Shown here in pieces: positions 1 to 64,000 of a stretch of 64,000 bases of DNA; within the stretch, counting starts at the first letter, position 1, and every line of letters starts with the position of its first letter. The DNA lies in the IMG/VR virus record IMGVR_UViG_3300027791_000009, positions 1 through 64,000 of that record, one strand, 5' to 3'. The notes under the pieces were generated by a model. It saw only the letters and a program-made list of their open reading frames with translations, was not told where the DNA came from and made no database searches. This stretch comes from a virus. A program made the position numbers and the translations under genes.

Positions 1-1
1 A

Positions 2-430
2 CTACCACCTGCATTACAAAAAGCAATTCTTGCTAAACAAGGTAAGAAAGAAACTGCTGACAAAGATGAAATGCATGACATGAAAAAAGATGATAAGAAA
101 GAAATTAAAGAAGAAGACGCTTACGAGAATGATAGATATATTATCAAAAATGGTAAAGCAACTTTAGACAATTCAAATACACCTGATAAAAAAAATCATG
201 TATATGCTGATGGTCATAAAGACGCTGAAAAGAAAGCAAAAGAAAAAGGTATTAAAGAAGACCACGGTCCAAAGCATAAAGATGATAATGCTAAGAGTGT
301 TTTACCTAAATCACAAGACCCTAAAGACCCTATGAACATCAAAACTAAAGAACCTGAAAAGAAAACTACTATGAATGCTAGTAAATCAGACAAAATTGAT
401 GTTAATCCTAAGATAGATTACGCAAATTAA
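2..430 (+). CDS. C-terminal part of a lysine-rich phage protein (5' truncated by window edge)
   Basis: The reading frame is open to the left edge, so the ATG at 71 is internal. The readable part begins LPPALQKAILAKQGKK, a basic segment that I associate with virion or prohead-region proteins of marine T4-like phages (recall, not tested). The rest is extremely rich in Lys, Glu and Asp with almost no hydrophobic core, so it is probably disordered. An early promoter follows 25 bases after the stop. The function is unknown. Confidence 0.6.
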   Translation, partial: LPPALQKAILAKQGKKETADKDEMHDMKKDDKKEIKEEDAYENDRYIIKNGKATLDNSNTPDKKNHVYADGHKDAEKKAKEKGIKEDHGPKHKDDNAKSVLPKSQDPKDPMNIKTKEPEKKTTMNASKSDKIDVNPKIDYAN

Positions 431-454
431 TTCATCTTTTTGCTCATTTTATGC

Positions 455-483
455 TTGACAAGGCCATAATAATGTGTTATTAT
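455..483 (+). promoter_or_regulatory. Early (host sigma70-type) promoter
   Basis: TTGACA at 455-460, a 17-base spacer, and TATTAT at 478-483. It is preceded by the shared module TGCTCATTTTATGC. It drives the nucleotidase gene at 514. Confidence 0.85.
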
Positions 484-513
484 AAAGCATAATGAAAAAA
501 GGATATACACACT

Positions 514-1110
514 ATGAAATTTAAAGAACTCCGAGCTGATGTAATACATCAAGTCAAAAAACTATCACTTACAAACGAAGCGTTTAGACAAGACAACAAG
601 AAGTTGCCTCGTATCTATTGTGATATGGATGGAGTCCTATGTAATTTTGAACAGGCTGCACAAAAAGCAGTTAAAATGCCTCTATCACAATGGGCACAAG
701 AACCTAAAAAAGTATTTAAAACAATAAGAGATAAGTGGCAACCGATAATGCAGACTAAAAATTTCTGGTCTACATTACCTTGGAATCCAGGTGGTCAACA
801 ACTATGGTCTTTCATTAGTAAACATGACCCACACATCTTATCTGCTTATGTCGAACAGACATCGGATCCTAGTTGTATTCCTGGCAAATCAAAATGGGCT
901 AGAACCAAATTAGGTATGTCCGGCAGTAAAGTAAATTTAGTAAAAAGAAGAGAAAAGCAGAATTTTGCTAAAGTTGGTGGTATGCCAACAATTCTAATTG
1001 ACGACTATATCAAAAACATTAATCAGTTTAGAGCAAGAGGTGGTATAGGTATTCATCACACTAGTGCCGCTAAAACGATTTCTGAATTGAGAAAACTAGG
1101 TTTTAAATAG
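514..1110 (+). CDS. HAD-superfamily 5'(3')-deoxyribonucleotidase-like hydrolase
   Basis: The 198-residue protein has the HAD motif I DMDGV at residues 37-41, with the nucleophile and acid/base Asp pair, and a late ILIDDY segment near 161-165 that fits motif IV. This matches the NT5C-like phage nucleotidases, which remove phosphate from nucleoside monophosphates and may help recycle host DNA. RBS AAAGGA lies before the ATG. A mini-ORF (MKKGYTHYEI) starts at 492, just after the promoter, and overlaps this start codon, so the two may be coupled. The family call is good; the exact substrate is inferred. Confidence 0.75.
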   Translation: MKFKELRADVIHQVKKLSLTNEAFRQDNKKLPRIYCDMDGVLCNFEQAAQKAVKMPLSQWAQEPKKVFKTIRDKWQPIMQTKNFWSTLPWNPGGQQLWSFISKHDPHILSAYVEQTSDPSCIPGKSKWARTKLGMSGSKVNLVKRREKQNFAKVGGMPTILIDDYIKNINQFRARGGIGIHHTSAAKTISELRKLGFK

Positions 1111-1117
1111 TCAATCT

Positions 1118-1125
1118 TATAAATA
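1118..1125 (+). promoter_or_regulatory. T4-type late promoter
   Basis: TATAAATA, 47 bases before the ATG of the structural gene at 1173, which has RBS AAGGAGAG. Confidence 0.75.
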
Positions 1126-1172
1126 TAAACGATTAATCATTAAGTTAACTTAAATTAATAAGGAGAGATACT

Positions 1173-1751
1173 ATGAGTTTATGGGGAGCAAGTTCCAGTG
1201 ATGAAAGTAAACCTAAAAATCTTACTACAACTGAAAAAGCAGAAGTTTTTGCTAATCAAAAAGGTTGGGTTGTAAGAGCAGGGTCTACAAGAACTGGTAA
1301 CGGAAACACAGCCGCTACTCCAGAAGTACTAGTCGCATTAGGTGGTCTATCAACAGCATTAGCTGCTGCTACGATTTCATCTACTGAATTTGATATATCA
1401 TCATTTGATGTATCAGCAGGTGGTACTTTATCGGTAACGGTAAACTATAACGAACAAATCACGGTTGCAGGTTCGCCTACAATCGCAGTAACCAATTCAC
1501 AAGCAGGCGGTGGTTCAGCTGCGTCATTAACATTGACGAAATCAGCTTCTACTGCTAACACGGTAACATTTACACTAGTTGTAGGTGCTGCTGGTTCAAC
1601 TATATCAGCAGATGATATACTATCTATCGGGGCTCAAAATGTCTTGTTAGCGGGTGGTACTATTACTGATACGGTTGCTACAACTGCTGCTGCTGTCGCA
1701 GTATCAGCTGCTGCTGGTGCCGGTGCAGGAACAATTACTGCTGTTGCGTAA
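1173..1751 (+). CDS. Virion structural protein, Ala/Thr/Ser/Gly-rich
   Basis: The 192-residue protein starts MSLWG, a beginning I know from T4-like marine phage structural proteins. The remainder is rich in Ala, Thr, Ser and Val, with a beta-rich segment at about 70-150 that resembles a bacterial Ig-like repeat, and a low-complexity Ala/Gly tail. It has its own late promoter and ends at a strong terminator, so it is a single-gene late unit. A capsid or tail decoration role is inferred. Confidence 0.6.
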   Translation: MSLWGASSSDESKPKNLTTTEKAEVFANQKGWVVRAGSTRTGNGNTAATPEVLVALGGLSTALAAATISSTEFDISSFDVSAGGTLSVTVNYNEQITVAGSPTIAVTNSQAGGGSAASLTLTKSASTANTVTFTLVVGAAGSTISADDILSIGAQNVLLAGGTITDTVATTAAAVAVSAAAGAGAGTITAVA

Positions 1752-1781
1752 TAGATAATAACAATAAAATTAAGAATATTA

Positions 1782-1809
1782 GGGGATCCGTTGTGGTCCC
1801 CTTTTTTAT
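1782..1809 (+). terminator. Rho-independent terminator
   Basis: GGGGA (1782-1786) pairs with TCCCC (1797-1801), followed by a run of T. It closes the unit of the 1173 gene. Confidence 0.8.
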
Positions 1810-1812
1810 TTG

Positions 1813-1820
1813 TATAAATA
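1813..1820 (+). promoter_or_regulatory. T4-type late promoter
   Basis: TATAAATA directly after the terminator, 68 bases before the ATG at 1889. Confidence 0.75.
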
Positions 1821-1888
1821 GTATTAATGGTGCGTATATGATGTACGCAGTAGTTTACCACAACTAGTGGAATTATAGGAGAACTAAA

Positions 1889-2338
1889 ATGGCAGACAAA
1901 AAGATTACAGCCTTAGACAATCTAGGCACATCATTGGCGGTAGAGGATTTATTCCATATTGTTGATGACCCCTCAAATACACCAATTAATAAAAAGGTAA
2001 CAGCGAAAGATGTTTTTAATAACATTCCAACTTTTATCGGATTGACATCAACTAGTGAAGCATTGACTTCTACTAGCACAGCGATTAATACAACATCAGC
2101 AATTTCAGAAGTAGACCAATCTGGTGGTGCAACAGCACTTTCAATGGCAGATGGTACTAACGGAATGATTAAAACAATTATTGCAGTAGGTACTGGTGGT
2201 AACTCCATCACTATCACACCATCTAATTTAAGAGGATATTCAACTATCGTTCTTAATGCAGAAGGCGGAACGGTAACTTGTTTATTTAAAAATTCTAAAT
2301 GGAATGTAATTGCTAATCAAGGCGCTACAATCGCATAA
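1889..2338 (+). CDS. Virion structural protein (MADKKITAL family)
   Basis: The 149-residue protein begins MADKKITALDNL and continues with a VDDPSNTPINKKVT segment, a recognisable start of small virion proteins in T4-like marine phages. The second half is beta-rich (NSITITPSNLRGYSTIVL). It has its own late promoter and RBS AGGAG. It is probably a decoration or fibre-associated protein, but its position in the particle is not known. Confidence 0.6.
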   Translation: MADKKITALDNLGTSLAVEDLFHIVDDPSNTPINKKVTAKDVFNNIPTFIGLTSTSEALTSTSTAINTTSAISEVDQSGGATALSMADGTNGMIKTIIAVGTGGNSITITPSNLRGYSTIVLNAEGGTVTCLFKNSKWNVIANQGATIA

Positions 2339-2364
2339 TATAATTAATTTGAGGAGATAAAATT

Positions 2365-2607
2365 ATGGCTATATCACTTGGTTTAGTTGAGAAAGAATAC
2401 AATCAACTATTTAAAGAAAGAGAAACACTAACTGAAAGTGTTAACAAATTAGAAGGTGAACTCGCAAGTACAAAGTCTCGTTTAAATGCTTTGCACGGTG
2501 CAGTACAAGTACTAGAAAAGTTAATGCGAAAAGCAGATAGTGATTTGACATTAAGAGAAGCACAGAAAGAATTAAACCCTGTTGTAGAGGAAAAACAAAA
2601 TGGATAA
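2365..2607 (+). CDS. Small coiled-coil protein
   Basis: 80 residues, mostly a heptad-like helix at about 10-60 (KERETLTESVNKLEGEL). RBS GAGGAG. It lies in the late unit begun at 1813 and overlaps the next gene by 8 bases. No family recognised. Confidence 0.6.
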   Translation: MAISLGLVEKEYNQLFKERETLTESVNKLEGELASTKSRLNALHGAVQVLEKLMRKADSDLTLREAQKELNPVVEEKQNG

Positions 2608-2749
2608 AATTACAGAAAAGTCTAATACTTTACAGGAGATTTTAACGGTTAACCCTAATGAAGTTAATACTGAAAATGACCTTAATGAATTTGAAGAAGA
2701 TTTAGTACCTGGTACTAAAAAAGATAATAAAAAAGAAAAAGAGGAATAA
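2600..2749 (+). CDS. Small acidic hypothetical protein
   Basis: A 49-residue protein (start MDKITEKSNTLQ) that overlaps the previous gene's end and stops one base before the next ATG. Charged tail. The tight packing supports expression by coupling. No family recognised. Confidence 0.55.
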   Translation: MDKITEKSNTLQEILTVNPNEVNTENDLNEFEEDLVPGTKKDNKKEKEE

Positions 2750-3172
2750 ATGAAAACTTTTAGAGAACACTTAAAAGAAGACAAGGTGGTAGGAACAGCT
2801 ACTTCAAACGCAGTAGAAGATAGTAATATCAGTACAGCGAATTTGAAAGACCCTAATGTACTTAAAAGAGTTAATGCCTTTGTTGGTTCGGTTGCAGATA
2901 TGGAATATATCAAACCACAACAAGCAGTTGATTCGTTAAGAGAAAAGTTAATGAGAATTGGTTTAGATATTTCACCTATGAAATTAGATGGTGACGCCGG
3001 TACGGTAACTGGTGAAGTAAAACAATTCGGCGGTACTTACGGTAAAACAACTGAAACTAAGCCTGAAGATGTAGTAGTAGATAATGGACCTGGTATTGAT
3101 AACTTAAAATTAGAAGTTAAGTACGAAACATTGTCTAACGGTTCATCAAAGGTTTACGCTAAACTGAAATAG
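2750..3172 (+). CDS. Conserved phage protein, MKTFREHL start
   Basis: The 140-residue protein starts MKTFREHLKEDK. This short N-terminal signature recurs in T4-like marine phage proteins near the head and scaffold genes, where it may be a packaging or maturation tag (inference). The middle is mixed alpha/beta with no catalytic motif that I recognise. Confidence 0.5.
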   Translation: MKTFREHLKEDKVVGTATSNAVEDSNISTANLKDPNVLKRVNAFVGSVADMEYIKPQQAVDSLREKLMRIGLDISPMKLDGDAGTVTGEVKQFGGTYGKTTETKPEDVVVDNGPGIDNLKLEVKYETLSNGSSKVYAKLK

Positions 3173-3182
3173 GCGTAAATTA

Positions 3183-3545
3183 ATGTTCAAACAGATAACC
3201 GACAAGAACTGGTTATTGTATGCACAAAAGCATTATGATAATCCGACATTTGAAACTGAAAAAGAATTTTGGGATGATATAAAGAGATTTAAATATCTCA
3301 AAAGATTGTTTCGTAAATATGAAACTACGAGCCTATTAAAGATTAGGTTGGTAACAAATCATATTATCGTACTACAAAATGTTTTCGGTACGAATGCCTG
3401 TATTACTTTATTGTTATATAAAAATGACACGAAGTATTGGCCTATCTTAAAGTCTGTTTTTAAATACCTAAACTATTTGTATCCGTCAGAGTTAGACGAA
3501 CTAACCGAAGACGAATATGTTAGACGGGAGTTAGAGAAACTATAA
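3183..3545 (+). CDS. Conserved T4-like phage protein (DUF7207-like)
   Basis: The 120-residue protein carries the features I recall for a conserved marine T4-like family: an N-terminal YAQKHYDNP segment, RFKYLKRLFRKYE near 36-48 and LVTNHIIVLQNVFG near 57-70. No enzymatic motif. It is coupled to the next gene by a TAATG overlap. The function is unknown. Confidence 0.6.
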   Translation: MFKQITDKNWLLYAQKHYDNPTFETEKEFWDDIKRFKYLKRLFRKYETTSLLKIRLVTNHIIVLQNVFGTNACITLLLYKNDTKYWPILKSVFKYLNYLYPSELDELTEDEYVRRELEKL

Positions 3546-4138
3546 TGGCAAGCAGAGCAATAGATTTATTAATAGCATATAGAGTAATTAAATTATTGGT
3601 TACTCCATTTAAGAACCAAGCTGCGTTTAAGACAGGTATCATAGACGCTGACGGTAAAGTACTTAAACCATATAGACTATTAAAAACAGGTGCAGAGAAA
3701 TCATCTTACACCATGCTACATAGATTTGTATTCAACTTAAAAAGAATACTAGGTAAAGTAGGATTAGGTGGTAAGATAGGTTCGTTTGCTGTTGCTTTAG
3801 GTTTATTACTTAAAGAAGACAAAGAGTTTGCTGAAGACCAAGGTAAGAACATAGAGAGTACACTTGTTAAGATATTAAAAGAGAAGAACGAATTAGTTTA
3901 TTCTATGTCTCTTAATGAAGAGTATTTTACAGATTCAACTTTAAAGGTTGGAAGTTATCAATTAAAAGAAGAACTATTTACTGGCGAAGAATTTTTACCT
4001 AAAGGTACAGATGTCTTTACTATAGAAGAACTTAAACCAGATTCAACGGTGTTAGGTTTAGATATATATAAGATGAAGTACGGTAAAGATATGCAAGAAA
4101 TATATGTTCCTGGAGACTATTTAGATGAGCGAAAATAA
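3545..4138 (+). CDS. Conserved phage protein, possibly virion-associated
   Basis: 197 residues with the segments YRVIKLLVTPF, GIIDADGKVL and YTMLHRFVFNLKRIL, an order I recall from a protein conserved in T4-like cyanophages and pelagiphages. An amphipathic Gly-rich stretch follows at about 70-95. Overlaps both neighbours. The role is unknown. Confidence 0.6.
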   Translation: MASRAIDLLIAYRVIKLLVTPFKNQAAFKTGIIDADGKVLKPYRLLKTGAEKSSYTMLHRFVFNLKRILGKVGLGGKIGSFAVALGLLLKEDKEFAEDQGKNIESTLVKILKEKNELVYSMSLNEEYFTDSTLKVGSYQLKEELFTGEEFLPKGTDVFTIEELKPDSTVLGLDIYKMKYGKDMQEIYVPGDYLDERK

Positions 4139-4721
4139 AAAACTAAAAGAATTTAAAGATGTATGGGAAGCTTGTTGGGACTCACACAAACAAGTCGGAA
4201 CTAAAATGAAAGGTGGCAAAGAAGTACCTAATTGCGTACCTAAAAATGAAGACGCACCTGTTAATTCAGTTGCGAGTGGCGGAGTTTCTATGCCACCTGA
4301 CGCTATGATGAAGAAAAAGAAGAAAGATATTCTAACTAAACTTGGTAGAAATATCAAAGAGAATAAAGATAACAATAACGCTGTAATGAATAGTGTACTA
4401 GACCAACTAGATAGACTAGATGTTATTGTAGACGAATTAACATACGGTAAAAACGAACCAGAGTTTGTCGTAGACGAATCAAAAAAATCAATTTTAGAAA
4501 AAGCAAGATTAACTGATAGTGCATTTGGTAGTATCGGTTCTGGTGGTGCCATGGGTGGTATGCACCCGGTAGCAGCTTTAGGAGATACTCCTCCAAAAGG
4601 ATATGGAAGTAGAAAGATTGGATTAGCGGCCAATAAGGATCCTAGACATGGTATCAAACAAGACAAGAAAACAAAAAACTTGAAAATAGTTAAACGAGAG
4701 GACAACAATGAAGAAGAGTAA
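4125..4721 (+). CDS. Conserved phage protein with CWDSHKQ...VPNCVP motif
   Basis: Residues 17-39 carry Cys-Trp-x-x-x-Lys-Gln-Val-Gly followed by VPNCVPK, a short module common at protein ends in marine T4-like phages, where it resembles a tag. The remainder is Lys-rich with a helical region near 75-105 and a Gly-rich linker. No catalytic motif. Confidence 0.5.
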   Translation: MSENKKLKEFKDVWEACWDSHKQVGTKMKGGKEVPNCVPKNEDAPVNSVASGGVSMPPDAMMKKKKKDILTKLGRNIKENKDNNNAVMNSVLDQLDRLDVIVDELTYGKNEPEFVVDESKKSILEKARLTDSAFGSIGSGGAMGGMHPVAALGDTPPKGYGSRKIGLAANKDPRHGIKQDKKTKNLKIVKREDNNEEE

Positions 4722-5217
4722 TTGGAACGGATTATTAGACGCAATATTTTTACCACCAAGAAACTGGGTATTAAATAAAGCGCTAAAGTTTAAGTCAGAT
4801 GATTTAGATGATAGAGAAGTATCAATGTTATTAGATTGCAAAGTAGATGTTTATGACAACGGAAGAAATACAGCAACGATAACGGTACCAGCAAAATACA
4901 TAACAGACCTTGCAAGTGTACCAAGAATATGTTGGGCATTTATTGCTCCATTTGATGTTGCAAGAGCAGCTGTAATACATGACATCATGTACGAAAAGAT
5001 TAATAGTGCATTTAAAGAAGGTATCATATCTACGAAGAAAGACCGAGAACTATATAGAAGTATAGCAGATAAGGTATTCAGACAAGGTATGGAAAATTCA
5101 GAACCTTCAGTTCCTAAGTGGAAAATAAAATCTGCTTACTATAGTGTGAGAATGTTTGGCCGTTGGGCAATCAACTCAAGCGCTCCACGAGGTGCGAAAC
5201 CACAGGCGAAGAAATAG
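4708..5217 (+). CDS. DUF1353 family protein
   Basis: 169 residues with the DUF1353 hallmark TDLASVPR near 70-77 and AAVIHDIMYE near 94-103. The family is widespread in phages and its function is not established. The overlap with the preceding gene suggests coupling. The C-terminus is basic. Confidence 0.75.
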   Translation: MKKSNWNGLLDAIFLPPRNWVLNKALKFKSDDLDDREVSMLLDCKVDVYDNGRNTATITVPAKYITDLASVPRICWAFIAPFDVARAAVIHDIMYEKINSAFKEGIISTKKDRELYRSIADKVFRQGMENSEPSVPKWKIKSAYYSVRMFGRWAINSSAPRGAKPQAKK

Positions 5218-5218
5218 T

Positions 5219-5488
5219 ATGTGGTTCTTTTTAATCAAATCTGCTATGGGTGCCATAGTAGGACAAGCTACTAACTCATGGTTTAAGAAAACTAAGATGG
5301 GTATATGGTTTTACCAGAAAGTAGATAAGTGTTATAGTTGGGCAGCCAAGAGATACGACTTAGATGTTCTTTCTAAAGAAGAGAAACTAATACAAAAGTT
5401 TCCTATGTTAGTAAAGAAGATTAACAAACTAGAAGATGAAATAGCGAAAGTGAAAGTAGAACAAGTAAAATTAAGGAGTAAGAGATAA
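5219..5488 (+). CDS. Small conserved phage protein, helical
   Basis: I chose the ATG at 5219, one base after the previous stop, over an upstream start that would overlap a conserved gene by 62 bases. The 89-residue product has a hydrophobic amphipathic N-terminus and a charged coiled-coil end (INKLEDEIAKVKVEQ). It shares its stop with the next start (TAATG). Confidence 0.6.
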   Translation: MWFFLIKSAMGAIVGQATNSWFKKTKMGIWFYQKVDKCYSWAAKRYDLDVLSKEEKLIQKFPMLVKKINKLEDEIAKVKVEQVKLRSKR

Positions 5489-5595
5489 TGTTTTTAACAA
5501 TAGGACTTATAATTGGTTTTGTTTTAGGTTGGTATGTAAACGAGAAGTTTGAAGACCTAGTAGAACTAATACAAAAATTAAAATTCTGGAGATAG
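5488..5595 (+). CDS. 35-residue single-span membrane protein
   Basis: Starts MFLTIGLIIGFVLGWY, one membrane helix, followed by a charged tail. RBS AAGGAG lies inside the preceding gene, with a TAATG overlap. Its place before a spanin-like pair suggests an envelope role (inference). Confidence 0.65.
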   Translation: MFLTIGLIIGFVLGWYVNEKFEDLVELIQKLKFWR

Positions 5596-5599
5596 TAAT

Positions 5600-6073
5600 A
5601 TGATATTCGGTGGTGCAAAAATGATTATGGCAGGTATATTGATTGCAGGACTAGCCGGTGGTGCAGCTTATGTTTATAAGTTGAAAGCAGACAATGCTAT
5701 TTTACAAGCAAACCAAATCAAGTTAGAAGAAGCAGTTAGTAGCCAAAAGGCTGTAATAGAGCAACAAAAAGAAGACTTTGGTAAAATACTAGAAGCGAAC
5801 AAACAAATGAATGTTCTGGTGAGCGCCCTAAAGAAAGACTTAACCGACCTTGATAAAAGGTTTAATAAGAAACAACGAGACATTGGTAAACTTGCTGTAG
5901 AGAAAACAAAAGTAATAGAGAGAATAGTTAACAAAGGTAGTGTAAATGCTACTAGATGTATTTCAATCGCTATGGGTTCTCCACTTACAGAAAAAGAAAT
6001 TAAAGCAACTAAAAAGAGTGAAATTAATTCTGAATGTCCAACAATAGCGAATCCAAATTATGTACAATATTAA
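5600..6073 (+). CDS. Putative inner-membrane spanin subunit (Rz-like)
   Basis: 157 residues: one N-terminal membrane helix (about 8-27), a long periplasmic coiled coil (about 30-115) and a Cys-containing C-terminus. The next gene starts within its 3' end and encodes an outer-membrane type lipoprotein. Inner-anchored coiled coil plus overlapping lipoprotein is the arrangement of two-component spanins, which fuse inner and outer membranes at lysis. The assignment rests on topology and arrangement, not on sequence identity. Confidence 0.5.
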   Translation: MIFGGAKMIMAGILIAGLAGGAAYVYKLKADNAILQANQIKLEEAVSSQKAVIEQQKEDFGKILEANKQMNVLVSALKKDLTDLDKRFNKKQRDIGKLAVEKTKVIERIVNKGSVNATRCISIAMGSPLTEKEIKATKKSEINSECPTIANPNYVQY

Positions 6074-6431
6074 AAATATATTTTTAGTTTTAATACTTGC
6101 AATCGCAATTAGTGGTTGTTCTTCTATTAAGAAGTTAGACATCTTTAAAACAGAAGTAGAAAGAACAAAACTAAATTTAGAGAAACCAACACCACCTGAA
6201 CTAGAACAGATTAAGTGGATTATTATTACTTCTGAAAATGCACAAGAAGTATTTAAGAAGTTAGAAGAAGCAGGTATAGACCCTGTGCTGTTTGGTTTAA
6301 CAGACGCAGACTATCAACTCATTGCAAAGAACTTTGCTCAGATTAGAAACCATATGGTAAAGACTAATAGATTGCTAGATGAGTATAAAAAATACTACGA
6401 ACCAGAAACAGAAAATGACACGAAAAACTAA
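6060..6431 (+). CDS. Lipoprotein, putative outer-membrane spanin subunit
   Basis: 123 residues with a signal peptide ending in the lipobox ISGC, so the mature protein begins at Cys20. Downstream are PTPPELEQIKWIIIT and FGLTDADYQLIAKN, segments I recall from lipoproteins of marine T4-like phages. It overlaps the Rz-like gene by 14 bases. It is longer than classical Rz1 proteins, so another envelope role remains possible. Confidence 0.55.
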   Translation: MYNIKNIFLVLILAIAISGCSSIKKLDIFKTEVERTKLNLEKPTPPELEQIKWIIITSENAQEVFKKLEEAGIDPVLFGLTDADYQLIAKNFAQIRNHMVKTNRLLDEYKKYYEPETENDTKN

Positions 6432-6600
6432 TACAATGTTAATAGGTCTTTTAGGTTCAATCCTATTAGGGTTAGCAACCTGGACACTAGTCACATTAAT
6501 AGAATTACAATTACTAGTGACTATGATACAACAAGACCTGATAAGCATTGATAAACAATTCGGCCGAGTTTACAATTTCATAGACTCTGTTAGAAAATAA
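6415..6600 (+). CDS. Small membrane protein
   Basis: The ATG at 6415 (MTRKTNTMLIGLLG) gives 61 residues with one membrane helix and overlaps the lipoprotein gene by 17 bases. A longer start at 6379 is possible. It belongs to the same envelope cluster. Confidence 0.55.
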   Translation: MTRKTNTMLIGLLGSILLGLATWTLVTLIELQLLVTMIQQDLISIDKQFGRVYNFIDSVRK

Positions 6601-6672
6601 CTAAATAGTAATATGATTTGATGTTTTACCTTATGACTACAGCCCCACACTATAGCATAAGGAACGAGAACA

Positions 6673-7152
6673 TTGATAGACCCAATCTCAGCAATAGCAA
6701 TTGCAACAACAGCATACAAAGCAGTCACAAGAGCAGTCGCATTAGGTTCGGAAGCTGAACACACCTTCAAACAAATGGGTAAGTGGTATACTGCTGTAGC
6801 AGATATACGAAAAGCAGCTGAACATAACAAGAACCCACCTATATTTAAGAAACTCTTTTCAGCAGGTAGCGTAGAAGAAGAGTCCTTACAATTACTCATA
6901 CACGAAAAGAAGATACAGGAACAAGAGAGAGACTTACGGTCTCTTCTAAACTTCCGTTTTGGTCCCAATACTTGGTCTGAACTTACAGAAATGAGAAGAG
7001 AGATTAGGGCCCAAAGAGAAAAAGAAGTCTATAGACAAAGAGAACTACAAAGAGCTATATTAGATGGTATTGCCATACTAATGCTTGTACTTCTAGTAGG
7101 TGCCTGTGTATGGGGTATGATATTACTTGCAATTAGTCAAGGAAAACTCTAG
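6673..7152 (+). CDS. Conserved phage membrane protein, TTG start
   Basis: 159 residues beginning MIDPISAIAIATTAYKAV. KLFSAGSVEEESLQLLIHEKK (about 60-80) and FGPNTWSELTEMRREI (about 96-111) match my memory of a protein family shared by T4-like cyanophages and pelagiphages. A C-terminal membrane helix lies at about 132-153. Start TTG with AAGGAACGAG upstream. A bulged hairpin (TTATG/CATAA, about 6631-6656) ends just before the RBS and might affect translation. The role is unknown. Confidence 0.6.
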   Translation: MIDPISAIAIATTAYKAVTRAVALGSEAEHTFKQMGKWYTAVADIRKAAEHNKNPPIFKKLFSAGSVEEESLQLLIHEKKIQEQERDLRSLLNFRFGPNTWSELTEMRREIRAQREKEVYRQRELQRAILDGIAILMLVLLVGACVWGMILLAISQGKL

Positions 7153-7161
7153 TCAATTAAA

Positions 7162-7187
7162 TGACACCCTAATGTGTCAAATTTTTC
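7162..7187 (+). terminator. Rho-independent terminator
   Basis: TGACAC (7162-7167) pairs perfectly with GTGTCA (7174-7179), then ATTTTT. It ends the envelope gene cluster. Confidence 0.7.
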
Positions 7188-7220
7188 CTACGAAAACAAC
7201 CATTTAGAGTGTGCCTTCTC

Positions 7221-7228
7221 TATAAATA
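7221..7228 (+). promoter_or_regulatory. T4-type late promoter
   Basis: TATAAATA, 30 bases before the ATG at 7259. It drives the exported protein cluster. Confidence 0.75.
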
Positions 7229-7258
7229 ATAGTATAGATTAACTCAAGGACACACACA

Positions 7259-8047
7259 ATGGATAGATTACTTAGTTTATTTATAGTATGTTTTGTTATG
7301 TTAGGAATCACTACAATTCCTGCTTGGTCTGATACAACATCATCTGGAGCGACTACCAATTCCCTTACTAATACTACTGGAAGTAATACTACAATTACGG
7401 GTGGATATTCACAGGAAGACACAACTACTTACCAATCTGGTTCGTCTAGTAATACAACGAGCAGTACTAACGCAACCACAAACAACAACTCAAACATAAG
7501 AGACCAACAGAATACTGCCTCAGCGCCCTCTATGAGTGCTATGTCGCAAGATGTATGCGTTATGGGTGTATCTGGAGGTCTACAATATCCAGGTATCGGT
7601 ATATCAATGGGTGCTCATATAAGAGACGAAAATTGTGAACGAATTAAATTAAGCAAAGTCTTAAATGACCTAGGTATGAAGGTCGCTGCTGTTTCTATAT
7701 TATGTCAGGATCCTAGAGTATTTGAAGCAATGATACACTCGGGAACACCTTGTCCATATCAAGGTAAGATTGGTGCAGAAGCAAAAGCACAATGGAACAA
7801 ATACGACAAGTTAAGACCAGACTATGACTTATATGTTCATAAACTAAAAATCATAGAGAAGAAAGAAAAAGAATTAACAAAGACTAGTGAAGAAGACAAG
7901 TCTTTAAATTACCAATTGACTGAACAAACTGCTATCGCTGATGAAATAAGAAAAGAAAATAAGAAGTTAGACGCATACGCAGATAAACTTGAAAAGAAAG
8001 TTGAGAAGCTTGAAATGAAAGTTGATAAGAATAACAAATCAAAATAA
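7259..8047 (+). CDS. Exported protein with conserved Cys domain
   Basis: 262 residues: signal peptide about 1-24 ending in AWS, a Ser/Thr/Asn-rich linker (about 25-95), then a domain with four Cys (DVCVMGVSGG, DENCERIKL, SILCQDPRV, GTPCPYQGKIG; about 98-175), and a C-terminal coiled coil. I recall the Cys domain from marine T4-like phages, function unknown. Expressed from a late promoter with RBS AAGGA. Cell-surface or virion attachment is a guess. Confidence 0.6.
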   Translation: MDRLLSLFIVCFVMLGITTIPAWSDTTSSGATTNSLTNTTGSNTTITGGYSQEDTTTYQSGSSSNTTSSTNATTNNNSNIRDQQNTASAPSMSAMSQDVCVMGVSGGLQYPGIGISMGAHIRDENCERIKLSKVLNDLGMKVAAVSILCQDPRVFEAMIHSGTPCPYQGKIGAEAKAQWNKYDKLRPDYDLYVHKLKIIEKKEKELTKTSEEDKSLNYQLTEQTAIADEIRKENKKLDAYADKLEKKVEKLEMKVDKNNKSK

Positions 8048-8056
8048 GGACACACT

Positions 8057-8170
8057 ATGGAACTATTAATATGGTTAACAATTTATTTAGGAGTACTCGG
8101 ATATGCGTGGTTTAAACTTGATAAACTTGCTGACGACCTTAATCCTTATAATTTCCGTAAACGAGATTAA
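8057..8170 (+). CDS. 37-residue membrane protein overlapping the next gene
   Basis: Starts MELLIWLTIYLGVLGYAW, one membrane helix. RBS AAGGA (8046-8050). Its last 68 bases overlap the following gene, which has its own RBS (TAGGAG at 8088-8093), so both starts look used. Confidence 0.6.
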   Translation: MELLIWLTIYLGVLGYAWFKLDKLADDLNPYNFRKRD

Positions 8171-9872
8171 GGCAGAAGAAGCAACAACAGGTAATCTATT
8201 ACCCAACGCAGGTGATGGACAATCTAGTTTTCAGAATACACAAGACTCTCACACACCTGATAAGGTAGGTAGTGGTTCAGGTTTTACCATTGATAGTGGT
8301 ATACAAGCATTTCAAAACGAACTAGAAGCAAAAGGAACTGGTAATGTTACCGCTAATGGTTCACTAGTCGGTATAACTACAGAAAAAGAAAACGGTGGTC
8401 AGTTTAATATAACTGCTGATAGTTTAGATGGTGGTGTATCACTTAATTCACTTACCGAAGTACAGAATTGCGAATGGTTAGGTTCTACTAGTCGTTGTGG
8501 TTCAGCAACTGCTGGGGCAGATAGTTATAAAACAATATTAAAAATACTAGACGACAACAACAATGTCCTTGCGACTACCTCTATAACTAGAAATAATGAC
8601 GCCGGTTACGGGGTTAACTCATATACATATAGCGATACAATTGCTCACAACGGAACAGGTGCAAGAAAGTGGGATTGGCAATGGCAAGGTATAGATGGTA
8701 ACAATACTAGTGCAACTGCTTCAGTAGGACCTAACTTATTAGGTGCAAGTCTAACTGCTACTCTAGCAGATATAAATTTTCAACAACTAACAGAAGAACA
8801 ATCAACTAACATATCATCAGCGAATACGCAGATAGAAGAATCACAAACAGCATTGACAGAAGTATTTAAAGATGTACAACAATTTAAACCTGAAGTTAAT
8901 ATAGAAATTGCACCTAGAATAGAAAGACAAGAAGTTAAGATAGAAGAATTTAAAGCACCTGCTATAGAAATGAAGAAACTAGAAACTATGGTAATTGAAC
9001 AATTTAAACAGATAATCGTAAAGGAAAATTTAGTACAAGAATTTAATACTGCTCTCGTTGAAGAGAATATAACAGAAGAACAATTTTTTGAAGAAGTAGG
9101 TAATATGATGAAGGAAGAACTCAATGTTGTTCCGGAACCTAAAGTAAAAGAACCTAAAATGGAGGAAAATAATGTTGTAGCAAAGAAGTCTAATTTAGAA
9201 GAAGAGACTATCAAAGAGGAACCTAAAGTAAAAGGTGAACCTAAAGTAGAAAACGAACCTAAAAAAGAGGAATCAAATGCAAGTAATTCAACTGAACCAA
9301 AACCCGAAACTACTAAAGAAAATGAGACAAGTAGTGAGAATGAACCTGAGGAGAGTGAAAACACAGAAGAGAAGTCAAATGAATCTTCTATGGATGAAGA
9401 TACGGAAACAGAAGGAGAGGAGACGAAGAAGACTAATGAAGAAAAATTGGATGCAGATGAGACTGGAACAACAAAGGAAACAGATGTTGATAGCGGAGAT
9501 GAGAAATCTATTGCAAGCAGCATAAGTGCTAAAGTAGAAAAGATTATTAAGAAATTAGAGAATACATTGATGACGGTAGACCAGAAAGTAAAAGCAGTAC
9601 AATTTATAACACTAAGGGCAATGAGCGATGAAGCTCCTGATATGTCTTCATATAAAAATCAGTCCTTTTACTCTTCTACACAACTTCCTGATGGCAATGT
9701 AGATTTCTTTAATCAACTAAATATAGAGCAAACACAAATATATACAGGTGTTACCTTAGCAAAATATACTGATAACGATCCGTTGACTAGTCAGCGTGTA
9801 GAGTTAGACAGAATTAAGACTGAGGAAACCAGATTACAGATTGAATTAAAACAATTAAGGGAACAACTATGA
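8103..9872 (+). CDS. Large exported protein with acidic repeat region
   Basis: 589 residues. Signal peptide about 1-24 (cut near KAEE). A beta-rich N-terminal domain (about 30-220) with Cys in NCEWLG and SRCGS. A helical region (about 220-335). A low-complexity segment of Pro, Glu, Lys, Ser and Thr (about 340-475) with repeated EPKV units. A helical C-terminus with ELDRIKTEETRLQIELKQ. The layout suits a long surface or periplasm-spanning protein. It ends 4 bases inside the next gene. No known family recognised. Confidence 0.55.
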   Translation: MRGLNLINLLTTLILIISVNEIKAEEATTGNLLPNAGDGQSSFQNTQDSHTPDKVGSGSGFTIDSGIQAFQNELEAKGTGNVTANGSLVGITTEKENGGQFNITADSLDGGVSLNSLTEVQNCEWLGSTSRCGSATAGADSYKTILKILDDNNNVLATTSITRNNDAGYGVNSYTYSDTIAHNGTGARKWDWQWQGIDGNNTSATASVGPNLLGASLTATLADINFQQLTEEQSTNISSANTQIEESQTALTEVFKDVQQFKPEVNIEIAPRIERQEVKIEEFKAPAIEMKKLETMVIEQFKQIIVKENLVQEFNTALVEENITEEQFFEEVGNMMKEELNVVPEPKVKEPKMEENNVVAKKSNLEEETIKEEPKVKGEPKVENEPKKEESNASNSTEPKPETTKENETSSENEPEESENTEEKSNESSMDEDTETEGEETKKTNEEKLDADETGTTKETDVDSGDEKSIASSISAKVEKIIKKLENTLMTVDQKVKAVQFITLRAMSDEAPDMSSYKNQSFYSSTQLPDGNVDFFNQLNIEQTQIYTGVTLAKYTDNDPLTSQRVELDRIKTEETRLQIELKQLREQL

Positions 9873-10201
9873 TAAAACAATTAAAAGATAACTTGGCAAG
9901 TGTGGCAGCTTTAATCGCAGCCGTAGTTGCTATTGGTGGTGGATTCGTTAAATACGGAGAGTTGACTACTAAAATGAACGCAATGGAAGAAAGAAAAGGT
10001 GTTAACATTGCACCTCTACAAGAAACTATTAAATCATTACAAATTAAAATTACGGAATTAGAAGGTAAAATACCTGCTGATATTTCTGGTAGTGTACAAA
10101 AGAACAAGACAGCAATTAAAATAAACGAAAAAGAAGTCGAAGTCTTAAAACTACAGATACAAGAACTTAAATTAAAAGCAAAAAATCCGCTAGCGGGTTA
10201 A
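9869..10201 (+). CDS. Membrane-anchored coiled-coil protein
   Basis: 110 residues: a Gly/Ala-rich membrane helix at about 10-28 (LIAAVVAIGGGF) and a coiled coil to the end. ATGA overlap with the previous gene. Part of the same late envelope operon. Confidence 0.6.
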   Translation: MIKQLKDNLASVAALIAAVVAIGGGFVKYGELTTKMNAMEERKGVNIAPLQETIKSLQIKITELEGKIPADISGSVQKNKTAIKINEKEVEVLKLQIQELKLKAKNPLAG

Positions 10202-10224
10202 TTGACTTTGGGAGAATAATCGCT

Positions 10225-10710
10225 ATGTCTACAACAACAGGTCACGGTAACGGTGAAACTAGGGCAACTCTAGCTTCACTATCAAAAGAAGTGTACGATA
10301 ACCGTACAAGTATAGAGGTGTTGAAGTCCGAACTTCAGCAAAGTAATCAAGTGCATAAAAGACTAGACACAGCGATTGACAAGTTAACTGGTATCAGTAG
10401 TGGTATTAAGCAGATGTTAGCCGTACACGAAGAGAAATTAAATCAAGCAGAAAAACTAGATGAAATTATCTTTTCAAAGTTAAAAGACAGACAAGAAGAT
10501 ACTGAAAGTAGATATAGACAATTAAAAGATAATATAGATATGACTGAAAAGCGTATTATGAATGAAATACGAAGTATTAAGAACTCTCTAGGAGAAAAGG
10601 TAAATATGCTAGAGAAGTGGAAGTACTTAATTATTGGTGGTTCTATAGTAATCGGTTTTATTTTAGCAAGAAACTTCCCATTAGTCGTGGAGTTAATGAA
10701 AGTCACATAG
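10225..10710 (+). CDS. Coiled-coil protein with C-terminal membrane anchor
   Basis: 161 residues: long coiled coil (about 12-130) and a C-terminal helix (LIIGGSIVIGFILA). MLAVHEEKL near 64-72 is a segment I recall from similar proteins of T4-like marine phages. A helper of lysis or of the tail is possible but unproven. Confidence 0.55.
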   Translation: MSTTTGHGNGETRATLASLSKEVYDNRTSIEVLKSELQQSNQVHKRLDTAIDKLTGISSGIKQMLAVHEEKLNQAEKLDEIIFSKLKDRQEDTESRYRQLKDNIDMTEKRIMNEIRSIKNSLGEKVNMLEKWKYLIIGGSIVIGFILARNFPLVVELMKVT

Positions 10711-10714
10711 GTGC

Positions 10715-10743
10715 TTGACAAATAGCGTAAGATATAGTATAGT
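10715..10743 (+). promoter_or_regulatory. Early promoter
   Basis: GTGCTTGACA, 17-base spacer, TATAGT at 10738-10743. Drives the primase-nrd block. Confidence 0.85.
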
Positions 10744-10777
10744 GTGTACTATATCAATTAAAGATAAGAAGTGCTAA

Positions 10778-11788
10778 ATGTCAAGTTATACAGATTTAAA
10801 ATTTATACAAGAAATATCGACCCGGCTAGCTCATTTTAAGAAAAAAGGTGACTATCTATTTAACTTTAGATGTCCTCATTGTGGTGATAGTCAAAAGTCG
10901 AAACTAAAGTCCAGAGGTTATTTCTACCGTAAGAAAAACGATATGTTTTTCAAATGCCACAATTGTGGTATGGGTCAGAACCTCGCAAACTTTCTAAAAC
11001 AGATAGACCCAAAAATCTATGAAAATTATCTATTAGAAAGATACAAGTCGGACGCACCTGCAACACCAAAACCAGAGTTTAAGTTTGATTTTAAACCGAA
11101 GATAAAGTTAGAGAACGACTATATATCTCTACTCACTTCAATATCAGATTTAGAAGACGAGCATCCAGTACGAAAGTATGTGGATAATAGAATGATACCT
11201 GAAAAGTATTTTGATAAACTTTTCTTATGTCATAAGTTTTATGAGTGGGCACACAAAATCTCACCTCGTAAATACAATACAAGTAAGTACGACCATCCAA
11301 GACTAGTGATACCGTTCTATGATACAGACGGTAAAGTATTCGCCTATCAAGGTAGAGCCTTTGGTAATGAGACACCAAAGTATGTAACCATTAAGTTAGA
11401 CGAAGACAAAGACAAGATATACGGATTAGAAAGAGTAAACTTTGCACAACACATTTATGTTGTAGAAGGTCCTATTGATAGTTTGTTTATCGACAATTGT
11501 ATCGCAGCTGGTGGCGCTGATTTGACACTAGATAGTAAATATAATCCTGAACAGGTGACATATATATTTGATAACGAACCGAGAAATAAAGAAATAGTAA
11601 AGCGAATGGAGAAGATAATTGAATTAGGTTACAACATTTTTATTTGGCCAGAAGATATACAACTCAAAGATGTTAATGACTTAATTAAGACAGGTGTATC
11701 TAAAGTACAACTACAAGAGATTATAAGTATCAACACATATTCAAAATTATCAGCACAACAAGTTTTAACAAATTATAGAAAAGCATAG
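10778..11788 (+). CDS. 61: DNA primase (T4 gp61-like)
   Basis: 336 residues, close to the T4 gp61 length. A zinc-ribbon lies at C32-x2-C35 and C60-x2-C63 (CPHCGDSQKSK, CHNCG). A Toprim-like VVEGPIDSLF lies near 228-237 and gives the catalytic Glu and Asp for primer synthesis. In T4 it works with the gp41 helicase on the lagging strand. It leads an early operon with nrdA and nrdB. Confidence 0.9.
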   Translation: MSSYTDLKFIQEISTRLAHFKKKGDYLFNFRCPHCGDSQKSKLKSRGYFYRKKNDMFFKCHNCGMGQNLANFLKQIDPKIYENYLLERYKSDAPATPKPEFKFDFKPKIKLENDYISLLTSISDLEDEHPVRKYVDNRMIPEKYFDKLFLCHKFYEWAHKISPRKYNTSKYDHPRLVIPFYDTDGKVFAYQGRAFGNETPKYVTIKLDEDKDKIYGLERVNFAQHIYVVEGPIDSLFIDNCIAAGGADLTLDSKYNPEQVTYIFDNEPRNKEIVKRMEKIIELGYNIFIWPEDIQLKDVNDLIKTGVSKVQLQEIISINTYSKLSAQQVLTNYRKA

Positions 11789-11803
11789 GAGTAGGAGAGA
11801 TAG

Positions 11804-14170
11804 ATGACTGAAAAAGATATTAATGTTATAAAAAGAAATGGCCGTGGACAAGAGCCATTGAATATTGACAAGATACACGATATGGTAGAATACGCTTGTG
11901 AAGATATAAAAGGTGTATCATCAAGTCAAGTTGAAATGAATAGTGGGTTACAATTTTATGATAATATTCCTACAGACCAAATACAACAGATTTTAATTAG
12001 GTCAGCTTCAGACTTAATATCATTAGAGAATCCAAACTATCAATATGTTGCAAGTAGACTTCTTCTTTATAGTCTAAGAAAAAGTATTAATGGTAAACTA
12101 TGGGACCATCCTCATCTATTTGCTCACACAAAGAAGTGTGTAGATTTAGGTGTCTATGACGCAGACATTTTAAATCAATATGATGAAGGCGACTTTGATA
12201 GAATGAATACTATGATTGACCACGATAGAGACTATAGCTTTACCTATGCAGGTTTAAGACAAGTTATGGACAAGTATCTTGTACAAGACAGAAGTAGTGG
12301 TGCAATCTATGAGACACCACAATTTATGTATATGATGATTGCGGCTACAATCTTTGCAAAGTATCCTAGTAATAAAAGAATGTCATATATCAAAAAGTAT
12401 TATAATGCTATCTCACAATTTAAGATAAACATTCCTACGCCTGTTATGGCGGGTGTTAGAACCCCTATGAAACAATATGCTTCATGTGTACTAGTAGATG
12501 TCGCAGATAGTCTTCCTAGTATCTTTAGCAGTGACACAGCGATTGGTTACTACACAGCACAGAGAGCAGGTATTGGTATCAACATGGGTCGTATTAGAGG
12601 TATCAATAGTAGAATTAGAGGTGGTGAAGTTGCACATACAGGTGTTGTTCCTTTCTTAAAGAAGTTTGAAGCAACCGTAAAATCTTGTACACAAAATGGT
12701 GTAAGAGGTGGTTGTGCTACGGTACACTTTCCTATCTGGCATAAAGAGATAGAAGATATTATTGTTTTAAAGAACAACAAAGGTAGTGAAGATAACAGAG
12801 TTAGAAAATTAGATTACTCAATTCAATTATCAAAACTATTTTACGAGAGATTTATTAATAACGAAGACATGACATTATTCTCTCCACATGAAACACCAGG
12901 TCTTTATGACGCTTTCGGTACACCAGAGTTTGATGAGTTGTACAAGAAGTTTGAGAAAGACACAAAGATTTATAGAAAGAAAGTAAGTACACAAAAGATG
13001 TTTATGGACTTACTAAAAGAAAGAGCAGAAACTGGTCGTATATACATTATGAATATTGACCATGCTAATTCTCACTCTTCTTTTAAAGACAAAGTTAATA
13101 TGTCTAACCTATGCCAAGAAATTACACTACCTACAGACCCTATCGAACATATAGATGGTGATGGTGAGATTGCGTTATGTATTTTAAGTGCAATCAATGT
13201 TGGACTATTAAAGAATTTAGATGAGTTAGAAAGTTTATGTGACTTATCAGTAAGAGCATTAGAAGAGATTATAGACCATCAGAAGTATCCAGTAAGAGCT
13301 GCTGAAATCTCTACAAAGGCACGAAGAAGTTTAGGTATTGGTTATATCGGACTTGCACATTATCTAGCGAAGAAAGGTTTTAATTATGACCAAAAGATGG
13401 CGTGGAAAGAAGTTGATAAACTAACCGAGGCATTCCAATACTACCTATTAAAGTCAAGTAATGAAATCGCAAAAGAAAAAACGAAGTGTGATTACTTTGA
13501 CAAAACAAAATATTCAGATGGTATCTTACCTATTGACACTTATAAGAAAGAAGTTGATGAGATTGTAAATCGTAAACTCAGCTTTGATTGGGAAGCGTTA
13601 AGAAAAGATATTATGCAATATGGGTTGAGACATAGCACTCTCTCTGCTCAAATGCCTTCTGAATCCTCTAGTGTGGTATCTAATGCTACAAACGGTATTG
13701 AACCACCTAGAGATTATCTATCTGTTAAGAAGAGTAAGAAAGGTACATTGAAACAAGTTGTACCAGACTATGTAAGATTAAAGAACAATTACACTCTCTT
13801 ATGGGATATGAAGAGTAATGAAGGTTATATAAATATCGTTGCAGTAATGCAAAAGTATTTTGACCAAGGTATATCAGGCAACTGGTCATACAATCCAGAA
13901 AATTATGAAGACAATCAAGTACCGTTATCAGTAATGGCACGAGACTTGTTGACTACATATAAACTAGGATGGAAGACATCTTACTATCAAAACACATATG
14001 ACGGTAAGAAAGAAGATGAACCTATGCACCCTATGACTTATGATGAACAAATCGTAGGTAGTGTTAATCTTCAACCAGACCAAAAGAAGAACATACTAGC
14101 AGACACGCAAACAGAAGTTTCACTTCCTGTCGCAGAAGATGACGGTGAATGTGAGGCTTGTAATATTTAA
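11804..14170 (+). CDS. nrdA: Ribonucleotide reductase class Ia, large subunit
   Basis: 788 residues. The active-site Cys contexts are visible: CVLVDVADS (equivalent of E. coli C225), NLCQEITLPT (C439, thiyl radical) and ALCILSAIN (C462). The C-terminus CEACNI is the CxxC relay that receives electrons from glutaredoxin. It reduces NDPs to dNDPs for phage DNA synthesis together with NrdB just downstream. A glutaredoxin at 21529 is a likely electron donor. Confidence 0.95.
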   Translation: MTEKDINVIKRNGRGQEPLNIDKIHDMVEYACEDIKGVSSSQVEMNSGLQFYDNIPTDQIQQILIRSASDLISLENPNYQYVASRLLLYSLRKSINGKLWDHPHLFAHTKKCVDLGVYDADILNQYDEGDFDRMNTMIDHDRDYSFTYAGLRQVMDKYLVQDRSSGAIYETPQFMYMMIAATIFAKYPSNKRMSYIKKYYNAISQFKINIPTPVMAGVRTPMKQYASCVLVDVADSLPSIFSSDTAIGYYTAQRAGIGINMGRIRGINSRIRGGEVAHTGVVPFLKKFEATVKSCTQNGVRGGCATVHFPIWHKEIEDIIVLKNNKGSEDNRVRKLDYSIQLSKLFYERFINNEDMTLFSPHETPGLYDAFGTPEFDELYKKFEKDTKIYRKKVSTQKMFMDLLKERAETGRIYIMNIDHANSHSSFKDKVNMSNLCQEITLPTDPIEHIDGDGEIALCILSAINVGLLKNLDELESLCDLSVRALEEIIDHQKYPVRAAEISTKARRSLGIGYIGLAHYLAKKGFNYDQKMAWKEVDKLTEAFQYYLLKSSNEIAKEKTKCDYFDKTKYSDGILPIDTYKKEVDEIVNRKLSFDWEALRKDIMQYGLRHSTLSAQMPSESSSVVSNATNGIEPPRDYLSVKKSKKGTLKQVVPDYVRLKNNYTLLWDMKSNEGYINIVAVMQKYFDQGISGNWSYNPENYEDNQVPLSVMARDLLTTYKLGWKTSYYQNTYDGKKEDEPMHPMTYDEQIVGSVNLQPDQKKNILADTQTEVSLPVAEDDGECEACNI

Positions 14171-14191
14171 ATAGAATAAGAGGAACTAAAA

Positions 14192-15295
14192 TTGAGCAAT
14201 ACGGTATTCAATAAAGGAAAAGCAATAGACTACACTAAACAACCTATGTTTTTTGGTGAGGAACTACAGGTACAAAGATACGATAATATGAAGTATCCTA
14301 TCTTTGATAAGTTAACACAACAACAATTAGGTTTCTTCTGGAGACCAGAAGAAGTATCTTTACAGAAAGACAGGTCTGATTGGTCAGCATTAAGACCAGA
14401 GCAGAAGTTTATCTTTACATCTAATCTAAAATATCAAACTATGTTAGATAGTGTACAAGGTAGAGGTCCGTGTCTTGCATTTTTACCTTTCGTTTCTTTA
14501 CCAGAACTAGAAGGTTGTATCGTAACCTGGGACTTTATGGAGACAATACATAGTAGAAGTTATACATACATTATTAAGAACTTGTATCCAGACCCAGCAG
14601 AAATATTTGATACTATTATAACAGATGAGAAGATTGAAAATAGAAGTAAGTCAGTAACCAAAGCGTATGATGAATTCATACAAACAGGTATGAGACATCA
14701 ATTAGGTAACAAAGTTGATGAATATGACTTAAAAGAAAAACTATGGAGAACACTTGTAACCGTAAACATATTAGAAGGTTTAAGATTTTATGTTTCATTT
14801 GCTTGTAGTTTTGCATTTGGCGAATTGAAACTTATGGAAGGTAGTGCAAAGATTATCTCTTTTATTGCAAGAGACGAATCACAACACCTTGCTGTTTCAC
14901 AAAGAATTATTAATAACTATCGTGGTCCTGAAAACGATAAAGTTATGAATAAGGTTATGAAGAACAATGAAAAGTATGTTGAACAGATGTACAAAGACGC
15001 AGTAGAAGAAGAGAAGCGTTGGGCAACATATCTATTCTCAAAAGGTTCAATGGTTGGACTTTCTGAAAAACTATTACACAATTATGTGGAATGGACAGCA
15101 AACAAAAGAATGAAAGCAATTGGTATCAAACCAATCTATGAACAAGGTAATGCTAATCCTTTACCATGGACTGAACATTGGTTTAACAGCAGAAGTTTAC
15201 AAAATGCACCACAAGAGACAGAGATTGAATCTTATGTAATCGGTGGTCTTAAACAAGATGTTGAGAAAGACCAATTTAAGAAGTTTAAATTATAA
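14192..15295 (+). CDS. nrdB: Ribonucleotide reductase class Ia, small subunit
   Basis: 367 residues, TTG start with RBS GAGGAA. Di-iron ligands and radical Tyr are in place: D86 (MLDSVQG), E117-x2-H120 and Y124 in ETIHSRSY, then NILEG and RDESQH for the remaining Glu, Glu and His. It makes the tyrosyl radical used by NrdA. Shares its stop with the next gene's start (TAATG). Confidence 0.95.
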   Translation: MSNTVFNKGKAIDYTKQPMFFGEELQVQRYDNMKYPIFDKLTQQQLGFFWRPEEVSLQKDRSDWSALRPEQKFIFTSNLKYQTMLDSVQGRGPCLAFLPFVSLPELEGCIVTWDFMETIHSRSYTYIIKNLYPDPAEIFDTIITDEKIENRSKSVTKAYDEFIQTGMRHQLGNKVDEYDLKEKLWRTLVTVNILEGLRFYVSFACSFAFGELKLMEGSAKIISFIARDESQHLAVSQRIINNYRGPENDKVMNKVMKNNEKYVEQMYKDAVEEEKRWATYLFSKGSMVGLSEKLLHNYVEWTANKRMKAIGIKPIYEQGNANPLPWTEHWFNSRSLQNAPQETEIESYVIGGLKQDVEKDQFKKFKL

Positions 15296-15465
15296 TGGAA
15301 AAAGCAAAATACGAGTGTGAACATTGCGAAGAAGAATTTACAATATCGTGGCCTAAAGACGATATTGAACCTATAAGTTGTCCATTTTGTGGCGGCTCAA
15401 TTAACGATCCAGAAGAAGATGTTTTAACAGAGGATACTTCAGATGACGAAGATAATTGGAATTGA
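15295..15465 (+). CDS. Small zinc-ribbon protein
   Basis: 56 residues. Two Cys pairs (YECEHCEEEF and SCPFCGG) form a rubredoxin-like zinc knuckle, followed by an acidic tail. Coupled to nrdB by TAATG. I recall that small proteins of this kind follow nrdB in marine T4-like phages; the role is unknown. Confidence 0.7.
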   Translation: MEKAKYECEHCEEEFTISWPKDDIEPISCPFCGGSINDPEEDVLTEDTSDDEDNWN

Positions 15466-16021
15466 TTACTCACTAACTTGCCCTGCCGTATGTGTCGTAG
15501 ATGGTGCACCAGTACAAGAAGACCCATTACAGAATTGTAAGTTTTACTACTTAACAACCGTTAAGAAATACGAAGGTGTATTTTTAGATGGTAAGATAGT
15601 CGGACATCTTATGCCTGAATGGAAACACGCACAAGAACGACACGATAAAATTAGTGAATGGGTGTTTAATACTTGTGTTGGTCACACAATTAATCCTCTT
15701 GTGTTTATAGAAGATTACTCTTTTGGTAGTAAAGGAAGAGTATTCAACCTAGCAGAGAATTGCGGTCTATTGAAACATAAGTTGTATAAGAAAAATATTG
15801 AGTTTCGTACCGTAGTACCTAGCGTAGTAAAGAAACTTGCCACAGGTAAAGGTAATGCAGACAAAGAGAAAATGTACGATAAGTTTTACGAGGAAACAGG
15901 TGTAAATCTTATGGAACATTTAGACCAACAAACTCTCAAAAATCCTGTTACCGACATAGTAGATAGTTATTATATAGTAAGGGGTGGCTATGACCAGTAT
16001 ATGGACGAAAATCAGAAATAA
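15443..16021 (+). CDS. RuvC-like Holliday junction nuclease
   Basis: 192 residues with an RNase H-fold N-terminus (GIDYSLTCPAV; Asp on strand 1), VFIEDYSFGSKGRVFNLAE (strand-4 acid, then a helix) near 87-105, and a closing VDSYYI with a late Asp near 178. The order fits RuvC-type crossover junction endonucleases, which could stand in for T4 gp49 in cutting branched DNA before packaging. Overlaps the zinc-ribbon gene by 23 bases. Confidence 0.7.
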   Translation: MTKIIGIDYSLTCPAVCVVDGAPVQEDPLQNCKFYYLTTVKKYEGVFLDGKIVGHLMPEWKHAQERHDKISEWVFNTCVGHTINPLVFIEDYSFGSKGRVFNLAENCGLLKHKLYKKNIEFRTVVPSVVKKLATGKGNADKEKMYDKFYEETGVNLMEHLDQQTLKNPVTDIVDSYYIVRGGYDQYMDENQK

Positions 16022-16235
16022 AGAACGATGGATAGGACTTGCAATCGCAGTTTCTTCCGTATTCATCTTATCAGAAGCAAATGTAGATACACAATGGATG
16101 GGCTGGGCCTTGTCAATTGTAGCGTGTATAATGTGGATATATTGGGGATATAAAGATAAAGATTACCCTAGAGCCTTGATGGAATTGATGTATTTACTAC
16201 TATCAATGAGAGCAATGTACAACTGGCTTGTCTAA
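15990..16235 (+). CDS. Small polytopic membrane protein
   Basis: 81 residues with about three hydrophobic segments. RBS TAAGGGG stands 5 bases before the ATG at 15990. Overlaps the nuclease gene. Its size and topology resemble the membrane proteins at 16320 and 33233. Confidence 0.55.
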   Translation: MTSIWTKIRNKERWIGLAIAVSSVFILSEANVDTQWMGWALSIVACIMWIYWGYKDKDYPRALMELMYLLLSMRAMYNWLV

Positions 16236-16284
16236 AAGTCAGTAAAATCAACAAAAAAAACTTCAAAAATAACCAAAATAACGC

Positions 16285-16313
16285 TTGACATAGCTATTTT
16301 AGTATGGTATAAT
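16285..16313 (+). promoter_or_regulatory. Early promoter with ATG at expected +1
   Basis: GCTTGACA, 17-base spacer, TATAAT at 16308-16313. The ATG at 16320 falls 6 bases beyond the -10 box. Confidence 0.85.
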
Positions 16314-16319
16314 GTATAT

Positions 16320-16562
16320 ATGATGAAAAATTTAAAAATACAAAACATACTTAAATGGTTAGGAACCTTCATTTTGATACTTGGAACAGGTATTAACTCA
16401 CTTGGAATATACCCATTAGGCCCTCTAGTGATGGTGCTAGGAGGGTTAATCTGGTGTATCGTAGGTATCATGTGGAAAGAATACTCCATTATAATCACAA
16501 ATTTGACACTTTCTATCGTTTCAATCGTTGGAATATGTTATAAATTAGGGTATTTATTTTAA
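16320..16562 (+). CDS. Small polytopic membrane protein, probably leaderless
   Basis: 80 residues with three hydrophobic helices (ILKWLGTFILILGTGIN, PLVMVLGGLIWCIVGIMW, and the C-terminus). The ATG lies at the expected transcription start and there is no room for an RBS. The central pattern KW, then YPL, then WCIVGIMW resembles the protein at 33233 (KW, HPL, WLIVGMLW), so they are probable paralogues. Function unknown. Confidence 0.6.
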   Translation: MMKNLKIQNILKWLGTFILILGTGINSLGIYPLGPLVMVLGGLIWCIVGIMWKEYSIIITNLTLSIVSIVGICYKLGYLF

Positions 16563-16581
16563 TAATATGCTCGTTTTTTGC

Positions 16582-16610
16582 TTGACAATGATTGCGAAAT
16601 GATGTATTAT
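16582..16610 (+). promoter_or_regulatory. Early promoter
   Basis: GCTCGTTTTTTGCTTGACA, 17-base spacer, TATTAT at 16605-16610. A 16-codon ORF (MNKTKEQYNKGDTHYE) starts at 16617 near +1 and overlaps the ATG at 16660. Confidence 0.85.
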
Positions 16611-16659
16611 ACTAGTATGAATAAGACAAAAGAACAATATAACAAAGGAGACACACACT

Positions 16660-16848
16660 ATGAGTAAAGTAATGAACTACTATTGGGACGAAGCTGAAAA
16701 AGCAGTTGATAAGATTATTGAGAAATTGAAAGATGGTCAGATTGACTATGATACTTGCAAGTCTCAAATCTTAAAGACAGACAATATTAACCTGTGTTCA
16801 ATTGATGAATACAATGTTGATGATGTAATAACATCGGAGAGTGCTTAA
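16660..16848 (+). CDS. Small hypothetical early protein
   Basis: 62 residues, acidic, helical N-terminus. Strong RBS AAAGGAG with the GACACACACT spacer seen before other early starts here. TAATG overlap with the next gene. No family recognised. Confidence 0.6.
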   Translation: MSKVMNYYWDEAEKAVDKIIEKLKDGQIDYDTCKSQILKTDNINLCSIDEYNVDDVITSESA

Positions 16849-17201
16849 TGACAGAATTATCAAATAAAGCATTGTCTGATATTGACAAATATAATAAGTT
16901 GAGAGACGAGGAGTTAATCGCACAAAACAACAATAAAAAGGACAACATAATGAAACACACAACAAAATTTAAAATCACTAATACTAAAAATGTACAAGTA
17001 GAAATACTTCCGTCATATACTCCGAAGTATACAGAAAAACATACTATCAAGTCACATAATAAAAATAGATATTTTGTTGGCGGTACAAAACCAACTACTA
17101 GAATATCTAATGTTTATCATAACGCATATGCAAATTACAAAACCAACGATATTGTAAATCACATTACAAAATACAAAAAAATTGAAAAGGAGGCTGCATA
17201 A
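16848..17201 (+). CDS. Hypothetical basic protein
   Basis: 117 residues, Asn, Lys and Thr-rich. A second start at 16950 (MKHTTKFKITN, with AAAAGGACAAC upstream) would give a shorter protein and is a real alternative. No family recognised. Confidence 0.45.
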   Translation: MTELSNKALSDIDKYNKLRDEELIAQNNNKKDNIMKHTTKFKITNTKNVQVEILPSYTPKYTEKHTIKSHNKNRYFVGGTKPTTRISNVYHNAYANYKTNDIVNHITKYKKIEKEAA

Positions 17202-17202
17202 T

Positions 17203-17328
17203 ATGAAAAAAAGAAATAAGTTTGAGAGAAAACTAGACGAATACAATCACACTATGGAATTTATTAGAACTATAGTGCCACTTGCAATTTTAGTTTTACA
17301 AGTAGTAATCTTAGTGAGATTGACTTAA
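17203..17328 (+). CDS. 41-residue single-span membrane protein
   Basis: Basic start MKKRNKFERKLDEY, then one membrane helix (IVPLAILVLQVVILV). Strong RBS AAGGAGG. Early operon begun at 16582. Confidence 0.6.
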   Translation: MKKRNKFERKLDEYNHTMEFIRTIVPLAILVLQVVILVRLT

Positions 17329-17399
17329 TGACTAGCTTAAATTTTTATTGCTTAGTCATGGTTTTATTTTTAATAATAACATCAACAATAACAATATAA
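17328..17399 (+). CDS. Possible 23-residue hydrophobic peptide
   Basis: TAATG overlap with the previous gene and a hydrophobic product beginning MTSLNFYCLVMVLFLI. It has no RBS of its own, so expression would rely on coupling. Confidence 0.3.
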   Translation: MTSLNFYCLVMVLFLIITSTITI

Positions 17400-17411
17400 C
17401 AAGGGGAATAA

Positions 17412-17834
17412 ATGACAAAAGGTTCTAGTTTAAATTTAGTTTACGGTATTGAATACTATGATGAAGACGATATGGAGTACTTCTATATCTTTAACACTAT
17501 CTTTAGAAATGTTCCTTTAAGTCAGTTGAATAGACTAAACAATAAAGAATTTAAGAAAAGAATTAAAACCTATTGCGACAAGCACTATATAGAAAGTGCT
17601 GTAAATGCTACAGGTAGTACGATAGTTGAAATGATACACGGCGACAAGTATTATGAAACTTACGAAGATGTATTTGGTGATGTTTCCGAGTTTGATAACT
17701 CTCTATTTAACGATTACGGTCAATTATGGAATGGTAGACAATTTTTCAAATATGATTTTGCACCAGAGTTGACAAAACAATATGAACATAAACACTTAAA
17801 CAAAAAATATGGAGGATACAAATATGATAATTAA
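17412..17834 (+). CDS. Hypothetical acidic protein, Tyr/Phe-rich
   Basis: 140 residues with many Tyr, Phe and Asp (YGIEYYDEDDMEYFYIF). RBS AAGGGG. Its 3' end overlaps the next start, whose RBS lies inside it. No family recognised. Confidence 0.6.
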   Translation: MTKGSSLNLVYGIEYYDEDDMEYFYIFNTIFRNVPLSQLNRLNNKEFKKRIKTYCDKHYIESAVNATGSTIVEMIHGDKYYETYEDVFGDVSEFDNSLFNDYGQLWNGRQFFKYDFAPELTKQYEHKHLNKKYGGYKYDN

Positions 17835-18075
17835 TGTAGGAGATACAATTTTAGGTAACCACGGAAGAACTGGTGAGATAATCAATATAGGTATTGCAAC
17901 TGAAAAATCAGATGTTGCAGCTGAACTTGATTCCTCAATAAATGCACAAACATATGACACCGAGTTAAACTATACAGGTGCCATTAGTTATACTGGTGAG
18001 ACAGGAACACATTGGTGTTATTTCCATCAGATTGAAGAAAACCTAACTAAGAAGCTCGAAACAACAGGAGATTAA
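17824..18075 (+). CDS. Small hypothetical protein
   Basis: I chose the ATG at 17824 because GGAGG stands 9 bases upstream, inside a longer in-frame ORF that starts at 17809. 83 residues; an SH3-like start (VGDTILGNHGRTGEIINIG) is possible. No family recognised. Confidence 0.55.
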   Translation: MIINVGDTILGNHGRTGEIINIGIATEKSDVAAELDSSINAQTYDTELNYTGAISYTGETGTHWCYFHQIEENLTKKLETTGD

Positions 18076-18076
18076 A

Positions 18077-18292
18077 ATGATTGATGTAATGACGGTCATT
18101 GAAGAACTAAAAGAAATTAAAGACCAACTTCAAAGTGGCAATGTACCAATGGCCATTAAGAAGGTAGACGAAGGTATTGCATATAGAGAAAAAGAAGTCG
18201 CAGACTTTGAAAGAGAATATGCACCGAAAGAAACTGAAATCAAAATGCCATTAGGAGATTTAGCAAATGATCCTTTTGACGATATTAGATAA
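18077..18292 (+). CDS. Small helical hypothetical protein
   Basis: 71 residues, charged helix with REKEVADFEREYAPKE. Follows the previous gene directly. No family recognised. Confidence 0.55.
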   Translation: MIDVMTVIEELKEIKDQLQSGNVPMAIKKVDEGIAYREKEVADFEREYAPKETEIKMPLGDLANDPFDDIR

Positions 18293-18301
18293 GGAGACCA
18301 T

Positions 18302-18469
18302 ATGCAAAATTTTATTATTGGAATAAAAATGTTAATGAGTAATATTAAAAAGTATGTTACCACTTCTGAACCAAATGCTCAGATGGAACTAGACTTTGAA
18401 GTTAAAAAGAATCAGACAATCCATTATTTGTCAGGTAAAAGAAAGAAGACTAAAAATGCAAAAAAGTAG
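18302..18469 (+). CDS. Small basic hypothetical protein
   Basis: 55 residues with a Lys-rich C-terminus (GKRKKTKNAKK) that could bind nucleic acid. RBS AAGGAG. Last gene of the early operon from 16582. Confidence 0.5.
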   Translation: MQNFIIGIKMLMSNIKKYVTTSEPNAQMELDFEVKKNQTIHYLSGKRKKTKNAKK

Positions 18470-18578
18470 TAAAATCCCTATGAGCAATCATACATGGGAC
18501 TATCCCAAACCCTCTACAGCGCCCTCTAGGCCCCTCGTTTTTCCTAAATTTAGTGTAAAATATGGGTTTATTGGCAGC

Positions 18579-18607
18579 TTGACAAGCGTTCAGGTTTGTG
18601 ATACTAT
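18579..18607 (+). promoter_or_regulatory. Early promoter
   Basis: GCTTGACA, 17-base spacer, TACTAT at 18602-18607. The 171 bases before the gene at 18641 hold nothing else clear. Confidence 0.8.
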
Positions 18608-18640
18608 TATAACAATTAATCAATCTGGGAGGACTATATA

Positions 18641-18955
18641 ATGTTTACATACACAAAAGAAATGATGTTTAGTGAATTTAAGACGGCGACACAAAAAGAC
18701 CAAAAAGGTAAGAAAGAAGGATACGGCAATCGTATTGCTTTCTTAAAAGAAATGAAGTCATTGAAGAAAGCGCATCCTTCTTCTATGAGAAATATCAGTA
18801 TCAAGCAAAATCAATTTGATAATCTGATACTTGCATACTCGGCACCTAAACCGAGAGACCACTTTTATATGAAAGTGTTTGGAAGAACTTATGCAGACCA
18901 AAAAGCGTTTGAAGCAAAATCATATGGCAAAGACAAAAGCGACTTACTTAACTAA
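18641..18955 (+). CDS. Hypothetical basic early protein
   Basis: 104 residues, Lys-rich, mixed helix and strand. RBS GGGAGG. First gene of an operon leading into exported proteins. No family recognised. Confidence 0.6.
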   Translation: MFTYTKEMMFSEFKTATQKDQKGKKEGYGNRIAFLKEMKSLKKAHPSSMRNISIKQNQFDNLILAYSAPKPRDHFYMKVFGRTYADQKAFEAKSYGKDKSDLLN

Positions 18956-19247
18956 AGATATGCGAAACAAGATAGCGATGAAAAATCATATGAAATGGTT
19001 GAAGTCTATCGGAGTTAAGTTAGATAGTAATGGTAAAGTGATAAACGAGTTTAAAGGTTTTCCTTTTCCAGACTATTCAGTAAGACATTCAATACCTTGT
19101 AGTAATATTATTACAGCAGGTGCTACGAAGAGAAAAGTATTGAAACCACAACTACCTGCTGGTAAAACAATCAGTATTGCATACAACAAAGGTAACTACC
19201 AAGTTGTTGACATTGCTGATATTAAAACAATGGGAAGGAAAGTATGA
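18927..19247 (+). CDS. Hypothetical basic protein
   Basis: 106 residues from the ATG at 18927 (MAKTKATYLTKDM), overlapping the previous gene by 29 bases; 18960 is an alternative start. A patch FPFPDYSVRHSIPCSN lies mid-protein. It may bind nucleic acid (charge only). No family recognised. Confidence 0.5.
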   Translation, partial: AKTKATYLTKDMRNKIAMKNHMKWLKSIGVKLDSNGKVINEFKGFPFPDYSVRHSIPCSNIITAGATKRKVLKPQLPAGKTISIAYNKGNYQVVDIADIKTMGRKV

Positions 19248-19489
19248 ATAAAATACTTATATTATGTGTAATCGTATTCGGCATATCAAGTGCCAATGCG
19301 AATGAGACAAAGACTATAACACCACAAGAGTTTGGTAATGCAGTAATTGAAGTACCAGGCAAAGTAGTCAGTTTTCTATCTAACGAAGTTGAAGAGATAA
19401 AAGAGTATCAATCAGCAAGTTGGGCTAGTGCGAAACAACAAACTGCTAACAATTGGGCAAAGCTTAAGACTTTGTTTGGAGTTAAATAG
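19244..19489 (+). CDS. Small exported protein
   Basis: 81 residues with a signal peptide (about 1-20, cut after SANA) and a helical mature part. RBS GGAAGG. ATGA overlap upstream. Opens a run of four envelope-directed products. Confidence 0.6.
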   Translation: MNKILILCVIVFGISSANANETKTITPQEFGNAVIEVPGKVVSFLSNEVEEIKEYQSASWASAKQQTANNWAKLKTLFGVK

Positions 19490-19493
19490 TACC

Positions 19494-19700
19494 ATGGACT
19501 TTCATCTTACATCAGCTAATGATGGCACTTTCTTAATCAGACCACTAACAGCAAGAGCTGTGGTCTGGTGGAAAGAGAATGATATGAGAAAAAAATATGT
19601 GGTAGATAACACGGCATTGGATAATTGTGTTATCTTAAAAGAAAATCAAAAGGAGGTATGTGATGAAATTAGGAAAAACGATTTCGATTTTAATAATTAG
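19494..19700 (+). CDS. Small hypothetical protein
   Basis: 68 residues from the ATG at 19494; an upstream start would overlap the exported protein gene. Contains ARAVVWWKENDMRKKY. Its 3' end overlaps the lipoprotein gene. Confidence 0.5.
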   Translation: MDFHLTSANDGTFLIRPLTARAVVWWKENDMRKKYVVDNTALDNCVILKENQKEVCDEIRKNDFDFNN

Positions 19701-20181
19701 TTTGTCGCTCGGTGCTTGTAGTACAAAACACCAAGATGTTAACAATACTAAAGGATTCAAATTTAACAGAAGTCATGTAGGTGCAGTACTCGGTGGTACT
19801 ACAGGTGCTATGACTTGTGTAGAACTAATATCACAAGACCCATACATTGCGGCTGCGTGTGCTGTAGTAGGTGCATTTGCCGGTGCTGAATTACTATATG
19901 ATAGTGATTACGATTTACACAATGCAGTATTTGTAGACCATTTAAACAATGGTCCTGGTAGTGCAAGTTATAGTAATTGGTTAAACAATAAGACAGGTAG
20001 TAATGGCACAATAAAAGTAAACAGAAGTTATGCACAAGGTCCTATTATCTGTAAAGAGTACGAAAGTAATTTTAATATTAAGAACTCTTGGCCTGTTGTT
20101 GGTATCTCAAACAATGATATTGATACAAGGTTTGGAACCGTATGTCAAATGCCAGACGGTAGATGGGTGGAGAAACAATAA
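19663..20181 (+). CDS. Lipoprotein with glycine-zipper segment
   Basis: 172 residues from the ATG at 19663, preceded by AAGGAGG. The lipobox LGAC puts the mature N-terminus at Cys19. GAVLGGTTGA and AVVGAFAGAEL (about 40-80) make a glycine-zipper-like hydrophobic pair as in 17-kDa surface antigen type lipoproteins. Probably anchored in the outer membrane during infection. The role is unknown. Confidence 0.6.
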   Translation: MKLGKTISILIISLSLGACSTKHQDVNNTKGFKFNRSHVGAVLGGTTGAMTCVELISQDPYIAAACAVVGAFAGAELLYDSDYDLHNAVFVDHLNNGPGSASYSNWLNNKTGSNGTIKVNRSYAQGPIICKEYESNFNIKNSWPVVGISNNDIDTRFGTVCQMPDGRWVEKQ

Positions 20182-20747
20182 TGCAACTTGACCCTATGAA
20201 GAAATATCTAACATGGACATTTGTTCTTATTTTGTTCTTAATTGTATCTGGTATTGCATATGCAGATATCTTACCTAAACCTATTACTTACAAAGAAGAG
20301 AGCCAAGTAAATAAGGCACCTGTGGACAAAGTATATATATCTGATACACATACAAAGGTAGAACAAAAGTTAAAAGAATGGAAAGAAAACGAAGACAATG
20401 GTGTTCTTTCTACAAAAGTTTTAGATAGATTTGAAAGAGACGGTCAATGGTGTTTCATTAAGATTGTTATTAGAGAATTAGATGATAAGACTATCATCAA
20501 AGAAGAGATTATGGAATGTGCTGATACTGAACACGGTAGAACAGACAAAGAACGAATTAAAGAATTGGAGAAAATGATAGAATTAGAGAAAGCAAAGAAA
20601 CCTGGTTACTGGGAACTCTTTGCAGCTTTCTATTATAAAGATATGAGTGCTCCAGAATATTGTAGATTGTATTCTCAATCTTCACACGCCTTCAAATCCT
20701 TCGGAAGAGCGTGTCTAACAAACGAAGGTAATTGGGAGAGAAAATAA
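20181..20747 (+). CDS. Exported or inner-membrane-anchored protein
   Basis: 188 residues from the ATG at 20181 (TAATG overlap). Hydrophobic segment about 9-28 followed by AYA, a possible signal peptidase site. The mature part has Cys residues in QWCFIK, MECADT, EYCRLY and RACLTN, which may form disulfides in the periplasm. No family recognised. Confidence 0.55.
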   Translation: MQLDPMKKYLTWTFVLILFLIVSGIAYADILPKPITYKEESQVNKAPVDKVYISDTHTKVEQKLKEWKENEDNGVLSTKVLDRFERDGQWCFIKIVIRELDDKTIIKEEIMECADTEHGRTDKERIKELEKMIELEKAKKPGYWELFAAFYYKDMSAPEYCRLYSQSSHAFKSFGRACLTNEGNWERK

Positions 20748-20902
20748 TGATTAAAAATCTAATCATATTGGGTCTCCTTTTTATGTTAATAACAGGTATG
20801 ACCACAACGGATGTTGTTGCATATGTTGAGAATAACCAGCTTATTGACAAGTTGAGTGAAATGTTATATAATGTAGTTAGGAGTGTGAAAAATGATGTAT
20901 AA
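20747..20902 (+). CDS. Small membrane or exported protein
   Basis: 51 residues, hydrophobic N-terminus (LIILGLLFMLITGM). TAATG overlap with the previous gene, and it overlaps the next by 11 bases. The early promoter at 20844 lies inside it. Confidence 0.55.
   Translation: MIKNLIILGLLFMLITGMTTTDVVAYVENNQLIDKLSEMLYNVVRSVKNDV
20844..20872 (+). promoter_or_regulatory. Early promoter inside a gene
   Basis: TTGACA, 17-base spacer, TATAAT at 20867-20872. Without the usual GC before TTGACA. Adds transcription for the lipoprotein at 20892. Confidence 0.7.
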
Positions 20903-21545
20903 AAACATAATGAAGATAGGACTTTTAGGCGTTCTAGTAATTGGCCTAAATGCTTGTTCGTCAAAAACTTATAAGATTAAGCAAGAGACGGAGAAGTTAG
21001 TAGATGAAGTACCGACATGGTATATGGCGGACTTTGATAATGCTAAACATTGCGACATATCTATGTGGGCAAACAATGGCGTTGTTAAAACAAAAGATGA
21101 TGAGAAGACTTGTATCTTCGGAGTTGGTACTAGTGTATCACCATCATTAGAACTTGCGATTGAGAAAGCTAAGTTAATTGCGAAAGCAGAAATGGCTGAT
21201 ATTGTTGCAGGAGAAATGAACAAGAAGGCAAAAATGTTTGTAACCGAAGTAGGTAAAACTAATGTTAAGACCGTGGTTACAGAAGTAGAAACAGCGATGG
21301 TAAATATCATTGCAAATACACCAGTGAGAGGATATGAAATCTTTGCACAAGAGGTAACTAGAACAAAATCAGGTTACTACAGAGCATGGATAGGTTTAAG
21401 ACTGCCACTTGGTGAGTTTAATAAGATGTATGAGTACACGATTGGTGAAGTTGTTGACGCTTACAAACTTAAACTAAAGTCTGCTGAAGCCTTCAAAAGT
21501 GTCGAAGACACGGCAAAGGAAAAGAAGAATGACACAGCAGAGTAA
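20892..21545 (+). CDS. LPP20-like lipoprotein
   Basis: 217 residues, lipobox LNAC, then VPTWYMADFDN, CIFGVGTSVSPSLELAIEKAKLIAKAEMADIV and a beta segment. This order fits LPP20-type outer-membrane lipoproteins, and I recall similar genes in pelagiphages. RBS AGGAG 8 bases upstream. May alter the host surface or help lysis (inference). Confidence 0.65.
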   Translation: MMYKNIMKIGLLGVLVIGLNACSSKTYKIKQETEKLVDEVPTWYMADFDNAKHCDISMWANNGVVKTKDDEKTCIFGVGTSVSPSLELAIEKAKLIAKAEMADIVAGEMNKKAKMFVTEVGKTNVKTVVTEVETAMVNIIANTPVRGYEIFAQEVTRTKSGYYRAWIGLRLPLGEFNKMYEYTIGEVVDAYKLKLKSAEAFKSVEDTAKEKKNDTAE

Positions 21546-21807
21546 TATAGTTGTCTATACAAAAGACAATTGTCCATTTTGTGTTAAAGCTAAGTCCTTA
21601 ATAAAAGGACTTGGTTTGAAATATGAAGAAAAGAACTTGAAAGAGTTTGAAAGTCCTGAGGCGATGATTAAAGACATAGGTAAAAATGTTAGGTCAATGC
21701 CTCAAATTAAAATAAATGACGAGTTAGTAGGTGGTTATAATCAGTTGATAGAACATTATAACAAACTAGGACTTGTTGACTTCAAAGGGAATAAAATAAG
21801 TGAGTGA
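21529..21807 (+). CDS. Glutaredoxin
   Basis: 92 residues from the ATG at 21529 (RBS AAAGGAAAAG). Redox motif C15-P-F-C18, the cis-Pro loop SMPQIKIN and the GGYNQL glutathione-site Gly pair. A likely electron donor to the phage ribonucleotide reductase; disulfide control in other proteins is possible. Confidence 0.9.
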   Translation: MTQQSNIVVYTKDNCPFCVKAKSLIKGLGLKYEEKNLKEFESPEAMIKDIGKNVRSMPQIKINDELVGGYNQLIEHYNKLGLVDFKGNKISE

Positions 21808-22384
21808 TGATATCAATATTAAAAATGACTATGATAATATAATTTTATTTCCAGAGAATAAGATTGCAAAACCACAAGTTGAGGTGGACCCAAAAGCACA
21901 AGCGAAAATGCGAGACTATCAAGCTGCAAAGTTTGTAGAAACAGCAACAGATGAAATCGGATTAGATTTGATTAGACGCTTCGTGCAAATGGGATTAGAT
22001 ACTAAACAAGATGTCTTTACAAAAGACCTTGCAATGTCTATGGACTCGGTAAGAGGTCTCTTGTACAGACAATTCAACATAGCACACCCTATTCAAAAGG
22101 TAGTAGACCATGCTGTTAAGTTGAAGATGAATAAGAAAGGCGTGGTTACTGCTCGTATTGAGTATGCAAATATGTCAGATGAGATAGACACGACTACTAG
22201 ACCCTTAAACAAAGATGTATCAGATGAACTTAACGATAGGAACAATGGTATGTTTACCTTTACAGAGAATTTTGACTTTAATCCTGAATACCCAGGACAA
22301 GACGGACCCGATATGTATCCAGATGAAGATGACCACTTACATGGTGACTTCCCAGAACCGGATCCTGAAGGACCAGTAAAATAA
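21800..22384 (+). CDS. Conserved acidic phage protein
   Basis: 194 residues, GTG start overlapping the glutaredoxin end. The N-terminal half has a helical core (GLDLIRRFVQMGLDTKQDVF) and the C-terminus is very acidic and Pro-rich. I recall similar proteins in marine T4-like phages. No function known. Confidence 0.55.
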   Translation: MSDDINIKNDYDNIILFPENKIAKPQVEVDPKAQAKMRDYQAAKFVETATDEIGLDLIRRFVQMGLDTKQDVFTKDLAMSMDSVRGLLYRQFNIAHPIQKVVDHAVKLKMNKKGVVTARIEYANMSDEIDTTTRPLNKDVSDELNDRNNGMFTFTENFDFNPEYPGQDGPDMYPDEDDHLHGDFPEPDPEGPVK

Positions 22385-22407
22385 ATTGAAAAAAATGAAT
22401 TTAGTGC

Positions 22408-22436
22408 TTGACAAGCTATATAAGATAGTGTATAAT
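22408..22436 (+). promoter_or_regulatory. Early promoter
   Basis: GTGCTTGACA, 17-base spacer, TATAAT at 22431-22436. It is followed by a leader of about 140 bases. Confidence 0.85.
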
Positions 22437-22442
22437 GAGTAC

Positions 22443-22581
22443 TTAATAAGAATTTGTCTATGGAAAACCATTATAATGCGATTGACCATAGCAAGTTGTC
22501 AGATAAGACATAAAAATCAAACTGAAAAGGAGGTTAGACATAATGTTTAACATTTTTAAATTATCTAAAGGAGATAAAACT
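22443..22581 (+). promoter_or_regulatory. Structured 5' leader of the small winged-helix gene
   Basis: CTATGG pairs with CCATAG across about 22 bases, and TGTCT with AGACA can close a larger stem. A 17-codon ORF (MENHYNAIDHSKLSDKT) fills the leader from 22460. Two good RBS follow, AAGGAGG before 22543 and AAAGGAG before 22582. No known RNA family recognised. Confidence 0.35.
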
Positions 22582-22845
22582 ATGGCTAGAACAAAGCTAA
22601 CTAAGACCGAGAAGATTCGTAATCTTTTCAACAAAGGTTCAGATGTGACTTGGAAAACTCTAAGAACAAAATTTGACCTTAAATCACCAGCTGCAATGGT
22701 TGGTAAATTGAGAAACGAAGGATTGATGATTTATGAAAATAGGTCTACAAAAGGCGTTTCATATAGAGTTGGTACTCCATCTAAAGCAGTAATCGCTGCT
22801 GGTATCACAGCTGTATTCGGCAAACAAGTCGCTTACACATCATAA
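22582..22845 (+). CDS. Small winged-helix-like DNA-binding protein
   Basis: 87 residues from MARTKLTKTEKIRNLF (RBS AAAGGAG). An in-frame start at 22543 with its own RBS gives 100 residues. TWKTLRTKFDLKSPAAMVGKLRNEG (about 24-48) reads as helix-turn-helix and SYRVGTP as the wing. I recall this family from T4-like cyanophages. It may be an early regulator, and a strong terminator follows. Confidence 0.6.
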   Translation: MARTKLTKTEKIRNLFNKGSDVTWKTLRTKFDLKSPAAMVGKLRNEGLMIYENRSTKGVSYRVGTPSKAVIAAGITAVFGKQVAYTS

Positions 22846-22890
22846 TGAACTCGATAGTAAGATTACCTAGCGGTACGCTTACATAGAGCT

Positions 22891-22935
22891 GTGTGAGGCG
22901 AGGAAAGCGAGAGTGGAACTCGCCTCCACATTTTT
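22891..22935 (+). terminator. Rho-independent terminator
   Basis: GTG(T)GAGGCGAG pairs with CTCGCCTCCAC (11 bp, one bulged T), loop of about 16 bases, then ATTTTT. A strong hairpin for such an A+T-rich genome. Confidence 0.8.
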
Positions 22936-22951
22936 AACTAAAAAGGAATAT

Positions 22952-23152
22952 ATGACAGACGATAATTCAGTTGACAAATCTTTTGAGAACGAGGTAACAC
23001 CGAGTCCTATGGTACAAATATCTGTAAAAGATTATGATAAACTAAAAGAAAGAAACAATTATATAACAAACAAAAGTTTAATTGAATACATTGACAAGAT
23101 AGAATTTTTTGTAAAAGAATTGAGAAAACATATAGTAAGGACGGATATTTAA
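22952..23152 (+). CDS. Small hypothetical protein
   Basis: 66 residues from the ATG at 22952 (RBS AAAAGGAA). A longer ORF start would lie inside the terminator and is unlikely. Helical C-terminus (IEFFVKELRKH). No family recognised. Confidence 0.5.
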   Translation: MTDDNSVDKSFENEVTPSPMVQISVKDYDKLKERNNYITNKSLIEYIDKIEFFVKELRKHIVRTDI

Positions 23153-23153
23153 T

Positions 23154-23423
23154 ATGGGTAAGATGAGAATATTTAAGTTTTGGAATGAAAAAGGTGACGA
23201 GAAAGAGAAAGAAGCAATGAGTTTGAAGAAGGCAGTTATGTCGGTTCAAAGCAACTTCAAAGACCAATTTATTGGTGTTGAATACATTAGTAAGAAAGGT
23301 AAAGCAATCGTTGATTCCGTAAAGATACCTATAGGTAGAAAAATAAGACAAGCGTTAATAGTAGAAAAGAAGAGAGCAGCTGCAAAGGCAAAATTTGACG
23401 CCGATAGAAAAAAGAGTGCATAA
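23154..23423 (+). CDS. Small basic phage protein
   Basis: 89 residues with FKFWNEKGDEKEKEAMSLKKAVMSVQSNFKD and a basic helical tail (KKRAAAKAKFDADRKK). The stop overlaps the RNase H start. Possibly nucleic-acid binding from charge; no family recognised. Confidence 0.55.
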   Translation: MGKMRIFKFWNEKGDEKEKEAMSLKKAVMSVQSNFKDQFIGVEYISKKGKAIVDSVKIPIGRKIRQALIVEKKRAAAKAKFDADRKKSA

Positions 23424-24286
23424 TGATTATAGTTGATTTACACCAAGTGCTTATTAGTAATCTAATGGCACAAATGAGTAGAGTATCATTTCAGAAAGGT
23501 ACCGAACCAGGTATCGCTAACATAGAAATGGTTAGATATATGGTATGTAATTCAATCAAAGGATACATTAGAAAGTTTGGTAACGAATACGGAAAAGATT
23601 TAGTACTTGCCTGTGATAGTGGCAATCCTTGGAGACGAGACTTCTTTCCTCAATACAAAGCAAGTCGTAGAACAAGTAGAGAAGATAGTAAAAACGATTG
23701 GAATGCTCTATTCAGTCTCATACATGATATTAAAGAAGAATTAAAAGATAACTTTCCGTACAAAGTAATTGCTATTGACAATGCAGAAGCAGATGATATC
23801 ATCGGTGTCATTGTTAAAATGCAGACAGAAGACAAGTACCTGATTGTATCAGGCGATAAAGACTTCAAACAATTACAGAAGTATAGTAATGTAAGTCAAT
23901 ATAGTCCAATACAGAAACACATGGTAGTTGAAGATAATCCTACTAGATACTTACACGAACAGATTATCAAAGGCGATAGGTCAGACGGGATACCGAATAT
24001 CCTATCAGCAGATGATGTCTTTATTACAAAGACAAAACAAAGTCCTATTACGAAAAAGAAACTAGAAGAGTGGTCGCAGATTGACGATATACCACTAGGT
24101 TCTGAAACAAAGAAGTACTACAATAGGAACAAGAAACTGATAGACCTAGACCAGACGCCTAACGCTATGGTAGAATCTATTATAAATAGTTTGAACAACT
24201 ATGAAGTACCAAGTAGGTCCAAACTACTACCATACTTTATAGATAATAAACTGAAATCGTTGATTGAACATATTAATGATTTTTAA
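23423..24286 (+). CDS. rnh: RNase H / 5'-3' exonuclease (T4 Rnh-like, FEN1 family)
   Basis: 287 residues. FEN1-type acidic sites are visible: IIVDLHQVL at the N-terminus, DSGNPWRRDFFPQYKASR (about 66-83), DNAEADDIIG (about 118-127), VSGDKDFKQL (about 138-147) and GDRSDGIPN (about 180-188). T4 RNase H removes RNA primers from lagging strands and here follows small early genes. Confidence 0.9.
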   Translation: MIIVDLHQVLISNLMAQMSRVSFQKGTEPGIANIEMVRYMVCNSIKGYIRKFGNEYGKDLVLACDSGNPWRRDFFPQYKASRRTSREDSKNDWNALFSLIHDIKEELKDNFPYKVIAIDNAEADDIIGVIVKMQTEDKYLIVSGDKDFKQLQKYSNVSQYSPIQKHMVVEDNPTRYLHEQIIKGDRSDGIPNILSADDVFITKTKQSPITKKKLEEWSQIDDIPLGSETKKYYNRNKKLIDLDQTPNAMVESIINSLNNYEVPSRSKLLPYFIDNKLKSLIEHINDF

Positions 24287-24312
24287 TATTGCAATATTAA
24301 GAGGAAAATGAA

Positions 24313-24813
24313 ATGGCAAATGAAAATATGAACAAGGCACAGAAGGCGGCAGCAATGTCATCTTCAAGCATGGCACTCACTTACCACGAAATCTTCACTA
24401 AAGTTAACAACGCTAAAGACAAGGCAAAGAAGACAGAAATCCTGCGACAGCACGATAGTGTCTCTCTAAGACAAGTATTAAAAGGTGCTTTCGACCCGAA
24501 AATACAATGGGACTTACCAAAAGGTAACCCACCGTATCTTCCAAATGAAGCTCCTGTAGGTACTGAACACACATTCCTTGAGTCCGAAGCGAAGAGACTT
24601 TGGCATTTCGTACAAGGTGCAGACCAAAATCTATCCAAAGTAAAAAAAGAAACTTTGTATATTCAAATTTTAGAAGGTTTACATGAAACAGAAGCAGAGT
24701 TGCTTGTTGCTGTAAAAGAGAAGAAGTTAAATAATATGTACAAAGGACTTACAGCTAATCTTGTAAAAGAGGCTTTTGGGTGGAATGATGATTTTGTTAA
24801 GCTAGAAGCATAA
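24313..24813 (+). CDS. Conserved T4-like phage protein (DUF6433-like)
   Basis: 166 residues. HDSVSLRQVLKGAFDPKIQWDLPKGNPPY (about 47-75), AKRLWHFVQG (about 95-104) and a LYIQILEGLHETEAELL segment match my recall of a family conserved across T4-like phages next to rnh. RBS GAGGAAAA. No catalytic motif; function unknown. Confidence 0.65.
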   Translation: MANENMNKAQKAAAMSSSSMALTYHEIFTKVNNAKDKAKKTEILRQHDSVSLRQVLKGAFDPKIQWDLPKGNPPYLPNEAPVGTEHTFLESEAKRLWHFVQGADQNLSKVKKETLYIQILEGLHETEAELLVAVKEKKLNNMYKGLTANLVKEAFGWNDDFVKLEA

Positions 24814-24829
24814 CAATACAACGGTTTTA

Positions 24830-24855
24830 GGGTATTTTCCATACTAAAAATACCC
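24830..24855 (+). terminator. Possible terminator hairpin
   Basis: GGGTATTTT (24830-24838) pairs perfectly with AAAATACCC (24847-24855). An alternative pairing TTTTAGGG/CCCTAAAA (24825-24832 with 24863-24870) overlaps it. No T-run follows on the plus strand. Confidence 0.4.
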
Positions 24856-24886
24856 ACTATTCCCCTAAAATAAGCTCATTTTTTGC

Positions 24887-24915
24887 TTGACAAGGTACCT
24901 AGTAAGTGATATAAT
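24887..24915 (+). promoter_or_regulatory. Early promoter
   Basis: GCTCATTTTTTGCTTGACA, 17-base spacer, TATAAT at 24910-24915. Confidence 0.85.
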
Positions 24916-24946
24916 AAATATATTAAATGATGAAGAAAGGTATATA

Positions 24947-25270
24947 ATGATAAGCTTGATAAAAAACATAATATATGTACTTGTGTTTTTGTATATGGCA
25001 GGTGTAGCATTACACTTAACTATGCAGAAAGCAAAAGCAGATGAATATGTTGTGGCGACTAGCGCCCACATAATCAAAGAAACGGTTAACGGTAACATTG
25101 ACCATAAGGCTGTGATGAAGTCTGAACTTGAAAGACTAGCACATTCAATGGCAATCGAAATGACTTTTGTATTAGAGAAGCATTTACCAAATATATTAGA
25201 GAGTATTGCTTCTGATATTAGAGTTAACGGTATAGACAAAGTATACAAAGAAAGTCAAACAGAGGAGTAG
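24947..25270 (+). CDS. Membrane-anchored hypothetical protein
   Basis: 107 residues from the ATG at 24947 (RBS AAAGG). A longer start would lie in the promoter. One hydrophobic helix (about 6-22), then a helical soluble part with KSELERLAHSMAIEM. No family recognised. Confidence 0.55.
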   Translation: MISLIKNIIYVLVFLYMAGVALHLTMQKAKADEYVVATSAHIIKETVNGNIDHKAVMKSELERLAHSMAIEMTFVLEKHLPNILESIASDIRVNGIDKVYKESQTEE

Positions 25271-25271
25271 A

Positions 25272-25472
25272 ATGGAAAACTTGATATATGCAATGGCTGA
25301 CATGGTTTCTCTTATGAAGACTATGGCGCCTATGGAACTATGGATAATTATACTTGGTGGTGTAATATCTTTTTTGATAATGGAGTATACTGATAGAAAG
25401 AGACTACGACACGAAAACAATCAGACGAAGTATGGGAGAACAAACACCAGTGCCGAAAGAACTAAAACCTAA
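25272..25472 (+). CDS. Small membrane protein
   Basis: 66 residues with one membrane helix (LWIIILGGVISFLIMEY) and a basic tail. RBS AGAGGAG. Its end overlaps the protease gene by 41 bases. Confidence 0.55.
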   Translation: MENLIYAMADMVSLMKTMAPMELWIIILGGVISFLIMEYTDRKRLRHENNQTKYGRTNTSAERTKT

Positions 25473-25875
25473 ATCAGTTAGGTATGCAACTTTAAAGAAG
25501 AAAGTAAAAGCCGAATATGAGCATACTAGACAATACAAGACTACCTATAAAGACATTAAGAAAGTCTTTCAATGGATTAATGAGGCAGTCTTTGACGGCA
25601 AACTTGCACCGTTTAATGAGATAACGATACGAGATTTGAGACCAATAAAATGTTTTGGTCAGGTTACACAATGGGAGTGGAAAAGAAAAGGTACACAATC
25701 GTTTCATTTAGAAATGGCAGACAAGTACAGGAATAAAAAAGAATTCATTAGTACATTGGCCCACGAAATGGTCCACTTGTATCAAATGAGAAATGCAGGA
25801 GATAGTGGTAATCATAATGCTCTCTTCTATTCATTTAGGAAACCAATGGGTAGAGCCGGCATAGATATGATTTAA
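25432..25875 (+). CDS. SprT-like zinc metalloprotease
   Basis: 147 residues. HEMVH at 111-115 is the zinc-binding HExxH, followed by a third possible ligand in GNHNALF. The N-terminus has FQWINEAVFDGKLAPF, typical of SprT-like domains. Cellular SprT/SPRTN proteins digest DNA-protein crosslinks, so host protein removal from DNA is a reasonable guess. Early operon from 24887. Confidence 0.8.
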   Translation: MGEQTPVPKELKPKSVRYATLKKKVKAEYEHTRQYKTTYKDIKKVFQWINEAVFDGKLAPFNEITIRDLRPIKCFGQVTQWEWKRKGTQSFHLEMADKYRNKKEFISTLAHEMVHLYQMRNAGDSGNHNALFYSFRKPMGRAGIDMI

Positions 25876-25889
25876 ACTGATATAATATT

Positions 25890-26579
25890 ATGGTGAAAAA
25901 AGTGAAAATAGACTACAAAGAAAAAATAAGAACATTTAAATTATGGACTAAACGAGTATTAGGTGTATCAATGTTATTTTTAATAACATATGTCGTTGGT
26001 ACATTTAATCCTAACACATATTCTACAAATCAATTATCGAAAGATTACGAAACAAAATACCTAGAAAGACTACAAGAGTTAGAATTAAGAGAACCAGAAT
26101 TTACATACAACAATGACATACAATTTATTAGGGCAACTCATAAATGTATTGACTTCTTAAACTTCTCACAACCAGATGTGTTTAGAGTACCATACGAAAT
26201 GATAACAGCACAGGCTGCTCTGGAGAGTGGTTGGGGTACAAGTAGATTTGCACAAGAAGGTAATAATCTATTCGGTATCAGAATATTTAACAAAGACTAT
26301 CCACATATGTTACCAAGAGGTATGCCAAAGTGGAAAGGTTGGGGTGTAAGAATATTTGCCTCGAAGTGTGAAAGTGTAAAAGAATTTGTTAGGTTGATGA
26401 ATGAACATTCAGCCTATGAGAAATTCCGTAAGTTGAGATTAAAACAACTTGCAGAAGACGGCCAAATGGATCCAATAGAATTAGTTAAGACATTGGATAA
26501 ATTTAGCACAACAACTGATTATGCAGACCGTGTAATTAGTATTATTAAAAAAGTGAGAAAATCAGAGGAGAGTAAATAA
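25890..26579 (+). CDS. Membrane-anchored glucosaminidase (Bax/FlgJ-like), endolysin candidate
   Basis: 229 residues. An N-terminal hydrophobic helix (about 23-40) works as signal anchor. Catalytic-type region EMITAQAALESGWGTSRFAQE (about 109-129) with Glu118 as the likely acid, then NNLFGIR. This is the beta-N-acetylglucosaminidase family that cleaves peptidoglycan glycan. The N-terminal anchor could make it a signal-arrest type lysin (inference). Start ATG at 25890. Confidence 0.75.
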   Translation: MVKKVKIDYKEKIRTFKLWTKRVLGVSMLFLITYVVGTFNPNTYSTNQLSKDYETKYLERLQELELREPEFTYNNDIQFIRATHKCIDFLNFSQPDVFRVPYEMITAQAALESGWGTSRFAQEGNNLFGIRIFNKDYPHMLPRGMPKWKGWGVRIFASKCESVKEFVRLMNEHSAYEKFRKLRLKQLAEDGQMDPIELVKTLDKFSTTTDYADRVISIIKKVRKSEESK

Positions 26580-26896
26580 TGAGTAGACCAAACAACTGGG
26601 AAGACGAAAGCTACAATAATATCAAAGAAGACAACAGACCCTATATGGATCCGTATCTGAAAAATATGATTGAAAAAGCATTTAATACATTTAATAACTT
26701 GAAGAAAGGTCAAACGGAAGTTTACTTTACAGGTTTCTGGGCAGCCGATGTAATGCGTTGTTATCCAGGTAGACAATCAAATAAGATATTTGCAAAAATG
26801 CAGATAGCCTTGAATAGAAGTGACTTACAATTCTTTCAAAAGAAATTAGTTGGTAAATATTCAGATGGATTTGAATACATAGTACGAAAGGTTTAG
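26579..26896 (+). CDS. Hypothetical protein
   Basis: 105 residues, start overlaps the previous stop (TAATG). Contains KKGQTEVYFTGFWAADVMRCYPGR. No signal or membrane helix, no family recognised. Confidence 0.55.
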   Translation: MSRPNNWEDESYNNIKEDNRPYMDPYLKNMIEKAFNTFNNLKKGQTEVYFTGFWAADVMRCYPGRQSNKIFAKMQIALNRSDLQFFQKKLVGKYSDGFEYIVRKV

Positions 26897-26897
26897 T

Positions 26898-27965
26898 ATG
26901 GGTATTTTAGCATTTTTATCAGCAATCAGTATATCAAGTGTAGCAGCTTTGTATAGTATATTAGGTCTTGCCGCCATCTTTAGTGGTGCAAAGATACCTA
27001 TTATGATTATGGGTGGTGTGTTGGAGGTAGGTAAACTTGTTACCGCCTCTTGGTTATATCAAAACTGGAAGAACAAAGAATTACCAAAAACAATTAAATA
27101 CTACTTGACAACCTCCGTAGTTGTGTTAGTATTTGTTACCTCTATGGGTATATTTGGTTATCTATCAAAGGCACACCTAGACCAGGTTGTTCCTACTTCA
27201 TCTAATACAGCGAAAGTTGAGTTGATTGATAAACGAATACTACAAGAAGAACGAATAATAGAACGAGCAGAAAATACTTTATTGCAGTTAGATAAGTCTA
27301 TTGAGGTATTTCTAAAGAACGACTTTGCGACAAGAGGTTTAAGAGAACGAAAAAAACAAGAAGAAGAGAGAAACGAACTTAAACTTACAATAGATAAGTC
27401 AATGGATAACATAGACAACTATATGTTAGACAAGAATACATATGAATTAGAACAATCAAAGATAGAAGCAGAAGTAGGTCCTCTAAAATATATTGCTGAA
27501 CTGATATATGGAGACAATGCAAAAGACCACTTTGATGAAGCCGTAAGGTGGGTAATCATTGTATTGATATTTGTATTTGACCCTCTTGCAGTATTACTAT
27601 TGATTGCAGCCAACATATCTCTAGCACAATGGTCTTCAGGTAGAAAGAAGAAAAAAGAATTAACAATGAGACAACTTGATTTGCAGATTGCGAAAGAGAA
27701 CACGAAGCATAAAGAGAGTAAGAAACAGATTGACAACTACAAAGACTTCTTTACGAAGTTAGCAGGTAAACAATTATCAAATGAAGACTATGAGAAGTTT
27801 TTTACCATACTAGGTCATAAAGAGTTAAGAGAAATGGGTCTGGATCCTGATGAGATTCGTATTAAAATGGACCAAGTATTAGACTGGAATGCTACCGAAG
27901 TAAGAGAAACACCTTCAAAAAACGACAAAACATTAGTGAAATCAATGCTTGACAAAGACAACTAG
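26898..27965 (+). CDS. Conserved phage membrane protein with central coiled coil
   Basis: 355 residues: hydrophobic helices at about 3-28 and 30-50 (IMGGVLEVGKLVTASWLY), 68-90 (VVVLVFVTSMGIFGYLSKAH), a long coiled coil (about 108-190), a further helix pair (WVIIVLIFVFDPLAVLLLIAAN, about 217-238) and a charged tail. I recall this family from T4-like marine phages. It may act in superinfection control or lysis, but there is no proof. Confidence 0.6.
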   Translation: MGILAFLSAISISSVAALYSILGLAAIFSGAKIPIMIMGGVLEVGKLVTASWLYQNWKNKELPKTIKYYLTTSVVVLVFVTSMGIFGYLSKAHLDQVVPTSSNTAKVELIDKRILQEERIIERAENTLLQLDKSIEVFLKNDFATRGLRERKKQEEERNELKLTIDKSMDNIDNYMLDKNTYELEQSKIEAEVGPLKYIAELIYGDNAKDHFDEAVRWVIIVLIFVFDPLAVLLLIAANISLAQWSSGRKKKKELTMRQLDLQIAKENTKHKESKKQIDNYKDFFTKLAGKQLSNEDYEKFFTILGHKELREMGLDPDEIRIKMDQVLDWNATEVRETPSKNDKTLVKSMLDKDN

Positions 27966-27977
27966 GAGTGATATAAT
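27949..27977 (+). promoter_or_regulatory. Early promoter inside a gene end, ATG at expected +1
   Basis: GCTTGACA, 17-base spacer, TATAAT at 27972-27977. The -10 box abuts an ATG at 27978, and a second in-frame ATG at 27984 lies near +1. Confidence 0.8.
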
Positions 27978-28124
27978 ATGACTATGATTTACACAAAAGA
28001 GAGACAAGACGAACTTGTAGCAAACGCAGCTAGAATGATGAACAATGCGACCAACAAATGGTCAACTATGTACTGGACTGGTGTATGGAAACAACTATGT
28101 ATTAAATTCGGAAAGGTTAATTAG
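27978..28124 (+). CDS. 48-residue hypothetical protein with two start modes
   Basis: Readthrough mRNA has AGGAG at 27964-27968 before the ATG at 27978. mRNA from the promoter should begin near the second ATG (27984) and be leaderless. The product has NNATNKWSTMYWTGVWKQL. TAGTG overlap with the next gene. Confidence 0.55.
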   Translation: MTMIYTKERQDELVANAARMMNNATNKWSTMYWTGVWKQLCIKFGKVN

Positions 28125-28714
28125 TGAATATATTTGTATTAGATAAAGACCCTGTAATCGCAGCCAAGATGAGTTGTGATAAACATATTGTAAAGATGAT
28201 ACTAGAGAGCGCTCAAATGCTATGTACAGCAAAAAGAGTTGCAGACGGTGAATTGTATATGGCAAAAACAAAGAACGGTAGAGATATCAAAAGATGGCGA
28301 CTACCTAACTCTAACGAAGAAGCAGTTATATACAAGGCAGGTTGGCTAGGTCACCCTAGTACTAAGTGGGTAATGGAATCTGCTTACAATTATACTTGGT
28401 TGTTCAAACATTTTAAAGCATTGAACGAAGAATTTATGGAAAGATTTCCTAAGAACAAACCATTAGGTCATAAGTCTTTTCAGTTGCTAGGTGATATTCT
28501 AAAAGACCCACCTGTAAATGCAACACTAAATAAAATTATGACACTACCAACACCTGCTATGCCAGAAGAATGTAAAGTCTTCAATGAAGGTGTTATTGAT
28601 GTAGTTGCGAGTTATCGTAAATACTATATTATGAAAAAGGTAGGTTTTGCTAGATGGTCACATCCTGGTAAAACACCTGAATGGTTTACAGAAGGAGTTG
28701 CTAATGTCGGTTGA
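28124..28714 (+). CDS. Conserved phage protein, pyrimidine-dimer glycosylase-like (uncertain)
   Basis: 196 residues, GTG start. NIFVLDKDPVIAAKMSCDKHIVKMILESAQML (about 2-33), HPSTKWVMESAYNYTWL and a C-terminal YRKYYIMKKVGFARWSHPGKTPEWF match a protein common in T4-like marine phages that is sometimes linked to pyrimidine-dimer DNA glycosylases. I am sure of the phage family, not of the enzyme activity. Confidence 0.6.
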   Translation: MNIFVLDKDPVIAAKMSCDKHIVKMILESAQMLCTAKRVADGELYMAKTKNGRDIKRWRLPNSNEEAVIYKAGWLGHPSTKWVMESAYNYTWLFKHFKALNEEFMERFPKNKPLGHKSFQLLGDILKDPPVNATLNKIMTLPTPAMPEECKVFNEGVIDVVASYRKYYIMKKVGFARWSHPGKTPEWFTEGVANVG

Positions 28715-28883
28715 GTTTGGCGTACTCTTACTTGTAATCGGTATGTTTTGCACAATAATAGGTTTTCTTATAGCCTTTAAAATTGCAACATATAAAACAA
28801 AAAAAGTTGAAGGTGAAGAAAATGCTTTGACTAATTACCATAGAGATAATATCTATAAATATTATCCTAAGAACAATAAATAG
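28704..28883 (+). CDS. Small membrane protein
   Basis: 59 residues from the ATG at 28704 (RBS AAGGAG). One or two N-terminal hydrophobic segments (FGVLLLVIGMFCTIIGFLIAF) and a charged tail. Overlaps the previous gene by 11 bases. A late promoter overlies its 3' end. Confidence 0.55.
   Translation: MSVEFGVLLLVIGMFCTIIGFLIAFKIATYKTKKVEGEENALTNYHRDNIYKYYPKNNK
28854..28861 (+). promoter_or_regulatory. T4-type late promoter
   Basis: TATAAATA, 36 bases before the ATG at 28898, inside the end of the preceding gene. Confidence 0.65.
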
Positions 28884-28897
28884 AAAGAGGAATAATT

Positions 28898-29284
28898 ATG
28901 ATGATAGAAACATTAGTAGGAAAGACAATTGTACATTTAAATAATATGCAGTTGAGCCATTGGCAAACAAAGAGTTATAGTGAACACGAAGGACTAGGTG
29001 AATACTATACAAAATTAAATACCTTAAATGATAGACTTGTAGAAACATATCAAGGTAATGCAAATCTAAGAGTACACATTGAAAGCGGTCAACACACATT
29101 ACAAAATTATCAATCGTGTGACCATACGGTATCTGAAATCGTACAATACGGACAAGATTTAGCGAAAGCGTCTTATGACTTATCGCAAAAGAATAATTTA
29201 CACCAGTATGAAGATTTACTTTCCATACTTGAAGATATGGCAGAAGCTGTATCACAAGTGCAATATCACTTGTCGTTGAAGTAG
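28898..29284 (+). CDS. Conserved phage protein (DUF5856-like, helical bundle)
   Basis: 128 residues. HLNNMQLSHWQTKSYSEHEGLGEYYTKLNTLNDRLVETYQG (about 13-53) matches DUF5856-like phage proteins with a ferritin-like helical layout (HWxTKSYxEHxxLGxxY). RBS GAGGAA. Preceded by a late promoter. The role is unknown; metal storage is not shown. Confidence 0.65.
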   Translation: MMIETLVGKTIVHLNNMQLSHWQTKSYSEHEGLGEYYTKLNTLNDRLVETYQGNANLRVHIESGQHTLQNYQSCDHTVSEIVQYGQDLAKASYDLSQKNNLHQYEDLLSILEDMAEAVSQVQYHLSLK

Positions 29285-29291
29285 AAAGAAA

Positions 29292-29603
29292 ATGCCATTA
29301 TACTCATTTAAAAATAAGAAAACGGGCAAAGAGTTTGAAGATTTAATGACTATTGCAGAAAAAGAGGTGTACCTGAAGAAGAATAAACATATTCAACAGA
29401 TGGTCACTTCTATAAATATCATTAGTGCAACAGGATATAGTAGCAGAATTAAAAACGACAATGGTTGGAAAGAACTTCAATCAAAGATTGCAGAAAAGAA
29501 TCCTGGCACTCACTTCTCAGCTCAACATGGAAAAGCGTCAACGAAAGATATTAAGACAAGGCAAGTATTAAGAAAACACGGAATATTACCAAGAGAAAGA
29601 TGA
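29292..29603 (+). CDS. FmdB-like conserved phage protein without Cys
   Basis: 103 residues. MPLYSFKNKKTGKEFEDLM begins like the FmdB zinc-ribbon proteins, but the metal-binding Cys are missing. A middle GWKELQSKIAEKNPGT segment is one I recall from T4-like marine phages. The next start overlaps its end. Confidence 0.6.
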   Translation: MPLYSFKNKKTGKEFEDLMTIAEKEVYLKKNKHIQQMVTSINIISATGYSSRIKNDNGWKELQSKIAEKNPGTHFSAQHGKASTKDIKTRQVLRKHGILPRER

Positions 29604-29830
29604 AATATTTACTACTACTATTGCTGTTCACTCTCACTACCGGTTGTGGTGCAAACCTATCAGGTCTGTTTACACTAGGTGGTATGGGTAGTGCAGTTGC
29701 AAGTAAGAATAGTCTTAGTATAGCGTATAGTACCTTTGACTTAGGTGTTATGGCAACAACAGACAAGAATATTAGAGAACACGCTTTAATAAAACTTGAA
29801 GAACATAAGAAGGAGGACCTAGATGAGTAA
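29600..29830 (+). CDS. Small lipoprotein
   Basis: 76 residues, lipobox TTGC (Cys16), then a Gly-rich stretch and an acidic helical end. Overlaps both neighbours. Confidence 0.6.
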   Translation: MKYLLLLLLFTLTTGCGANLSGLFTLGGMGSAVASKNSLSIAYSTFDLGVMATTDKNIREHALIKLEEHKKEDLDE

Positions 29831-30218
29831 AGACATACCAGATTATATGCGAGGGTTTGATTTAAATGATGAGAGTTGGGGAGTAGGACCTGCTGTTGCA
29901 GAAGTACCTAAATCTGAACCCGGCATTGACCCAAAACAATTAGATAGTCAATCTGCTGAACTATCTGAAATCAAAAATGATGTATCATCTATCAAGTCAG
30001 CGATGAATGAAATTATGCAGATAGTTGCTGAGAAAGATACTATAACAAAAGAACTAACGGATGAAGATGTTGCGAAGAGATTTAAAGATTTAGAAAAAAT
30101 CGTTTTACCTTTTCTATACAATTTATCTAAAACAGAGGAACCTTATATTCATTGGCCAAACAGAGGACCAATTATTAAGGCACAGATTGAGAAAATACTC
30201 AAGCTAACAAGAGGATAA
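29823..30218 (+). CDS. Conserved phage protein, coiled coil plus helical domain
   Basis: 131 residues: flexible N-terminus (MSKDIPDYMRGFDLNDE), coiled coil (about 45-68) and a conserved-looking end (EEPYIHWPNRGPIIKAQIEKIL). I recall the WPNRGP ending from marine T4-like phages, in proteins of unknown role. Confidence 0.6.
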   Translation: MSKDIPDYMRGFDLNDESWGVGPAVAEVPKSEPGIDPKQLDSQSAELSEIKNDVSSIKSAMNEIMQIVAEKDTITKELTDEDVAKRFKDLEKIVLPFLYNLSKTEEPYIHWPNRGPIIKAQIEKILKLTRG

Positions 30219-30225
30219 AACAAAA

Positions 30226-30696
30226 ATGAAATTAAGTAAAAATTTTAGTCTAAAGGAACTAACTGCTTCGCAGACAGCGGAACGGAAAGGTATTAATAAT
30301 AATCCTAATGACGACCAAATTACTTCTATGCAAAAGTTGTGTGAAAACATCTTACAACCAGTAAGAGACCATTACGCTACACCGGTAACGGTATCAAGCG
30401 GATTCCGAAGTGAGGAATTATGTGTATCTATTGGAAGTAGTGTTAACTCTCAACACGCAAAAGGTCAAGCGGCCGACTTTGAAATCTTTGGGGTACCCAA
30501 TGCTGAACTAGCAAAATGGATATCTGAAAATTTAGATTTTGACCAATTGATACTAGAATTCCATAAGACAGATGAACCTAACAGCGGTTGGATTCATTGC
30601 TCATACAAGTCTACTACAGACAATAGAAAACAGACTTTAAGAGCATTTAGAAATGAAAGTGGTAAGACACAATACGAAGAATACAAACCAGCATGA
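30226..30696 (+). CDS. Peptidase M15-like peptidoglycan hydrolase
   Basis: 156 residues. SSGFRSEELC (about 57-66), SQHAKGQAADFEI (about 75-87) and GWIHCSY (about 124-130) supply the His, Asp and His zinc site of M15 D-Ala-D-Ala carboxypeptidases and L-alanyl-D-Glu endopeptidases. No signal peptide, so it would need a holin or a virion route. With the glucosaminidase at 25890 it gives the phage two wall-cutting activities. Confidence 0.8.
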   Translation: MKLSKNFSLKELTASQTAERKGINNNPNDDQITSMQKLCENILQPVRDHYATPVTVSSGFRSEELCVSIGSSVNSQHAKGQAADFEIFGVPNAELAKWISENLDFDQLILEFHKTDEPNSGWIHCSYKSTTDNRKQTLRAFRNESGKTQYEEYKPA

Positions 30697-30760
30697 GCTC
30701 TCGGTGAGTTTTCTAAAGACGATATAAACGATATGTACACAAAGAAAGGTGCATAGGTGC

Positions 30761-30789
30761 TTGACAAGTGTTCATTATGATGTTATAAT
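30761..30789 (+). promoter_or_regulatory. Early promoter
   Basis: GTGCTTGACA, 17-base spacer, TATAAT at 30784-30789. Confidence 0.85.
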
Positions 30790-30821
30790 GAGTGATAATT
30801 AAATAAGATAAGGATTAAATA

Positions 30822-31520
30822 ATGGCTAAAGAATTTAAATTTGCTGAATTGAACAAGGACTTACTGCCTAATACGAAAGGTCGTAGACAAGATGGTATTC
30901 GTTTTTACGAAGTTGAAGGACAAAACTATCCTTCTGTAACCTCTATTTTAGGTATCAGAAAAACTGATGGTCTAAAGAAGTGGCGTGAAAGTATCGGCGA
31001 AGATGTCGCTAACTTTGAAATGCGAAGAGCCGCAAACCGTGGTAAAGCAACTCACAATCTAGTAGAGAACTATATCAAAGGTGAAACGCCTAGTGAAAGA
31101 GGTGTACTACCTCTTGGTCTATTCCGACTAATGAAACCATACCTAGAAAATCTAGGTGACATACACTTGATTGAAGCAATCATGTATTCAAAAGAGTTAA
31201 CACTTGCTGGACAAGTAGATTGTATCGCTCAATATAGAGATAAACTTTCTGTAATTGACTTTAAAACTGCTAACAAAGCAAAGATTGAAGAGTGGATTGA
31301 TAATTACTTTTTACAGACAACTGCCTATGCAGTAATGTATGAGGAGACATTCGGTACACCGATAGAACAAATCGTAGTGTTAATTGCAGGTGAAGACGGT
31401 TCTATGCAAGAGTGGATTAAGAAACCAGAAGATTACAAACCACAATTGATGGAATCAATCAAAGAATTTTATAAATATTACGAAAACAAAAAGTTAGAAA
31501 CAGCGAATAAAACTACATAA
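30822..31520 (+). CDS. PD-(D/E)XK nuclease (MGME1/Cas4-like exonuclease)
   Basis: 232 residues. SVTSILGIRKTDGLKKWRE near the N-terminus, GKATHNLVENYI (about 70-81) with the early His, AIMYSKELTLAGQVDCIAQYRDKLSVIDFKTA (about 121-152) giving the Glu, Asp and D-F-K of the PD-(D/E)XK site, then FLQTTAYAVMYEE. Matches the phage exonucleases related to mitochondrial MGME1. A role in recombination or DNA end processing is inferred. Confidence 0.85.
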   Translation: MAKEFKFAELNKDLLPNTKGRRQDGIRFYEVEGQNYPSVTSILGIRKTDGLKKWRESIGEDVANFEMRRAANRGKATHNLVENYIKGETPSERGVLPLGLFRLMKPYLENLGDIHLIEAIMYSKELTLAGQVDCIAQYRDKLSVIDFKTANKAKIEEWIDNYFLQTTAYAVMYEETFGTPIEQIVVLIAGEDGSMQEWIKKPEDYKPQLMESIKEFYKYYENKKLETANKTT

Positions 31521-31546
31521 TTGTTTCTACAAACAAAAGGTAAACA

Positions 31547-31876
31547 ATGTTAAAGAAACTATTAATCATTGTAATGTTTGTGATGACAAGTAATTATGTT
31601 AGTGCCAACAACGATATATTCTATCAGAACCAAGCACCTATAATGTGTACTACTCCTGTTCAAATGGACCAATTTTTGAACGATAATGGAATGAAACCAT
31701 ATAGTCTTGGATTTGGAAGAAACGGTGGCACTATAGATGGCGATATTGTTTTTGCTTTATCGCATTGGAAGAATGAAGACGGTACTATGATAGCTGTTAT
31801 AGAGACACCAGCAAACGGAGAAAAGTGCATGGTGTACATGATATTTAATTATAACGAAGTCATACAAAAGAATTAA
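31547..31876 (+). CDS. Small exported protein
   Basis: 109 residues, signal peptide about 1-20 (cut near VSA), Cys at MCTTPV and KCMVYM. I recall similar periplasmic proteins in pelagiphages. RBS AAAGG. The tmRNA gene begins directly after its stop. Confidence 0.55.
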   Translation: MLKKLLIIVMFVMTSNYVSANNDIFYQNQAPIMCTTPVQMDQFLNDNGMKPYSLGFGRNGGTIDGDIVFALSHWKNEDGTMIAVIETPANGEKCMVYMIFNYNEVIQKN

Positions 31877-32104
31877 TTGTAGATGGTGGTGTAAGAACCG
31901 TGCTGGACATGGGGGCAGTACCCATCACCTCCACCAAAATATATGGGGGTGAACTAGGATCGACAGACGCAGATGACCCATTGGAGATTAATAGTTGGCG
32001 AACTTAAACGCATTTTAAATGGCGAAGCAAATTTTGCCCTTGCTGCCTAGTTAATAGGTAACGGAGTTTGAGAGGTACTTGGCAACAGAAACTTCTCGTT
32101 TTCA
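31877..32104 (+). ncRNA. ssrA: Circularly permuted (two-piece) tmRNA
   Basis: The acceptor piece comes first: T-arm ATGGG/CCCAT (31909-31913, 31921-31925), acceptor strand CACCTCC (31926-31932), discriminator A and encoded CCA (31934-31936). After only 8 bases follows the 5' strand GGGGGTG (31945-31951), pairing 7 of 7 with a G3-U70 wobble, the alanine identity of tmRNA. P2 pairs CAGACG (31964-31969) with CGTGCTG (31899-31905). The tag frame ends NGEANFALAA then TAG (32048-32050). A GAGAGGT/ACTTCTC hairpin and T-run (about 32070-32104) closes the gene. The order acceptor-then-coding is the permuted form of alphaproteobacteria. Confidence 0.88.
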
Positions 32105-32117
32105 AAAGGAGAGAGAA

Positions 32118-32390
32118 ATGAAAACAATATTTCTAGTAGTTGCAATACTACTAAACACAGAAGGAGATAGAACTCCTAGATATCACCCTGCTTATCAGTT
32201 TGATACTCTACCAGAATGTATGGACTTTGTTCAAGGAAATAATAATGGTTTAGTTATGGGTCTAATGATGAAGTTAAGAGAAGAAAACGACAACAGCAGA
32301 ATAATCAATATAGGTTGTGGTGAAATGAGTCCAGAAGACGCAGATAAGATTATGAATGACTATCAGCAGAAACCTGGTGTTAGTGCTTGA
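32118..32390 (+). CDS. Small hypothetical protein
   Basis: 90 residues from the ATG at 32118 (RBS AAAAGGAG). A longer ORF start falls in the tmRNA 3' hairpin. Hydrophobic start MKTIFLVVAILLNTEG, then Cys at LPECMDF and IGCGEM. May be exported, but the signal is weak. Confidence 0.5.
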   Translation: MKTIFLVVAILLNTEGDRTPRYHPAYQFDTLPECMDFVQGNNNGLVMGLMMKLREENDNSRIINIGCGEMSPEDADKIMNDYQQKPGVSA

Positions 32391-32415
32391 CAAACCCGAT
32401 TAATTATAGTATAGT
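32387..32415 (+). promoter_or_regulatory. Early promoter with ATG at expected +1
   Basis: GTGCTTGACA, 17-base spacer, TATAGT at 32410-32415. The ATG at 32422 is 6 bases past the -10 box. Confidence 0.85.
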
Positions 32416-32421
32416 GAGAAC

Positions 32422-32631
32422 ATGAATAGCAAACAATTTAGTTTAGAAATAGAAGCCTTCAAAAAAGAGAAGAGAACATCTTATATGGATGCCATTGTTC
32501 TTTATTGCGAAGAAAGAGAGATTGACACGGCAACGGTTGGTCCATTAATTAACAAAGCGCTAAAAGAGAAGGTAGCGTTAGAGTGTCAGAAGTTAAATCT
32601 GTTACCTAAAACAAGTGAACTACCTATATAA
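32422..32631 (+). CDS. 33: Late transcription co-activator (gp33-like), probably leaderless
   Basis: 69 residues. YMDAIVLYCEEREIDTATVGPLINKALKEKV (about 21-51) and LNLLPKTSELPI at the end follow the marine T4-like gp33 pattern. In T4, gp33 links the sliding clamp gp45 to RNA polymerase with gp55 at TATAAATA promoters. There are many such promoters in this window. No RBS; the start sits at +1 of its promoter. Confidence 0.7.
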   Translation: MNSKQFSLEIEAFKKEKRTSYMDAIVLYCEEREIDTATVGPLINKALKEKVALECQKLNLLPKTSELPI

Positions 32632-33236
32632 TGTATGGAGGATTTGATGTATTTAAAATTTGGCTGGGTATTAAACTTCACTTTACTACCAACACATACG
32701 ACTATATCACCTATGGAGGTAAAGTCAATTGCAAACTAGAGACATTTACAAAACGAAATGACAAATACTTCTTTCACAAACTTTCTAAAAAATATAATGC
32801 AGAAGAAGCAGTTGACTTCTTTGTGTCAAACTTTTTACACCAAGATAAAGCTTGGATTGGCAATCTTGCTAAGTCTGATGGGCACGATATATACTTTGAT
32901 TACAAGAAGCGTAAAGATAGTTTTACTTATCAGTTTAGGAGTGAGTGTAGTAGTATTAGGAATAATATGGATACTAAGCGCTTGTCTTTTGATGACCTTT
33001 ATGTGGTTAATCGAGGTCAACATCCAATCTTTTTCAAGCTTCTCTTATCTAAACAAATTAGTTATGAAACTTTTGTGGTCTTTGAAGAGTTATTGGGATT
33101 TACTAGAAAATGGAATAAAGAGATTGAAGAAAAAGTAGTTTGGCCTATCTATGCTAAACGACTAAAGAAGTTTGCACCGTTCTTACGGTACAATAGAACA
33201 GAAACGAAGTTAATAATGAAAGAGATATTTAATTGA
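32631..33236 (+). CDS. 59: DNA helicase loader (gp59-like)
   Basis: 201 residues (T4 gp59 has 217). GGFDVFKIWLGIKLHFTTNTYDYITYGGKVN at the N-terminus and KYFFHKLSKKY near 44-54 are typical of gp59, which loads gp41 helicase onto forked DNA coated by gp32. Encoded between gp33 and gp32, as expected for the T4 group. Confidence 0.85.
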   Translation: MYGGFDVFKIWLGIKLHFTTNTYDYITYGGKVNCKLETFTKRNDKYFFHKLSKKYNAEEAVDFFVSNFLHQDKAWIGNLAKSDGHDIYFDYKKRKDSFTYQFRSECSSIRNNMDTKRLSFDDLYVVNRGQHPIFFKLLLSKQISYETFVVFEELLGFTRKWNKEIEEKVVWPIYAKRLKKFAPFLRYNRTETKLIMKEIFN

Positions 33237-33553
33237 GCAGTATGACAGACGAATATAAAAAGAAACTTGACGATAAGATTAAAGAATTAAATAGTACCAG
33301 AGTTTTTAAAAAGATAACACCTAAAGGTGACTTATCATGGTACATTAAATGGTTTTCTAGTGTTGTTATTCTCACTGGAATGGTTCTAACGGCGACTAAT
33401 ATACACCCATTAAACCTCTATTTTCACTTTGTAGGTGTAATAGGTTGGCTAATAGTAGGTATGTTATGGCACGATAGAGCATTGATTATGTTAAATGGAG
33501 TAGCGATTGCTATATTTGCTATGGGCATTATAAATGCTTATACAGGTGCTTGA
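33233..33553 (+). CDS. Small polytopic membrane protein
   Basis: 106 residues from TTG at 33233 (overlaps the gp59 stop) or 103 from the ATG at 33242. Hydrophilic N-terminus, then helices at about 38-56, 64-80 and 86-102. The pattern KWFSSVV, HPLNLYFHFVG, WLIVGMLWHDRALIMLN resembles the protein at 16320. Function unknown. Confidence 0.6.
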   Translation: MSSMTDEYKKKLDDKIKELNSTRVFKKITPKGDLSWYIKWFSSVVILTGMVLTATNIHPLNLYFHFVGVIGWLIVGMLWHDRALIMLNGVAIAIFAMGIINAYTGA

Positions 33554-33578
33554 CAAAAGAATAAAGAAAGTGTATAAT
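33550..33578 (+). promoter_or_regulatory. Early promoter with ATG at expected +1
   Basis: GTGCTTGACA, 17-base spacer, TATAAT at 33573-33578. The ATG at 33586 is 7 bases beyond. Confidence 0.85.
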
Positions 33579-33585
33579 GAGTACT

Positions 33586-33735
33586 ATGTTTGATAAAATT
33601 GTTTATGGTATATTAGATATCATTGTGGCAACTGCCGAAACTTTACGAACTTCTTATAAGGAGAAAAGTCTTCCTAAAGAGTGTAAAGACAAGTGGATAA
33701 AAGGTTATAATGAGTTTAAAAAGAAGCATAAATAA
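33586..33735 (+). CDS. 49-residue hypothetical protein, probably leaderless
   Basis: MFDKIVYGILDIIVATAET is an amphipathic start, followed by a basic tail (KKKHK). The ATG lies at the expected +1 with no RBS. It precedes the gp32 leader. Confidence 0.55.
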   Translation: MFDKIVYGILDIIVATAETLRTSYKEKSLPKECKDKWIKGYNEFKKKHK

Positions 33736-33811
33736 TAACATATATTATGATACATACAAAAATACGATAATACAACAATATAACAATACGATAATACAAG
33801 GAGAATAAACT
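33736..33811 (+). promoter_or_regulatory. A+T-rich gp32 leader with tandem repeat
   Basis: AATACGATAATACAA occurs at 33761-33775 and 33785-33799. The leader has almost no G and no stable hairpin before the RBS AAGGAG. In T4, gp32 represses its own translation by binding an unstructured A+U leader, so this is a candidate autoregulatory site. Confidence 0.5.
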
Positions 33812-34720
33812 ATGGATTTTGAAAATCTAAAGAATAGTCAATCTAATTTTGACAAGTTGACAAAGCAAATCGAGTCAAACCTCAATCCTGAGGATAATGC
33901 TAAAACAAAAAACAAATACCAAGACGACAGATTGTGGAAACCTGAACTAGATAAAACTGGTAATGGTTACGCTGTGTTAAGATTCTTACCAGCACCTAAA
34001 ACAGAAGAAATGCCGTGGGCAAGAGTATGGTCTCACGCTTTTCAAGGACCTGGCGGATGGTACATTGAAAACTCTCTAACTACATTAGGTCAGAAAGACC
34101 CTGTGTCAGAAGAGAATACTATATTATGGAACACAGGTGTAGATAGTGATAAAGAGATTGCTCGTAAGAGAAAAAGAAAATTATCATACTACTCTAATGT
34201 TTATGTAGTGAGTGATCCCAAGCATCCTGAAAACGAAGGCAAAGTTTTCTTATTTAAATTCGGTAAAAAGATTTTTGATAAGATTACAGAAGCAATGCAG
34301 CCAGCGTTTGAAGATGAAAAAGCAATTAACCCATTTGATTTCTGGACAGGTGCAAACTTTAAACTGAAAATCAGAAAAGTTGATGGTTTCTGGAATTACG
34401 ATAAATCTGAATTTGAGGCTGTTAGTCCAGTCACTACCGATGATGAAGCAATCAAAGGTATCTGGAACAAACAATATCCTCTTAAACCATTCCTAGAAGC
34501 AGCAAATTTTAAATCTTATGATGAACTTAAAGAAAAGTATAATCGTGTGGTTGCTGGTTCAAAGAATACCGAGACTGCTAGTGAAATAGACCTCCCACCT
34601 ATTACTAGTAGTGTAGCTGCGACATCTGTTGCAACTGCTTCGGTTCAAAGTAATGAGGCGTCTAGCGGTGAAGATGATGATACATTGTCTTACTTTTCAA
34701 AACTCGCTGAAGACGAATAA
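33812..34720 (+). CDS. 32: Single-stranded DNA-binding protein (gp32-like)
   Basis: 302 residues (T4 gp32 has 301). Basic N-terminal arm for cooperativity, an OB-type core with RLWKPELDKTGNGYAVLRFLP (about 40-60) and WARVWSHAFQGPGGWYIENSLTTLG, then YYSNVYVVSDP and GKVFLFKFGKKI. The C-terminus is acidic (GEDDDTLSYFSKLAEDE), as needed for partner binding. It has no Cys, so the zinc site of T4 gp32 is absent. Single gene before a strong terminator. Confidence 0.92.
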   Translation: MDFENLKNSQSNFDKLTKQIESNLNPEDNAKTKNKYQDDRLWKPELDKTGNGYAVLRFLPAPKTEEMPWARVWSHAFQGPGGWYIENSLTTLGQKDPVSEENTILWNTGVDSDKEIARKRKRKLSYYSNVYVVSDPKHPENEGKVFLFKFGKKIFDKITEAMQPAFEDEKAINPFDFWTGANFKLKIRKVDGFWNYDKSEFEAVSPVTTDDEAIKGIWNKQYPLKPFLEAANFKSYDELKEKYNRVVAGSKNTETASEIDLPPITSSVAATSVATASVQSNEASSGEDDDTLSYFSKLAEDE

Positions 34721-34752
34721 TCTCTCTCTTTCCACATTACTTTAATGGCATA

Positions 34753-34778
34753 GGGGTCCTTTCTGGACCCCTTTGTTT
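34753..34778 (+). terminator. Rho-independent terminator after gp32
   Basis: GGGGTCC (34753-34759) pairs with GGACCCC (34765-34771), then TTTGTTT. Confidence 0.85.
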
Positions 34779-34779
34779 A

Positions 34780-34787
34780 TATAAATA
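34780..34787 (+). promoter_or_regulatory. T4-type late promoter
   Basis: TATAAATA directly after the gp32 terminator, 64 bases before the ATG at 34852. Marks the switch from early to late genes. Confidence 0.75.
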
Positions 34788-34851
34788 GAACTAAAACAAA
34801 CCACTACATTATTCTAAATCACATATTGAATTGCAAGGTTAAAGGATACTT

Positions 34852-35166
34852 ATGCAATTAACAGACATTTTCAAAAAGAACATAGTAATGGTACCTGTTG
34901 TGGCCTCAATATTAGTTGGGTCGTTCACTGGTATTAAATATGTAATTAATCTTACAGATACTATAAACGCAAATAAAATAGAACTAACTAATTTACACAG
35001 AGACATAAAAGTTGTAAAGGAATCTAATTTAGATTTAAAAGACAGACTATCCAGAGCAGAAGGTACTTGGGATATGGCTGAAAACCTATACAGAGAACTT
35101 GCAGAAAAAGTTAGAGACCAAGCTTGGGATATCAAAGACCTTAGCAGAGAAGTAAACGGTAACTAA
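34852..35166 (+). CDS. Membrane-anchored coiled-coil protein
   Basis: 104 residues: hydrophobic helix at about 10-28 (IVMVPVVASILVGSFTGI) and a long coiled coil. Late promoter. Topology resembles an inner spanin, but a partner lipoprotein is not next to it. Confidence 0.6.
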   Translation: MQLTDIFKKNIVMVPVVASILVGSFTGIKYVINLTDTINANKIELTNLHRDIKVVKESNLDLKDRLSRAEGTWDMAENLYRELAEKVRDQAWDIKDLSREVNGN

Positions 35167-35182
35167 CATGGAGATACTTAGG

Positions 35183-35743
35183 ATGGCTCCAAATAGATTT
35201 ACACTTATATTGTTAGGTATGCTTGTACTATTCGCTGTAATGGTTAAACCTGCTCATGCAAGAAACGAATATCTTAACAACAATACACAAGCCTGCCAAT
35301 ATGGTAGCTTTGATGTACAGACTAGTTATGGACAACAAGACACAGAATATAATCACTATTCACCAAATAACAATTACGACAACTATGGTAGAAATAAAGA
35401 AATAAGATTTACTTTCAGAAAGTACCTTGGTGTTAGTAAGGAGATGTGTGATAAACAAAATGCTATATTACTAGAGAATGAAGATTTAAGACAAGAATTA
35501 GAAATGCTTAAAGTTTGCAACAAGTATGCAGACAGACCATTACCACCACAATTCGCAACGGTAGAAAAACATTGCAAAGGTTTAAGAGCAAGACCTGAAA
35601 GAGCAAAATCAGACGAATCTATGTGGGATGAAATGAAGAAAGATTACATTGAGGACAATCCAGATGTTGATTTATTTGACAATAGCAAACCAGGTCTTAA
35701 ACTTCCACCAAAAGATTTCATATTACCTGAGCCTAAACCATAA
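35183..35743 (+). CDS. Exported late protein
   Basis: 186 residues from the ATG at 35183, chosen because GGAG stands 9 bases upstream; 35168 would add five residues. Signal peptide ends near AHA. The mature part is Asn/Tyr-rich, has a helical heptad region (KQNAILLENEDLRQELEMLKVC) and several Cys. A Pro-rich end. Function unknown. Confidence 0.55.
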   Translation: MAPNRFTLILLGMLVLFAVMVKPAHARNEYLNNNTQACQYGSFDVQTSYGQQDTEYNHYSPNNNYDNYGRNKEIRFTFRKYLGVSKEMCDKQNAILLENEDLRQELEMLKVCNKYADRPLPPQFATVEKHCKGLRARPERAKSDESMWDEMKKDYIEDNPDVDLFDNSKPGLKLPPKDFILPEPKP

Positions 35744-35760
35744 TCCCATTGTAAAAATCG

Positions 35761-35768
35761 TATAAATA
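35761..35768 (+). promoter_or_regulatory. T4-type late promoter close to ATG
   Basis: TATAAATA only 8 bases before the ATG at 35777, so the mRNA would be leaderless or nearly so. Confidence 0.65.
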
Positions 35769-35776
35769 TAGTTGTT

Positions 35777-36334
35777 ATGGCAATATCTATATTAGACCCA
35801 TTAGTACAAAAACAAGGCGACACCAGAAAATCTGGTGCTTGGTATCGTAAGGCTGTCGGCAGCATTGCTGACAAAACACAGGCAAGACAATTAATGAGAG
35901 ACGGCAACCTAATCGGTAGACCTTCTCAAGGACGATTAAATCTATTTTTTTATGACCCGAAATTTAAGAAAACACTACCTTATTACGACACATTCCCTTT
36001 AGTATTACCATTAGAACCAATCAAAGGCGGATTTATGGGAATGAATTTCCATTATTTACCACCTGCAATGAGATTTACCTTACTCGCAAGAATGGATAAG
36101 TTTCTATCTGGTGACATGATAAGACCTAATACGAAGTACCAAGTAGATTATGATAGTGTGAAGAATATACCTATGGTTAAACCAACTCTTCATAAATATC
36201 TTTATAGTAATGTGAGAAGCAATTTTTTGCGTATCAATGCGTCTGAAGCTGCGGTTGCAGTATACTTGCCAGTACAACAATTCAGAAAACAACCAGCGAC
36301 TACCGTTTGGAGTAGAAGCAGAAGAAATAATTAG
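35777..36334 (+). CDS. Conserved T4-like virion-type protein
   Basis: 185 residues. GAWYRKAVGSI, GRPSQGRLNLFFYDPKFKKTLPYYD, FPLVLPLEPIKGGFMGMNFHYLPPAMRFTLLARM (about 76-110) are strong family features that I recall from T4-like phages near the baseplate genes. No RBS is visible between the late promoter and the start. The role in the particle is not known to me. Confidence 0.6.
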   Translation: MAISILDPLVQKQGDTRKSGAWYRKAVGSIADKTQARQLMRDGNLIGRPSQGRLNLFFYDPKFKKTLPYYDTFPLVLPLEPIKGGFMGMNFHYLPPAMRFTLLARMDKFLSGDMIRPNTKYQVDYDSVKNIPMVKPTLHKYLYSNVRSNFLRINASEAAVAVYLPVQQFRKQPATTVWSRSRRNN

Positions 36335-36368
36335 AGGACTCTTATGATGAATATGAGTAATAAGGTAA

Positions 36369-36521
36369 ATGGCAAGAAGAAGTTTATGGCGAGTTGCAAT
36401 CGTCAAATTAAGAATGTGGTATTGTGATATTAGAGGACACCACGGACACAAATGGAATTATGAACCAGGCGAATACTATTTAGGAATGCAGAAGAGTAAA
36501 CATTGGAAAGATAAACATTAA
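36369..36521 (+). CDS. Small basic aromatic protein
   Basis: 50 residues (MARRSLWRVAIVKLRMWY start) rich in Arg, Lys, His, Trp and Tyr. GHHGHKW could bind metal or nucleic acid. AAGG upstream is weakly placed. Fits the gap between two late genes. Confidence 0.5.
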   Translation: MARRSLWRVAIVKLRMWYCDIRGHHGHKWNYEPGEYYLGMQKSKHWKDKH

Positions 36522-36530
36522 GGATAACTA

Positions 36531-37490
36531 ATGGCAATATTACGAGGCGGGAAAAGAATAGGAGGTATGGATATCAGAATTGGTATTCCTAGAGATACTT
36601 CTATGAACAATATTAACCGAGACCCAAGGTTCAAACAAAAGGTAGGTGCAAATCCTGAAACTACAATGGGTAGATTTCAATCCTATGTAAATGAATCAGA
36701 AGGTTTTGCTCGTAAGGCTAGATACTATGTTGTCTTTGAACTACCAACAGGTGGTAAGATTGCAGGTGGTATGGACTTTGGTGGTGCAGTACCTGGTGGT
36801 GACGGTATGGTACAAGGTGGTGAGATACGAAGATACGCTAACGAAGCAAACTTGCAACGAAGAGTACAAGCGTTTGTATCATCGGTAAATATGCCTGGTA
36901 GAACAATGAAGACTAAAGCAATAAAACACAATGGTCCACCAAGACACATTGTTTACGACTATGAAATGGCTGATGTATCAATGACATTTTATACAGACAA
37001 ATATTTAAGAGAAAGAATATTCTTTGAATTGTGGCAGAAGACTGCCTTTTCAAATATAACTCACAACTATGCTTACTATGATGAGTATGTAGCACCGATT
37101 AATATTCTTCAACTAGGTGCAGACCCAGGAGCACAAGAACGAGACGGTTCAACTTATGGTGTCAGATTGTGGGAAGCGTATCCTGTTTCAGTAGGTGATG
37201 TAGAGTATGCTTCAGGTTCAAATGAAGTACAAACATTTACCGTTCAGTTTAAATATAGATACTGGTTAAACTTTGCATTAGACCAACAAAACAAGTTTCA
37301 GATTGGTCAGTCGCAGTTTAATAGTGCTGTTGTCAAAGAAGGTGAGAGTGGATTTTTAAGTAAACTACCACCTGAATTGAGAAGAGCAGGCGAAGGTGTG
37401 CTACAAAACTTGAAGAGGTCGTTTCCAATCGGTAAGATTACTGGTGGAAGAGTTATGCCTCCATTCAAATTTGGACCACTAAATATATAA
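36531..37490 (+). CDS. 54: Baseplate tail-tube initiator (gp54-like)
   Basis: 319 residues, equal to T4 gp54 (320). Tube-type beta pattern: ARYYVVFELPTG, RRVQAFVSSVNMPGRTM, VSMTFYTDKYLRERIFFELWQK and VQTFTVQFKYRYWLNF. The protein nucleates the tail tube on the baseplate. It precedes gp26 here, so the order differs from T4, where 48 and 54 are adjacent. RBS AAGGATAA. Confidence 0.75.
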   Translation: MAILRGGKRIGGMDIRIGIPRDTSMNNINRDPRFKQKVGANPETTMGRFQSYVNESEGFARKARYYVVFELPTGGKIAGGMDFGGAVPGGDGMVQGGEIRRYANEANLQRRVQAFVSSVNMPGRTMKTKAIKHNGPPRHIVYDYEMADVSMTFYTDKYLRERIFFELWQKTAFSNITHNYAYYDEYVAPINILQLGADPGAQERDGSTYGVRLWEAYPVSVGDVEYASGSNEVQTFTVQFKYRYWLNFALDQQNKFQIGQSQFNSAVVKEGESGFLSKLPPELRRAGEGVLQNLKRSFPIGKITGGRVMPPFKFGPLNI

Positions 37491-37515
37491 TTAATAATAA
37501 GGAGATGATAACAAT

Positions 37516-38250
37516 ATGGCTTTACCAAAAATTGAAGTCCCAACATATAAGATAACTCTACCTAGTAAAGACCAGGAAGTAGAGTATAGACCTTTTCTGG
37601 TCAAAGAAGAGAAGATATTGATGATGGCAATGGAAGAGCAGAATGACGCTCAAATGAAAGCTGCCGTTAGAGATTTAATTAACTCTTGTACTTTCGGAAA
37701 ATTAGAAGTAACCAAACTACCACTATTTGACATTGAGTATTTGTTTTTAAATATTCGTGCCAAGTCTGTAGGTGAGATTGCGTCTTTCAAAGTTTTCTGT
37801 CCTGAAGATAAGGTTACACTTATACCTGTTGAAGTAGACTTGACAAAAGTTGAGGTACAGGTTGATGACGACCACACAAATAAAATTGTATTAGACGAGA
37901 CAAGAAATCTTGGTATTAGTATGAACTATCCTAACATTGACACTATTCCATTGGGCGTAGATAATTCTATGAATACAGACTCAATCTTTAAAACGATTGT
38001 TGATTGTATAGATTATATCTATGAGGGGGAAGAGGTGCATAAAGCGAAAGATAGTACAAAGGCTGAACTAATAGATTTTTTCAATAATCTTAACACACAA
38101 CAATTTGAGTTAATTAGAAAATTCTTTGACACAATGCCGAAGTTAAGGCATGAGCTCAAGGTCGTAAATCCTAAAACCAAGAAAGAGAGTGTGGTTACAC
38201 TCCAAGGACTATCTGATTTTTTCGTATCTGCCTCTCCCACAACAACCTAG
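37516..38250 (+). CDS. 26: Baseplate hub / tail assembly chaperone (gp26-like)
   Basis: 244 residues. IEVPTYKITLPSKDQEVEYRPFLVKEEKILMMAMEEQN (about 5-42), DLINSCTFGKLEVTKLPLFDIEYLFLNIRAKSVGE (about 55-89) and FFNNLNTQQFELIRKFFDTMPKLRHE are the gp26 (T4_baseplate family) pattern. A slippery T TTT TTC near the 3' end suggests that some ribosomes shift into the next frame and make a longer protein. RBS AAGGAG. Confidence 0.85.
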   Translation: MALPKIEVPTYKITLPSKDQEVEYRPFLVKEEKILMMAMEEQNDAQMKAAVRDLINSCTFGKLEVTKLPLFDIEYLFLNIRAKSVGEIASFKVFCPEDKVTLIPVEVDLTKVEVQVDDDHTNKIVLDETRNLGISMNYPNIDTIPLGVDNSMNTDSIFKTIVDCIDYIYEGEEVHKAKDSTKAELIDFFNNLNTQQFELIRKFFDTMPKLRHELKVVNPKTKKESVVTLQGLSDFFVSASPTTT

Positions 38251-38254
38251 AGGC
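38217..38254 (+). promoter_or_regulatory. Programmed -1 frameshift signal
   Basis: T TTT TTC (38217-38223) in gp26 phase, 6-base spacer, then stem GCCTCT (38230-38235) with AGAGGC (38249-38254) and a 13-base loop. The zero-frame stop TAG (38248-38250) sits at the base of the 3' stem strand. Confidence 0.75.
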
Positions 38255-38414
38255 GTACTTTGAGACTAACTTTGCATTAATGCAACACCATAAGTATAGT
38301 CTATCAGAATTGGATTCTCTTATTCCTTGGGAAAAAGAGGTTTATGTATCTTTACTGGTTAAACACCTTAAAGATGAGAAAGAAAAAGCAAGACGGGATA
38401 AAATGAATAAATAA
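38223..38414 (+). CDS. 51: gp51-like extension of gp26, made by -1 frameshift
   Basis: The -1 frame stays open from the slip site for 63 residues to TAA at 38412-38414, giving a fusion of about 299 residues. Its core FALMQHHKYSLSELDSLIPW and EVYVSLLVKHLKDE is the short gp51-like tail protein that I recall following gp26 in marine T4-like phages. The only ATG, at 38280, has no RBS and would drop the conserved YFETNFAL lead-in. This is the layout of lambda G and GT. Confidence 0.7.
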   Translation, partial: RICLSHNNLEAYFETNFALMQHHKYSLSELDSLIPWEKEVYVSLLVKHLKDEKEKARRDKMNK

Positions 38415-38443
38415 TAGTATGAAGAACAAAACAGAGGTATCAA

Positions 38444-38764
38444 ATGGCTGAAGAAATAAAAGAAGTTAAGGTTGCAGAACCTAAACAGAAAATACAAGTT
38501 GATTTAGAAGTTGATACTTCAATAAAAGACTTAGGTATCAATCCATATTCAAAGATAATACATATGGCAAGAGCAGTTGACGCTTGGAGAATATTCCCAA
38601 GATTGTTTTTGACCGTATATATTGTTTTACTATACAAATGTGTAATATGGTATATGAATTTACCAACACCTACTATGGAACAAAGTGGGTTAATCAGTAT
38701 CGTTGTTGGTGCTGGTGCAGCTTGGTTTGGTTTATATACTGGTTCAAGTAAAGGTAAAAATTAG
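38444..38764 (+). CDS. Two-helix membrane protein next to the tape measure gene
   Basis: 106 residues with acidic N-terminus, DAWRIFPRLFLTVYIVLLYKCVIWYM (helix 1) and LISIVVGAGAAWFGLYTG (helix 2). I recall the second motif from proteins beside tail genes in T4-like cyanophages. Size and layout would suit a holin, which is not proven. Confidence 0.6.
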   Translation: MAEEIKEVKVAEPKQKIQVDLEVDTSIKDLGINPYSKIIHMARAVDAWRIFPRLFLTVYIVLLYKCVIWYMNLPTPTMEQSGLISIVVGAGAAWFGLYTGSSKGKN

Positions 38765-40333
38765 ATGGCCGCAAGTACACTAACACAAGCCTCACAAGAC
38801 GAGATAGTAAGCATATTCAAAGCAATCTCTAGTAAAGTACAAGGTTCAGTTGAAGGACTTGTTAAGACTACTCAGCCCAAACTAAACAAATTAGTTGCAG
38901 ACACAATAGACGCATTTAAAGACAAACCTCAACAAGTTAATAAACAAATGAACTTGTTAGCAAATAGGATGCAAGAGTTAGGTATGTCTGTAGATGACTT
39001 AACACAAGGCATAGAAGATAAAGATTTAACTGCTGATATGAAATCTCTACAAGACGCATTGCGTAATAGAGAACAAAAAATTGTAAAGGCAGACACAGAA
39101 GCAGCTGAATTGCGTAAACAAGGTGTAGCCGCAGAAGTAAAGATGACACAAGCCGGTGCCAAGGTAGTTATACTATCACAAAAAGAATTATCTAAACGAA
39201 CTGAAACATTACAATCAGAGCAAAAGATTTTAATTGAGCGAGAACAAAAGAATTTAAAAGCAACAAAAGAACTTGATAAGTTAACTGGTAAAGAAAAAAC
39301 AGCACAAGCAAATCTTATTAAAGCAGAAACAAAAAAGATAGCAAAAGAACGAGAAAAGATAGAAGAAAAAGAAAAGGCCATTGGCGGTAACCCTAGTAAT
39401 AACTATGGTGGTCAAGGTGGTGATTTGATAGACCCACGAGGTATGTTTGCTGGTATATCAGATACCTTTATGGGTATCAAAGATAGTATCACAGGACCAT
39501 TCGTAGAACTTGGTGAAATAGGAAAGCGTATGGGTAAGTCATTTATGAACTTTGGTAAAGCAATGAAGACACCAATCAAGTCATTAAAACTACTTGGTGC
39601 AAGTCTTATGGTTGCAGTACTACCTATGTTGTTGTGGGCTGTAGGTATATTAGCATTGATTGCTATTATCGCAGTTGCAATATTTAAGTTTCATGCTATC
39701 AAAGACGCAATCATAGACGCATATAACTATCTAGGAGATGTATTTACTAAGTTTGGTGAATATCTAAAAGAGAAGTGGGATGCCTTAGTAGAGTATATAG
39801 GTGGACTAAAAGATTCAATAATGGAGAAGTGGGATTCGTTTACAGGTGCATTTGGTGAAATGGTTGATTATGTAAGTAACCTAGGAAGTAAAATATGGGA
39901 TAGTATATCTGAAGCGTTTAGTAGTGTTGGTGATTTCTTAATGGATGGTTTCAAAACTATAGTTAATGGTGTTATCAAACTGCTTAACAAGGTACCTTTT
40001 GTCGATATACCTCTATTAGGTACAAGTGGTGGTTCAGCAGGTATGGAAACTGGTCCATCAACTAAAGCAGAAATAGAACCAAGCACAGGCGTTTCAGATA
40101 AAATTGCTAGTTTCTTTGATAAACTTACAGGTGGTAATGATAATGAAGAAAATGCTAAAACGCTCATGTCAGAAGGTGATGTTAGCAACTCTAAACAATC
40201 TAACAATGTTGGTGTAAACCAAGACAACAGACAAATCGTAACCACAAACAACCAAGAATCAGTATTTGCTGGTAGAGGCAATCCTAATCCAGACCCACCA
40301 AGTATGTGGGAAAAGATGACAAGTCTATTTTAG
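38765..40333 (+). CDS. Tail tape measure candidate (gp29 position)
   Basis: 522 residues: helical, Lys/Gln/Glu-rich coiled coil (about 1-210), a Gly-rich turn, a strongly hydrophobic segment (about 278-306; LMVAVLPMLLWAVGILALIAIIAVAIF), amphipathic repeats with FGEYLKEKWDALVEYIGGLKD, and a low-complexity end. Tape measures show this mix, and T4 gp29 (590) occupies the same place between 26-51 and 48. Its length should set tail length (inference). Confidence 0.65.
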   Translation: MAASTLTQASQDEIVSIFKAISSKVQGSVEGLVKTTQPKLNKLVADTIDAFKDKPQQVNKQMNLLANRMQELGMSVDDLTQGIEDKDLTADMKSLQDALRNREQKIVKADTEAAELRKQGVAAEVKMTQAGAKVVILSQKELSKRTETLQSEQKILIEREQKNLKATKELDKLTGKEKTAQANLIKAETKKIAKEREKIEEKEKAIGGNPSNNYGGQGGDLIDPRGMFAGISDTFMGIKDSITGPFVELGEIGKRMGKSFMNFGKAMKTPIKSLKLLGASLMVAVLPMLLWAVGILALIAIIAVAIFKFHAIKDAIIDAYNYLGDVFTKFGEYLKEKWDALVEYIGGLKDSIMEKWDSFTGAFGEMVDYVSNLGSKIWDSISEAFSSVGDFLMDGFKTIVNGVIKLLNKVPFVDIPLLGTSGGSAGMETGPSTKAEIEPSTGVSDKIASFFDKLTGGNDNEENAKTLMSEGDVSNSKQSNNVGVNQDNRQIVTTNNQESVFAGRGNPNPDPPSMWEKMTSLF

Positions 40334-40761
40334 AATTTACCTAAATCGTCTTCTGTAAATATCTTAAACTCAAAACCTTGCATTTCGCAATAACGAACAG
40401 CGGCTGCCCATTTAGCTCTATTTTTGACATATGCTAATGTCTCATTGATATATGCTCTAGTCTTACGAGCTCTAGGTTTAGGTTTCTTTGTGAAGGCCTT
40501 AGGTTTGATTTCAATTATATACTTACCTTTCTTGGTAACTATAAAGAAATCAGGAAAGTAATTATGTATTCTCTTGGTCACAGGATTACGATAAGGAATA
40601 GCAATCTCTTCACTACCCCAATGTGTGATTCCTTCATTACGGTCGCAGTAAACCATAAATCTTCTCTCCCAATTAGAACGATAGATAACTTTTTCGATAT
40701 TACCTAGATATTTGTCTTTGTTTTGAGGTTTGTATCTGCCTTTATAACTTGCTGTAGCCAC
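40330..40761 (-). CDS. 4: Head completion protein (gp4-like)
   Basis: 143 residues, GTG start with AGGAAG 5 bases upstream. YKGRYKPQNKDKYLGNIEKVIYRSNWERRFMVYCDRN, EEIAIPYRNPVTKRIHNYFPDFFIVTKKGKYIIEIKP match T4 gp4 (also 50/65), which has a PD-(D/E)XK-like endonuclease fold (FPDFF, EIK) and finishes the head. It is the only virion gene on the minus strand here. Its stop overlaps that of the tape measure gene by 4 bases. Confidence 0.88.
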   Translation of the reverse strand: MATASYKGRYKPQNKDKYLGNIEKVIYRSNWERRFMVYCDRNEGITHWGSEEIAIPYRNPVTKRIHNYFPDFFIVTKKGKYIIEIKPKAFTKKPKPRARKTRAYINETLAYVKNRAKWAAAVRYCEMQGFEFKIFTEDDLGKF

Positions 40762-40773
40762 TTCATCTTCCTG

Positions 40774-40781
40774 TATAAATA
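40774..40781 (+). promoter_or_regulatory. T4-type late promoter for gp48
   Basis: TATAAATA on the plus strand, 28 bases before the gp48 ATG at 40810. Confidence 0.75.
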
Positions 40782-40800
40782 TTAGTATAATTCATAAGGA

Positions 40801-40808
40801 TATTTATA
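40801..40808 (-). promoter_or_regulatory. T4-type late promoter for gp4
   Basis: TATTTATA as written, TATAAATA on the minus strand, 39 bases before the gp4 start. It faces the plus-strand late promoter 19 bases away. Confidence 0.7.
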
Positions 40809-40809
40809 C

Positions 40810-42009
40810 ATGGGATATACGAACAAAATTAGCTCTGTAATCAAAGGCCGTATCAATTCAGGTACAAATGCTGTAAAAGGCTTTGTTGATGGTCTTGCTG
40901 GTGACATTAGCTCACAGATAGATAACTTCAGCAATCAGTTTACTGGTGCTGAAAATACAGAAGCAACCAAAGCAAAAGCACGACAGATACTAAATCAATC
41001 TCCTTTAGAGATAGGTGAAGGTGGTGCAATGCAAGGTAGAGTCCGTTCCAGAATTAGTTTTGGTCAGATATATTATCCAGAAGAAACAGGTATGTTAGAC
41101 GAAGGTCACTATGTCATATTTGACATTATTGAAAACAGAAAAACATCTTATGGTAGTAGTATGAAGAGAAAAGTAGAAGTACCAGCAGATGATGACGCAG
41201 AAGCAACAAGAGTAGCTGCAGCTGGAGGATCAGCACCTGGTGGTGGTTATGCAACTGATTATTATGGTAGTACAACTAGAAAGGCAAGAGAAATGTCTTC
41301 TGGTATTGGCCAAGGTGGTTCACATACACATACAAGAATTAGTGATACGGTGTGTTTATATACACCTGCTGAGGCTGCAAAATTCTCATACAAAGCAAAT
41401 TACGAAAACTTAGCAACTGGTCTTGCCGGTCTTATGGCGTCTAGTATGGAAGCAGGTAAAGATATGTCTTTCAAAGAAGCACTAGTAGACGGTGGTGGTG
41501 CTATGATAGAGAGAGTATTAGGTGAGGCAGTAACCAGTATCGCAAGTGCGTTACCTGGTGTTGGTGATGTTAGAGGTGCAATAGACAAGTCAATGGGTAG
41601 AGCATTAAATCCATTTAACGAACAAGTCTTTAGAAGTGTACCATTTAGAGAGTTTGCTTTTCCATTTACATTTGCACCAAAGAATAAAAAAGAAATGTTA
41701 AATGTAGAAAAAATTATCAAGTTATTTAAATTTCATATGTTACCTGAATTTAGTAATAAAACTAAATCAGCATTTTTGTCTCCATCTGAATTTCAAATAA
41801 CTTATTACTATCGTGGTAAGACAAACGATTATATACCACAGATTTCTCGTTGTGTAATGACAGGTATGGATGTAGACTATGCAACAGAAGGAACATTCCA
41901 TACATTTAGAGAAGACGATAGAGGAGCTGCACCTATTACAACAACAATGACTTGTACATTTGCAGAGACAGAGATTATGACTAAAGAGACAATCGCTAAA
42001 GGGTATTAA
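40810..42009 (+). CDS. 48: Baseplate tail-tube cap (gp48-like)
   Basis: 399 residues (T4 gp48 has 364). NPFNEQVFRSVPFREFAFPFTFAPKNKKE (about 257-285), FQITYYYRG, PQISRCVMTGMDVDY and FREDDRGAAPITTTMTCTFAETEIMTKE are the gp48 pattern. It sits on gp54 and joins baseplate to tail tube. The N-terminus is Gly/Ala-rich. Confidence 0.85.
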   Translation: MGYTNKISSVIKGRINSGTNAVKGFVDGLAGDISSQIDNFSNQFTGAENTEATKAKARQILNQSPLEIGEGGAMQGRVRSRISFGQIYYPEETGMLDEGHYVIFDIIENRKTSYGSSMKRKVEVPADDDAEATRVAAAGGSAPGGGYATDYYGSTTRKAREMSSGIGQGGSHTHTRISDTVCLYTPAEAAKFSYKANYENLATGLAGLMASSMEAGKDMSFKEALVDGGGAMIERVLGEAVTSIASALPGVGDVRGAIDKSMGRALNPFNEQVFRSVPFREFAFPFTFAPKNKKEMLNVEKIIKLFKFHMLPEFSNKTKSAFLSPSEFQITYYYRGKTNDYIPQISRCVMTGMDVDYATEGTFHTFREDDRGAAPITTTMTCTFAETEIMTKETIAKGY

Positions 42010-42012
42010 TAA

Positions 42013-42522
42013 ATGTATTTTTCAAGTTTTCCACTTATACTATACGATATGAAAGGTGACCAGAAGAGTAAACTGGCAACTAACATAATTAAAAGAGTAA
42101 AGGTACGAGAGAAAGTACTAGACGCAGCTATGCTGTATCAGAAATACTTTGTACAACCTGGTGAAAGACCAGAAGATGTAGCATTTAATCACTTTGGTAA
42201 ATCAGAATATCACTGGATTATATTGTTGACAAATAATATAGTAGACGCATACTATGATTGGCCTATGAACTATAATGAGTTTGAAACCTTTATCAAAGAC
42301 AAGTATGCCAATGGTGAAGCAATACATCATTACGAAAAGAAACAAACAAGTGGAGATACAGAAGTCCACATAGAATGTATGAGTACAGACGCAGGTGCTG
42401 TATCCATATCAAATAGAGAGTACGAACAAAGAATACAAAACGATATAAGCGAAATTAAGTTGTTAGACCAAGGTTATCTATCAACATTTTTAGATGAGTT
42501 TGATAAACTGATAGGTGAATAA
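42013..42522 (+). CDS. 53: Baseplate wedge subunit (gp53-like)
   Basis: 169 residues (T4 gp53 has 196). YFSSFPLILYDM at the N-terminus, YFVQPGERPEDVAFNHFGKSEYHWIILLTNNIVDAYYDWPMNY (about 45-87) is the gp53/LysM-like baseplate pattern. TAATG overlap with the hub gene. Confidence 0.88.
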   Translation: MYFSSFPLILYDMKGDQKSKLATNIIKRVKVREKVLDAAMLYQKYFVQPGERPEDVAFNHFGKSEYHWIILLTNNIVDAYYDWPMNYNEFETFIKDKYANGEAIHHYEKKQTSGDTEVHIECMSTDAGAVSISNREYEQRIQNDISEIKLLDQGYLSTFLDEFDKLIGE

Positions 42523-43976
42523 TGTACAGCAAATTAAAAACCGATGACTTGAAAAAGGCCGGTGACTATACACTATCTGAAATAGTAGTGCATAGTAGAA
42601 AGTCTTTTGATGGTTCAAGTAAAGCAAAGAAGACGGACATCACAAGTCTAGTCGCAGAGATTAATATTTACGAAGATATTAACGAGAAGAACTTGTCTGG
42701 TCAGTTAGTGATAACAGATAGTACAGGTCTTCCTAATCATATGCCATTAACTGGCCATGAACTACTAACATTTAAACTAGGTACACCAGGTTCAAGTCGT
42801 TATTTCGACTTTGAAAAGCATCCTATGGTCATCTACAAGATAGGTAGTAAGTCACCACATAATCCTAGGTCACAATTCTATGTACTATACTTCTGTAGTA
42901 AAGAACAAATTACAAATCAAACCGTTAAGGTAGAGAGACCATTTGCTGGTGCCATATCTGATATGATATCATCAATTGCATTGTCTGAATTAGGAACAAG
43001 TAAAAGCATATTCCTTGAAGGAACAAAGAATAGTCGTAAGTTAGTTGTACCAAGATTTAGACCATTTAAGGCAATAGATTTCTTATGTTCACAAGCAGAG
43101 TCTGCTACATTTCTTAACACAGGATTTAAATGGTACGAGACAGCACAAGGATTTCATTGTCGTAGTTATGAAAACATGATGGCAGTTGGATTGGATAGCA
43201 CAAGACCAAACAATGGTTACTTTAAACCTACTATGGCAGGTACAACAAGAAACAGAGGTAACCGTGATGTTACCCACGAAATGCAGACGCTACAATCATA
43301 CGAAGTCATAGAACAATTTAATCTTATGAAACTATTAGGTATGGGTGGTGTTGCAAGTAGAGTATTAAAGACAGACTTGTACAATAAAACATTTAGCAAC
43401 TCCGACTTTGATTACTCAAAAGAATATAGTAAACACCATCATACTGAACATGATGGTAGTGGTATGAGACAAAGCGATAAGAAGATATTACCTACTTATC
43501 CATATAGAGATAACTTACCATTAAGTGCATATGCTGATGGAACATTTTTTAATTCAAGTGAAACCACTATGCAATATGATGGATATGAAAGTGTTGCACC
43601 AGAAAACTCAATGCTAAAACGAATAGCACAAGAAGTAGCATTAGAATCATTTAAAGTCCGACTAGAAGTACCTGGTTACACAGGATTATCAGTAGGAGAA
43701 ATGATAGGACTAGAGATACCAAGATATGAAAGTATAAGTGTTGGTGAAAAAGACCAAGATGAAGCATTAAGTGGCAGATATCTAGTTAGTAGAATAACAC
43801 ATAAGGTACTACCTGGTAGAAGTTACCACTCAATGACGATTGAAGCAATGAAAGATAGTGTAAGAACGCCATACTATGATGAAACAATTAAAGTAGAAGA
43901 AGGCAATACTGATAAAGGCAAAGTGTTTGAACAAGAGAAAGTAGATGAAGGTATCTTTGGAATCTTTAAACTATGA
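42522..43976 (+). CDS. Baseplate hub protein (gp27-like)
   Basis: 484 residues (T4 gp27 has 391). It starts with a beta-rich part (SLVAEINIYEDINEKNLSGQLVITDSTGLP) and closes with SGRYLVSRITHKVLPGRSYHSMTIEAMKDS, as in gp27/gpD-type hub rings. The place between gp53 and the gp5-like spike supports this. I do not see strong residue identity with T4 gp27, so the call is structural inference. Confidence 0.6.
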   Translation: MYSKLKTDDLKKAGDYTLSEIVVHSRKSFDGSSKAKKTDITSLVAEINIYEDINEKNLSGQLVITDSTGLPNHMPLTGHELLTFKLGTPGSSRYFDFEKHPMVIYKIGSKSPHNPRSQFYVLYFCSKEQITNQTVKVERPFAGAISDMISSIALSELGTSKSIFLEGTKNSRKLVVPRFRPFKAIDFLCSQAESATFLNTGFKWYETAQGFHCRSYENMMAVGLDSTRPNNGYFKPTMAGTTRNRGNRDVTHEMQTLQSYEVIEQFNLMKLLGMGGVASRVLKTDLYNKTFSNSDFDYSKEYSKHHHTEHDGSGMRQSDKKILPTYPYRDNLPLSAYADGTFFNSSETTMQYDGYESVAPENSMLKRIAQEVALESFKVRLEVPGYTGLSVGEMIGLEIPRYESISVGEKDQDEALSGRYLVSRITHKVLPGRSYHSMTIEAMKDSVRTPYYDETIKVEEGNTDKGKVFEQEKVDEGIFGIFKL

Positions 43977-44136
43977 TAACTAGAGAGATACACAGAGAAT
44001 CGCCCCGGAGAACGCCCCTCCAACCCTCTAAAGGGCATACTATAGGCAATCTCAAAGCACTCTCCACTCTATATGCTGACAATCAGACCAGAACCAATGA
44101 GAACAGAATGAGAACAAAACACCAATAAAGAGAGAT

Positions 44137-44388
44137 ATGAAACAATTAAACAACCCTTTACGCAACACATTAGAAACCATACGCAATACCTACGAGGATG
44201 CTTTGTATAAAGTACATCTACACAGGTTTTACAAAGGTACATACGCATTTGACGGTCTCAATCATAAAGTCGGCGTAGTAGAAAGAATGACCATACAAAT
44301 CGCTATCTATACAAAACTAATCAAAGATATGACACTAGCGTGCCAGTTGCGTAGGTTTAGAATAAATAGAAAGAATAATATAATCTAG
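44137..44388 (+). CDS. Small basic hypothetical protein
   Basis: 83 residues, Arg/Lys-rich with a C-terminal RRFRINRKNN. Weak RBS (AAAGAGAG). Lies between the hub and spike genes, so an assembly factor is possible. The 160 bases before it (43977-44136) are unusually G+C-rich for the window and hold no gene. Confidence 0.5.
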   Translation: MKQLNNPLRNTLETIRNTYEDALYKVHLHRFYKGTYAFDGLNHKVGVVERMTIQIAIYTKLIKDMTLACQLRRFRINRKNNII

Positions 44389-44422
44389 TGTTATCTAAAA
44401 GGTACAAGTATCGGAAGAAATT

Positions 44423-45481
44423 ATGAGCAAGTATATACATTTTACAGGAATAGTCGAAGACCGCCAAGACCCGCATAAGGTTGGCCGTGTGCGTGTGCGT
44501 TGTTTAGGATATCATTCAGAGAGTATTCAGACATTACCGACGGCAGACTTACCGTGGGCACAATGCGCTTTACCTACGACTGCTGGTGGCATAAGTGGCC
44601 TGGGTCAGTCGCCTACCTTTTTAGTTAATGGTACATGGGTGCATGGATTCTTTAGAGATGGAGAGTTGGCGCAACAACCTATAGTGCTAGGTGTACTCCC
44701 AGGAAGACCTACCGAGTACTCTAGTCGATACTATGCAAAGGCAGGCTATGATGGTTCTGGTATCTATCCTAAGTATATTAATGAGACAGATACAAATAGG
44801 CTAGCGTCCAGTATAACACAAAGTCCGTCTCTTGTCAACTTAATTCGTACTGATACAGCAATAACTAATGTGGCGACTGCTGACTTTGATAGTCAAACAG
44901 CAGCTGATGGTTCAGAGATTAAAGGTAGTGATACAGAGGCCTGGTCTCAGCCTGCTATAAGTTATGCAGCTGTGTATCCATATAATAAGGTAAGTGAAAC
45001 GGAAAGTGGACACATACAAGAGTTTGATGATACACCAGCCGCAGAGAGAATACACTTTCGACATAAGATAGGTACATCACTAGAGTGGACAGCAGAAGGT
45101 AATCAGATTAACATAGTCAAGGGTGACTCGTATAAGATGGCCATTGGTTCGAATAAGACTTACATAGAAGGCGATAGTGATATCAGTATAGACGGTCGCC
45201 ATAAGATATACATTAACAAGAGTGCAACACCAAACAACCACTATGATATACAAGTAGGTGCTAATGCAAACCTTAATATACAATGTGATACTGGCGATGT
45301 CAATGTAATCACTAGAGTAGGTAAGGTAAATGTCAACGCAGGTGGTGATTATAACCTGAAAGTAGGCGGCAACTATACTTTAAGTGTAGATGGAAGTCAT
45401 AGTGAAACAATCGCAGGTACTCGTACAGAAACCGTGACAGGTGACAACACGAAGACCGGCAAGACGATTAACCTAAACTAA
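44423..45481 (+). CDS. 5: Central spike protein (gp5-like) without lysozyme domain
   Basis: 352 residues (T4 gp5 has 575). N-terminal OB-type domain: FTGIVEDRQDPHKVGRVRVRCLGYH and LPWAQCALPTT. The T4-type lysozyme domain is missing. The C-terminus is a repeated beta-prism (IEGDSDISIDGRHKIYI, VNVNAGGDYNLKVGGNY). It shows more CGN Arg codons than its neighbours. The PAAR gene at 49795 would supply the tip. Confidence 0.8.
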   Translation: MSKYIHFTGIVEDRQDPHKVGRVRVRCLGYHSESIQTLPTADLPWAQCALPTTAGGISGLGQSPTFLVNGTWVHGFFRDGELAQQPIVLGVLPGRPTEYSSRYYAKAGYDGSGIYPKYINETDTNRLASSITQSPSLVNLIRTDTAITNVATADFDSQTAADGSEIKGSDTEAWSQPAISYAAVYPYNKVSETESGHIQEFDDTPAAERIHFRHKIGTSLEWTAEGNQINIVKGDSYKMAIGSNKTYIEGDSDISIDGRHKIYINKSATPNNHYDIQVGANANLNIQCDTGDVNVITRVGKVNVNAGGDYNLKVGGNYTLSVDGSHSETIAGTRTETVTGDNTKTGKTINLN

Positions 45482-45569
45482 CCTCAAAATCCTGTAGCTA
45501 ATACCCCTTATTATATCCAGGTCTTGGCTCTTAATCTATAAATGCAATAGACTATACTAAATATATTTT

Positions 45570-45746
45570 ATGAACATTAACCTATATAAGAAACGGCCGA
45601 CTTCAGGAGGACGCTCATTACGAAAACTCTTTAAGTCTATAGGGTGGGTCTTCTTTACATTTCAACTAGGAAAGGGTCTTCTGTGGATTCTAGTACTTTA
45701 TCTAGGCTTTGACTTTGTGAATTTTTTTCGGAGTTTTTTTTCATAG
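45570..45746 (+). CDS. Small membrane protein overlapping an antisense gene
   Basis: 58 residues, basic N-terminus (KKRPTSGGRSLRKLFK), then hydrophobic WVFFTFQLGKGLLWILVLYLGF. No RBS, but late-like boxes TATAAAT (45537) and CTAAATA (45557-45563) lie just upstream, the second 6 bases before the ATG. Overlaps the minus-strand gene end by 92 bases. Confidence 0.4.
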   Translation: MNINLYKKRPTSGGRSLRKLFKSIGWVFFTFQLGKGLLWILVLYLGFDFVNFFRSFFS

Positions 45747-45891
45747 ATAAGTTCGTATTGTCTTTCATTATATCTATTACACCGTGACCTAGAGTATTGT
45801 CTATTCTATTCACTCTTATTGTTAGGTTCATTATATCATTAGCAATGTCATCTAACTTACTCATTATATCATCTGCTGTATTGTACGCCAT
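45655..45891 (-). CDS. Small coiled-coil protein on minus strand
   Basis: 78 residues (start MAYNTADDIMSKLDDIAND) with a heptad pattern (ANDIMNLTIRVNRIDNTL) and a Ser/Glu-rich tail. It has its own host-type promoter at 45955-45927. Similar to no family I know. Confidence 0.55.
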   Translation of the reverse strand: MAYNTADDIMSKLDDIANDIMNLTIRVNRIDNTLGHGVIDIMKDNTNLSMKKNSEKNSQSQSLDKVLESTEDPFLVEM

Positions 45892-45926
45892 AGTTGCATA
45901 TCCTTTTGTTTGGTTGTTATGTGTCT

Positions 45927-45955
45927 ATTGTACTACATTGTCGGACATTTGTCAA
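45927..45955 (-). promoter_or_regulatory. Early promoter, leftward
   Basis: On the minus strand: GCTTGACA, 17-base spacer, TACAAT. Confidence 0.8.
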
Positions 45956-46191
45956 GCGTTTTCTTTTGACGAAGTAGTATACGCTAGCAGTTGACATTCT
46001 TATACATAAGTGTGTTGAAACTCCAGAGTACCAGCTATAGAGAGCGTGGCGACACATAGAGAAATATAGAGAACATTTAGAGAACACTCGGAGACTAATC
46101 AACTAATAGGGAGAGGGCGACTCTTTGTATCGAAGTTATAGGGGCGAATACTCTATGATATCTCTTTGTTTAGTTTTATGTAAGTCTCTTG
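45956..46191. other. Non-coding regulatory stretch with phased TAGAGA repeats
   Basis: No gene is seen between the leftward promoter and the rightward late promoter. TAGAGA occurs at 46038, 46057, 46067 and 46078 (spacing 19, 10, 11). Further G-rich and A-rich bits follow without clear structure. Confidence 0.4.
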
Positions 46192-46199
46192 TATAAATA
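46192..46199 (+). promoter_or_regulatory. T4-type late promoter
   Basis: TATAAATA. The expected start is near 46206, exactly at the beginning of the RNA element. Confidence 0.75.
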
Positions 46200-46206
46200 T
46201 TACTAT

Positions 46207-46259
46207 TCGTTCAACCAGACAATGGTCGGAAGTAAGGCAATCGCCTGAAGGAACGCACC
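46207..46259 (+). ncRNA. Glutamine-riboswitch-like RNA (Downstream-peptide / glnA type)
   Basis: P1 pairs CGTTC (46208-46212) with GAACG (46251-46255). Two inner hairpins form from ACC/GGT and GGC/GCC. The conserved parts CGTTCA, CGGAAGTAAGG and TGAAGGAACGC match the glnA and Downstream-peptide consensus as I remember it. A small ORF with RBS GAGGAGGG begins 24 bases downstream, as is usual for the Downstream-peptide type. Confidence 0.75.
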
Positions 46260-46282
46260 TAACTTTAATAGAGGAGGGTGTT

Positions 46283-46477
46283 ATGAACAGACATACTTAT
46301 TTACTCTCCACTTATAGCAAGAAGAAAGAAATAGAGCGTAAGGAAAAAGCGCTTTGTGCTTCTCGTAAAGAAGTGGATATAAATGGTAACGGTACTTCTG
46401 GTTACACTATTTCCAATGGTGTGAACAAAGGCAAAGTACTTGGACATAAAATCGTAAAATCAAACAATAAGATTTGA
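46283..46477 (+). CDS. Riboswitch-associated small peptide
   Basis: 64 residues, start MNRHTYLLSTYSKKKEIERK. Basic helical half, then Gly/Asn-rich (NGNGTSGYTISNGVNKGK). Very strong RBS GAGGAGGG. Lies where the downstream peptide gene is found in cyanophages; the role of these peptides in phages is unknown, though nitrogen control is suspected. Confidence 0.6.
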   Translation: MNRHTYLLSTYSKKKEIERKEKALCASRKEVDINGNGTSGYTISNGVNKGKVLGHKIVKSNNKI

Positions 46478-46494
46478 TAGCAAAATCTAGTTTT

Positions 46495-46515
46495 GGGGAG
46501 GCGTTAAGTCTCCCC
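46495..46515 (+). terminator. Possible terminator hairpin
   Basis: GGGGAG (46495-46500) pairs with CTCCCC (46510-46515). No T-run; CTAAATAG follows at once and may be a late-like box for the Fe-S gene. Confidence 0.4.
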
Positions 46516-46526
46516 TAAATAGTAGT

Positions 46527-46853
46527 ATGAGTAATTTAATTAATTTAACAGACAACGCAAAAGCACATCTTGCTGAATTGACTTCTTCACATAATAAAGA
46601 TTATGTTCGTTTAGAAGTTAAAGGTGGTGGTTGTGCAGGTTTTAAATACGATTGGAAGTTTGAAGACTCTCCAGATGAAGACGATACCGTCTTTGAGGAG
46701 GATAACTTTAAACTACTTGTTGCAAAATCTAACTTACTCTATTTAAGTGGCATGACCATAGAATATCGAAAAGAGATATTTGGGTCATTTTTAGAATTAA
46801 AAAATCCCAACGCAACATCAAGTTGTGGTTGTGGTGAAAGTTTTGGAGTATAA
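46527..46853 (+). CDS. A-type iron-sulfur carrier (IscA/HesB-like)
   Basis: 108 residues with the three conserved Cys: C36 in KGGGCAGF, C100 and C102 in SSCGCG, and FGSFLELKNPNA before them. A-type carriers hand Fe-S clusters to target enzymes. No RBS; the ATG is 5 bases after CTAAATA. Together with the NfuA-like gene at 48018 the phage has two Fe-S assembly proteins. Confidence 0.85.
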   Translation: MSNLINLTDNAKAHLAELTSSHNKDYVRLEVKGGGCAGFKYDWKFEDSPDEDDTVFEEDNFKLLVAKSNLLYLSGMTIEYRKEIFGSFLELKNPNATSSCGCGESFGV

Positions 46854-46854
46854 A

Positions 46855-47100
46855 ATGAATGTAGACAGACTGAAAGCAGAAGACGAGCTTTATTATAATC
46901 GTGTTCCTATGAATAAAGATTATCAGTATCAAATGGAATTATTAAAGAAACAACTACAAATGATATTAGATGATGAACGAGGACCTAACGATTTAGATAA
47001 GAAGATAGCAATATTAGAAAAACAAAATCTTGTTTTACAAATTAAAAACAAGTTTCTTTTAGACACATTAAAAGAACACAGCATATTGACACTAGATTAA
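46855..47100 (+). CDS. Small coiled-coil protein
   Basis: 81 residues from the ATG at 46855, one base after the IscA-type stop. Helical with YQMELLKKQLQMILDDERGPNDLDKKIAILEKQN. The promoter for the next gene begins in its 3' end. No family recognised. Confidence 0.55.
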   Translation: MNVDRLKAEDELYYNRVPMNKDYQYQMELLKKQLQMILDDERGPNDLDKKIAILEKQNLVLQIKNKFLLDTLKEHSILTLD

Positions 47101-47114
47101 TTCTTTGTTATAAT
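47086..47114 (+). promoter_or_regulatory. Early promoter
   Basis: TTGACA, 17-base spacer, TATAAT at 47109-47114. It lacks the usual GC before TTGACA. Confidence 0.75.
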
Positions 47115-47143
47115 AAGTGTGTTAAAGAAAAGAGAATTAGATA

Positions 47144-47941
47144 ATGACTAAACATAGAGAAAACACCGTACTACCACAAATGGTTCATCCGTCTATTAAT
47201 GGCGAGGTCTTATATCCATTTGGTCCACCAGTCTATCGTTGTGAACTAGACGAGAAGATTGTTGATATGTTGATTGAAGAAGGTCAGCGTACAAGAGACG
47301 ATAAAAAACTAGACCACAGAGACCAACTTGCTGGCAACATGAAACAAGGCACAAGTATTCTTTATCCGTTTAATAACGGTAACAACAAAATCAGAAATCA
47401 AGCAGACCAAGCAATAGTACAAAAAGTATTTGAATTTTTTGAGATACTACAATCTAACTATGGCGAAGGTTGGCCTAACATATCAAATATGATGATGGGA
47501 CAATCTGGTGGTATGGGTGCATTACGATTACAACAATTGTGGATTAACTTCCAACAAGCAGGTGATTATAATCCATTACATGACCATACAGGTCTTTTTA
47601 GTTTTGTTATCTTTGGTGATATAGATGAAGACATCTTTACAGAAGGTGTGCCTGTGACTAACGCTAATAGTGCTGGTCAAATAGTATTTCATTATGGCGA
47701 AAAGATATCTCAATTACAAATGAATAGTTTTGGTCTTAAACCATATAAAGGTTTGATGTTAGTTTTCCCAGCTGCATTAGAACATATGGTTGGTTCATAT
47801 TGGAAAGACTTTGAAAGAATTAGTATAAGTGGTAACTATGTACTAGAACAAAATGTACAAAAACAAAATGTCAATCCTGTTAAATTAGATTTACAAGATG
47901 ATAATATACCAAACATGATAATGAAAGACCCAACAGAGTGA
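47144..47941 (+). CDS. 2OG-Fe(II) oxygenase
   Basis: 265 residues. Facial triad region NPLHDHTG (His146, Asp147, His148) with the distal His214 in LEHMVGSY and Arg225 in ERISISGNY for 2-oxoglutarate. Fits the phage 2OG-FeII_Oxy_5 type found in T4-like marine phages. It may hydroxylate protein or nucleic acid; the substrate is unknown. RBS AAAGAG. Confidence 0.8.
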   Translation: MTKHRENTVLPQMVHPSINGEVLYPFGPPVYRCELDEKIVDMLIEEGQRTRDDKKLDHRDQLAGNMKQGTSILYPFNNGNNKIRNQADQAIVQKVFEFFEILQSNYGEGWPNISNMMMGQSGGMGALRLQQLWINFQQAGDYNPLHDHTGLFSFVIFGDIDEDIFTEGVPVTNANSAGQIVFHYGEKISQLQMNSFGLKPYKGLMLVFPAALEHMVGSYWKDFERISISGNYVLEQNVQKQNVNPVKLDLQDDNIPNMIMKDPTE

Positions 47942-48021
47942 AAGAAACTTTAAAAACAATTGGTCTTGTGTGTCTTGCATTACTAAACAGGTTATTAAAA
48001 TTTATAGGAAAGTTTTTATGA
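47938..48021 (+). CDS. 27-residue hydrophobic peptide, coupled on both sides
   Basis: GTG at 47938 overlaps the oxygenase stop (GTGA), and its own TGA overlaps the next ATG (ATGA). The product starts MKETLKTIGLVCLALLNR and ends basic. The double overlap and membrane-like character make expression plausible. Confidence 0.45.
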   Translation: MKETLKTIGLVCLALLNRLLKFIGKFL

Positions 48022-48311
48022 TTACGAAAGAAGAACACGAAGAAACAATTAGAAAAATTAAGTTTCATCTAGCAGATAAAGTAGCACCTAGTGTTGCAGC
48101 TCACAATGGTAAGATTGAGTATATTTCGTTTGATGAAGATGGCACATTAAAGTTATTAATGGCAGGTAGTTGTGCTGGGTGTGCAATGTCTCAACTAACT
48201 CTCAAACAGGGAGTTGAAAGTATGATGAAACATTATTGTCCAGAAGTTTTGAATATAATATCAGAAGATGATACTACAGCTGCTGAACAAGGTTACACAC
48301 CATTTGCATAA
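48018..48311 (+). CDS. NifU-type Fe-S scaffold (NfuA-like)
   Basis: 97 residues from the ATG at 48018 (RBS AGGAAAG). C52-x2-C55 in AGSCAGCAMSQLTLKQGVE is the cluster-binding motif of the NifU C-terminal domain; KVAPSVAAHNGKIEYISFDEDG before it completes the fold. Stops 1 base before the convergent minus-strand gene. Confidence 0.88.
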   Translation: MITKEEHEETIRKIKFHLADKVAPSVAAHNGKIEYISFDEDGTLKLLMAGSCAGCAMSQLTLKQGVESMMKHYCPEVLNIISEDDTTAAEQGYTPFA

Positions 48312-48312
48312 G

Positions 48313-48591
48313 TTAAGCGGCAAGTTTCATTAAAGAGTAAGGTACGGTCCATTTACCACGACCTTCTTCCATAACAACTGCTTTCTTCGGATTGCATTTA
48401 ACAATCACACCAAAGTGCTTTGCACCTTTAGGACGACCAAACACAACTTTAGTACCAACACTAAATTGGTCTAAAGAAGTTTGATTTGCTTTCGCAATCG
48501 CAGCTTCCAAGATGAATAGATGTTCTTTGTGAGAAGGTTCTCGTATCCATTCAAGTATTAAATTCATATCGTTAAATTTCAAAGTTTTCAT
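48313..48591 (-). CDS. Conserved small phage protein
   Basis: 92 residues from the ATG at 48591 (GGGAG upstream on the minus strand). The second half, VGTKVVFGRPKGAKHFGVIVKCNPKKAVV, reads as an SH3/KOW-like beta barrel. I recall similar proteins in T4-like marine phages; function unknown. Last gene of the leftward operon. Confidence 0.6.
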   Translation of the reverse strand: MKTLKFNDMNLILEWIREPSHKEHLFILEAAIAKANQTSLDQFSVGTKVVFGRPKGAKHFGVIVKCNPKKAVVMEEGRGKWTVPYSLMKLAA

Positions 48592-48611
48592 AATATAGTC
48601 TCCCGTTTGGT

Positions 48612-48971
48612 TTATTTTAAGTATAAAGGACCGGTCCATCTGATTGGGTAATTACCCTCTAGGACATTTCCTCTAGGTTGATTTAAAGCAGGTGCATTAT
48701 AACCGGCAGGTTTCAATACATCACCTTTTTTAAAATGTTTAAAATCTGTTTTACAGATAAAAGCAAAGACAGAATTTTCTCGTACAATTTTAATGTACTT
48801 AGGTCCTTCTTTAACTTTAATTTTAGAATCCCACTCATCAAGCTGTTGTTGAGCCCAAGAAGACATACCGTCTCCTTTTGTTGACCAACCGCTGTAGTCT
48901 TCTTTGGCAGCAGCCATCATATTCTTAATACCGTCTTGTAGTGTTTCGGCAGTTTTAGTAATCATAGTCAT
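48612..48971 (-). CDS. Conserved phage protein
   Basis: 119 residues from the ATG at 48971 (AAGGA upstream on the minus strand). Helical N-terminus, then beta-rich KYIKIVRENSVFAFICK and the ending RGNVLEGNYPIRWTGPLYLK, which I recall from T4-like marine phage proteins. Function unknown. Confidence 0.6.
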   Translation of the reverse strand: MTMITKTAETLQDGIKNMMAAAKEDYSGWSTKGDGMSSWAQQQLDEWDSKIKVKEGPKYIKIVRENSVFAFICKTDFKHFKKGDVLKPAGYNAPALNQPRGNVLEGNYPIRWTGPLYLK

Positions 48972-48972
48972 A

Positions 48973-49149
48973 TTATTGTCCTTCTTTTTGTGTTAATAGA
49001 GTTATTATACCACATATTATCATTGATGTCAAGCAAAATCCGAATAAAATCCAGTTTTCTTGTCCTAAACAAGAACCTCCGCAATCTTCAATTGAACCAA
49101 CTGCCATAATGGCAGAAAGTATAGTTATCATAGCAAAAAATGTACTCAT
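48973..49149 (-). CDS. Small two-span membrane protein
   Basis: 58 residues from the ATG at 49149 (GAGGA upstream on the minus strand). A longer ORF start would lie in the promoter. Two hydrophobic helices (FFAMITILSAIMAVG and ILFGFCLTSMIICGIITLL) are separated by a DCGGSCLG turn. First gene of the leftward operon. Confidence 0.6.
   Translation of the reverse strand: MSTFFAMITILSAIMAVGSIEDCGGSCLGQENWILFGFCLTSMIICGIITLLTQKEGQ
49004..49032 (-). promoter_or_regulatory. Early promoter, leftward, internal
   Basis: On the minus strand: GCTTGACA, 17-base spacer, TATAAT. Lies inside the membrane protein gene and drives the gene starting at 48971. Confidence 0.85.
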
Positions 49150-49187
49150 AGTGTTTTGTCCTCTCTTTTTTGTTAACTTATACATAC

Positions 49188-49216
49188 ATAATACAACACT
49201 TATCAATCAATGTCAA
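49188..49216 (-). promoter_or_regulatory. Early promoter, leftward
   Basis: On the minus strand: TGCTCGTTTTTTGCTTGACA, 17-base spacer, TATTAT. Drives the operon from 49149. Confidence 0.85.
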
Positions 49217-49232
49217 GCAAAAAACGAGCAAA

Positions 49233-49424
49233 ATGCCAAAAAAAACACATTTTTCTTACTTTTTTTTACTTTGTTCGCTTTTTGTTCTTACAAATTGCTC
49301 AATCAAGGTAGAAAAATGTAAATTTACGCCAGATTACAAAAAAATTAGCGAATCAATTGAAAACGGAATACGAAATGACCGAGAAATTGAAGTAAGAGCA
49401 GGTAATTTTGCGTGTCCTTTTTAA
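49233..49424 (+). CDS. Small lipoprotein
   Basis: 63 residues from the ATG at 49233 (MPKKTHFSYFFLLC). Lipobox LTNC followed by a short charged mature part. No clear RBS or plus-strand promoter; it is divergent from the leftward operon. Confidence 0.5.
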   Translation: MPKKTHFSYFFLLCSLFVLTNCSIKVEKCKFTPDYKKISESIENGIRNDREIEVRAGNFACPF

Positions 49425-49457
49425 AAATCAACTAAATATACTTAACAAAAGGATTTT

Positions 49458-49607
49458 ATGGCATTACAGAAGCTCGGTACGAGTGGCTATAACAAACCTA
49501 AGGGAAAAAAGTCTTCCCAAGGGGTTAGAAAAAAGATGATTAAGAAATCATCAATGAATAAGAGTAAAAAAAGAAGTTGGAAAGCGTATAACGGTCAGGG
49601 AAAATAG
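49458..49607 (+). CDS. Small highly basic protein
   Basis: 49 residues, about one third Lys/Arg (KKSSMNKSKKRSWKAYNGQG). RBS AAAGGA; a CTAAATA box lies 19 bases upstream. Likely binds nucleic acid. TAGTG overlap with the next gene. Confidence 0.6.
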   Translation: MALQKLGTSGYNKPKGKKSSQGVRKKMIKKSSMNKSKKRSWKAYNGQGK

Positions 49608-49816
49608 TGGAAGGTAAATTTGTTGTCAAAATTAACAATAATCTCCACACCTATACTCAATATGATGAAATTCCTAATGAGATAGGTGCGGTCATATCTT
49701 TTGAGCCTAATTATCCTACTCCACCACATACAGAAGAAGAACATAATTACATAGAAACCTTTAACAACAAATTAAAACAATTAATGGAGAGAGAATGCCT
49801 GCGGTTACGAGGATAG
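49607..49816 (+). CDS. Small hypothetical protein before the PAAR gene
   Basis: 69 residues, GTG start. KFVVKINNNLHTYTQYDEIP and a helical end. Overlaps the PAAR gene by 22 bases, so they are probably coupled. Confidence 0.55.
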   Translation: MEGKFVVKINNNLHTYTQYDEIPNEIGAVISFEPNYPTPPHTEEEHNYIETFNNKLKQLMERECLRLRG

Positions 49817-50082
49817 GAGACGCTGATGTTGCTCATTGTTCAGGAATGTCAAGAGCAGTCGGTAGTCCAAATGTCAATGCTAACGGTATAGCAGTTAGTA
49901 GACAGGGAGATGTTAATACAACTCACTTACTACCTGGTGTGCCTTGTCCTGCCCATGCTGCCCCTATAGCGAGTGGTAGTAGTACGGTGTTCATTAATGG
50001 TAAAGGTTGTGGTCGTGTTGGTGATGGTATTTCAGGTTGTACGAGTGTAGCCGCAGGAAGTCCAAATGTCTTTGCTGGTTAG
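49795..50082 (+). CDS. PAAR-domain spike tip (gp5.4-like)
   Basis: 95 residues: full PAAR pattern MPAVTRIGDADVAHCSG, GSPNVNANGIAVSRQGD, HLLPGVPCPAHAAPIASGSSTVFINGKGCGRVGD and CTSVAAGSPNVFAG, with the His and Cys that bind metal in the pointed tip. It caps the gp5-type spike that pierces the outer membrane. RBS AGAGAG. Confidence 0.9.
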   Translation: MPAVTRIGDADVAHCSGMSRAVGSPNVNANGIAVSRQGDVNTTHLLPGVPCPAHAAPIASGSSTVFINGKGCGRVGDGISGCTSVAAGSPNVFAG

Positions 50083-50084
50083 TG

Positions 50085-50092
50085 TATAAATA
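50085..50092 (+). promoter_or_regulatory. T4-type late promoter
   Basis: TATAAATA, 19 bases before the gp25 ATG at 50112. Confidence 0.75.
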
Positions 50093-50111
50093 TTAGTACA
50101 AAGGAAAAACT

Positions 50112-50537
50112 ATGGCATTCTACGATTCAAAAGCAAGTACAAGTAAGAAAAGAGTAAACAGGATTTATTCTGATTTAGACCTTGATTTCACAAGAAATCC
50201 GGTTACAGGAGATGTGGTAAAACTTGTTGATGTAGACGCTGTTAAAAGAAGTGTAAAGAATTTAATACAGACAAATCATTATGAGAGACCTTTTCATCCA
50301 GAAATAGGAAGTGATGTAAGAGCATTGTTGTTTGAACTTATGACACCTTTGACTGCTCTTAATTTAGAAAGAAAAGTTGCTGAGGTTCTACTTAATTTTG
50401 AACCAAGAGCAAGTATAGAAAGTATCATTGCGGCTCCAGACATTGACGCAAATAGATATCATTTACAAATCAGTTTCTATGTTGTTGGTATTCAATCACC
50501 AATCATTGTTGAAACATTTTTACAGAGGTTAAGATAA
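50112..50537 (+). CDS. 25: Baseplate wedge subunit (gp25-like)
   Basis: 141 residues (T4 gp25 has 132). DLDLDFTRNPVTGDV, AVKRSVKNLIQTNHYERPFHPEIGSDVRALLFELM (about 54-88) is the gp25/TssE signature. TAATG overlap with the next gene. Confidence 0.93.
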   Translation: MAFYDSKASTSKKRVNRIYSDLDLDFTRNPVTGDVVKLVDVDAVKRSVKNLIQTNHYERPFHPEIGSDVRALLFELMTPLTALNLERKVAEVLLNFEPRASIESIIAAPDIDANRYHLQISFYVVGIQSPIIVETFLQRLR

Positions 50538-50770
50538 TGGCGTGGGTAACGGTACCAGGAAGTAATTCATTATGGCAATATGAAAACACAGCTACGGCTG
50601 CAAATACATATTCCGATTCAGCAGATGGCGCTAATTCAGTAATCGCAAACGGAATTAGAACATATACTAAACCAGGTGGCGGTACGGTAGCAACATATAT
50701 TAGATGTAGAAAAACAGGTCAAACACAAGAGAGTGGTGAGTTATCAAAAACTTACTATGACGCACAATAG
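50537..50770 (+). CDS. Small conserved baseplate-region protein
   Basis: 77 residues. AWVTVPGSNSLWQYENTATA and ELSKTYYDAQ are features I recall from a protein between gp25 and gp6 in T4-like marine phages. Probably a virion component. Function unknown. Confidence 0.6.
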   Translation: MAWVTVPGSNSLWQYENTATAANTYSDSADGANSVIANGIRTYTKPGGGTVATYIRCRKTGQTQESGELSKTYYDAQ

Positions 50771-50780
50771 GAAATAAAAA

Positions 50781-52634
50781 ATGGCAAGTACCAAACTAGA
50801 TATTACTGAACTGGATTTTGACCAGATAAAAACAAATTTAAAAGTATTTTTACAAGCACAACCTGAATTTTCAGACTACAACTTTGAAGGTAGTGGTTTT
50901 GCTGTACTACTAGACTTACTTGCTTACAATACACACTATTTAGGTTTCAATGCTAATATGTTAGCAAACGAAATGTATTTGGATTCTGCTGATGTTAGAG
51001 CAAACATTGTTTCATTAGCAAAGATGTTAGGTTATACTCCTCATTCGGTAAAAGCACCAATGGCTTCAATTGACATTGTAGTTAATGACGCAAGAGGTAC
51101 AACACTAACTATGAGTAAAGGTTCTGTATTTACAACTTCTGTAGACGGAACAACTTATAACTTTATTACTAATACAGATACTACAACTTCACCAGTTGAT
51201 GGTATTTACAAATTTTCTAGTGTACCAGTTTACGAAGGTACACCTGTAACCTTTAGATATACGGTTGACACACTAGACCCAGACCAAAAATATCTAATAC
51301 CTAGTATTGACGCTGATACAACAACATTAAAAATTAAAGTACAAAAAAGTTTAACAAATACAGATTCAGAAACATACACAAGTGTTTCTGGATTGTTAAA
51401 ATTAAATAACAAAAGTAAAATATACTTCTTGTCTGAAACAGATACAGGTAAGTTTGAAGTTAAATTTGGTGATGGTATTATAGGTAAGAAATTAGAAAGT
51501 GGTAACATTATTATTATGGAGTACATTGTTACCAACAAAACAGACTCTAACGGTGCAAACTTATTTAATCCTGCAGGGAGTATCGGTGGCTTCTCTAATA
51601 TAACGGTTACAACCGTATCAGCTGCAGGTGGTGGTTCATCAGCAGAAACAAAAGAGAGTATTCGTTTCAATGCACCTCTACAATATACAGCACAAGACAG
51701 AGCGGTTACTACTTCTGATTACGAAACAAAAGTAATGTCAATTTATCCTAACGCACAATCAGTTAGTGCTTGGGGTGGAGAAGATGATGAGACACCAGTT
51801 TATGGTATTGTAAAAATTGCAATCAAACCTATGAGCGGTTCTTCATTAACAACACAATCTAAATCAGATATCATAAAACAATTAAAAGAATATAATGTTG
51901 CTTCAGTTTCACCTGTTATTGTGGATCCTGAAATCACAAGTATTGTTTTAACTTCAACTGCAAAGTATGACGAAAGAGCAACAACAAAAGACTCTGCAAC
52001 AATTAAAGCAAACATCATTACTTTATTAGGTACTTACAATGTATCTACACTACAAAAATTCGATAGTATGTTTAGACATTCTAAAGTCGTTAAACTAATT
52101 GACGATACAGACAATAGTATACTATCTAACACAACAACACTAAAGATAAGAAAATCATTTACACCTACTTTAAATTCATCTTTGAAGTATAGTGTATTCT
52201 TTAGAAATGCTGTTTACAATCCACATACTAGTCATAACTCAACTGCTGGTGGTGTTGTTTCATCATCTGGTTTTAAAATACAAGGTTCTACTAACGAACA
52301 ACTTTTAGATGATGACGGTAATGGTAACATAAGAAGATATTATCTATCAGGTGCGACTAGAGTTTATACTAACTCAACACAAGGCACGATTGATTACACA
52401 ACTGGTGAGATTACAATTAACTCACTACAGATTACAGAAATTTCAAATATAAGAGGGAGTGCTTCAACGGTGATAGAACTGACCGTGCAACCTGCTTCAA
52501 ATGACATTGTTCCTGTTAGAGACCAAATTTTAGAGTTAGATATTCCTAATTCAACAATTTCGGTTGACAAGGATTCCTTTGTCGGTGGAAGCTCGGATGC
52601 CGGTGTTGGTTATACTACCACTTCAGCATATTAA
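50781..52634 (+). CDS. 6: Baseplate wedge subunit (gp6-like)
   Basis: 617 residues (T4 gp6 has 660). KVFLQAQPEFSDYNFEGSGFAVLLDLLAYNTHYLGFNANMLANEM (about 21-65) is the gp6/gpJ wedge hallmark; VTTSDYETKVMSIYPNAQSVSAWGGEDDETPVYGIVKIAIKP lies in the middle. Forms the inner ring of the baseplate with gp25, gp53 and gp7. Confidence 0.93.
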   Translation: MASTKLDITELDFDQIKTNLKVFLQAQPEFSDYNFEGSGFAVLLDLLAYNTHYLGFNANMLANEMYLDSADVRANIVSLAKMLGYTPHSVKAPMASIDIVVNDARGTTLTMSKGSVFTTSVDGTTYNFITNTDTTTSPVDGIYKFSSVPVYEGTPVTFRYTVDTLDPDQKYLIPSIDADTTTLKIKVQKSLTNTDSETYTSVSGLLKLNNKSKIYFLSETDTGKFEVKFGDGIIGKKLESGNIIIMEYIVTNKTDSNGANLFNPAGSIGGFSNITVTTVSAAGGGSSAETKESIRFNAPLQYTAQDRAVTTSDYETKVMSIYPNAQSVSAWGGEDDETPVYGIVKIAIKPMSGSSLTTQSKSDIIKQLKEYNVASVSPVIVDPEITSIVLTSTAKYDERATTKDSATIKANIITLLGTYNVSTLQKFDSMFRHSKVVKLIDDTDNSILSNTTTLKIRKSFTPTLNSSLKYSVFFRNAVYNPHTSHNSTAGGVVSSSGFKIQGSTNEQLLDDDGNGNIRRYYLSGATRVYTNSTQGTIDYTTGEITINSLQITEISNIRGSASTVIELTVQPASNDIVPVRDQILELDIPNSTISVDKDSFVGGSSDAGVGYTTTSAY

Positions 52635-52638
52635 TTAA

Positions 52639-55203
52639 ATGAAGTTTAATAAAAAGATTACAAACCTTTTACAAGGTCAAGTACCTGATTTTGTAATTGA
52701 AGAGCATCCTAAATTTTTAGAGTTTGTAAAAACTTATTTCCAATTAATGGAAGCCGCTGAGCTTTCTATTTCATCTTCTCAATCAACAGACGGTATATTA
52801 CTTGAAACAGAAACAGGTCAATCTAATACTTTATTATTAGACGCAAGTAGACTTGGTTCAGAAGCAACTCAAATAGACGCAGGTTCTAAAATCTTACAAG
52901 AACAATCATCATTTGGTAAATTCACAAATGGTGAAACTATTAAAGGCGAAACTTCTAATGCGACAGCAGTAATACTTACAGAAGATTTATTAAACGGAAG
53001 ATTATTCATTACAGCAGAAGATAAATTTATAGAAGGTGAAACGGTCACTGGAGTTTCTTCTGGTGCGTCTGGTGTATCTGGAAAGTATAGACCTAATCCA
53101 GTAAAAACAATACAAGACTTATTATCGTTTAGGGATCCTGATAAAGTTATCTCACATTTCTTAGGTCAATTTAGAAATGAAGTACTAACTACAATACCAG
53201 AAAATTTAACAGAAGGTCTAAACAAAAGAGAATTAATTAAAAGAGTAAAATCTTTATATCGTACTAAAGGTACTGCAAAAGGACACGAATTATTTTTTAG
53301 ATTACTATTTGGTATTTCTTCTGAAACATTTTATCCTAAAGAACAAATGCTTAGAGTATCAGATGGTGAGTTTACATCAAATACAATATTAAGATGTATT
53401 AACTCAATCGGTGATACAGGTAAATTACTTGGTAGACAAATTACAGGTATAACTTCAGGTGCAACTGCAATTGTAGAAAACATATCTCGTTTCCAAATAT
53501 CAAGTGAAGTCGTATCAGAATTTTTATTAAACCAAGAAAGTATTGTAGGTACATTCCAAGTTGGTGAAACAATTAGAGGTACTGCAAGTGATACAGATGA
53601 CTTATATATTAAATCAGATGTTACCGGTATACCTGGTAAGTTTACAATTACTAATGATGGTTCACTCTTCACAGATAACGAACAAGTCGATTTAGTAGGT
53701 GGCGGTGGTGGTGCAAACTGCCAAGTCGGTGAAATAGGTGCTGGTGGTATTTCAGAATTTTATATTAATGCAAACGGTTCACAATATCAAATTGGAGACC
53801 AACTAGTTTTCAATAATGCAAATACAAACGGTGCCGGTGCTGTAGCAGAAGTTGCTGTAGTTAACGGTGCAATAGCAGGAGAAGCTTCTAGTGGTTATGA
53901 CCATATCATATTTGAAGACGCAACAAGTAAGAATGACATCAACCCTGGTGATAAAATAGTTTTAGAAAGTGGTCTTGGTGATATTACAGATATTAGATTA
54001 ATTAAAAGTGGTTCTGGTTATACAAGTTTACCTACGGTTACGATTGCAACTGATAATGGTTTATCTGCTGAGATATACGCATATGGAACTGAAATTGGAA
54101 AACTTCTAGGTATTACTACTATCGAGTCTGGTCTTAAACACGATTTAAGTCCATCTCCACCAACGGTTAAATTACCACAAGCAATTCTTATATTAGGTCA
54201 TACAGGTAACTATGTTGCCGGTGAAACAATCACTGGTGGTACATCAAGTAATACTGGTGTAGTTTTATCTTGGGATTCTACTAGAGGTCTATTAAGATTA
54301 AAGAATATTACAGGTGCATTTGTAGGACACGAAGTAATGACAGGTAGTATTTCAGGTGTTACCGGTCTAATGGCAAAAACAGATGTTGCAACTGCAACGG
54401 TCGAAATTGTAGGTACTTCTACAAGTGAAGGTAAATATATTTCAGAAGATGGTCACTTATCAGAAACAACTATGAAAGTACAAGATAGTTTATACTATCA
54501 GGACTTCTCGTATGTAATTAAAGTAGGTCGTACTATTGACACATGGAGAGACGCATTTAAAAAGACAATGCACCCTGCTGGTTTCTACTTTACTGCACAA
54601 GTAAACATTGAAAGTAGACTTAATGCGAAAAATAGAATGCCTGTTATTGGTAGGGTTACTGGTATTGAGGCAAGTCCATTTATTTCTGTATTGAATACAT
54701 TGTTTGGTACAATCTTTGGAAGAAGATTAGGTACTATAGATGATGGTACTTCATTAAGAGCAAGTGGTTCTAACGCATTACAACTAGGTGTCGCAGCTGA
54801 TGTTGTACAAAATGCAAAATCGCCTTTTGCAACAGATACAAGAGATTTAACTTTACATAGAACAAAGATTGCTTTCTCGTTTCAGTTTAAACCATTTTAT
54901 AACTTTAGAACGGTCAATACAAACTTTGGGTCTGTATATGCTGGACCACGATTAAGAAGTTTCAATAAATACTTTCAACAATCTATGTCTGCTTCTGCAA
55001 TGAATTGGGCTAGAGTAGCAGAATTAAAGGCAATAGGTACAAATACTGCAGCTGATGGTACAGACTTGCAATTTGGAGATATAACTACTATTGCAAAGAC
55101 TTATATTACATACCCGGCAGCAATACTTGTTCCTCAAGGTAGATTTAGTAATACACAGAAAAAATTTAGTAGTGCAACGGCGAAGTTTAGCTCAACTACA
55201 TAA
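52639..55203 (+). CDS. Large baseplate wedge protein (gp7 position)
   Basis: 854 residues. N-terminus VPDFVIEEHPKFLEFVKTYFQLMEAAE, DLLSFRDPDKVISHFLGQFRNEVLTTIP (about 156-183), KRVKSLYRTKGTAKGHELFFRLLFGISSETFYPKEQMLRVSDG (about 195-237), several GETIxGxTS repeats, and C-terminal VGRTIDTWRDAFKKTMHPAGFYF. I know this as a virion protein family in T4-like cyanophages at the place of gp7. The gp7 label is by position. Confidence 0.65.
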   Translation: MKFNKKITNLLQGQVPDFVIEEHPKFLEFVKTYFQLMEAAELSISSSQSTDGILLETETGQSNTLLLDASRLGSEATQIDAGSKILQEQSSFGKFTNGETIKGETSNATAVILTEDLLNGRLFITAEDKFIEGETVTGVSSGASGVSGKYRPNPVKTIQDLLSFRDPDKVISHFLGQFRNEVLTTIPENLTEGLNKRELIKRVKSLYRTKGTAKGHELFFRLLFGISSETFYPKEQMLRVSDGEFTSNTILRCINSIGDTGKLLGRQITGITSGATAIVENISRFQISSEVVSEFLLNQESIVGTFQVGETIRGTASDTDDLYIKSDVTGIPGKFTITNDGSLFTDNEQVDLVGGGGGANCQVGEIGAGGISEFYINANGSQYQIGDQLVFNNANTNGAGAVAEVAVVNGAIAGEASSGYDHIIFEDATSKNDINPGDKIVLESGLGDITDIRLIKSGSGYTSLPTVTIATDNGLSAEIYAYGTEIGKLLGITTIESGLKHDLSPSPPTVKLPQAILILGHTGNYVAGETITGGTSSNTGVVLSWDSTRGLLRLKNITGAFVGHEVMTGSISGVTGLMAKTDVATATVEIVGTSTSEGKYISEDGHLSETTMKVQDSLYYQDFSYVIKVGRTIDTWRDAFKKTMHPAGFYFTAQVNIESRLNAKNRMPVIGRVTGIEASPFISVLNTLFGTIFGRRLGTIDDGTSLRASGSNALQLGVAADVVQNAKSPFATDTRDLTLHRTKIAFSFQFKPFYNFRTVNTNFGSVYAGPRLRSFNKYFQQSMSASAMNWARVAELKAIGTNTAADGTDLQFGDITTIAKTYITYPAAILVPQGRFSNTQKKFSSATAKFSSTT

Positions 55204-55210
55204 GAACGCT

Positions 55211-55218
55211 TATAAATA
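55211..55218 (+). promoter_or_regulatory. T4-type late promoter
   Basis: TATAAATA, 21 bases before the ATG at 55240. Confidence 0.75.
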
Positions 55219-55239
55219 TTAGGATAGGAAGATAAAAAT

Positions 55240-56859
55240 ATGGCAAAACAAAGTATAGGATTAGGTAGTACAGCAAATGACGGTACAGGTGATAACCTGC
55301 GTGTTGGTGGTGATAAAGTTAACGATAACTTTAATGAAATCTACACAGCCTTAGGTGACGGTTCTGCATTACAGATAATAACTACTGGTGCTACATCTAA
55401 CCAAGTACTCCAATGGTCTACATCAAACAATAGATTTGAACCAACTGCTTCTGCGGCTGCTGGTGATATATCTGTAGATACAACTCCTCAACTTGGCGGC
55501 GATTTAGATGTTAATAACAACAATATTGTTTCTACATCAAGTGGTGATATTAATATTATTCCTAATGGTACCGGTAGAATTAAATTCGGTGCTTTAAGAT
55601 TTCCTACAGGTGCTGGTACTGGAACATATGTACTTGCAACTGACGGCGCTGCCGATATGTATTGGAAACAAGTAGGTTCTGTAATTAACTTATCTGCTGA
55701 TGTTGGAACAAATGACGATTACACGGTAGGTGATGTTCTTAACTTTACAGGTGGTACAGGATTAACTTCAACGGTTTTAGACGATACAATTAAATTTGAT
55801 ATTAATTCAGATGTTATAACTTTAGCAGATACACAAACTTTATCAAACAAAACAATAGACAACGCTATACTTACTGGAACAACTTCTGGTAATGTTCAAA
55901 TTAAAGCTTCAACTCTTGGTTCTTATATCGCACAAGGCGGTAACGCTCTTGCAGGATTTGAAAATGCAACAACTTACGCTGGTGCATTTGCTGTTGATAC
56001 ATCAACTTACAAATCTTATTATGCAGCTAACGGAGCTTGGAACGAAATATTAGCTTCGACTTCATCTATAGACACTTTAAGTGATGTTGATACAACTACA
56101 CAAGCGCCTACGAGTGGACAAGCATTAGTATGGAATGTTGGTGCAAGTGCATTTAGACCTGGTTCAATTACGACAAGTGTTGTCACAGATACAGCACCAA
56201 GTCTTGGCGGAAACCTAGATACTTCAGGATTCACAATTCAAGGAACTGGTAAATTAAGTTTAAGTGGTTCTGGTTCAATTGTAAAGGCAGATTTTACTAA
56301 CACTGGTGCATTACCAAATGCTTCAAATAGTGCAGGTGCTTTTGCTGTTGCAACAAGTACACTAAAAGCATACTTTGCTACTGCTTCAGGTTGGATTAAC
56401 TTATTATCAGAAAATGACTCAATTGATTTACTTTCAGATGTAGACACATCAAGTAGTGCTCCTGCATATGGACAAGTATTAGTATGGACAAATGTAGGTG
56501 GTAGTGGTCAATGGAAACCTAATGATTATACTCCGGCAACTAGAGTATCAGCAAAGTTTCAGGTAACTGCAAGTGGTTCAACTGATTATGTATTTAATGG
56601 TGATGGTTTTCCATCAGCACAGAATGACCCAACGCTTTATTTAAAGAAAGCACATACTTATCAATTTGAAGTAAATGCTTCTGGTCACCCATTTGCTATT
56701 AGAACTGCGTCAGGTGGTTCTGCATACAGCTTTGGAGTAACCAACAATGAGTCAGCAGTTGCAACAATAACATTTACGGTGCCAATGAACGCACCTTCTA
56801 CTTTATATTATCAATGTACTGCACATTCCGGTATGGGTGGAGTAATTAATATAGCATAA
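55240..56859 (+). CDS. Fibre-like virion protein with C-terminal cupredoxin-like domain
   Basis: 539 residues. The start QSIGLGSTANDGTGDNLRVGG, then NDNFNEIY, is typical of marine phage fibre and wedge proteins. Two long beta-repeat units with TYAGAFAVDTST / AGAFAVATST and LSDVDTTTQAPTSGQALVW / LLSDVDTSSSAPAYGQVLVW. The last 100 residues look like a cupredoxin: HTYQFEVNASGHPFAI, then YYQCTAHSGMGG with His, Cys, His, Met, the type 1 copper set. Metal binding is inferred. Confidence 0.65.
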   Translation: MAKQSIGLGSTANDGTGDNLRVGGDKVNDNFNEIYTALGDGSALQIITTGATSNQVLQWSTSNNRFEPTASAAAGDISVDTTPQLGGDLDVNNNNIVSTSSGDINIIPNGTGRIKFGALRFPTGAGTGTYVLATDGAADMYWKQVGSVINLSADVGTNDDYTVGDVLNFTGGTGLTSTVLDDTIKFDINSDVITLADTQTLSNKTIDNAILTGTTSGNVQIKASTLGSYIAQGGNALAGFENATTYAGAFAVDTSTYKSYYAANGAWNEILASTSSIDTLSDVDTTTQAPTSGQALVWNVGASAFRPGSITTSVVTDTAPSLGGNLDTSGFTIQGTGKLSLSGSGSIVKADFTNTGALPNASNSAGAFAVATSTLKAYFATASGWINLLSENDSIDLLSDVDTSSSAPAYGQVLVWTNVGGSGQWKPNDYTPATRVSAKFQVTASGSTDYVFNGDGFPSAQNDPTLYLKKAHTYQFEVNASGHPFAIRTASGGSAYSFGVTNNESAVATITFTVPMNAPSTLYYQCTAHSGMGGVINIA

Positions 56860-56869
56860 CAAGAAGATG

Positions 56870-56877
56870 TATAAATA
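56870..56877 (+). promoter_or_regulatory. T4-type late promoter
   Basis: TATAAATA, 25 bases before the ATG at 56903. Confidence 0.75.
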
Positions 56878-56902
56878 TATCAAAGAACATAGGAATTAAA
56901 CA

Positions 56903-58363
56903 ATGCCAGCAATTATAACAAGCAAATTTAGAAGAAATAATGCTCAGCAATTCGAGGAATCGTTTGGTGAAGCAACTCCTAATATCTATTATCTAGGTAT
57001 TGGTAAACCTACTGAATATGGTACTAAAACTAGACCAGACGGTAGAACAGAAAACATTGGAACAGATAGTGCTCCAGTAACCCCAGCAGATTCAGTACAA
57101 GACGAATATGATGTATTTGATGATTTACTTGCTGCTAAGAGGGTAACAAGCTCAGATGTGTCTTTTGCGTGTCCAAGAATTAACTGGACAACAGGTACAA
57201 CTTACGATATGTACAGACATGACTATGGCAACAGAATTACAGGAACTACTACAGCACAAGCTGCTCATAGTGGTGCAACAAATTTATATGACGCAAACTT
57301 CTATGTTCTTAATTCCAACTTTGAAGTTTACAAATGTTTAGATAACGATAACAATACACCATCAACGATAGAACCTACTGGCGCTTCTATTCTTATTTTA
57401 GAAACTTCTGATGGTTACAAGTGGAAATATATGTACACTATGTCTGCTGCTCAACAAGCAAACTTTTTATCAACAGACTTTATGGGTATCTCAACAAATA
57501 GTACAACAACGACTAATGCTAAAGATGGTGCAATAGATATCATTAAAATTAAAACTGCTGGTACAGGTGGTACAGACGGAACATTTACTAGTATTCCTAT
57601 AAGAGGAGATGGTGCAAACGGAACTTGTACGGTTACGATTTCAAGTGGTTCGGTTACTGCTGTTCTTCCAACAGGAACACCGTTAGGATATTCTTTTGCA
57701 AATGTAAGAGTATCAGATATTAATGCTACTTCAGGTGGTTCCTTAACTGGTGCTGAACTAGATTGCATTATTGGTCCAAAAGGTGGTCACGGATTTGACC
57801 CACACGAAGAACTAGGTGGTTTCTTTGTAATTCTTAATACTTCATTTGAAGGTGCTGAAACAGCAAACTCTGGTGACTTTACAACTGCAAACGATTTTAG
57901 AAGAGTTGCATTAATTAGAGACCCAAAATCTGCTGGTGCTGCTGTGAATACAACAACATTAAGAGCAACAAAAGCTATCAGATTAGATTCTGGTGCTGGT
58001 GTATTTCAATCAGATGAAATAATTACACAAACGAGTACAGGTGCTGTAGGTAAAGTAGTACAATTTGATACTGCAAACAATTTATTGTTCTACACACAAA
58101 CAAGATATAATAATGAAGGTGTTGACGCAACTGGAAATGGAACTGCATTTAGTGGAATAAATGTGATTACAGGTTCGACTTCTAGTAGCACAGGAACACC
58201 AACTGGAAATACTGAAACGGTTAACAATGTCTCTCTAGTTTCTGGTTATGCAACTTCTGAACTTGACCAAGACTCTGGCGATATAATGTACATTGAAAAC
58301 AGAGCACCGGTTAATAGAAGTGTTGACCAAACGGAGAATGTTAAGTTAATCATAGAATTTTAA
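56903..58363 (+). CDS. 8: Baseplate wedge subunit (gp8-like)
   Basis: 486 residues (T4 gp8 has 334). AIITSKFRRNNAQQFEESF, NIYYLGIGKPT, FDDLLAAKRVTSSDVSFACPRINWTTGTTYDMYRHD (about 73-108), NFYVLNSNFEVYKCLDNDN and DGYKWKYMYTM match gp8. It is longer than T4 gp8 through inserts in the second half. RBS region AGGAATT. Confidence 0.88.
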   Translation: MPAIITSKFRRNNAQQFEESFGEATPNIYYLGIGKPTEYGTKTRPDGRTENIGTDSAPVTPADSVQDEYDVFDDLLAAKRVTSSDVSFACPRINWTTGTTYDMYRHDYGNRITGTTTAQAAHSGATNLYDANFYVLNSNFEVYKCLDNDNNTPSTIEPTGASILILETSDGYKWKYMYTMSAAQQANFLSTDFMGISTNSTTTTNAKDGAIDIIKIKTAGTGGTDGTFTSIPIRGDGANGTCTVTISSGSVTAVLPTGTPLGYSFANVRVSDINATSGGSLTGAELDCIIGPKGGHGFDPHEELGGFFVILNTSFEGAETANSGDFTTANDFRRVALIRDPKSAGAAVNTTTLRATKAIRLDSGAGVFQSDEIITQTSTGAVGKVVQFDTANNLLFYTQTRYNNEGVDATGNGTAFSGINVITGSTSSSTGTPTGNTETVNNVSLVSGYATSELDQDSGDIMYIENRAPVNRSVDQTENVKLIIEF

Positions 58364-58375
58364 AGAGGAAAATAA

Positions 58376-61300
58376 ATGCCAAGTCCAACTGACTTTAACC
58401 TCTCGCCGTACTATGACGATTTCTCGGAAGATAAAGCCTTCCATAGAATATTGTTTAGACCAGCATTTGCTGTACAGGCTAGAGAACTAACACAATCGCA
58501 AACGATACTACAGAACCAAATTGAAAAGATGGGTAACCATATCTTTGAGCAAGGTGCTCAAATGATTCCTGGTGAGATTACTTACGATTTACAATACTAT
58601 GCGATTAAGTTAACATCATTTACAGGTACAAGTAATCTAACAGACTTTGTTGGAATAGAAGTAACCGGTCAAACATCTGGTGTTGTTGCGAAAGTAATTA
58701 ATTCAGATGTCGCAACTTCTACTGACCCTGCAACTCTTTATGTAAAATACACTAAAACAGGAACTGGAAATCAAACACCAGACTTTGTTGCTGGCGAAAC
58801 AATTTTAGGTGTACTTAATGGAAGTACAAATATTAGTGGAGTGGTTACAAGTGCTGAAACCGGTTCTGCTGCTTCAGTTGCTTCTGGTACTTACTACATT
58901 AATGGTTATGCTGTTAATGTTTCAAAACAAACAATTGTATTAGACAAGTATACAAACACACCATCTTACAGAGTAGGTCTAACGGTTACTGATAGTATTG
59001 TAACCCCTAACTTAGATGTCTCACTTGTAGACAATGCAGCCGGTTCATCAAACGCAAATGCTCCAGGTGCTCACAGATTTAAAATAGATTTAACTTTATC
59101 TAAACTTACAACGACTTCTGTTGAAGATTCAAGCTTCATAGAGTTATTAAGATTAGAAAAAGGTACTCTCCAGAATAGAGTTAGAACAACTGAATACTCT
59201 ATTTTGGAAGATACACTAGCAAGAAGAACTAGTGACGAAAGTGGCGATTACACAATCAGACCATTTGATTTAGATATTAGAGAACATTTAGATGATACTG
59301 CTGGCAATAGAGGTATCTTTACTGCTGCCGCTGGTGGTGACGCTAACAAACTTGCATTAGGTTTATCTCCTGGTAAAGCATATGTAAAAGGTTATGAAGT
59401 TGATAAAATTGGAACAACTTTTGTTCCTGTAGAAAAACCTAGAAGTTTTGGAAATGAAAATGGTTTCAATACTATCTTTGATGTTGGTAACTTTCTCAAT
59501 GTATCAAATGCTTATAACTCTCCGGACATTAACTTTGTAACCGGTAAGACAGAAGCGTTTAAAGGATTACAACTAAAACTTGCTAGTGAAGCATATACTG
59601 CTGGTAACATACCAACAAATGTTCAAAACAGAGTAAAAGACATCGGTCGTGCTAAATCTAAAGGTTATGAATTTAACGCAACGACAGGTGCTGGCATTTC
59701 AACTGCTTCAAACATATCTCCGTCTTCAAGTAATATATTCAAACATTATCTGTTTGATGTAGAAATGTTTAGTCATATAAAAATTCCAACAAATGTAGTA
59801 TTTACAAATGGTGAAACAATCACTGGTACTACTTCAGGTGCTAACGGTATTAAAGAAAGTGTTTCAACAAATACAACTTCGGCAATCGCTACATCAACAG
59901 CTGCAAATCCAGTAGTTATCACAATGTCTGCTGATTTAGAAGTTTCTGATGGTGACGCAATTACGATAGCAGGTGTCGCAACTCAAACAGAATTAAACGA
60001 CATTGTTTTCTATGTAAGACAAAAAGTTGGTGGTGTTGCAAAAAGAGAATTTGAATTGTATAACGCTGATGATGTTGCCATTGACGGTACAGGACATACA
60101 GGTGCTGGTTCCGGTGGTACTATCACAACATCTTGTGTAGTATTATCAAGTGTACAAGGTCAATTTATACCAGGTGAAACAATCACTGGTGGTACTTCAT
60201 CTAATACTGCTGTAGTAAAAGCAAATGTATTTGGCAATCAAGGTTTCACACATTACGGTTCAAGTGATGTAAAAGAAGTTACCATGGCAGGAAGTCCAGT
60301 ATATACTGCACAAGCTGATTTATCTGCAACATATGGAGAAAATAAAACACTATCTGGTAATATTTCAATTAGTGCTTCAACTTCGGATGTAACCGGTTTC
60401 AACACACAATTTTTAACAGAATTAAAAGTAGGAGATAGTGTTCAGTTTGCAACAACGACTGGTACTATTTTAACTAGAACGGTAATTAACATTGTCAATT
60501 CATCTTCAATCAGACTTGATAGTGCAATTTCAACAACTGCCGTTTCAAACTCATTGATTATAAGAAGAAGAGGAAAATTACAAGACGCAAGTAAAAACAT
60601 TTCGTTGTTCTCTTTACCTTACACAACAATTAAAACATTAAAAACAGCAAACAACTCTGGTATTTCTGATACATCATTTATTGTAAGAAAAACATTTGTA
60701 GGTTCTTTATCTTCAACTGGTGATATTACAATTACTGCAAACACAGGCGAAACTTTTGTTGCACAACAAGAACAAGATTATTCGGTAACTATTATGTCAG
60801 CAGGTGGTTCATCTTCTGCTGGTACAGCTGGTGACAAGATATCTACAACAGGTAATAACCATGAAGGTAATGCTTGTTTCACATTAGGTGGTTCTCCAGT
60901 AGGTCGTTCATTAACTTTAGATTTTGGTGCTAATCACTCTGACCACGAAGTAAAAATTATTGCGACTATATCTAAATCTGCACAAAACGAAAAATCAAAA
61001 AATTTAGTATCAAACTCGACAGCAACTATTACAACTTCAGCAGCTGCAACTGCAAATCATATTTCATTAGGTGTTGCTGACGGATATCAATTAGTATCTG
61101 TTAAAATGGCGGCTGACTTTAGTACAACACCAACTGCAAGTGATACAGACATCACAACAAGATTTACACTTGATAGTGGACAAAGAGATAACTTCTATGA
61201 TATTGCTAGACTAGTAAGAAAAGAAGGTAGCTTGGCACCAAGTGGACAATTATTAATTACATTTAATTATTTCACACACGGTTCTGGTGACTTCTTTAGT

Positions 61301-64000
61301 GTAGATAGTTATTCTGGTATTATTGATTACACAGCAATACCTAGTTATACTTCTGATACTTCAGGAGAAACTTATCAATTAAGAGACACATTAGACTTTA
61401 GACCTAGAGTAGATGACGCAAGTACAATTAACTCTGGTACACAAGATAGAACTTATCCTGCAACAGCTTCAATTGAAGTTGTTAAGTTTAAAACAAATGT
61501 GACCACAGACCACGAATTTTACAAAGGAAGAGTTGATAAACTATTCTTAAATAAAGAAGGTGCCTTTGAAGTACTTAAAGGTGCTGAAGCAAATGTACCA
61601 CAAGAGCCAGGTTCTATTGATAACGCAATGCACCTATACACTCTTTCTTTACCACCGTACACATTGTCACCAGATGATGTATCATACGAGACGGTAGAAA
61701 ATAGAAGATATACAATGAGAGATATTGGTGCTATTGATAAGAAGATTGATAGAATTGAATATTACACTCAATTGTCTCTATTAGAAACTGCGGCTCAATC
61801 TTTACAGATACAAGACGCTGATGGTTTCGATAGATTTAAAAATGGATTTGTTGTAGACAACTTTAACGGTCACGGTATCGGTGAAGTAACCAACGGTTCA
61901 TACAGATGTTCGATTGATTATGCAAAAGGCGAATTAAGACCTTTGTTTAACCAAGACGCTGTAAAACTAGAAGAGATTGACGAAGACGGTACAACATTAG
62001 TTGCTACTGACAGAGCGGCTGCAAACTATCAAAAGTCTGGTGATGTACTAACATTACCATTTACAGAAATAGATTTAATAAATCAACCTTTTGCTTCTAA
62101 AGCAATTAATGTTAACCCATTTGCAATTTTCAGTTGGATGGGAACAATAGATTTAACACCATCAAGTGATGAATGGAGAGAAACACAAAGAACTCCTGAT
62201 TTAGTAGTTAACTCAACTACAGGTGCGTGGGACCAATTACAAAGACAAAGTGGTATTACAGACCAAGATGAAATCTCACTTGGAACGGTATGGAATGAAT
62301 GGCAAACTAACTGGACTGGAAGAGCATTAACATCTTCAACTACAGCTTCAGGTGGAAGATTTATGCGTGGTCGTGCTATTGTACAAAGAACAGAAACTAC
62401 TTCTATCAACCAAGTTAACCAAAGTAGGTCAGGTATTACAACAACTGCCGTACCTCAAACGATAAGAACATCTATGGGAGATAGAGTTGTTAGTGTTGCA
62501 TTTGTACCATTTATCAGAAGCCGTGATGTTGCATTTAAAGCTACAAGATTAAAACCAAATACAAGAGTATTTCCATTCTTTGATAATGTAAATATTGCTA
62601 CTTATTGTACACCAGACGGTGGTTCAGTTGGTGGTAACTTAATTACTGACGGTGCTGGTGCTGTTGAAGGAGTATTCACAATACCGGATCCTAAAGTAAA
62701 TACAAATCCTAGATGGAGAACTGGAGAAAGAACATTTAGATTAACTTCTTCTTCTACTAACTCGCAAGACGCAGCTGCTGTTGCTACTGCGGCTAATGCT
62801 GAATATATTGCAAGAGGATTATTAAATACCGTTAGAGACACAATTGTTTCTACAAGAGAATTTAGAGGTGTACAACAAACGGTTACAGATTCACAAACCA
62901 TTTTACAAACATCTACAAGAGCAGGTACGCAAATTGTTGGTTGGGTTGATCCATTATCTCAAACATTTATGACAGATGAACCTGGTGGAGTATTCATATC
63001 TTCTGTTGATTTATTCTTTTCAACAAAAGACGCAAACATTCCTGTAACCGTTCAAATTAGAAATACGGTTAATGGTTATCCTGGAAGTAAATTATTACCA
63101 TTTGGTGAAGTTTCATTAAATCCAACTGCTGTAAATACAAGTACAGACGGTTCAGTTAAAACAACATTTACATTCCCTGCACCAATATACATACAAGATA
63201 AAGTTGAATATGCAATGACGGTATTGTCTAACTCAAATGATTACAATATGTATGTGGGTAGATTAGGAGAAACAAATATTGGTTCTAATAGAACAATATC
63301 TAAACAACCATATGCTGGTGTTATGTTCAAATCTCAAAACGGTTCAACTTGGACTGCTGAACAAAACGAAGATATGAAATTCACAATGAAAAGATGTGAG
63401 TTTAGTAATGTCGTAGGTACGGTTCACTTAGGAAGTAAAGAACTACCGGCACAAAATATTAAACAAAACGGATTAAGAACTACAAACGGTTCAGGTGTAA
63501 TTAGAGTTTTCTATTCAAATCACAATATGCACGATACTAATTCTGTGGTTACTATATCTGGTGTTCCTTCAGGAACTCTTAACGGTATTGCTTCGACAGA
63601 TATAAACGGAACATATACTTCTATTTCTAATATTACATTAGATAGTTTTGATATTACAACATCAGGAACTGCAAATACTGATGGTGATATCGGAGGCACA
63701 ACAATACTTGTTACCGGTAATAAACAATTTGATGTATTAAATCTAGGTGGTCTACAAACTATGACCGTTCCTGGTACAAACATTGAACCGTTTATTAGAA
63801 CAACATCTAGTAAGTCACTTCACGGTGCTCAAACACCATATTCATTAGTTTCTGAAAGTAATAGACAATCGGTTACATTAGTAGACGATATTTACTTTAC
63901 TGCGCCACAGGCTGTTATGTCTGGACCAAATGAAACAACTAGAATGGCAGGACAAAAATCTTTCTATACTATTATGAAATTATCAACGACAAATAATAAG
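58376..64000 (+). CDS. Giant virion structural protein (DUF4815-like), 3' end outside window
   Basis: At least 1,875 residues, still open at the window edge. N-terminus SPTDFNLSPYYDDF followed by FHRILFRPAFAVQARELTQSQTILQNQIEKMGNHIFEQGA (about 22-62) is the DUF4815 signature that I recall from T4-like cyanophages next to gp8. FTNGETITGTTSGANG and IPGETITGGTSSNTAV repeats link it to the 52639 protein. A later part has KVEYAMTVLSNSNDYNMYVGRLGE. Likely a peripheral baseplate or fibre network protein. RBS AGAGGAAA. Confidence 0.75.
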   Translation, partial: MPSPTDFNLSPYYDDFSEDKAFHRILFRPAFAVQARELTQSQTILQNQIEKMGNHIFEQGAQMIPGEITYDLQYYAIKLTSFTGTSNLTDFVGIEVTGQTSGVVAKVINSDVATSTDPATLYVKYTKTGTGNQTPDFVAGETILGVLNGSTNISGVVTSAETGSAASVASGTYYINGYAVNVSKQTIVLDKYTNTPSYRVGLTVTDSIVTPNLDVSLVDNAAGSSNANAPGAHRFKIDLTLSKLTTTSVEDSSFIELLRLEKGTLQNRVRTTEYSILEDTLARRTSDESGDYTIRPFDLDIREHLDDTAGNRGIFTAAAGGDANKLALGLSPGKAYVKGYEVDKIGTTFVPVEKPRSFGNENGFNTIFDVGNFLNVSNAYNSPDINFVTGKTEAFKGLQLKLASEAYTAGNIPTNVQNRVKDIGRAKSKGYEFNATTGAGISTASNISPSSSNIFKHYLFDVEMFSHIKIPTNVVFTNGETITGTTSGANGIKESVSTNTTSAIATSTAANPVVITMSADLEVSDGDAITIAGVATQTELNDIVFYVRQKVGGVAKREFELYNADDVAIDGTGHTGAGSGGTITTSCVVLSSVQGQFIPGETITGGTSSNTAVVKANVFGNQGFTHYGSSDVKEVTMAGSPVYTAQADLSATYGENKTLSGNISISASTSDVTGFNTQFLTELKVGDSVQFATTTGTILTRTVINIVNSSSIRLDSAISTTAVSNSLIIRRRGKLQDASKNISLFSLPYTTIKTLKTANNSGISDTSFIVRKTFVGSLSSTGDITITANTGETFVAQQEQDYSVTIMSAGGSSSAGTAGDKISTTGNNHEGNACFTLGGSPVGRSLTLDFGANHSDHEVKIIATISKSAQNEKSKNLVSNSTATITTSAAATANHISLGVADGYQLVSVKMAADFSTTPTASDTDITTRFTLDSGQRDNFYDIARLVRKEGSLAPSGQLLITFNYFTHGSGDFFSVDSYSGIIDYTAIPSYTSDTSGETYQLRDTLDFRPRVDDASTINSGTQDRTYPATASIEVVKFKTNVTTDHEFYKGRVDKLFLNKEGAFEVLKGAEANVPQEPGSIDNAMHLYTLSLPPYTLSPDDVSYETVENRRYTMRDIGAIDKKIDRIEYYTQLSLLETAAQSLQIQDADGFDRFKNGFVVDNFNGHGIGEVTNGSYRCSIDYAKGELRPLFNQDAVKLEEIDEDGTTLVATDRAAANYQKSGDVLTLPFTEIDLINQPFASKAINVNPFAIFSWMGTIDLTPSSDEWRETQRTPDLVVNSTTGAWDQLQRQSGITDQDEISLGTVWNEWQTNWTGRALTSSTTASGGRFMRGRAIVQRTETTSINQVNQSRSGITTTAVPQTIRTSMGDRVVSVAFVPFIRSRDVAFKATRLKPNTRVFPFFDNVNIATYCTPDGGSVGGNLITDGAGAVEGVFTIPDPKVNTNPRWRTGERTFRLTSSSTNSQDAAAVATAANAEYIARGLLNTVRDTIVSTREFRGVQQTVTDSQTILQTSTRAGTQIVGWVDPLSQTFMTDEPGGVFISSVDLFFSTKDANIPVTVQIRNTVNGYPGSKLLPFGEVSLNPTAVNTSTDGSVKTTFTFPAPIYIQDKVEYAMTVLSNSNDYNMYVGRLGETNIGSNRTISKQPYAGVMFKSQNGSTWTAEQNEDMKFTMKRCEFSNVVGTVHLGSKELPAQNIKQNGLRTTNGSGVIRVFYSNHNMHDTNSVVTISGVPSGTLNGIASTDINGTYTSISNITLDSFDITTSGTANTDGDIGGTTILVTGNKQFDVLNLGGLQTMTVPGTNIEPFIRTTSSKSLHGAQTPYSLVSESNRQSVTLVDDIYFTAPQAVMSGPNETTRMAGQKSFYTIMKLSTTNNK

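What the first reader, a model, noticed from the sequence alone, without database searches (positions are those of the whole stretch)
38215..38414. Probable programmed -1 frameshift making a gp26-gp51 fusion
The sequence shows a slippery T TTT TTC in the gp26 phase, a 6-base spacer, a perfect 6-bp stem (GCCTCT/AGAGGC) that contains the zero-frame stop on its 3' side, and a -1 frame that stays open for 63 codons with protein-like content (FALMQHHKYSLSELDSLIPW). The only ATG in that frame (38280) has no RBS. Tail assembly chaperones G/GT of lambda and many long-tailed phages use this trick. I do not know of it as a described feature of the T4 gp26-gp51 pair.
Basis: partly seen in the sequence, partly recalled or inferred. 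Interest (0 to 1): 0.82.

Follow-up and report, generated by a model that had tools for sequence, protein, structure and literature searches.

The report
Frameshifted T4-like phage tail chaperone
In this marine T4-like phage, and in dozens of diverse relatives, the ribosome almost certainly slips back one base near the end of gene 26 to make a longer version of a tail-building helper protein, a trick already known from other long-tailed phages and already noted for T4-like ones.

Summary
Near the 3' end of gp26 lies T_TTT_TTC (38217-38223), followed by a 6-nt spacer and a 6-bp stem. The -1 frame is open for 63 further codons. A -1 frame TGA sits directly before the slip site and the zero-frame stop is 24 nt after it, so the shift must occur in between. 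All 80 IMG/VR relatives and 17 of 21 phage records examined (cyanophages, pelagiphage Mosig, Aeh1, Vibrio, Rhizobium, Sinorhizobium and Desulfovibrio phages) keep the heptamer, the phase and the -1 reading frame. No non-redundant locus has a start codon with a Shine-Dalgarno (SD) sequence near the junction. The conceptual fusion is collinear with T4 gp51, a full-length gene in T4; T4 gp26 is the short form and has lost the slip site. The pair is therefore the tail assembly chaperone (TAC), short and long forms. Papers citing Vladimirov et al. 2022 (not readable here) say T4-like TACs, poly-T slip sites and separate short and fused genes were already described. Verdict: real, well supported, a new member of a known kind; the three-part signal is the new detail. 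No wet-lab data.

The parts
37516..38250 (+). gp26 / TAC short form (zero frame, 244 aa)
   Evidence: PF12322 E=4.5e-65, phrog_150 E=3.6e-71; the only PF12322 copy in the 119,869-bp record
38204..38208 (+). SD-like AAGGA, 8 nt upstream of the slip site (probable stimulator)
   Evidence: Mean anti-SD duplex energy peaks here across 52 non-redundant loci (-4.6 against background 0.1); stronger than all 300 synonymous-codon nulls
38214..38216 (+). -1 frame TGA directly 5' of the slip site (upstream limit of the shift)
38217..38223 (+). Slippery heptamer T_TTT_TTC
   Evidence: Kept in 80 of 80 IMG/VR relatives and 17 of 21 phage records
38230..38254 (+). Stem-loop GCCTCT / AGAGGC, 13-nt loop (probable stimulator)
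   Evidence: Downstream 40 nt folds more stably than synonymous nulls (mean -6.5 against -3.4, 0 of 100); closing pair G-C becomes C-G in Bellamy
38248..38250 (+). Zero-frame stop TAG of gp26
38223..38414 (+). -1 frame gp51-like C-terminal domain (63 codons plus stop); fusion 299 aa
   Evidence: phrog_634 E=7.8e-27; the conceptual fusion matches phrog_150 5-282/282 at E=5.7e-80
36531..37490 (+). Tail tube protein upstream (context)
   Evidence: phrog_45 E=2.4e-34
38765..40333 (+). Tape-measure-like protein downstream (context)
   Evidence: Weak PHROG tape measure hits, best 9.5e-9

Best explanation
The locus encodes the tail assembly chaperone of a T4-like phage in two forms. Most ribosomes end at the gp26 stop and make the short form (TAC-N, 244 aa). 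A minority, with tRNA-Phe in the P and A sites on TTT TTC, slip back one base to TTT TTT, probably helped by an upstream SD-like element and a downstream hairpin. They read on for 63 codons and make a 299-aa long form (TAC-NC, gp26-gp51). By analogy with lambda G/GT, both forms would coat the tape measure protein and the extra domain would recruit tail tube subunits. Shown by sequence: slip site, phase, limits of the shift, conservation of the -1 protein, absence of another start signal, structure in excess of nulls. Inferred: that slipping occurs, its rate, and the chaperone function.
For: The -1 frame is open across the stop and conserved in all 80 relatives at 51-100% identity. The heptamer is invariant in phase. 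The window's -1 ORF is bounded by TGA directly 5' of the slip. 0 of 52 loci have a start codon plus SD within 45 nt of the slip, and the Nitratidesulfovibrio phage's -1 ORF has no start codon at all. The fusion spans phrog_150 end to end and aligns along its length with T4 gp51. T4 gp51 itself hits phrog_150 at 13-280/282 and phrog_634. The hairpin and SD-like element beat synonymous nulls. There is no second PF12322 copy in the genome record. Tail tube lies upstream and a tape measure candidate downstream. Several records (P-RSM1, ACG-2014d, S-WAM2, Aeh1) have no gp51 annotated although the -1 ORF is present.
Against: No proteomic or reporter data. The exact stem is weak or absent in part of the family: pair 7-31 fails in about half of the loci. 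The SD-like element partly reflects a conserved Gly codon (synonymous null mean -3.79 against -4.67 observed). The gp26 model finds no solved chaperone structure. The genome record may be incomplete.
Confidence: 0.92

Rival explanations
1. gp51 is a separate small protein, started inside the overlap by translational coupling or reinitiation after the gp26 stop.
For: Public records annotate gp51 as its own CDS, e.g. S-PM2, Bellamy, and Mosig from the internal ATG. Ackermannviridae and some Vibrio phages have a TAATG overlap.
Against: No conserved start codon. Only 10 of 52 loci have an ATG within 45 nt of the slip, and none has start plus SD. The ATG used in Mosig lies inside the conserved domain. 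One phage has no start codon in the frame. Protein conservation begins at the slip site.
Confidence: 0.04
2. The T run causes transcriptional slippage, so that a fraction of mRNAs is already in the -1 phase.
For: The site is a run of six T, seven in some relatives.
Against: The run is short for polymerase slippage (my knowledge). The A-site codon is TTC in 45 of 52, which shortens the run although TTT is the commoner Phe codon in these genes. A structured 3' element and an SD-like 5' element fit ribosomal slipping better.
Confidence: 0.03
3. Sequencing or assembly error, or a decaying pseudogene.
For: A frameshift in a metagenomic record always raises this possibility.
Against: Same arrangement in 80 separate contigs and 17 phage records, including isolates.
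Confidence: 0.005

Closest known systems
Lambda gpG/gpGT tail assembly chaperone frameshift (Xu, Hendrix and Duda 2004; review PMC5009743)
   Same: Short ORF between tail tube and tape measure genes, -1 slip at its 3' end, C-terminal extension without its own start
   Different: Different protein family; slip T_TTT_TTC; SD-like element and hairpin apparent here
T4-like phage TACs (Vladimirov, Gautam and Davidson 2022; known here only through PMC10885494 and PMC12846349)
   Same: Same kind of phage and protein; poly-T slip sites are credited to T4-like TAC-N genes
   Different: I could not see which phages it covers, or whether pelagiphages or the SD/hairpin are described. T4 itself uses two separate genes
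T4 gp26 and gp51
   Same: Homologues of the short form and of the fusion respectively
   Different: Divergent separate genes; slip site lost (GAG TTC TTT GAG)
E. coli dnaX -1 frameshift signal
   Same: SD-like element about 10 nt upstream, slippery heptamer, downstream hairpin (my knowledge)
   Different: Heptamer U_UUU_UUC instead of A_AAA_AAG; a phage tail gene, not a polymerase subunit

Membership tests
[quoted passage not shown]
   80/80 IMG/VR relatives, 17/21 phage records
Phage tail assembly chaperone made by -1 programmed frameshift | Overlapping -1 ORF, conserved from the slip onward, without its own start signal | tested here: met
Phage tail assembly chaperone made by -1 programmed frameshift | Position between tail tube and tape measure genes | tested here: met
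   Tail tube upstream E=2.4e-34; tape measure candidate downstream, weak (9.5e-9), with one small gene between
Phage tail assembly chaperone made by -1 programmed frameshift | Both forms made in a fixed ratio and needed for tail assembly | not testable with these tools
   Needs reporter, proteomics and genetics
Phage tail assembly chaperone made by -1 programmed frameshift | Chaperone fold | tested here: inconclusive
   gp26 model pLDDT 82 matches T4-like baseplate hub assembly proteins (BFVD, 2e-19) but no solved structure
T4 gp26/gp51 family (phrog_150 / phrog_634, PF12322) | Sequence homology of the short form and the fusion | tested here: met
dnaX-like three-part -1 signal | SD-like stimulator, slip, hairpin at fitting distances | tested here: met
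   presence only, effect not tested; hairpin not universal

The most novel reading that the evidence does not exclude
Across T4-like phages one ancestral three-part signal (SD-like element, U_UUU_UUY, hairpin) sets the short-to-long TAC ratio. The coliphage T4 lineage abandoned it by duplicating the gene into short (gp26) and fused (gp51) copies and losing the slip site, so T4's two 'baseplate hub' genes are split descendants of one frameshifted gene.
Probability: 0.5. Interest if true: 0.45.

Novelty: new member of a known kind. Interest (0 to 1): 0.35.

Why it matters
It adds weight to reassigning T4's 'hub assembly' proteins gp26/gp51 as tail assembly chaperones. It shows that 'gp51 baseplate hub assembly catalyst' entries in marine T4-like genomes are mostly not independent genes but fragments of a frameshift product, sometimes missed altogether. 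It also offers a compact recoding signal conserved in ocean phages, ready for reporter and proteomic tests.

Tried and rejected
Chance slip site: a second in-phase heptamer with an open -1 frame (10180) served as a control; it is not conserved and its downstream gene has an RBS. One shared stem for the whole family: rejected, because the 7-31 register holds mainly in window-type loci (71% of cells paired overall, 21-50% when slid) and others form unrelated hairpins (S-PM2, S-SSM7, S-WAM2). Separate gp51 gene: rejected. A second full-length copy as in T4: not found in the record. Solved-structure support for a chaperone fold: none. Vladimirov et al. 2022 is not held, so it was judged through citing papers.

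Full report
WHAT IS THERE. The window is a 64-kb part of a 119,869-bp virus record with T4-like tail genes: a tail tube protein (36531-37490), gp26 (37516-38250), a small protein, a tape-measure-like protein (38765-40333) and further T4-like baseplate genes such as gp53. Near the end of gp26 the codons are GAT TTT TTC GTA, so T_TTT_TTC lies at 38217-38223 in phase. The -1 frame yields RICLSHNNLEAYFETNFALMQHHKYSLSELDSLIPWEKEVYVSLLVKHLKDEKEKARRDKMNK and stops at 38414. The -1 frame has TGA at 38214-38216, directly before the slip site, so the join can only lie between there and the zero-frame stop.

CONSERVATION. In all 80 IMG/VR relatives fetched with gp26 (51-100% identity) the -1 frame is open across the stop and the protein pattern FFRIxLSHxxLExYxxTNFxLMQHHKYSLxExExMxPWERxIY begins at the slip (a few contigs end inside it). 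The heptamer is TTTTTTC in 73 and TTTTTTT in 8 of 81 sequences, window included. The zero-frame stop lies 0, 3 or 24 nt behind it. Of 21 phage records examined, 17 keep it: Kyanoviridae cyanophages, pelagiphage Mosig, Aeromonas phage Aeh1, Vibrio D486 and QD01, Sinorhizobium phiM7, Rhizobium RHph_I1_9 (TTTTTTG) and a Nitratidesulfovibrio phage. Four lack it: three Ackermannviridae and Aeromonas TSW001. Among 52 non-redundant motif-bearing loci the codon before always ends in T, although the amino acid varies (Asp, Ser, Asn), and the P-site codon is always TTT. The 17 named phages in that set were chosen as motif-bearing; the IMG/VR loci were not.

STIMULATORS. An 8-nt anti-SD duplex scan peaks 13-17 nt upstream of the heptamer start (mean -4.6 kcal/mol against 0.1 background). 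Randomising synonymous codons gives -3.79 on average and never reaches the observed mean in 300 trials, so a conserved glycine explains part of it, not all. The 40 nt starting 5 nt after the heptamer fold at -6.5 on average against -3.4 for synonymous versions (0 of 100). A control stretch further on shows a smaller excess (-3.3 against -2.4). The window-type stem pairs in 71% of cells against 21-50% when slid; its closing G-C is C-G in cyanophage Bellamy, and S-PM2, S-SSM7 and S-WAM2 have long hairpins of unrelated sequence. About a third of the loci show no clear excess structure.

NO SEPARATE START. None of the 52 loci has a start codon with SD in the first 45 nt of the -1 frame, and the Nitratidesulfovibrio phage has no start codon in the frame at all. 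Depositors either begin gp51 at whatever ATG occurs (Mosig: 44 aa, inside the conserved domain) or omit it.

WHAT IT IS. The conceptual 299-aa fusion matches phrog_150 over its full length (5-282/282, E=5.7e-80). T4 gp51 (249 aa) also matches phrog_150 over its full length and phrog_634, while T4 gp26 (208 aa) matches only the short part. The fusion aligns with gp51 through the junction, and T4 gp26 and gp51 are themselves weakly similar (BLASTP 2e-6 for a single comparison). In T4 the two genes are divergent, and gene 26 reads GAG TTC TTT GAG where the slip would be. So T4 gp26 corresponds to the short and T4 gp51 to the long chaperone, made by two genes, whereas the marine relatives appear to make both from one gene by frameshifting. 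The window's genome record has a single copy, as expected if it relies on the frameshift. That these proteins act as tape-measure chaperones is inferred from gene order, from the analogy with lambda G/GT and from the published identification below.

LITERATURE. The identification of TACs in T4-like phages is published (Vladimirov, Gautam and Davidson 2022, Virology 566:9), which was not readable here. PMC10885494 says, citing it, that some T4-like phages carry a short gene and a separate fused gene instead of frameshifting. PMC12846349 says, citing it, that poly-T slippery sequences are known in TAC-N genes of T4-like phages. I therefore file this as a new member of a known kind. The three-part signal and its spread are, as far as the held library shows, not described, but this rests on nine text searches of open-access papers.

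LIMITS. Everything is sequence inference. Slip rate, products and chaperone activity are untested. Related sequences inflate the statistics. A structure model of gp26 (pLDDT 82) matches T4-like hub assembly proteins but no solved structure.

Noticed in passing
window 10174-10225: A second in-phase slippery heptamer (A_AAA_AAT, 10180) whose -1 frame runs into ORF 10225-10710; not conserved in relatives, and that gene has an RBS (GGGAGAATAATCGCTATG). Judged chance.
   Followed up: yes
L101, L102, L104 (Ackermannviridae Vibrio YC, Dickeya Ds9CZ, Klebsiella T765): These gp26 homologues lack the heptamer but keep an open -1 ORF, with a TAATG overlap in YC and Dickeya; they may make the C-terminal domain by reinitiation or a different slip.
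   Followed up: partly
L089, L091, L095, L098: Public records ACG-2014d, P-RSM1, S-WAM2 and Aeh1 have no gp51 annotated although the -1 ORF is present; pelagiphage Mosig (L083) has it truncated to 44 aa.
   Followed up: yes
window 38444-38764: A 106-aa protein with a probable membrane span (by eye; phrog_10198, unknown function) sits between the chaperone and the tape-measure-like gene.
   Followed up: no
L081 5803-6429 (-) and 6480-7229 (+): T4 genes 26 and 51 look like diverged paralogues on opposite strands; gene 26 lacks the slip site (GAG TTC TTT GAG).
   Followed up: yes
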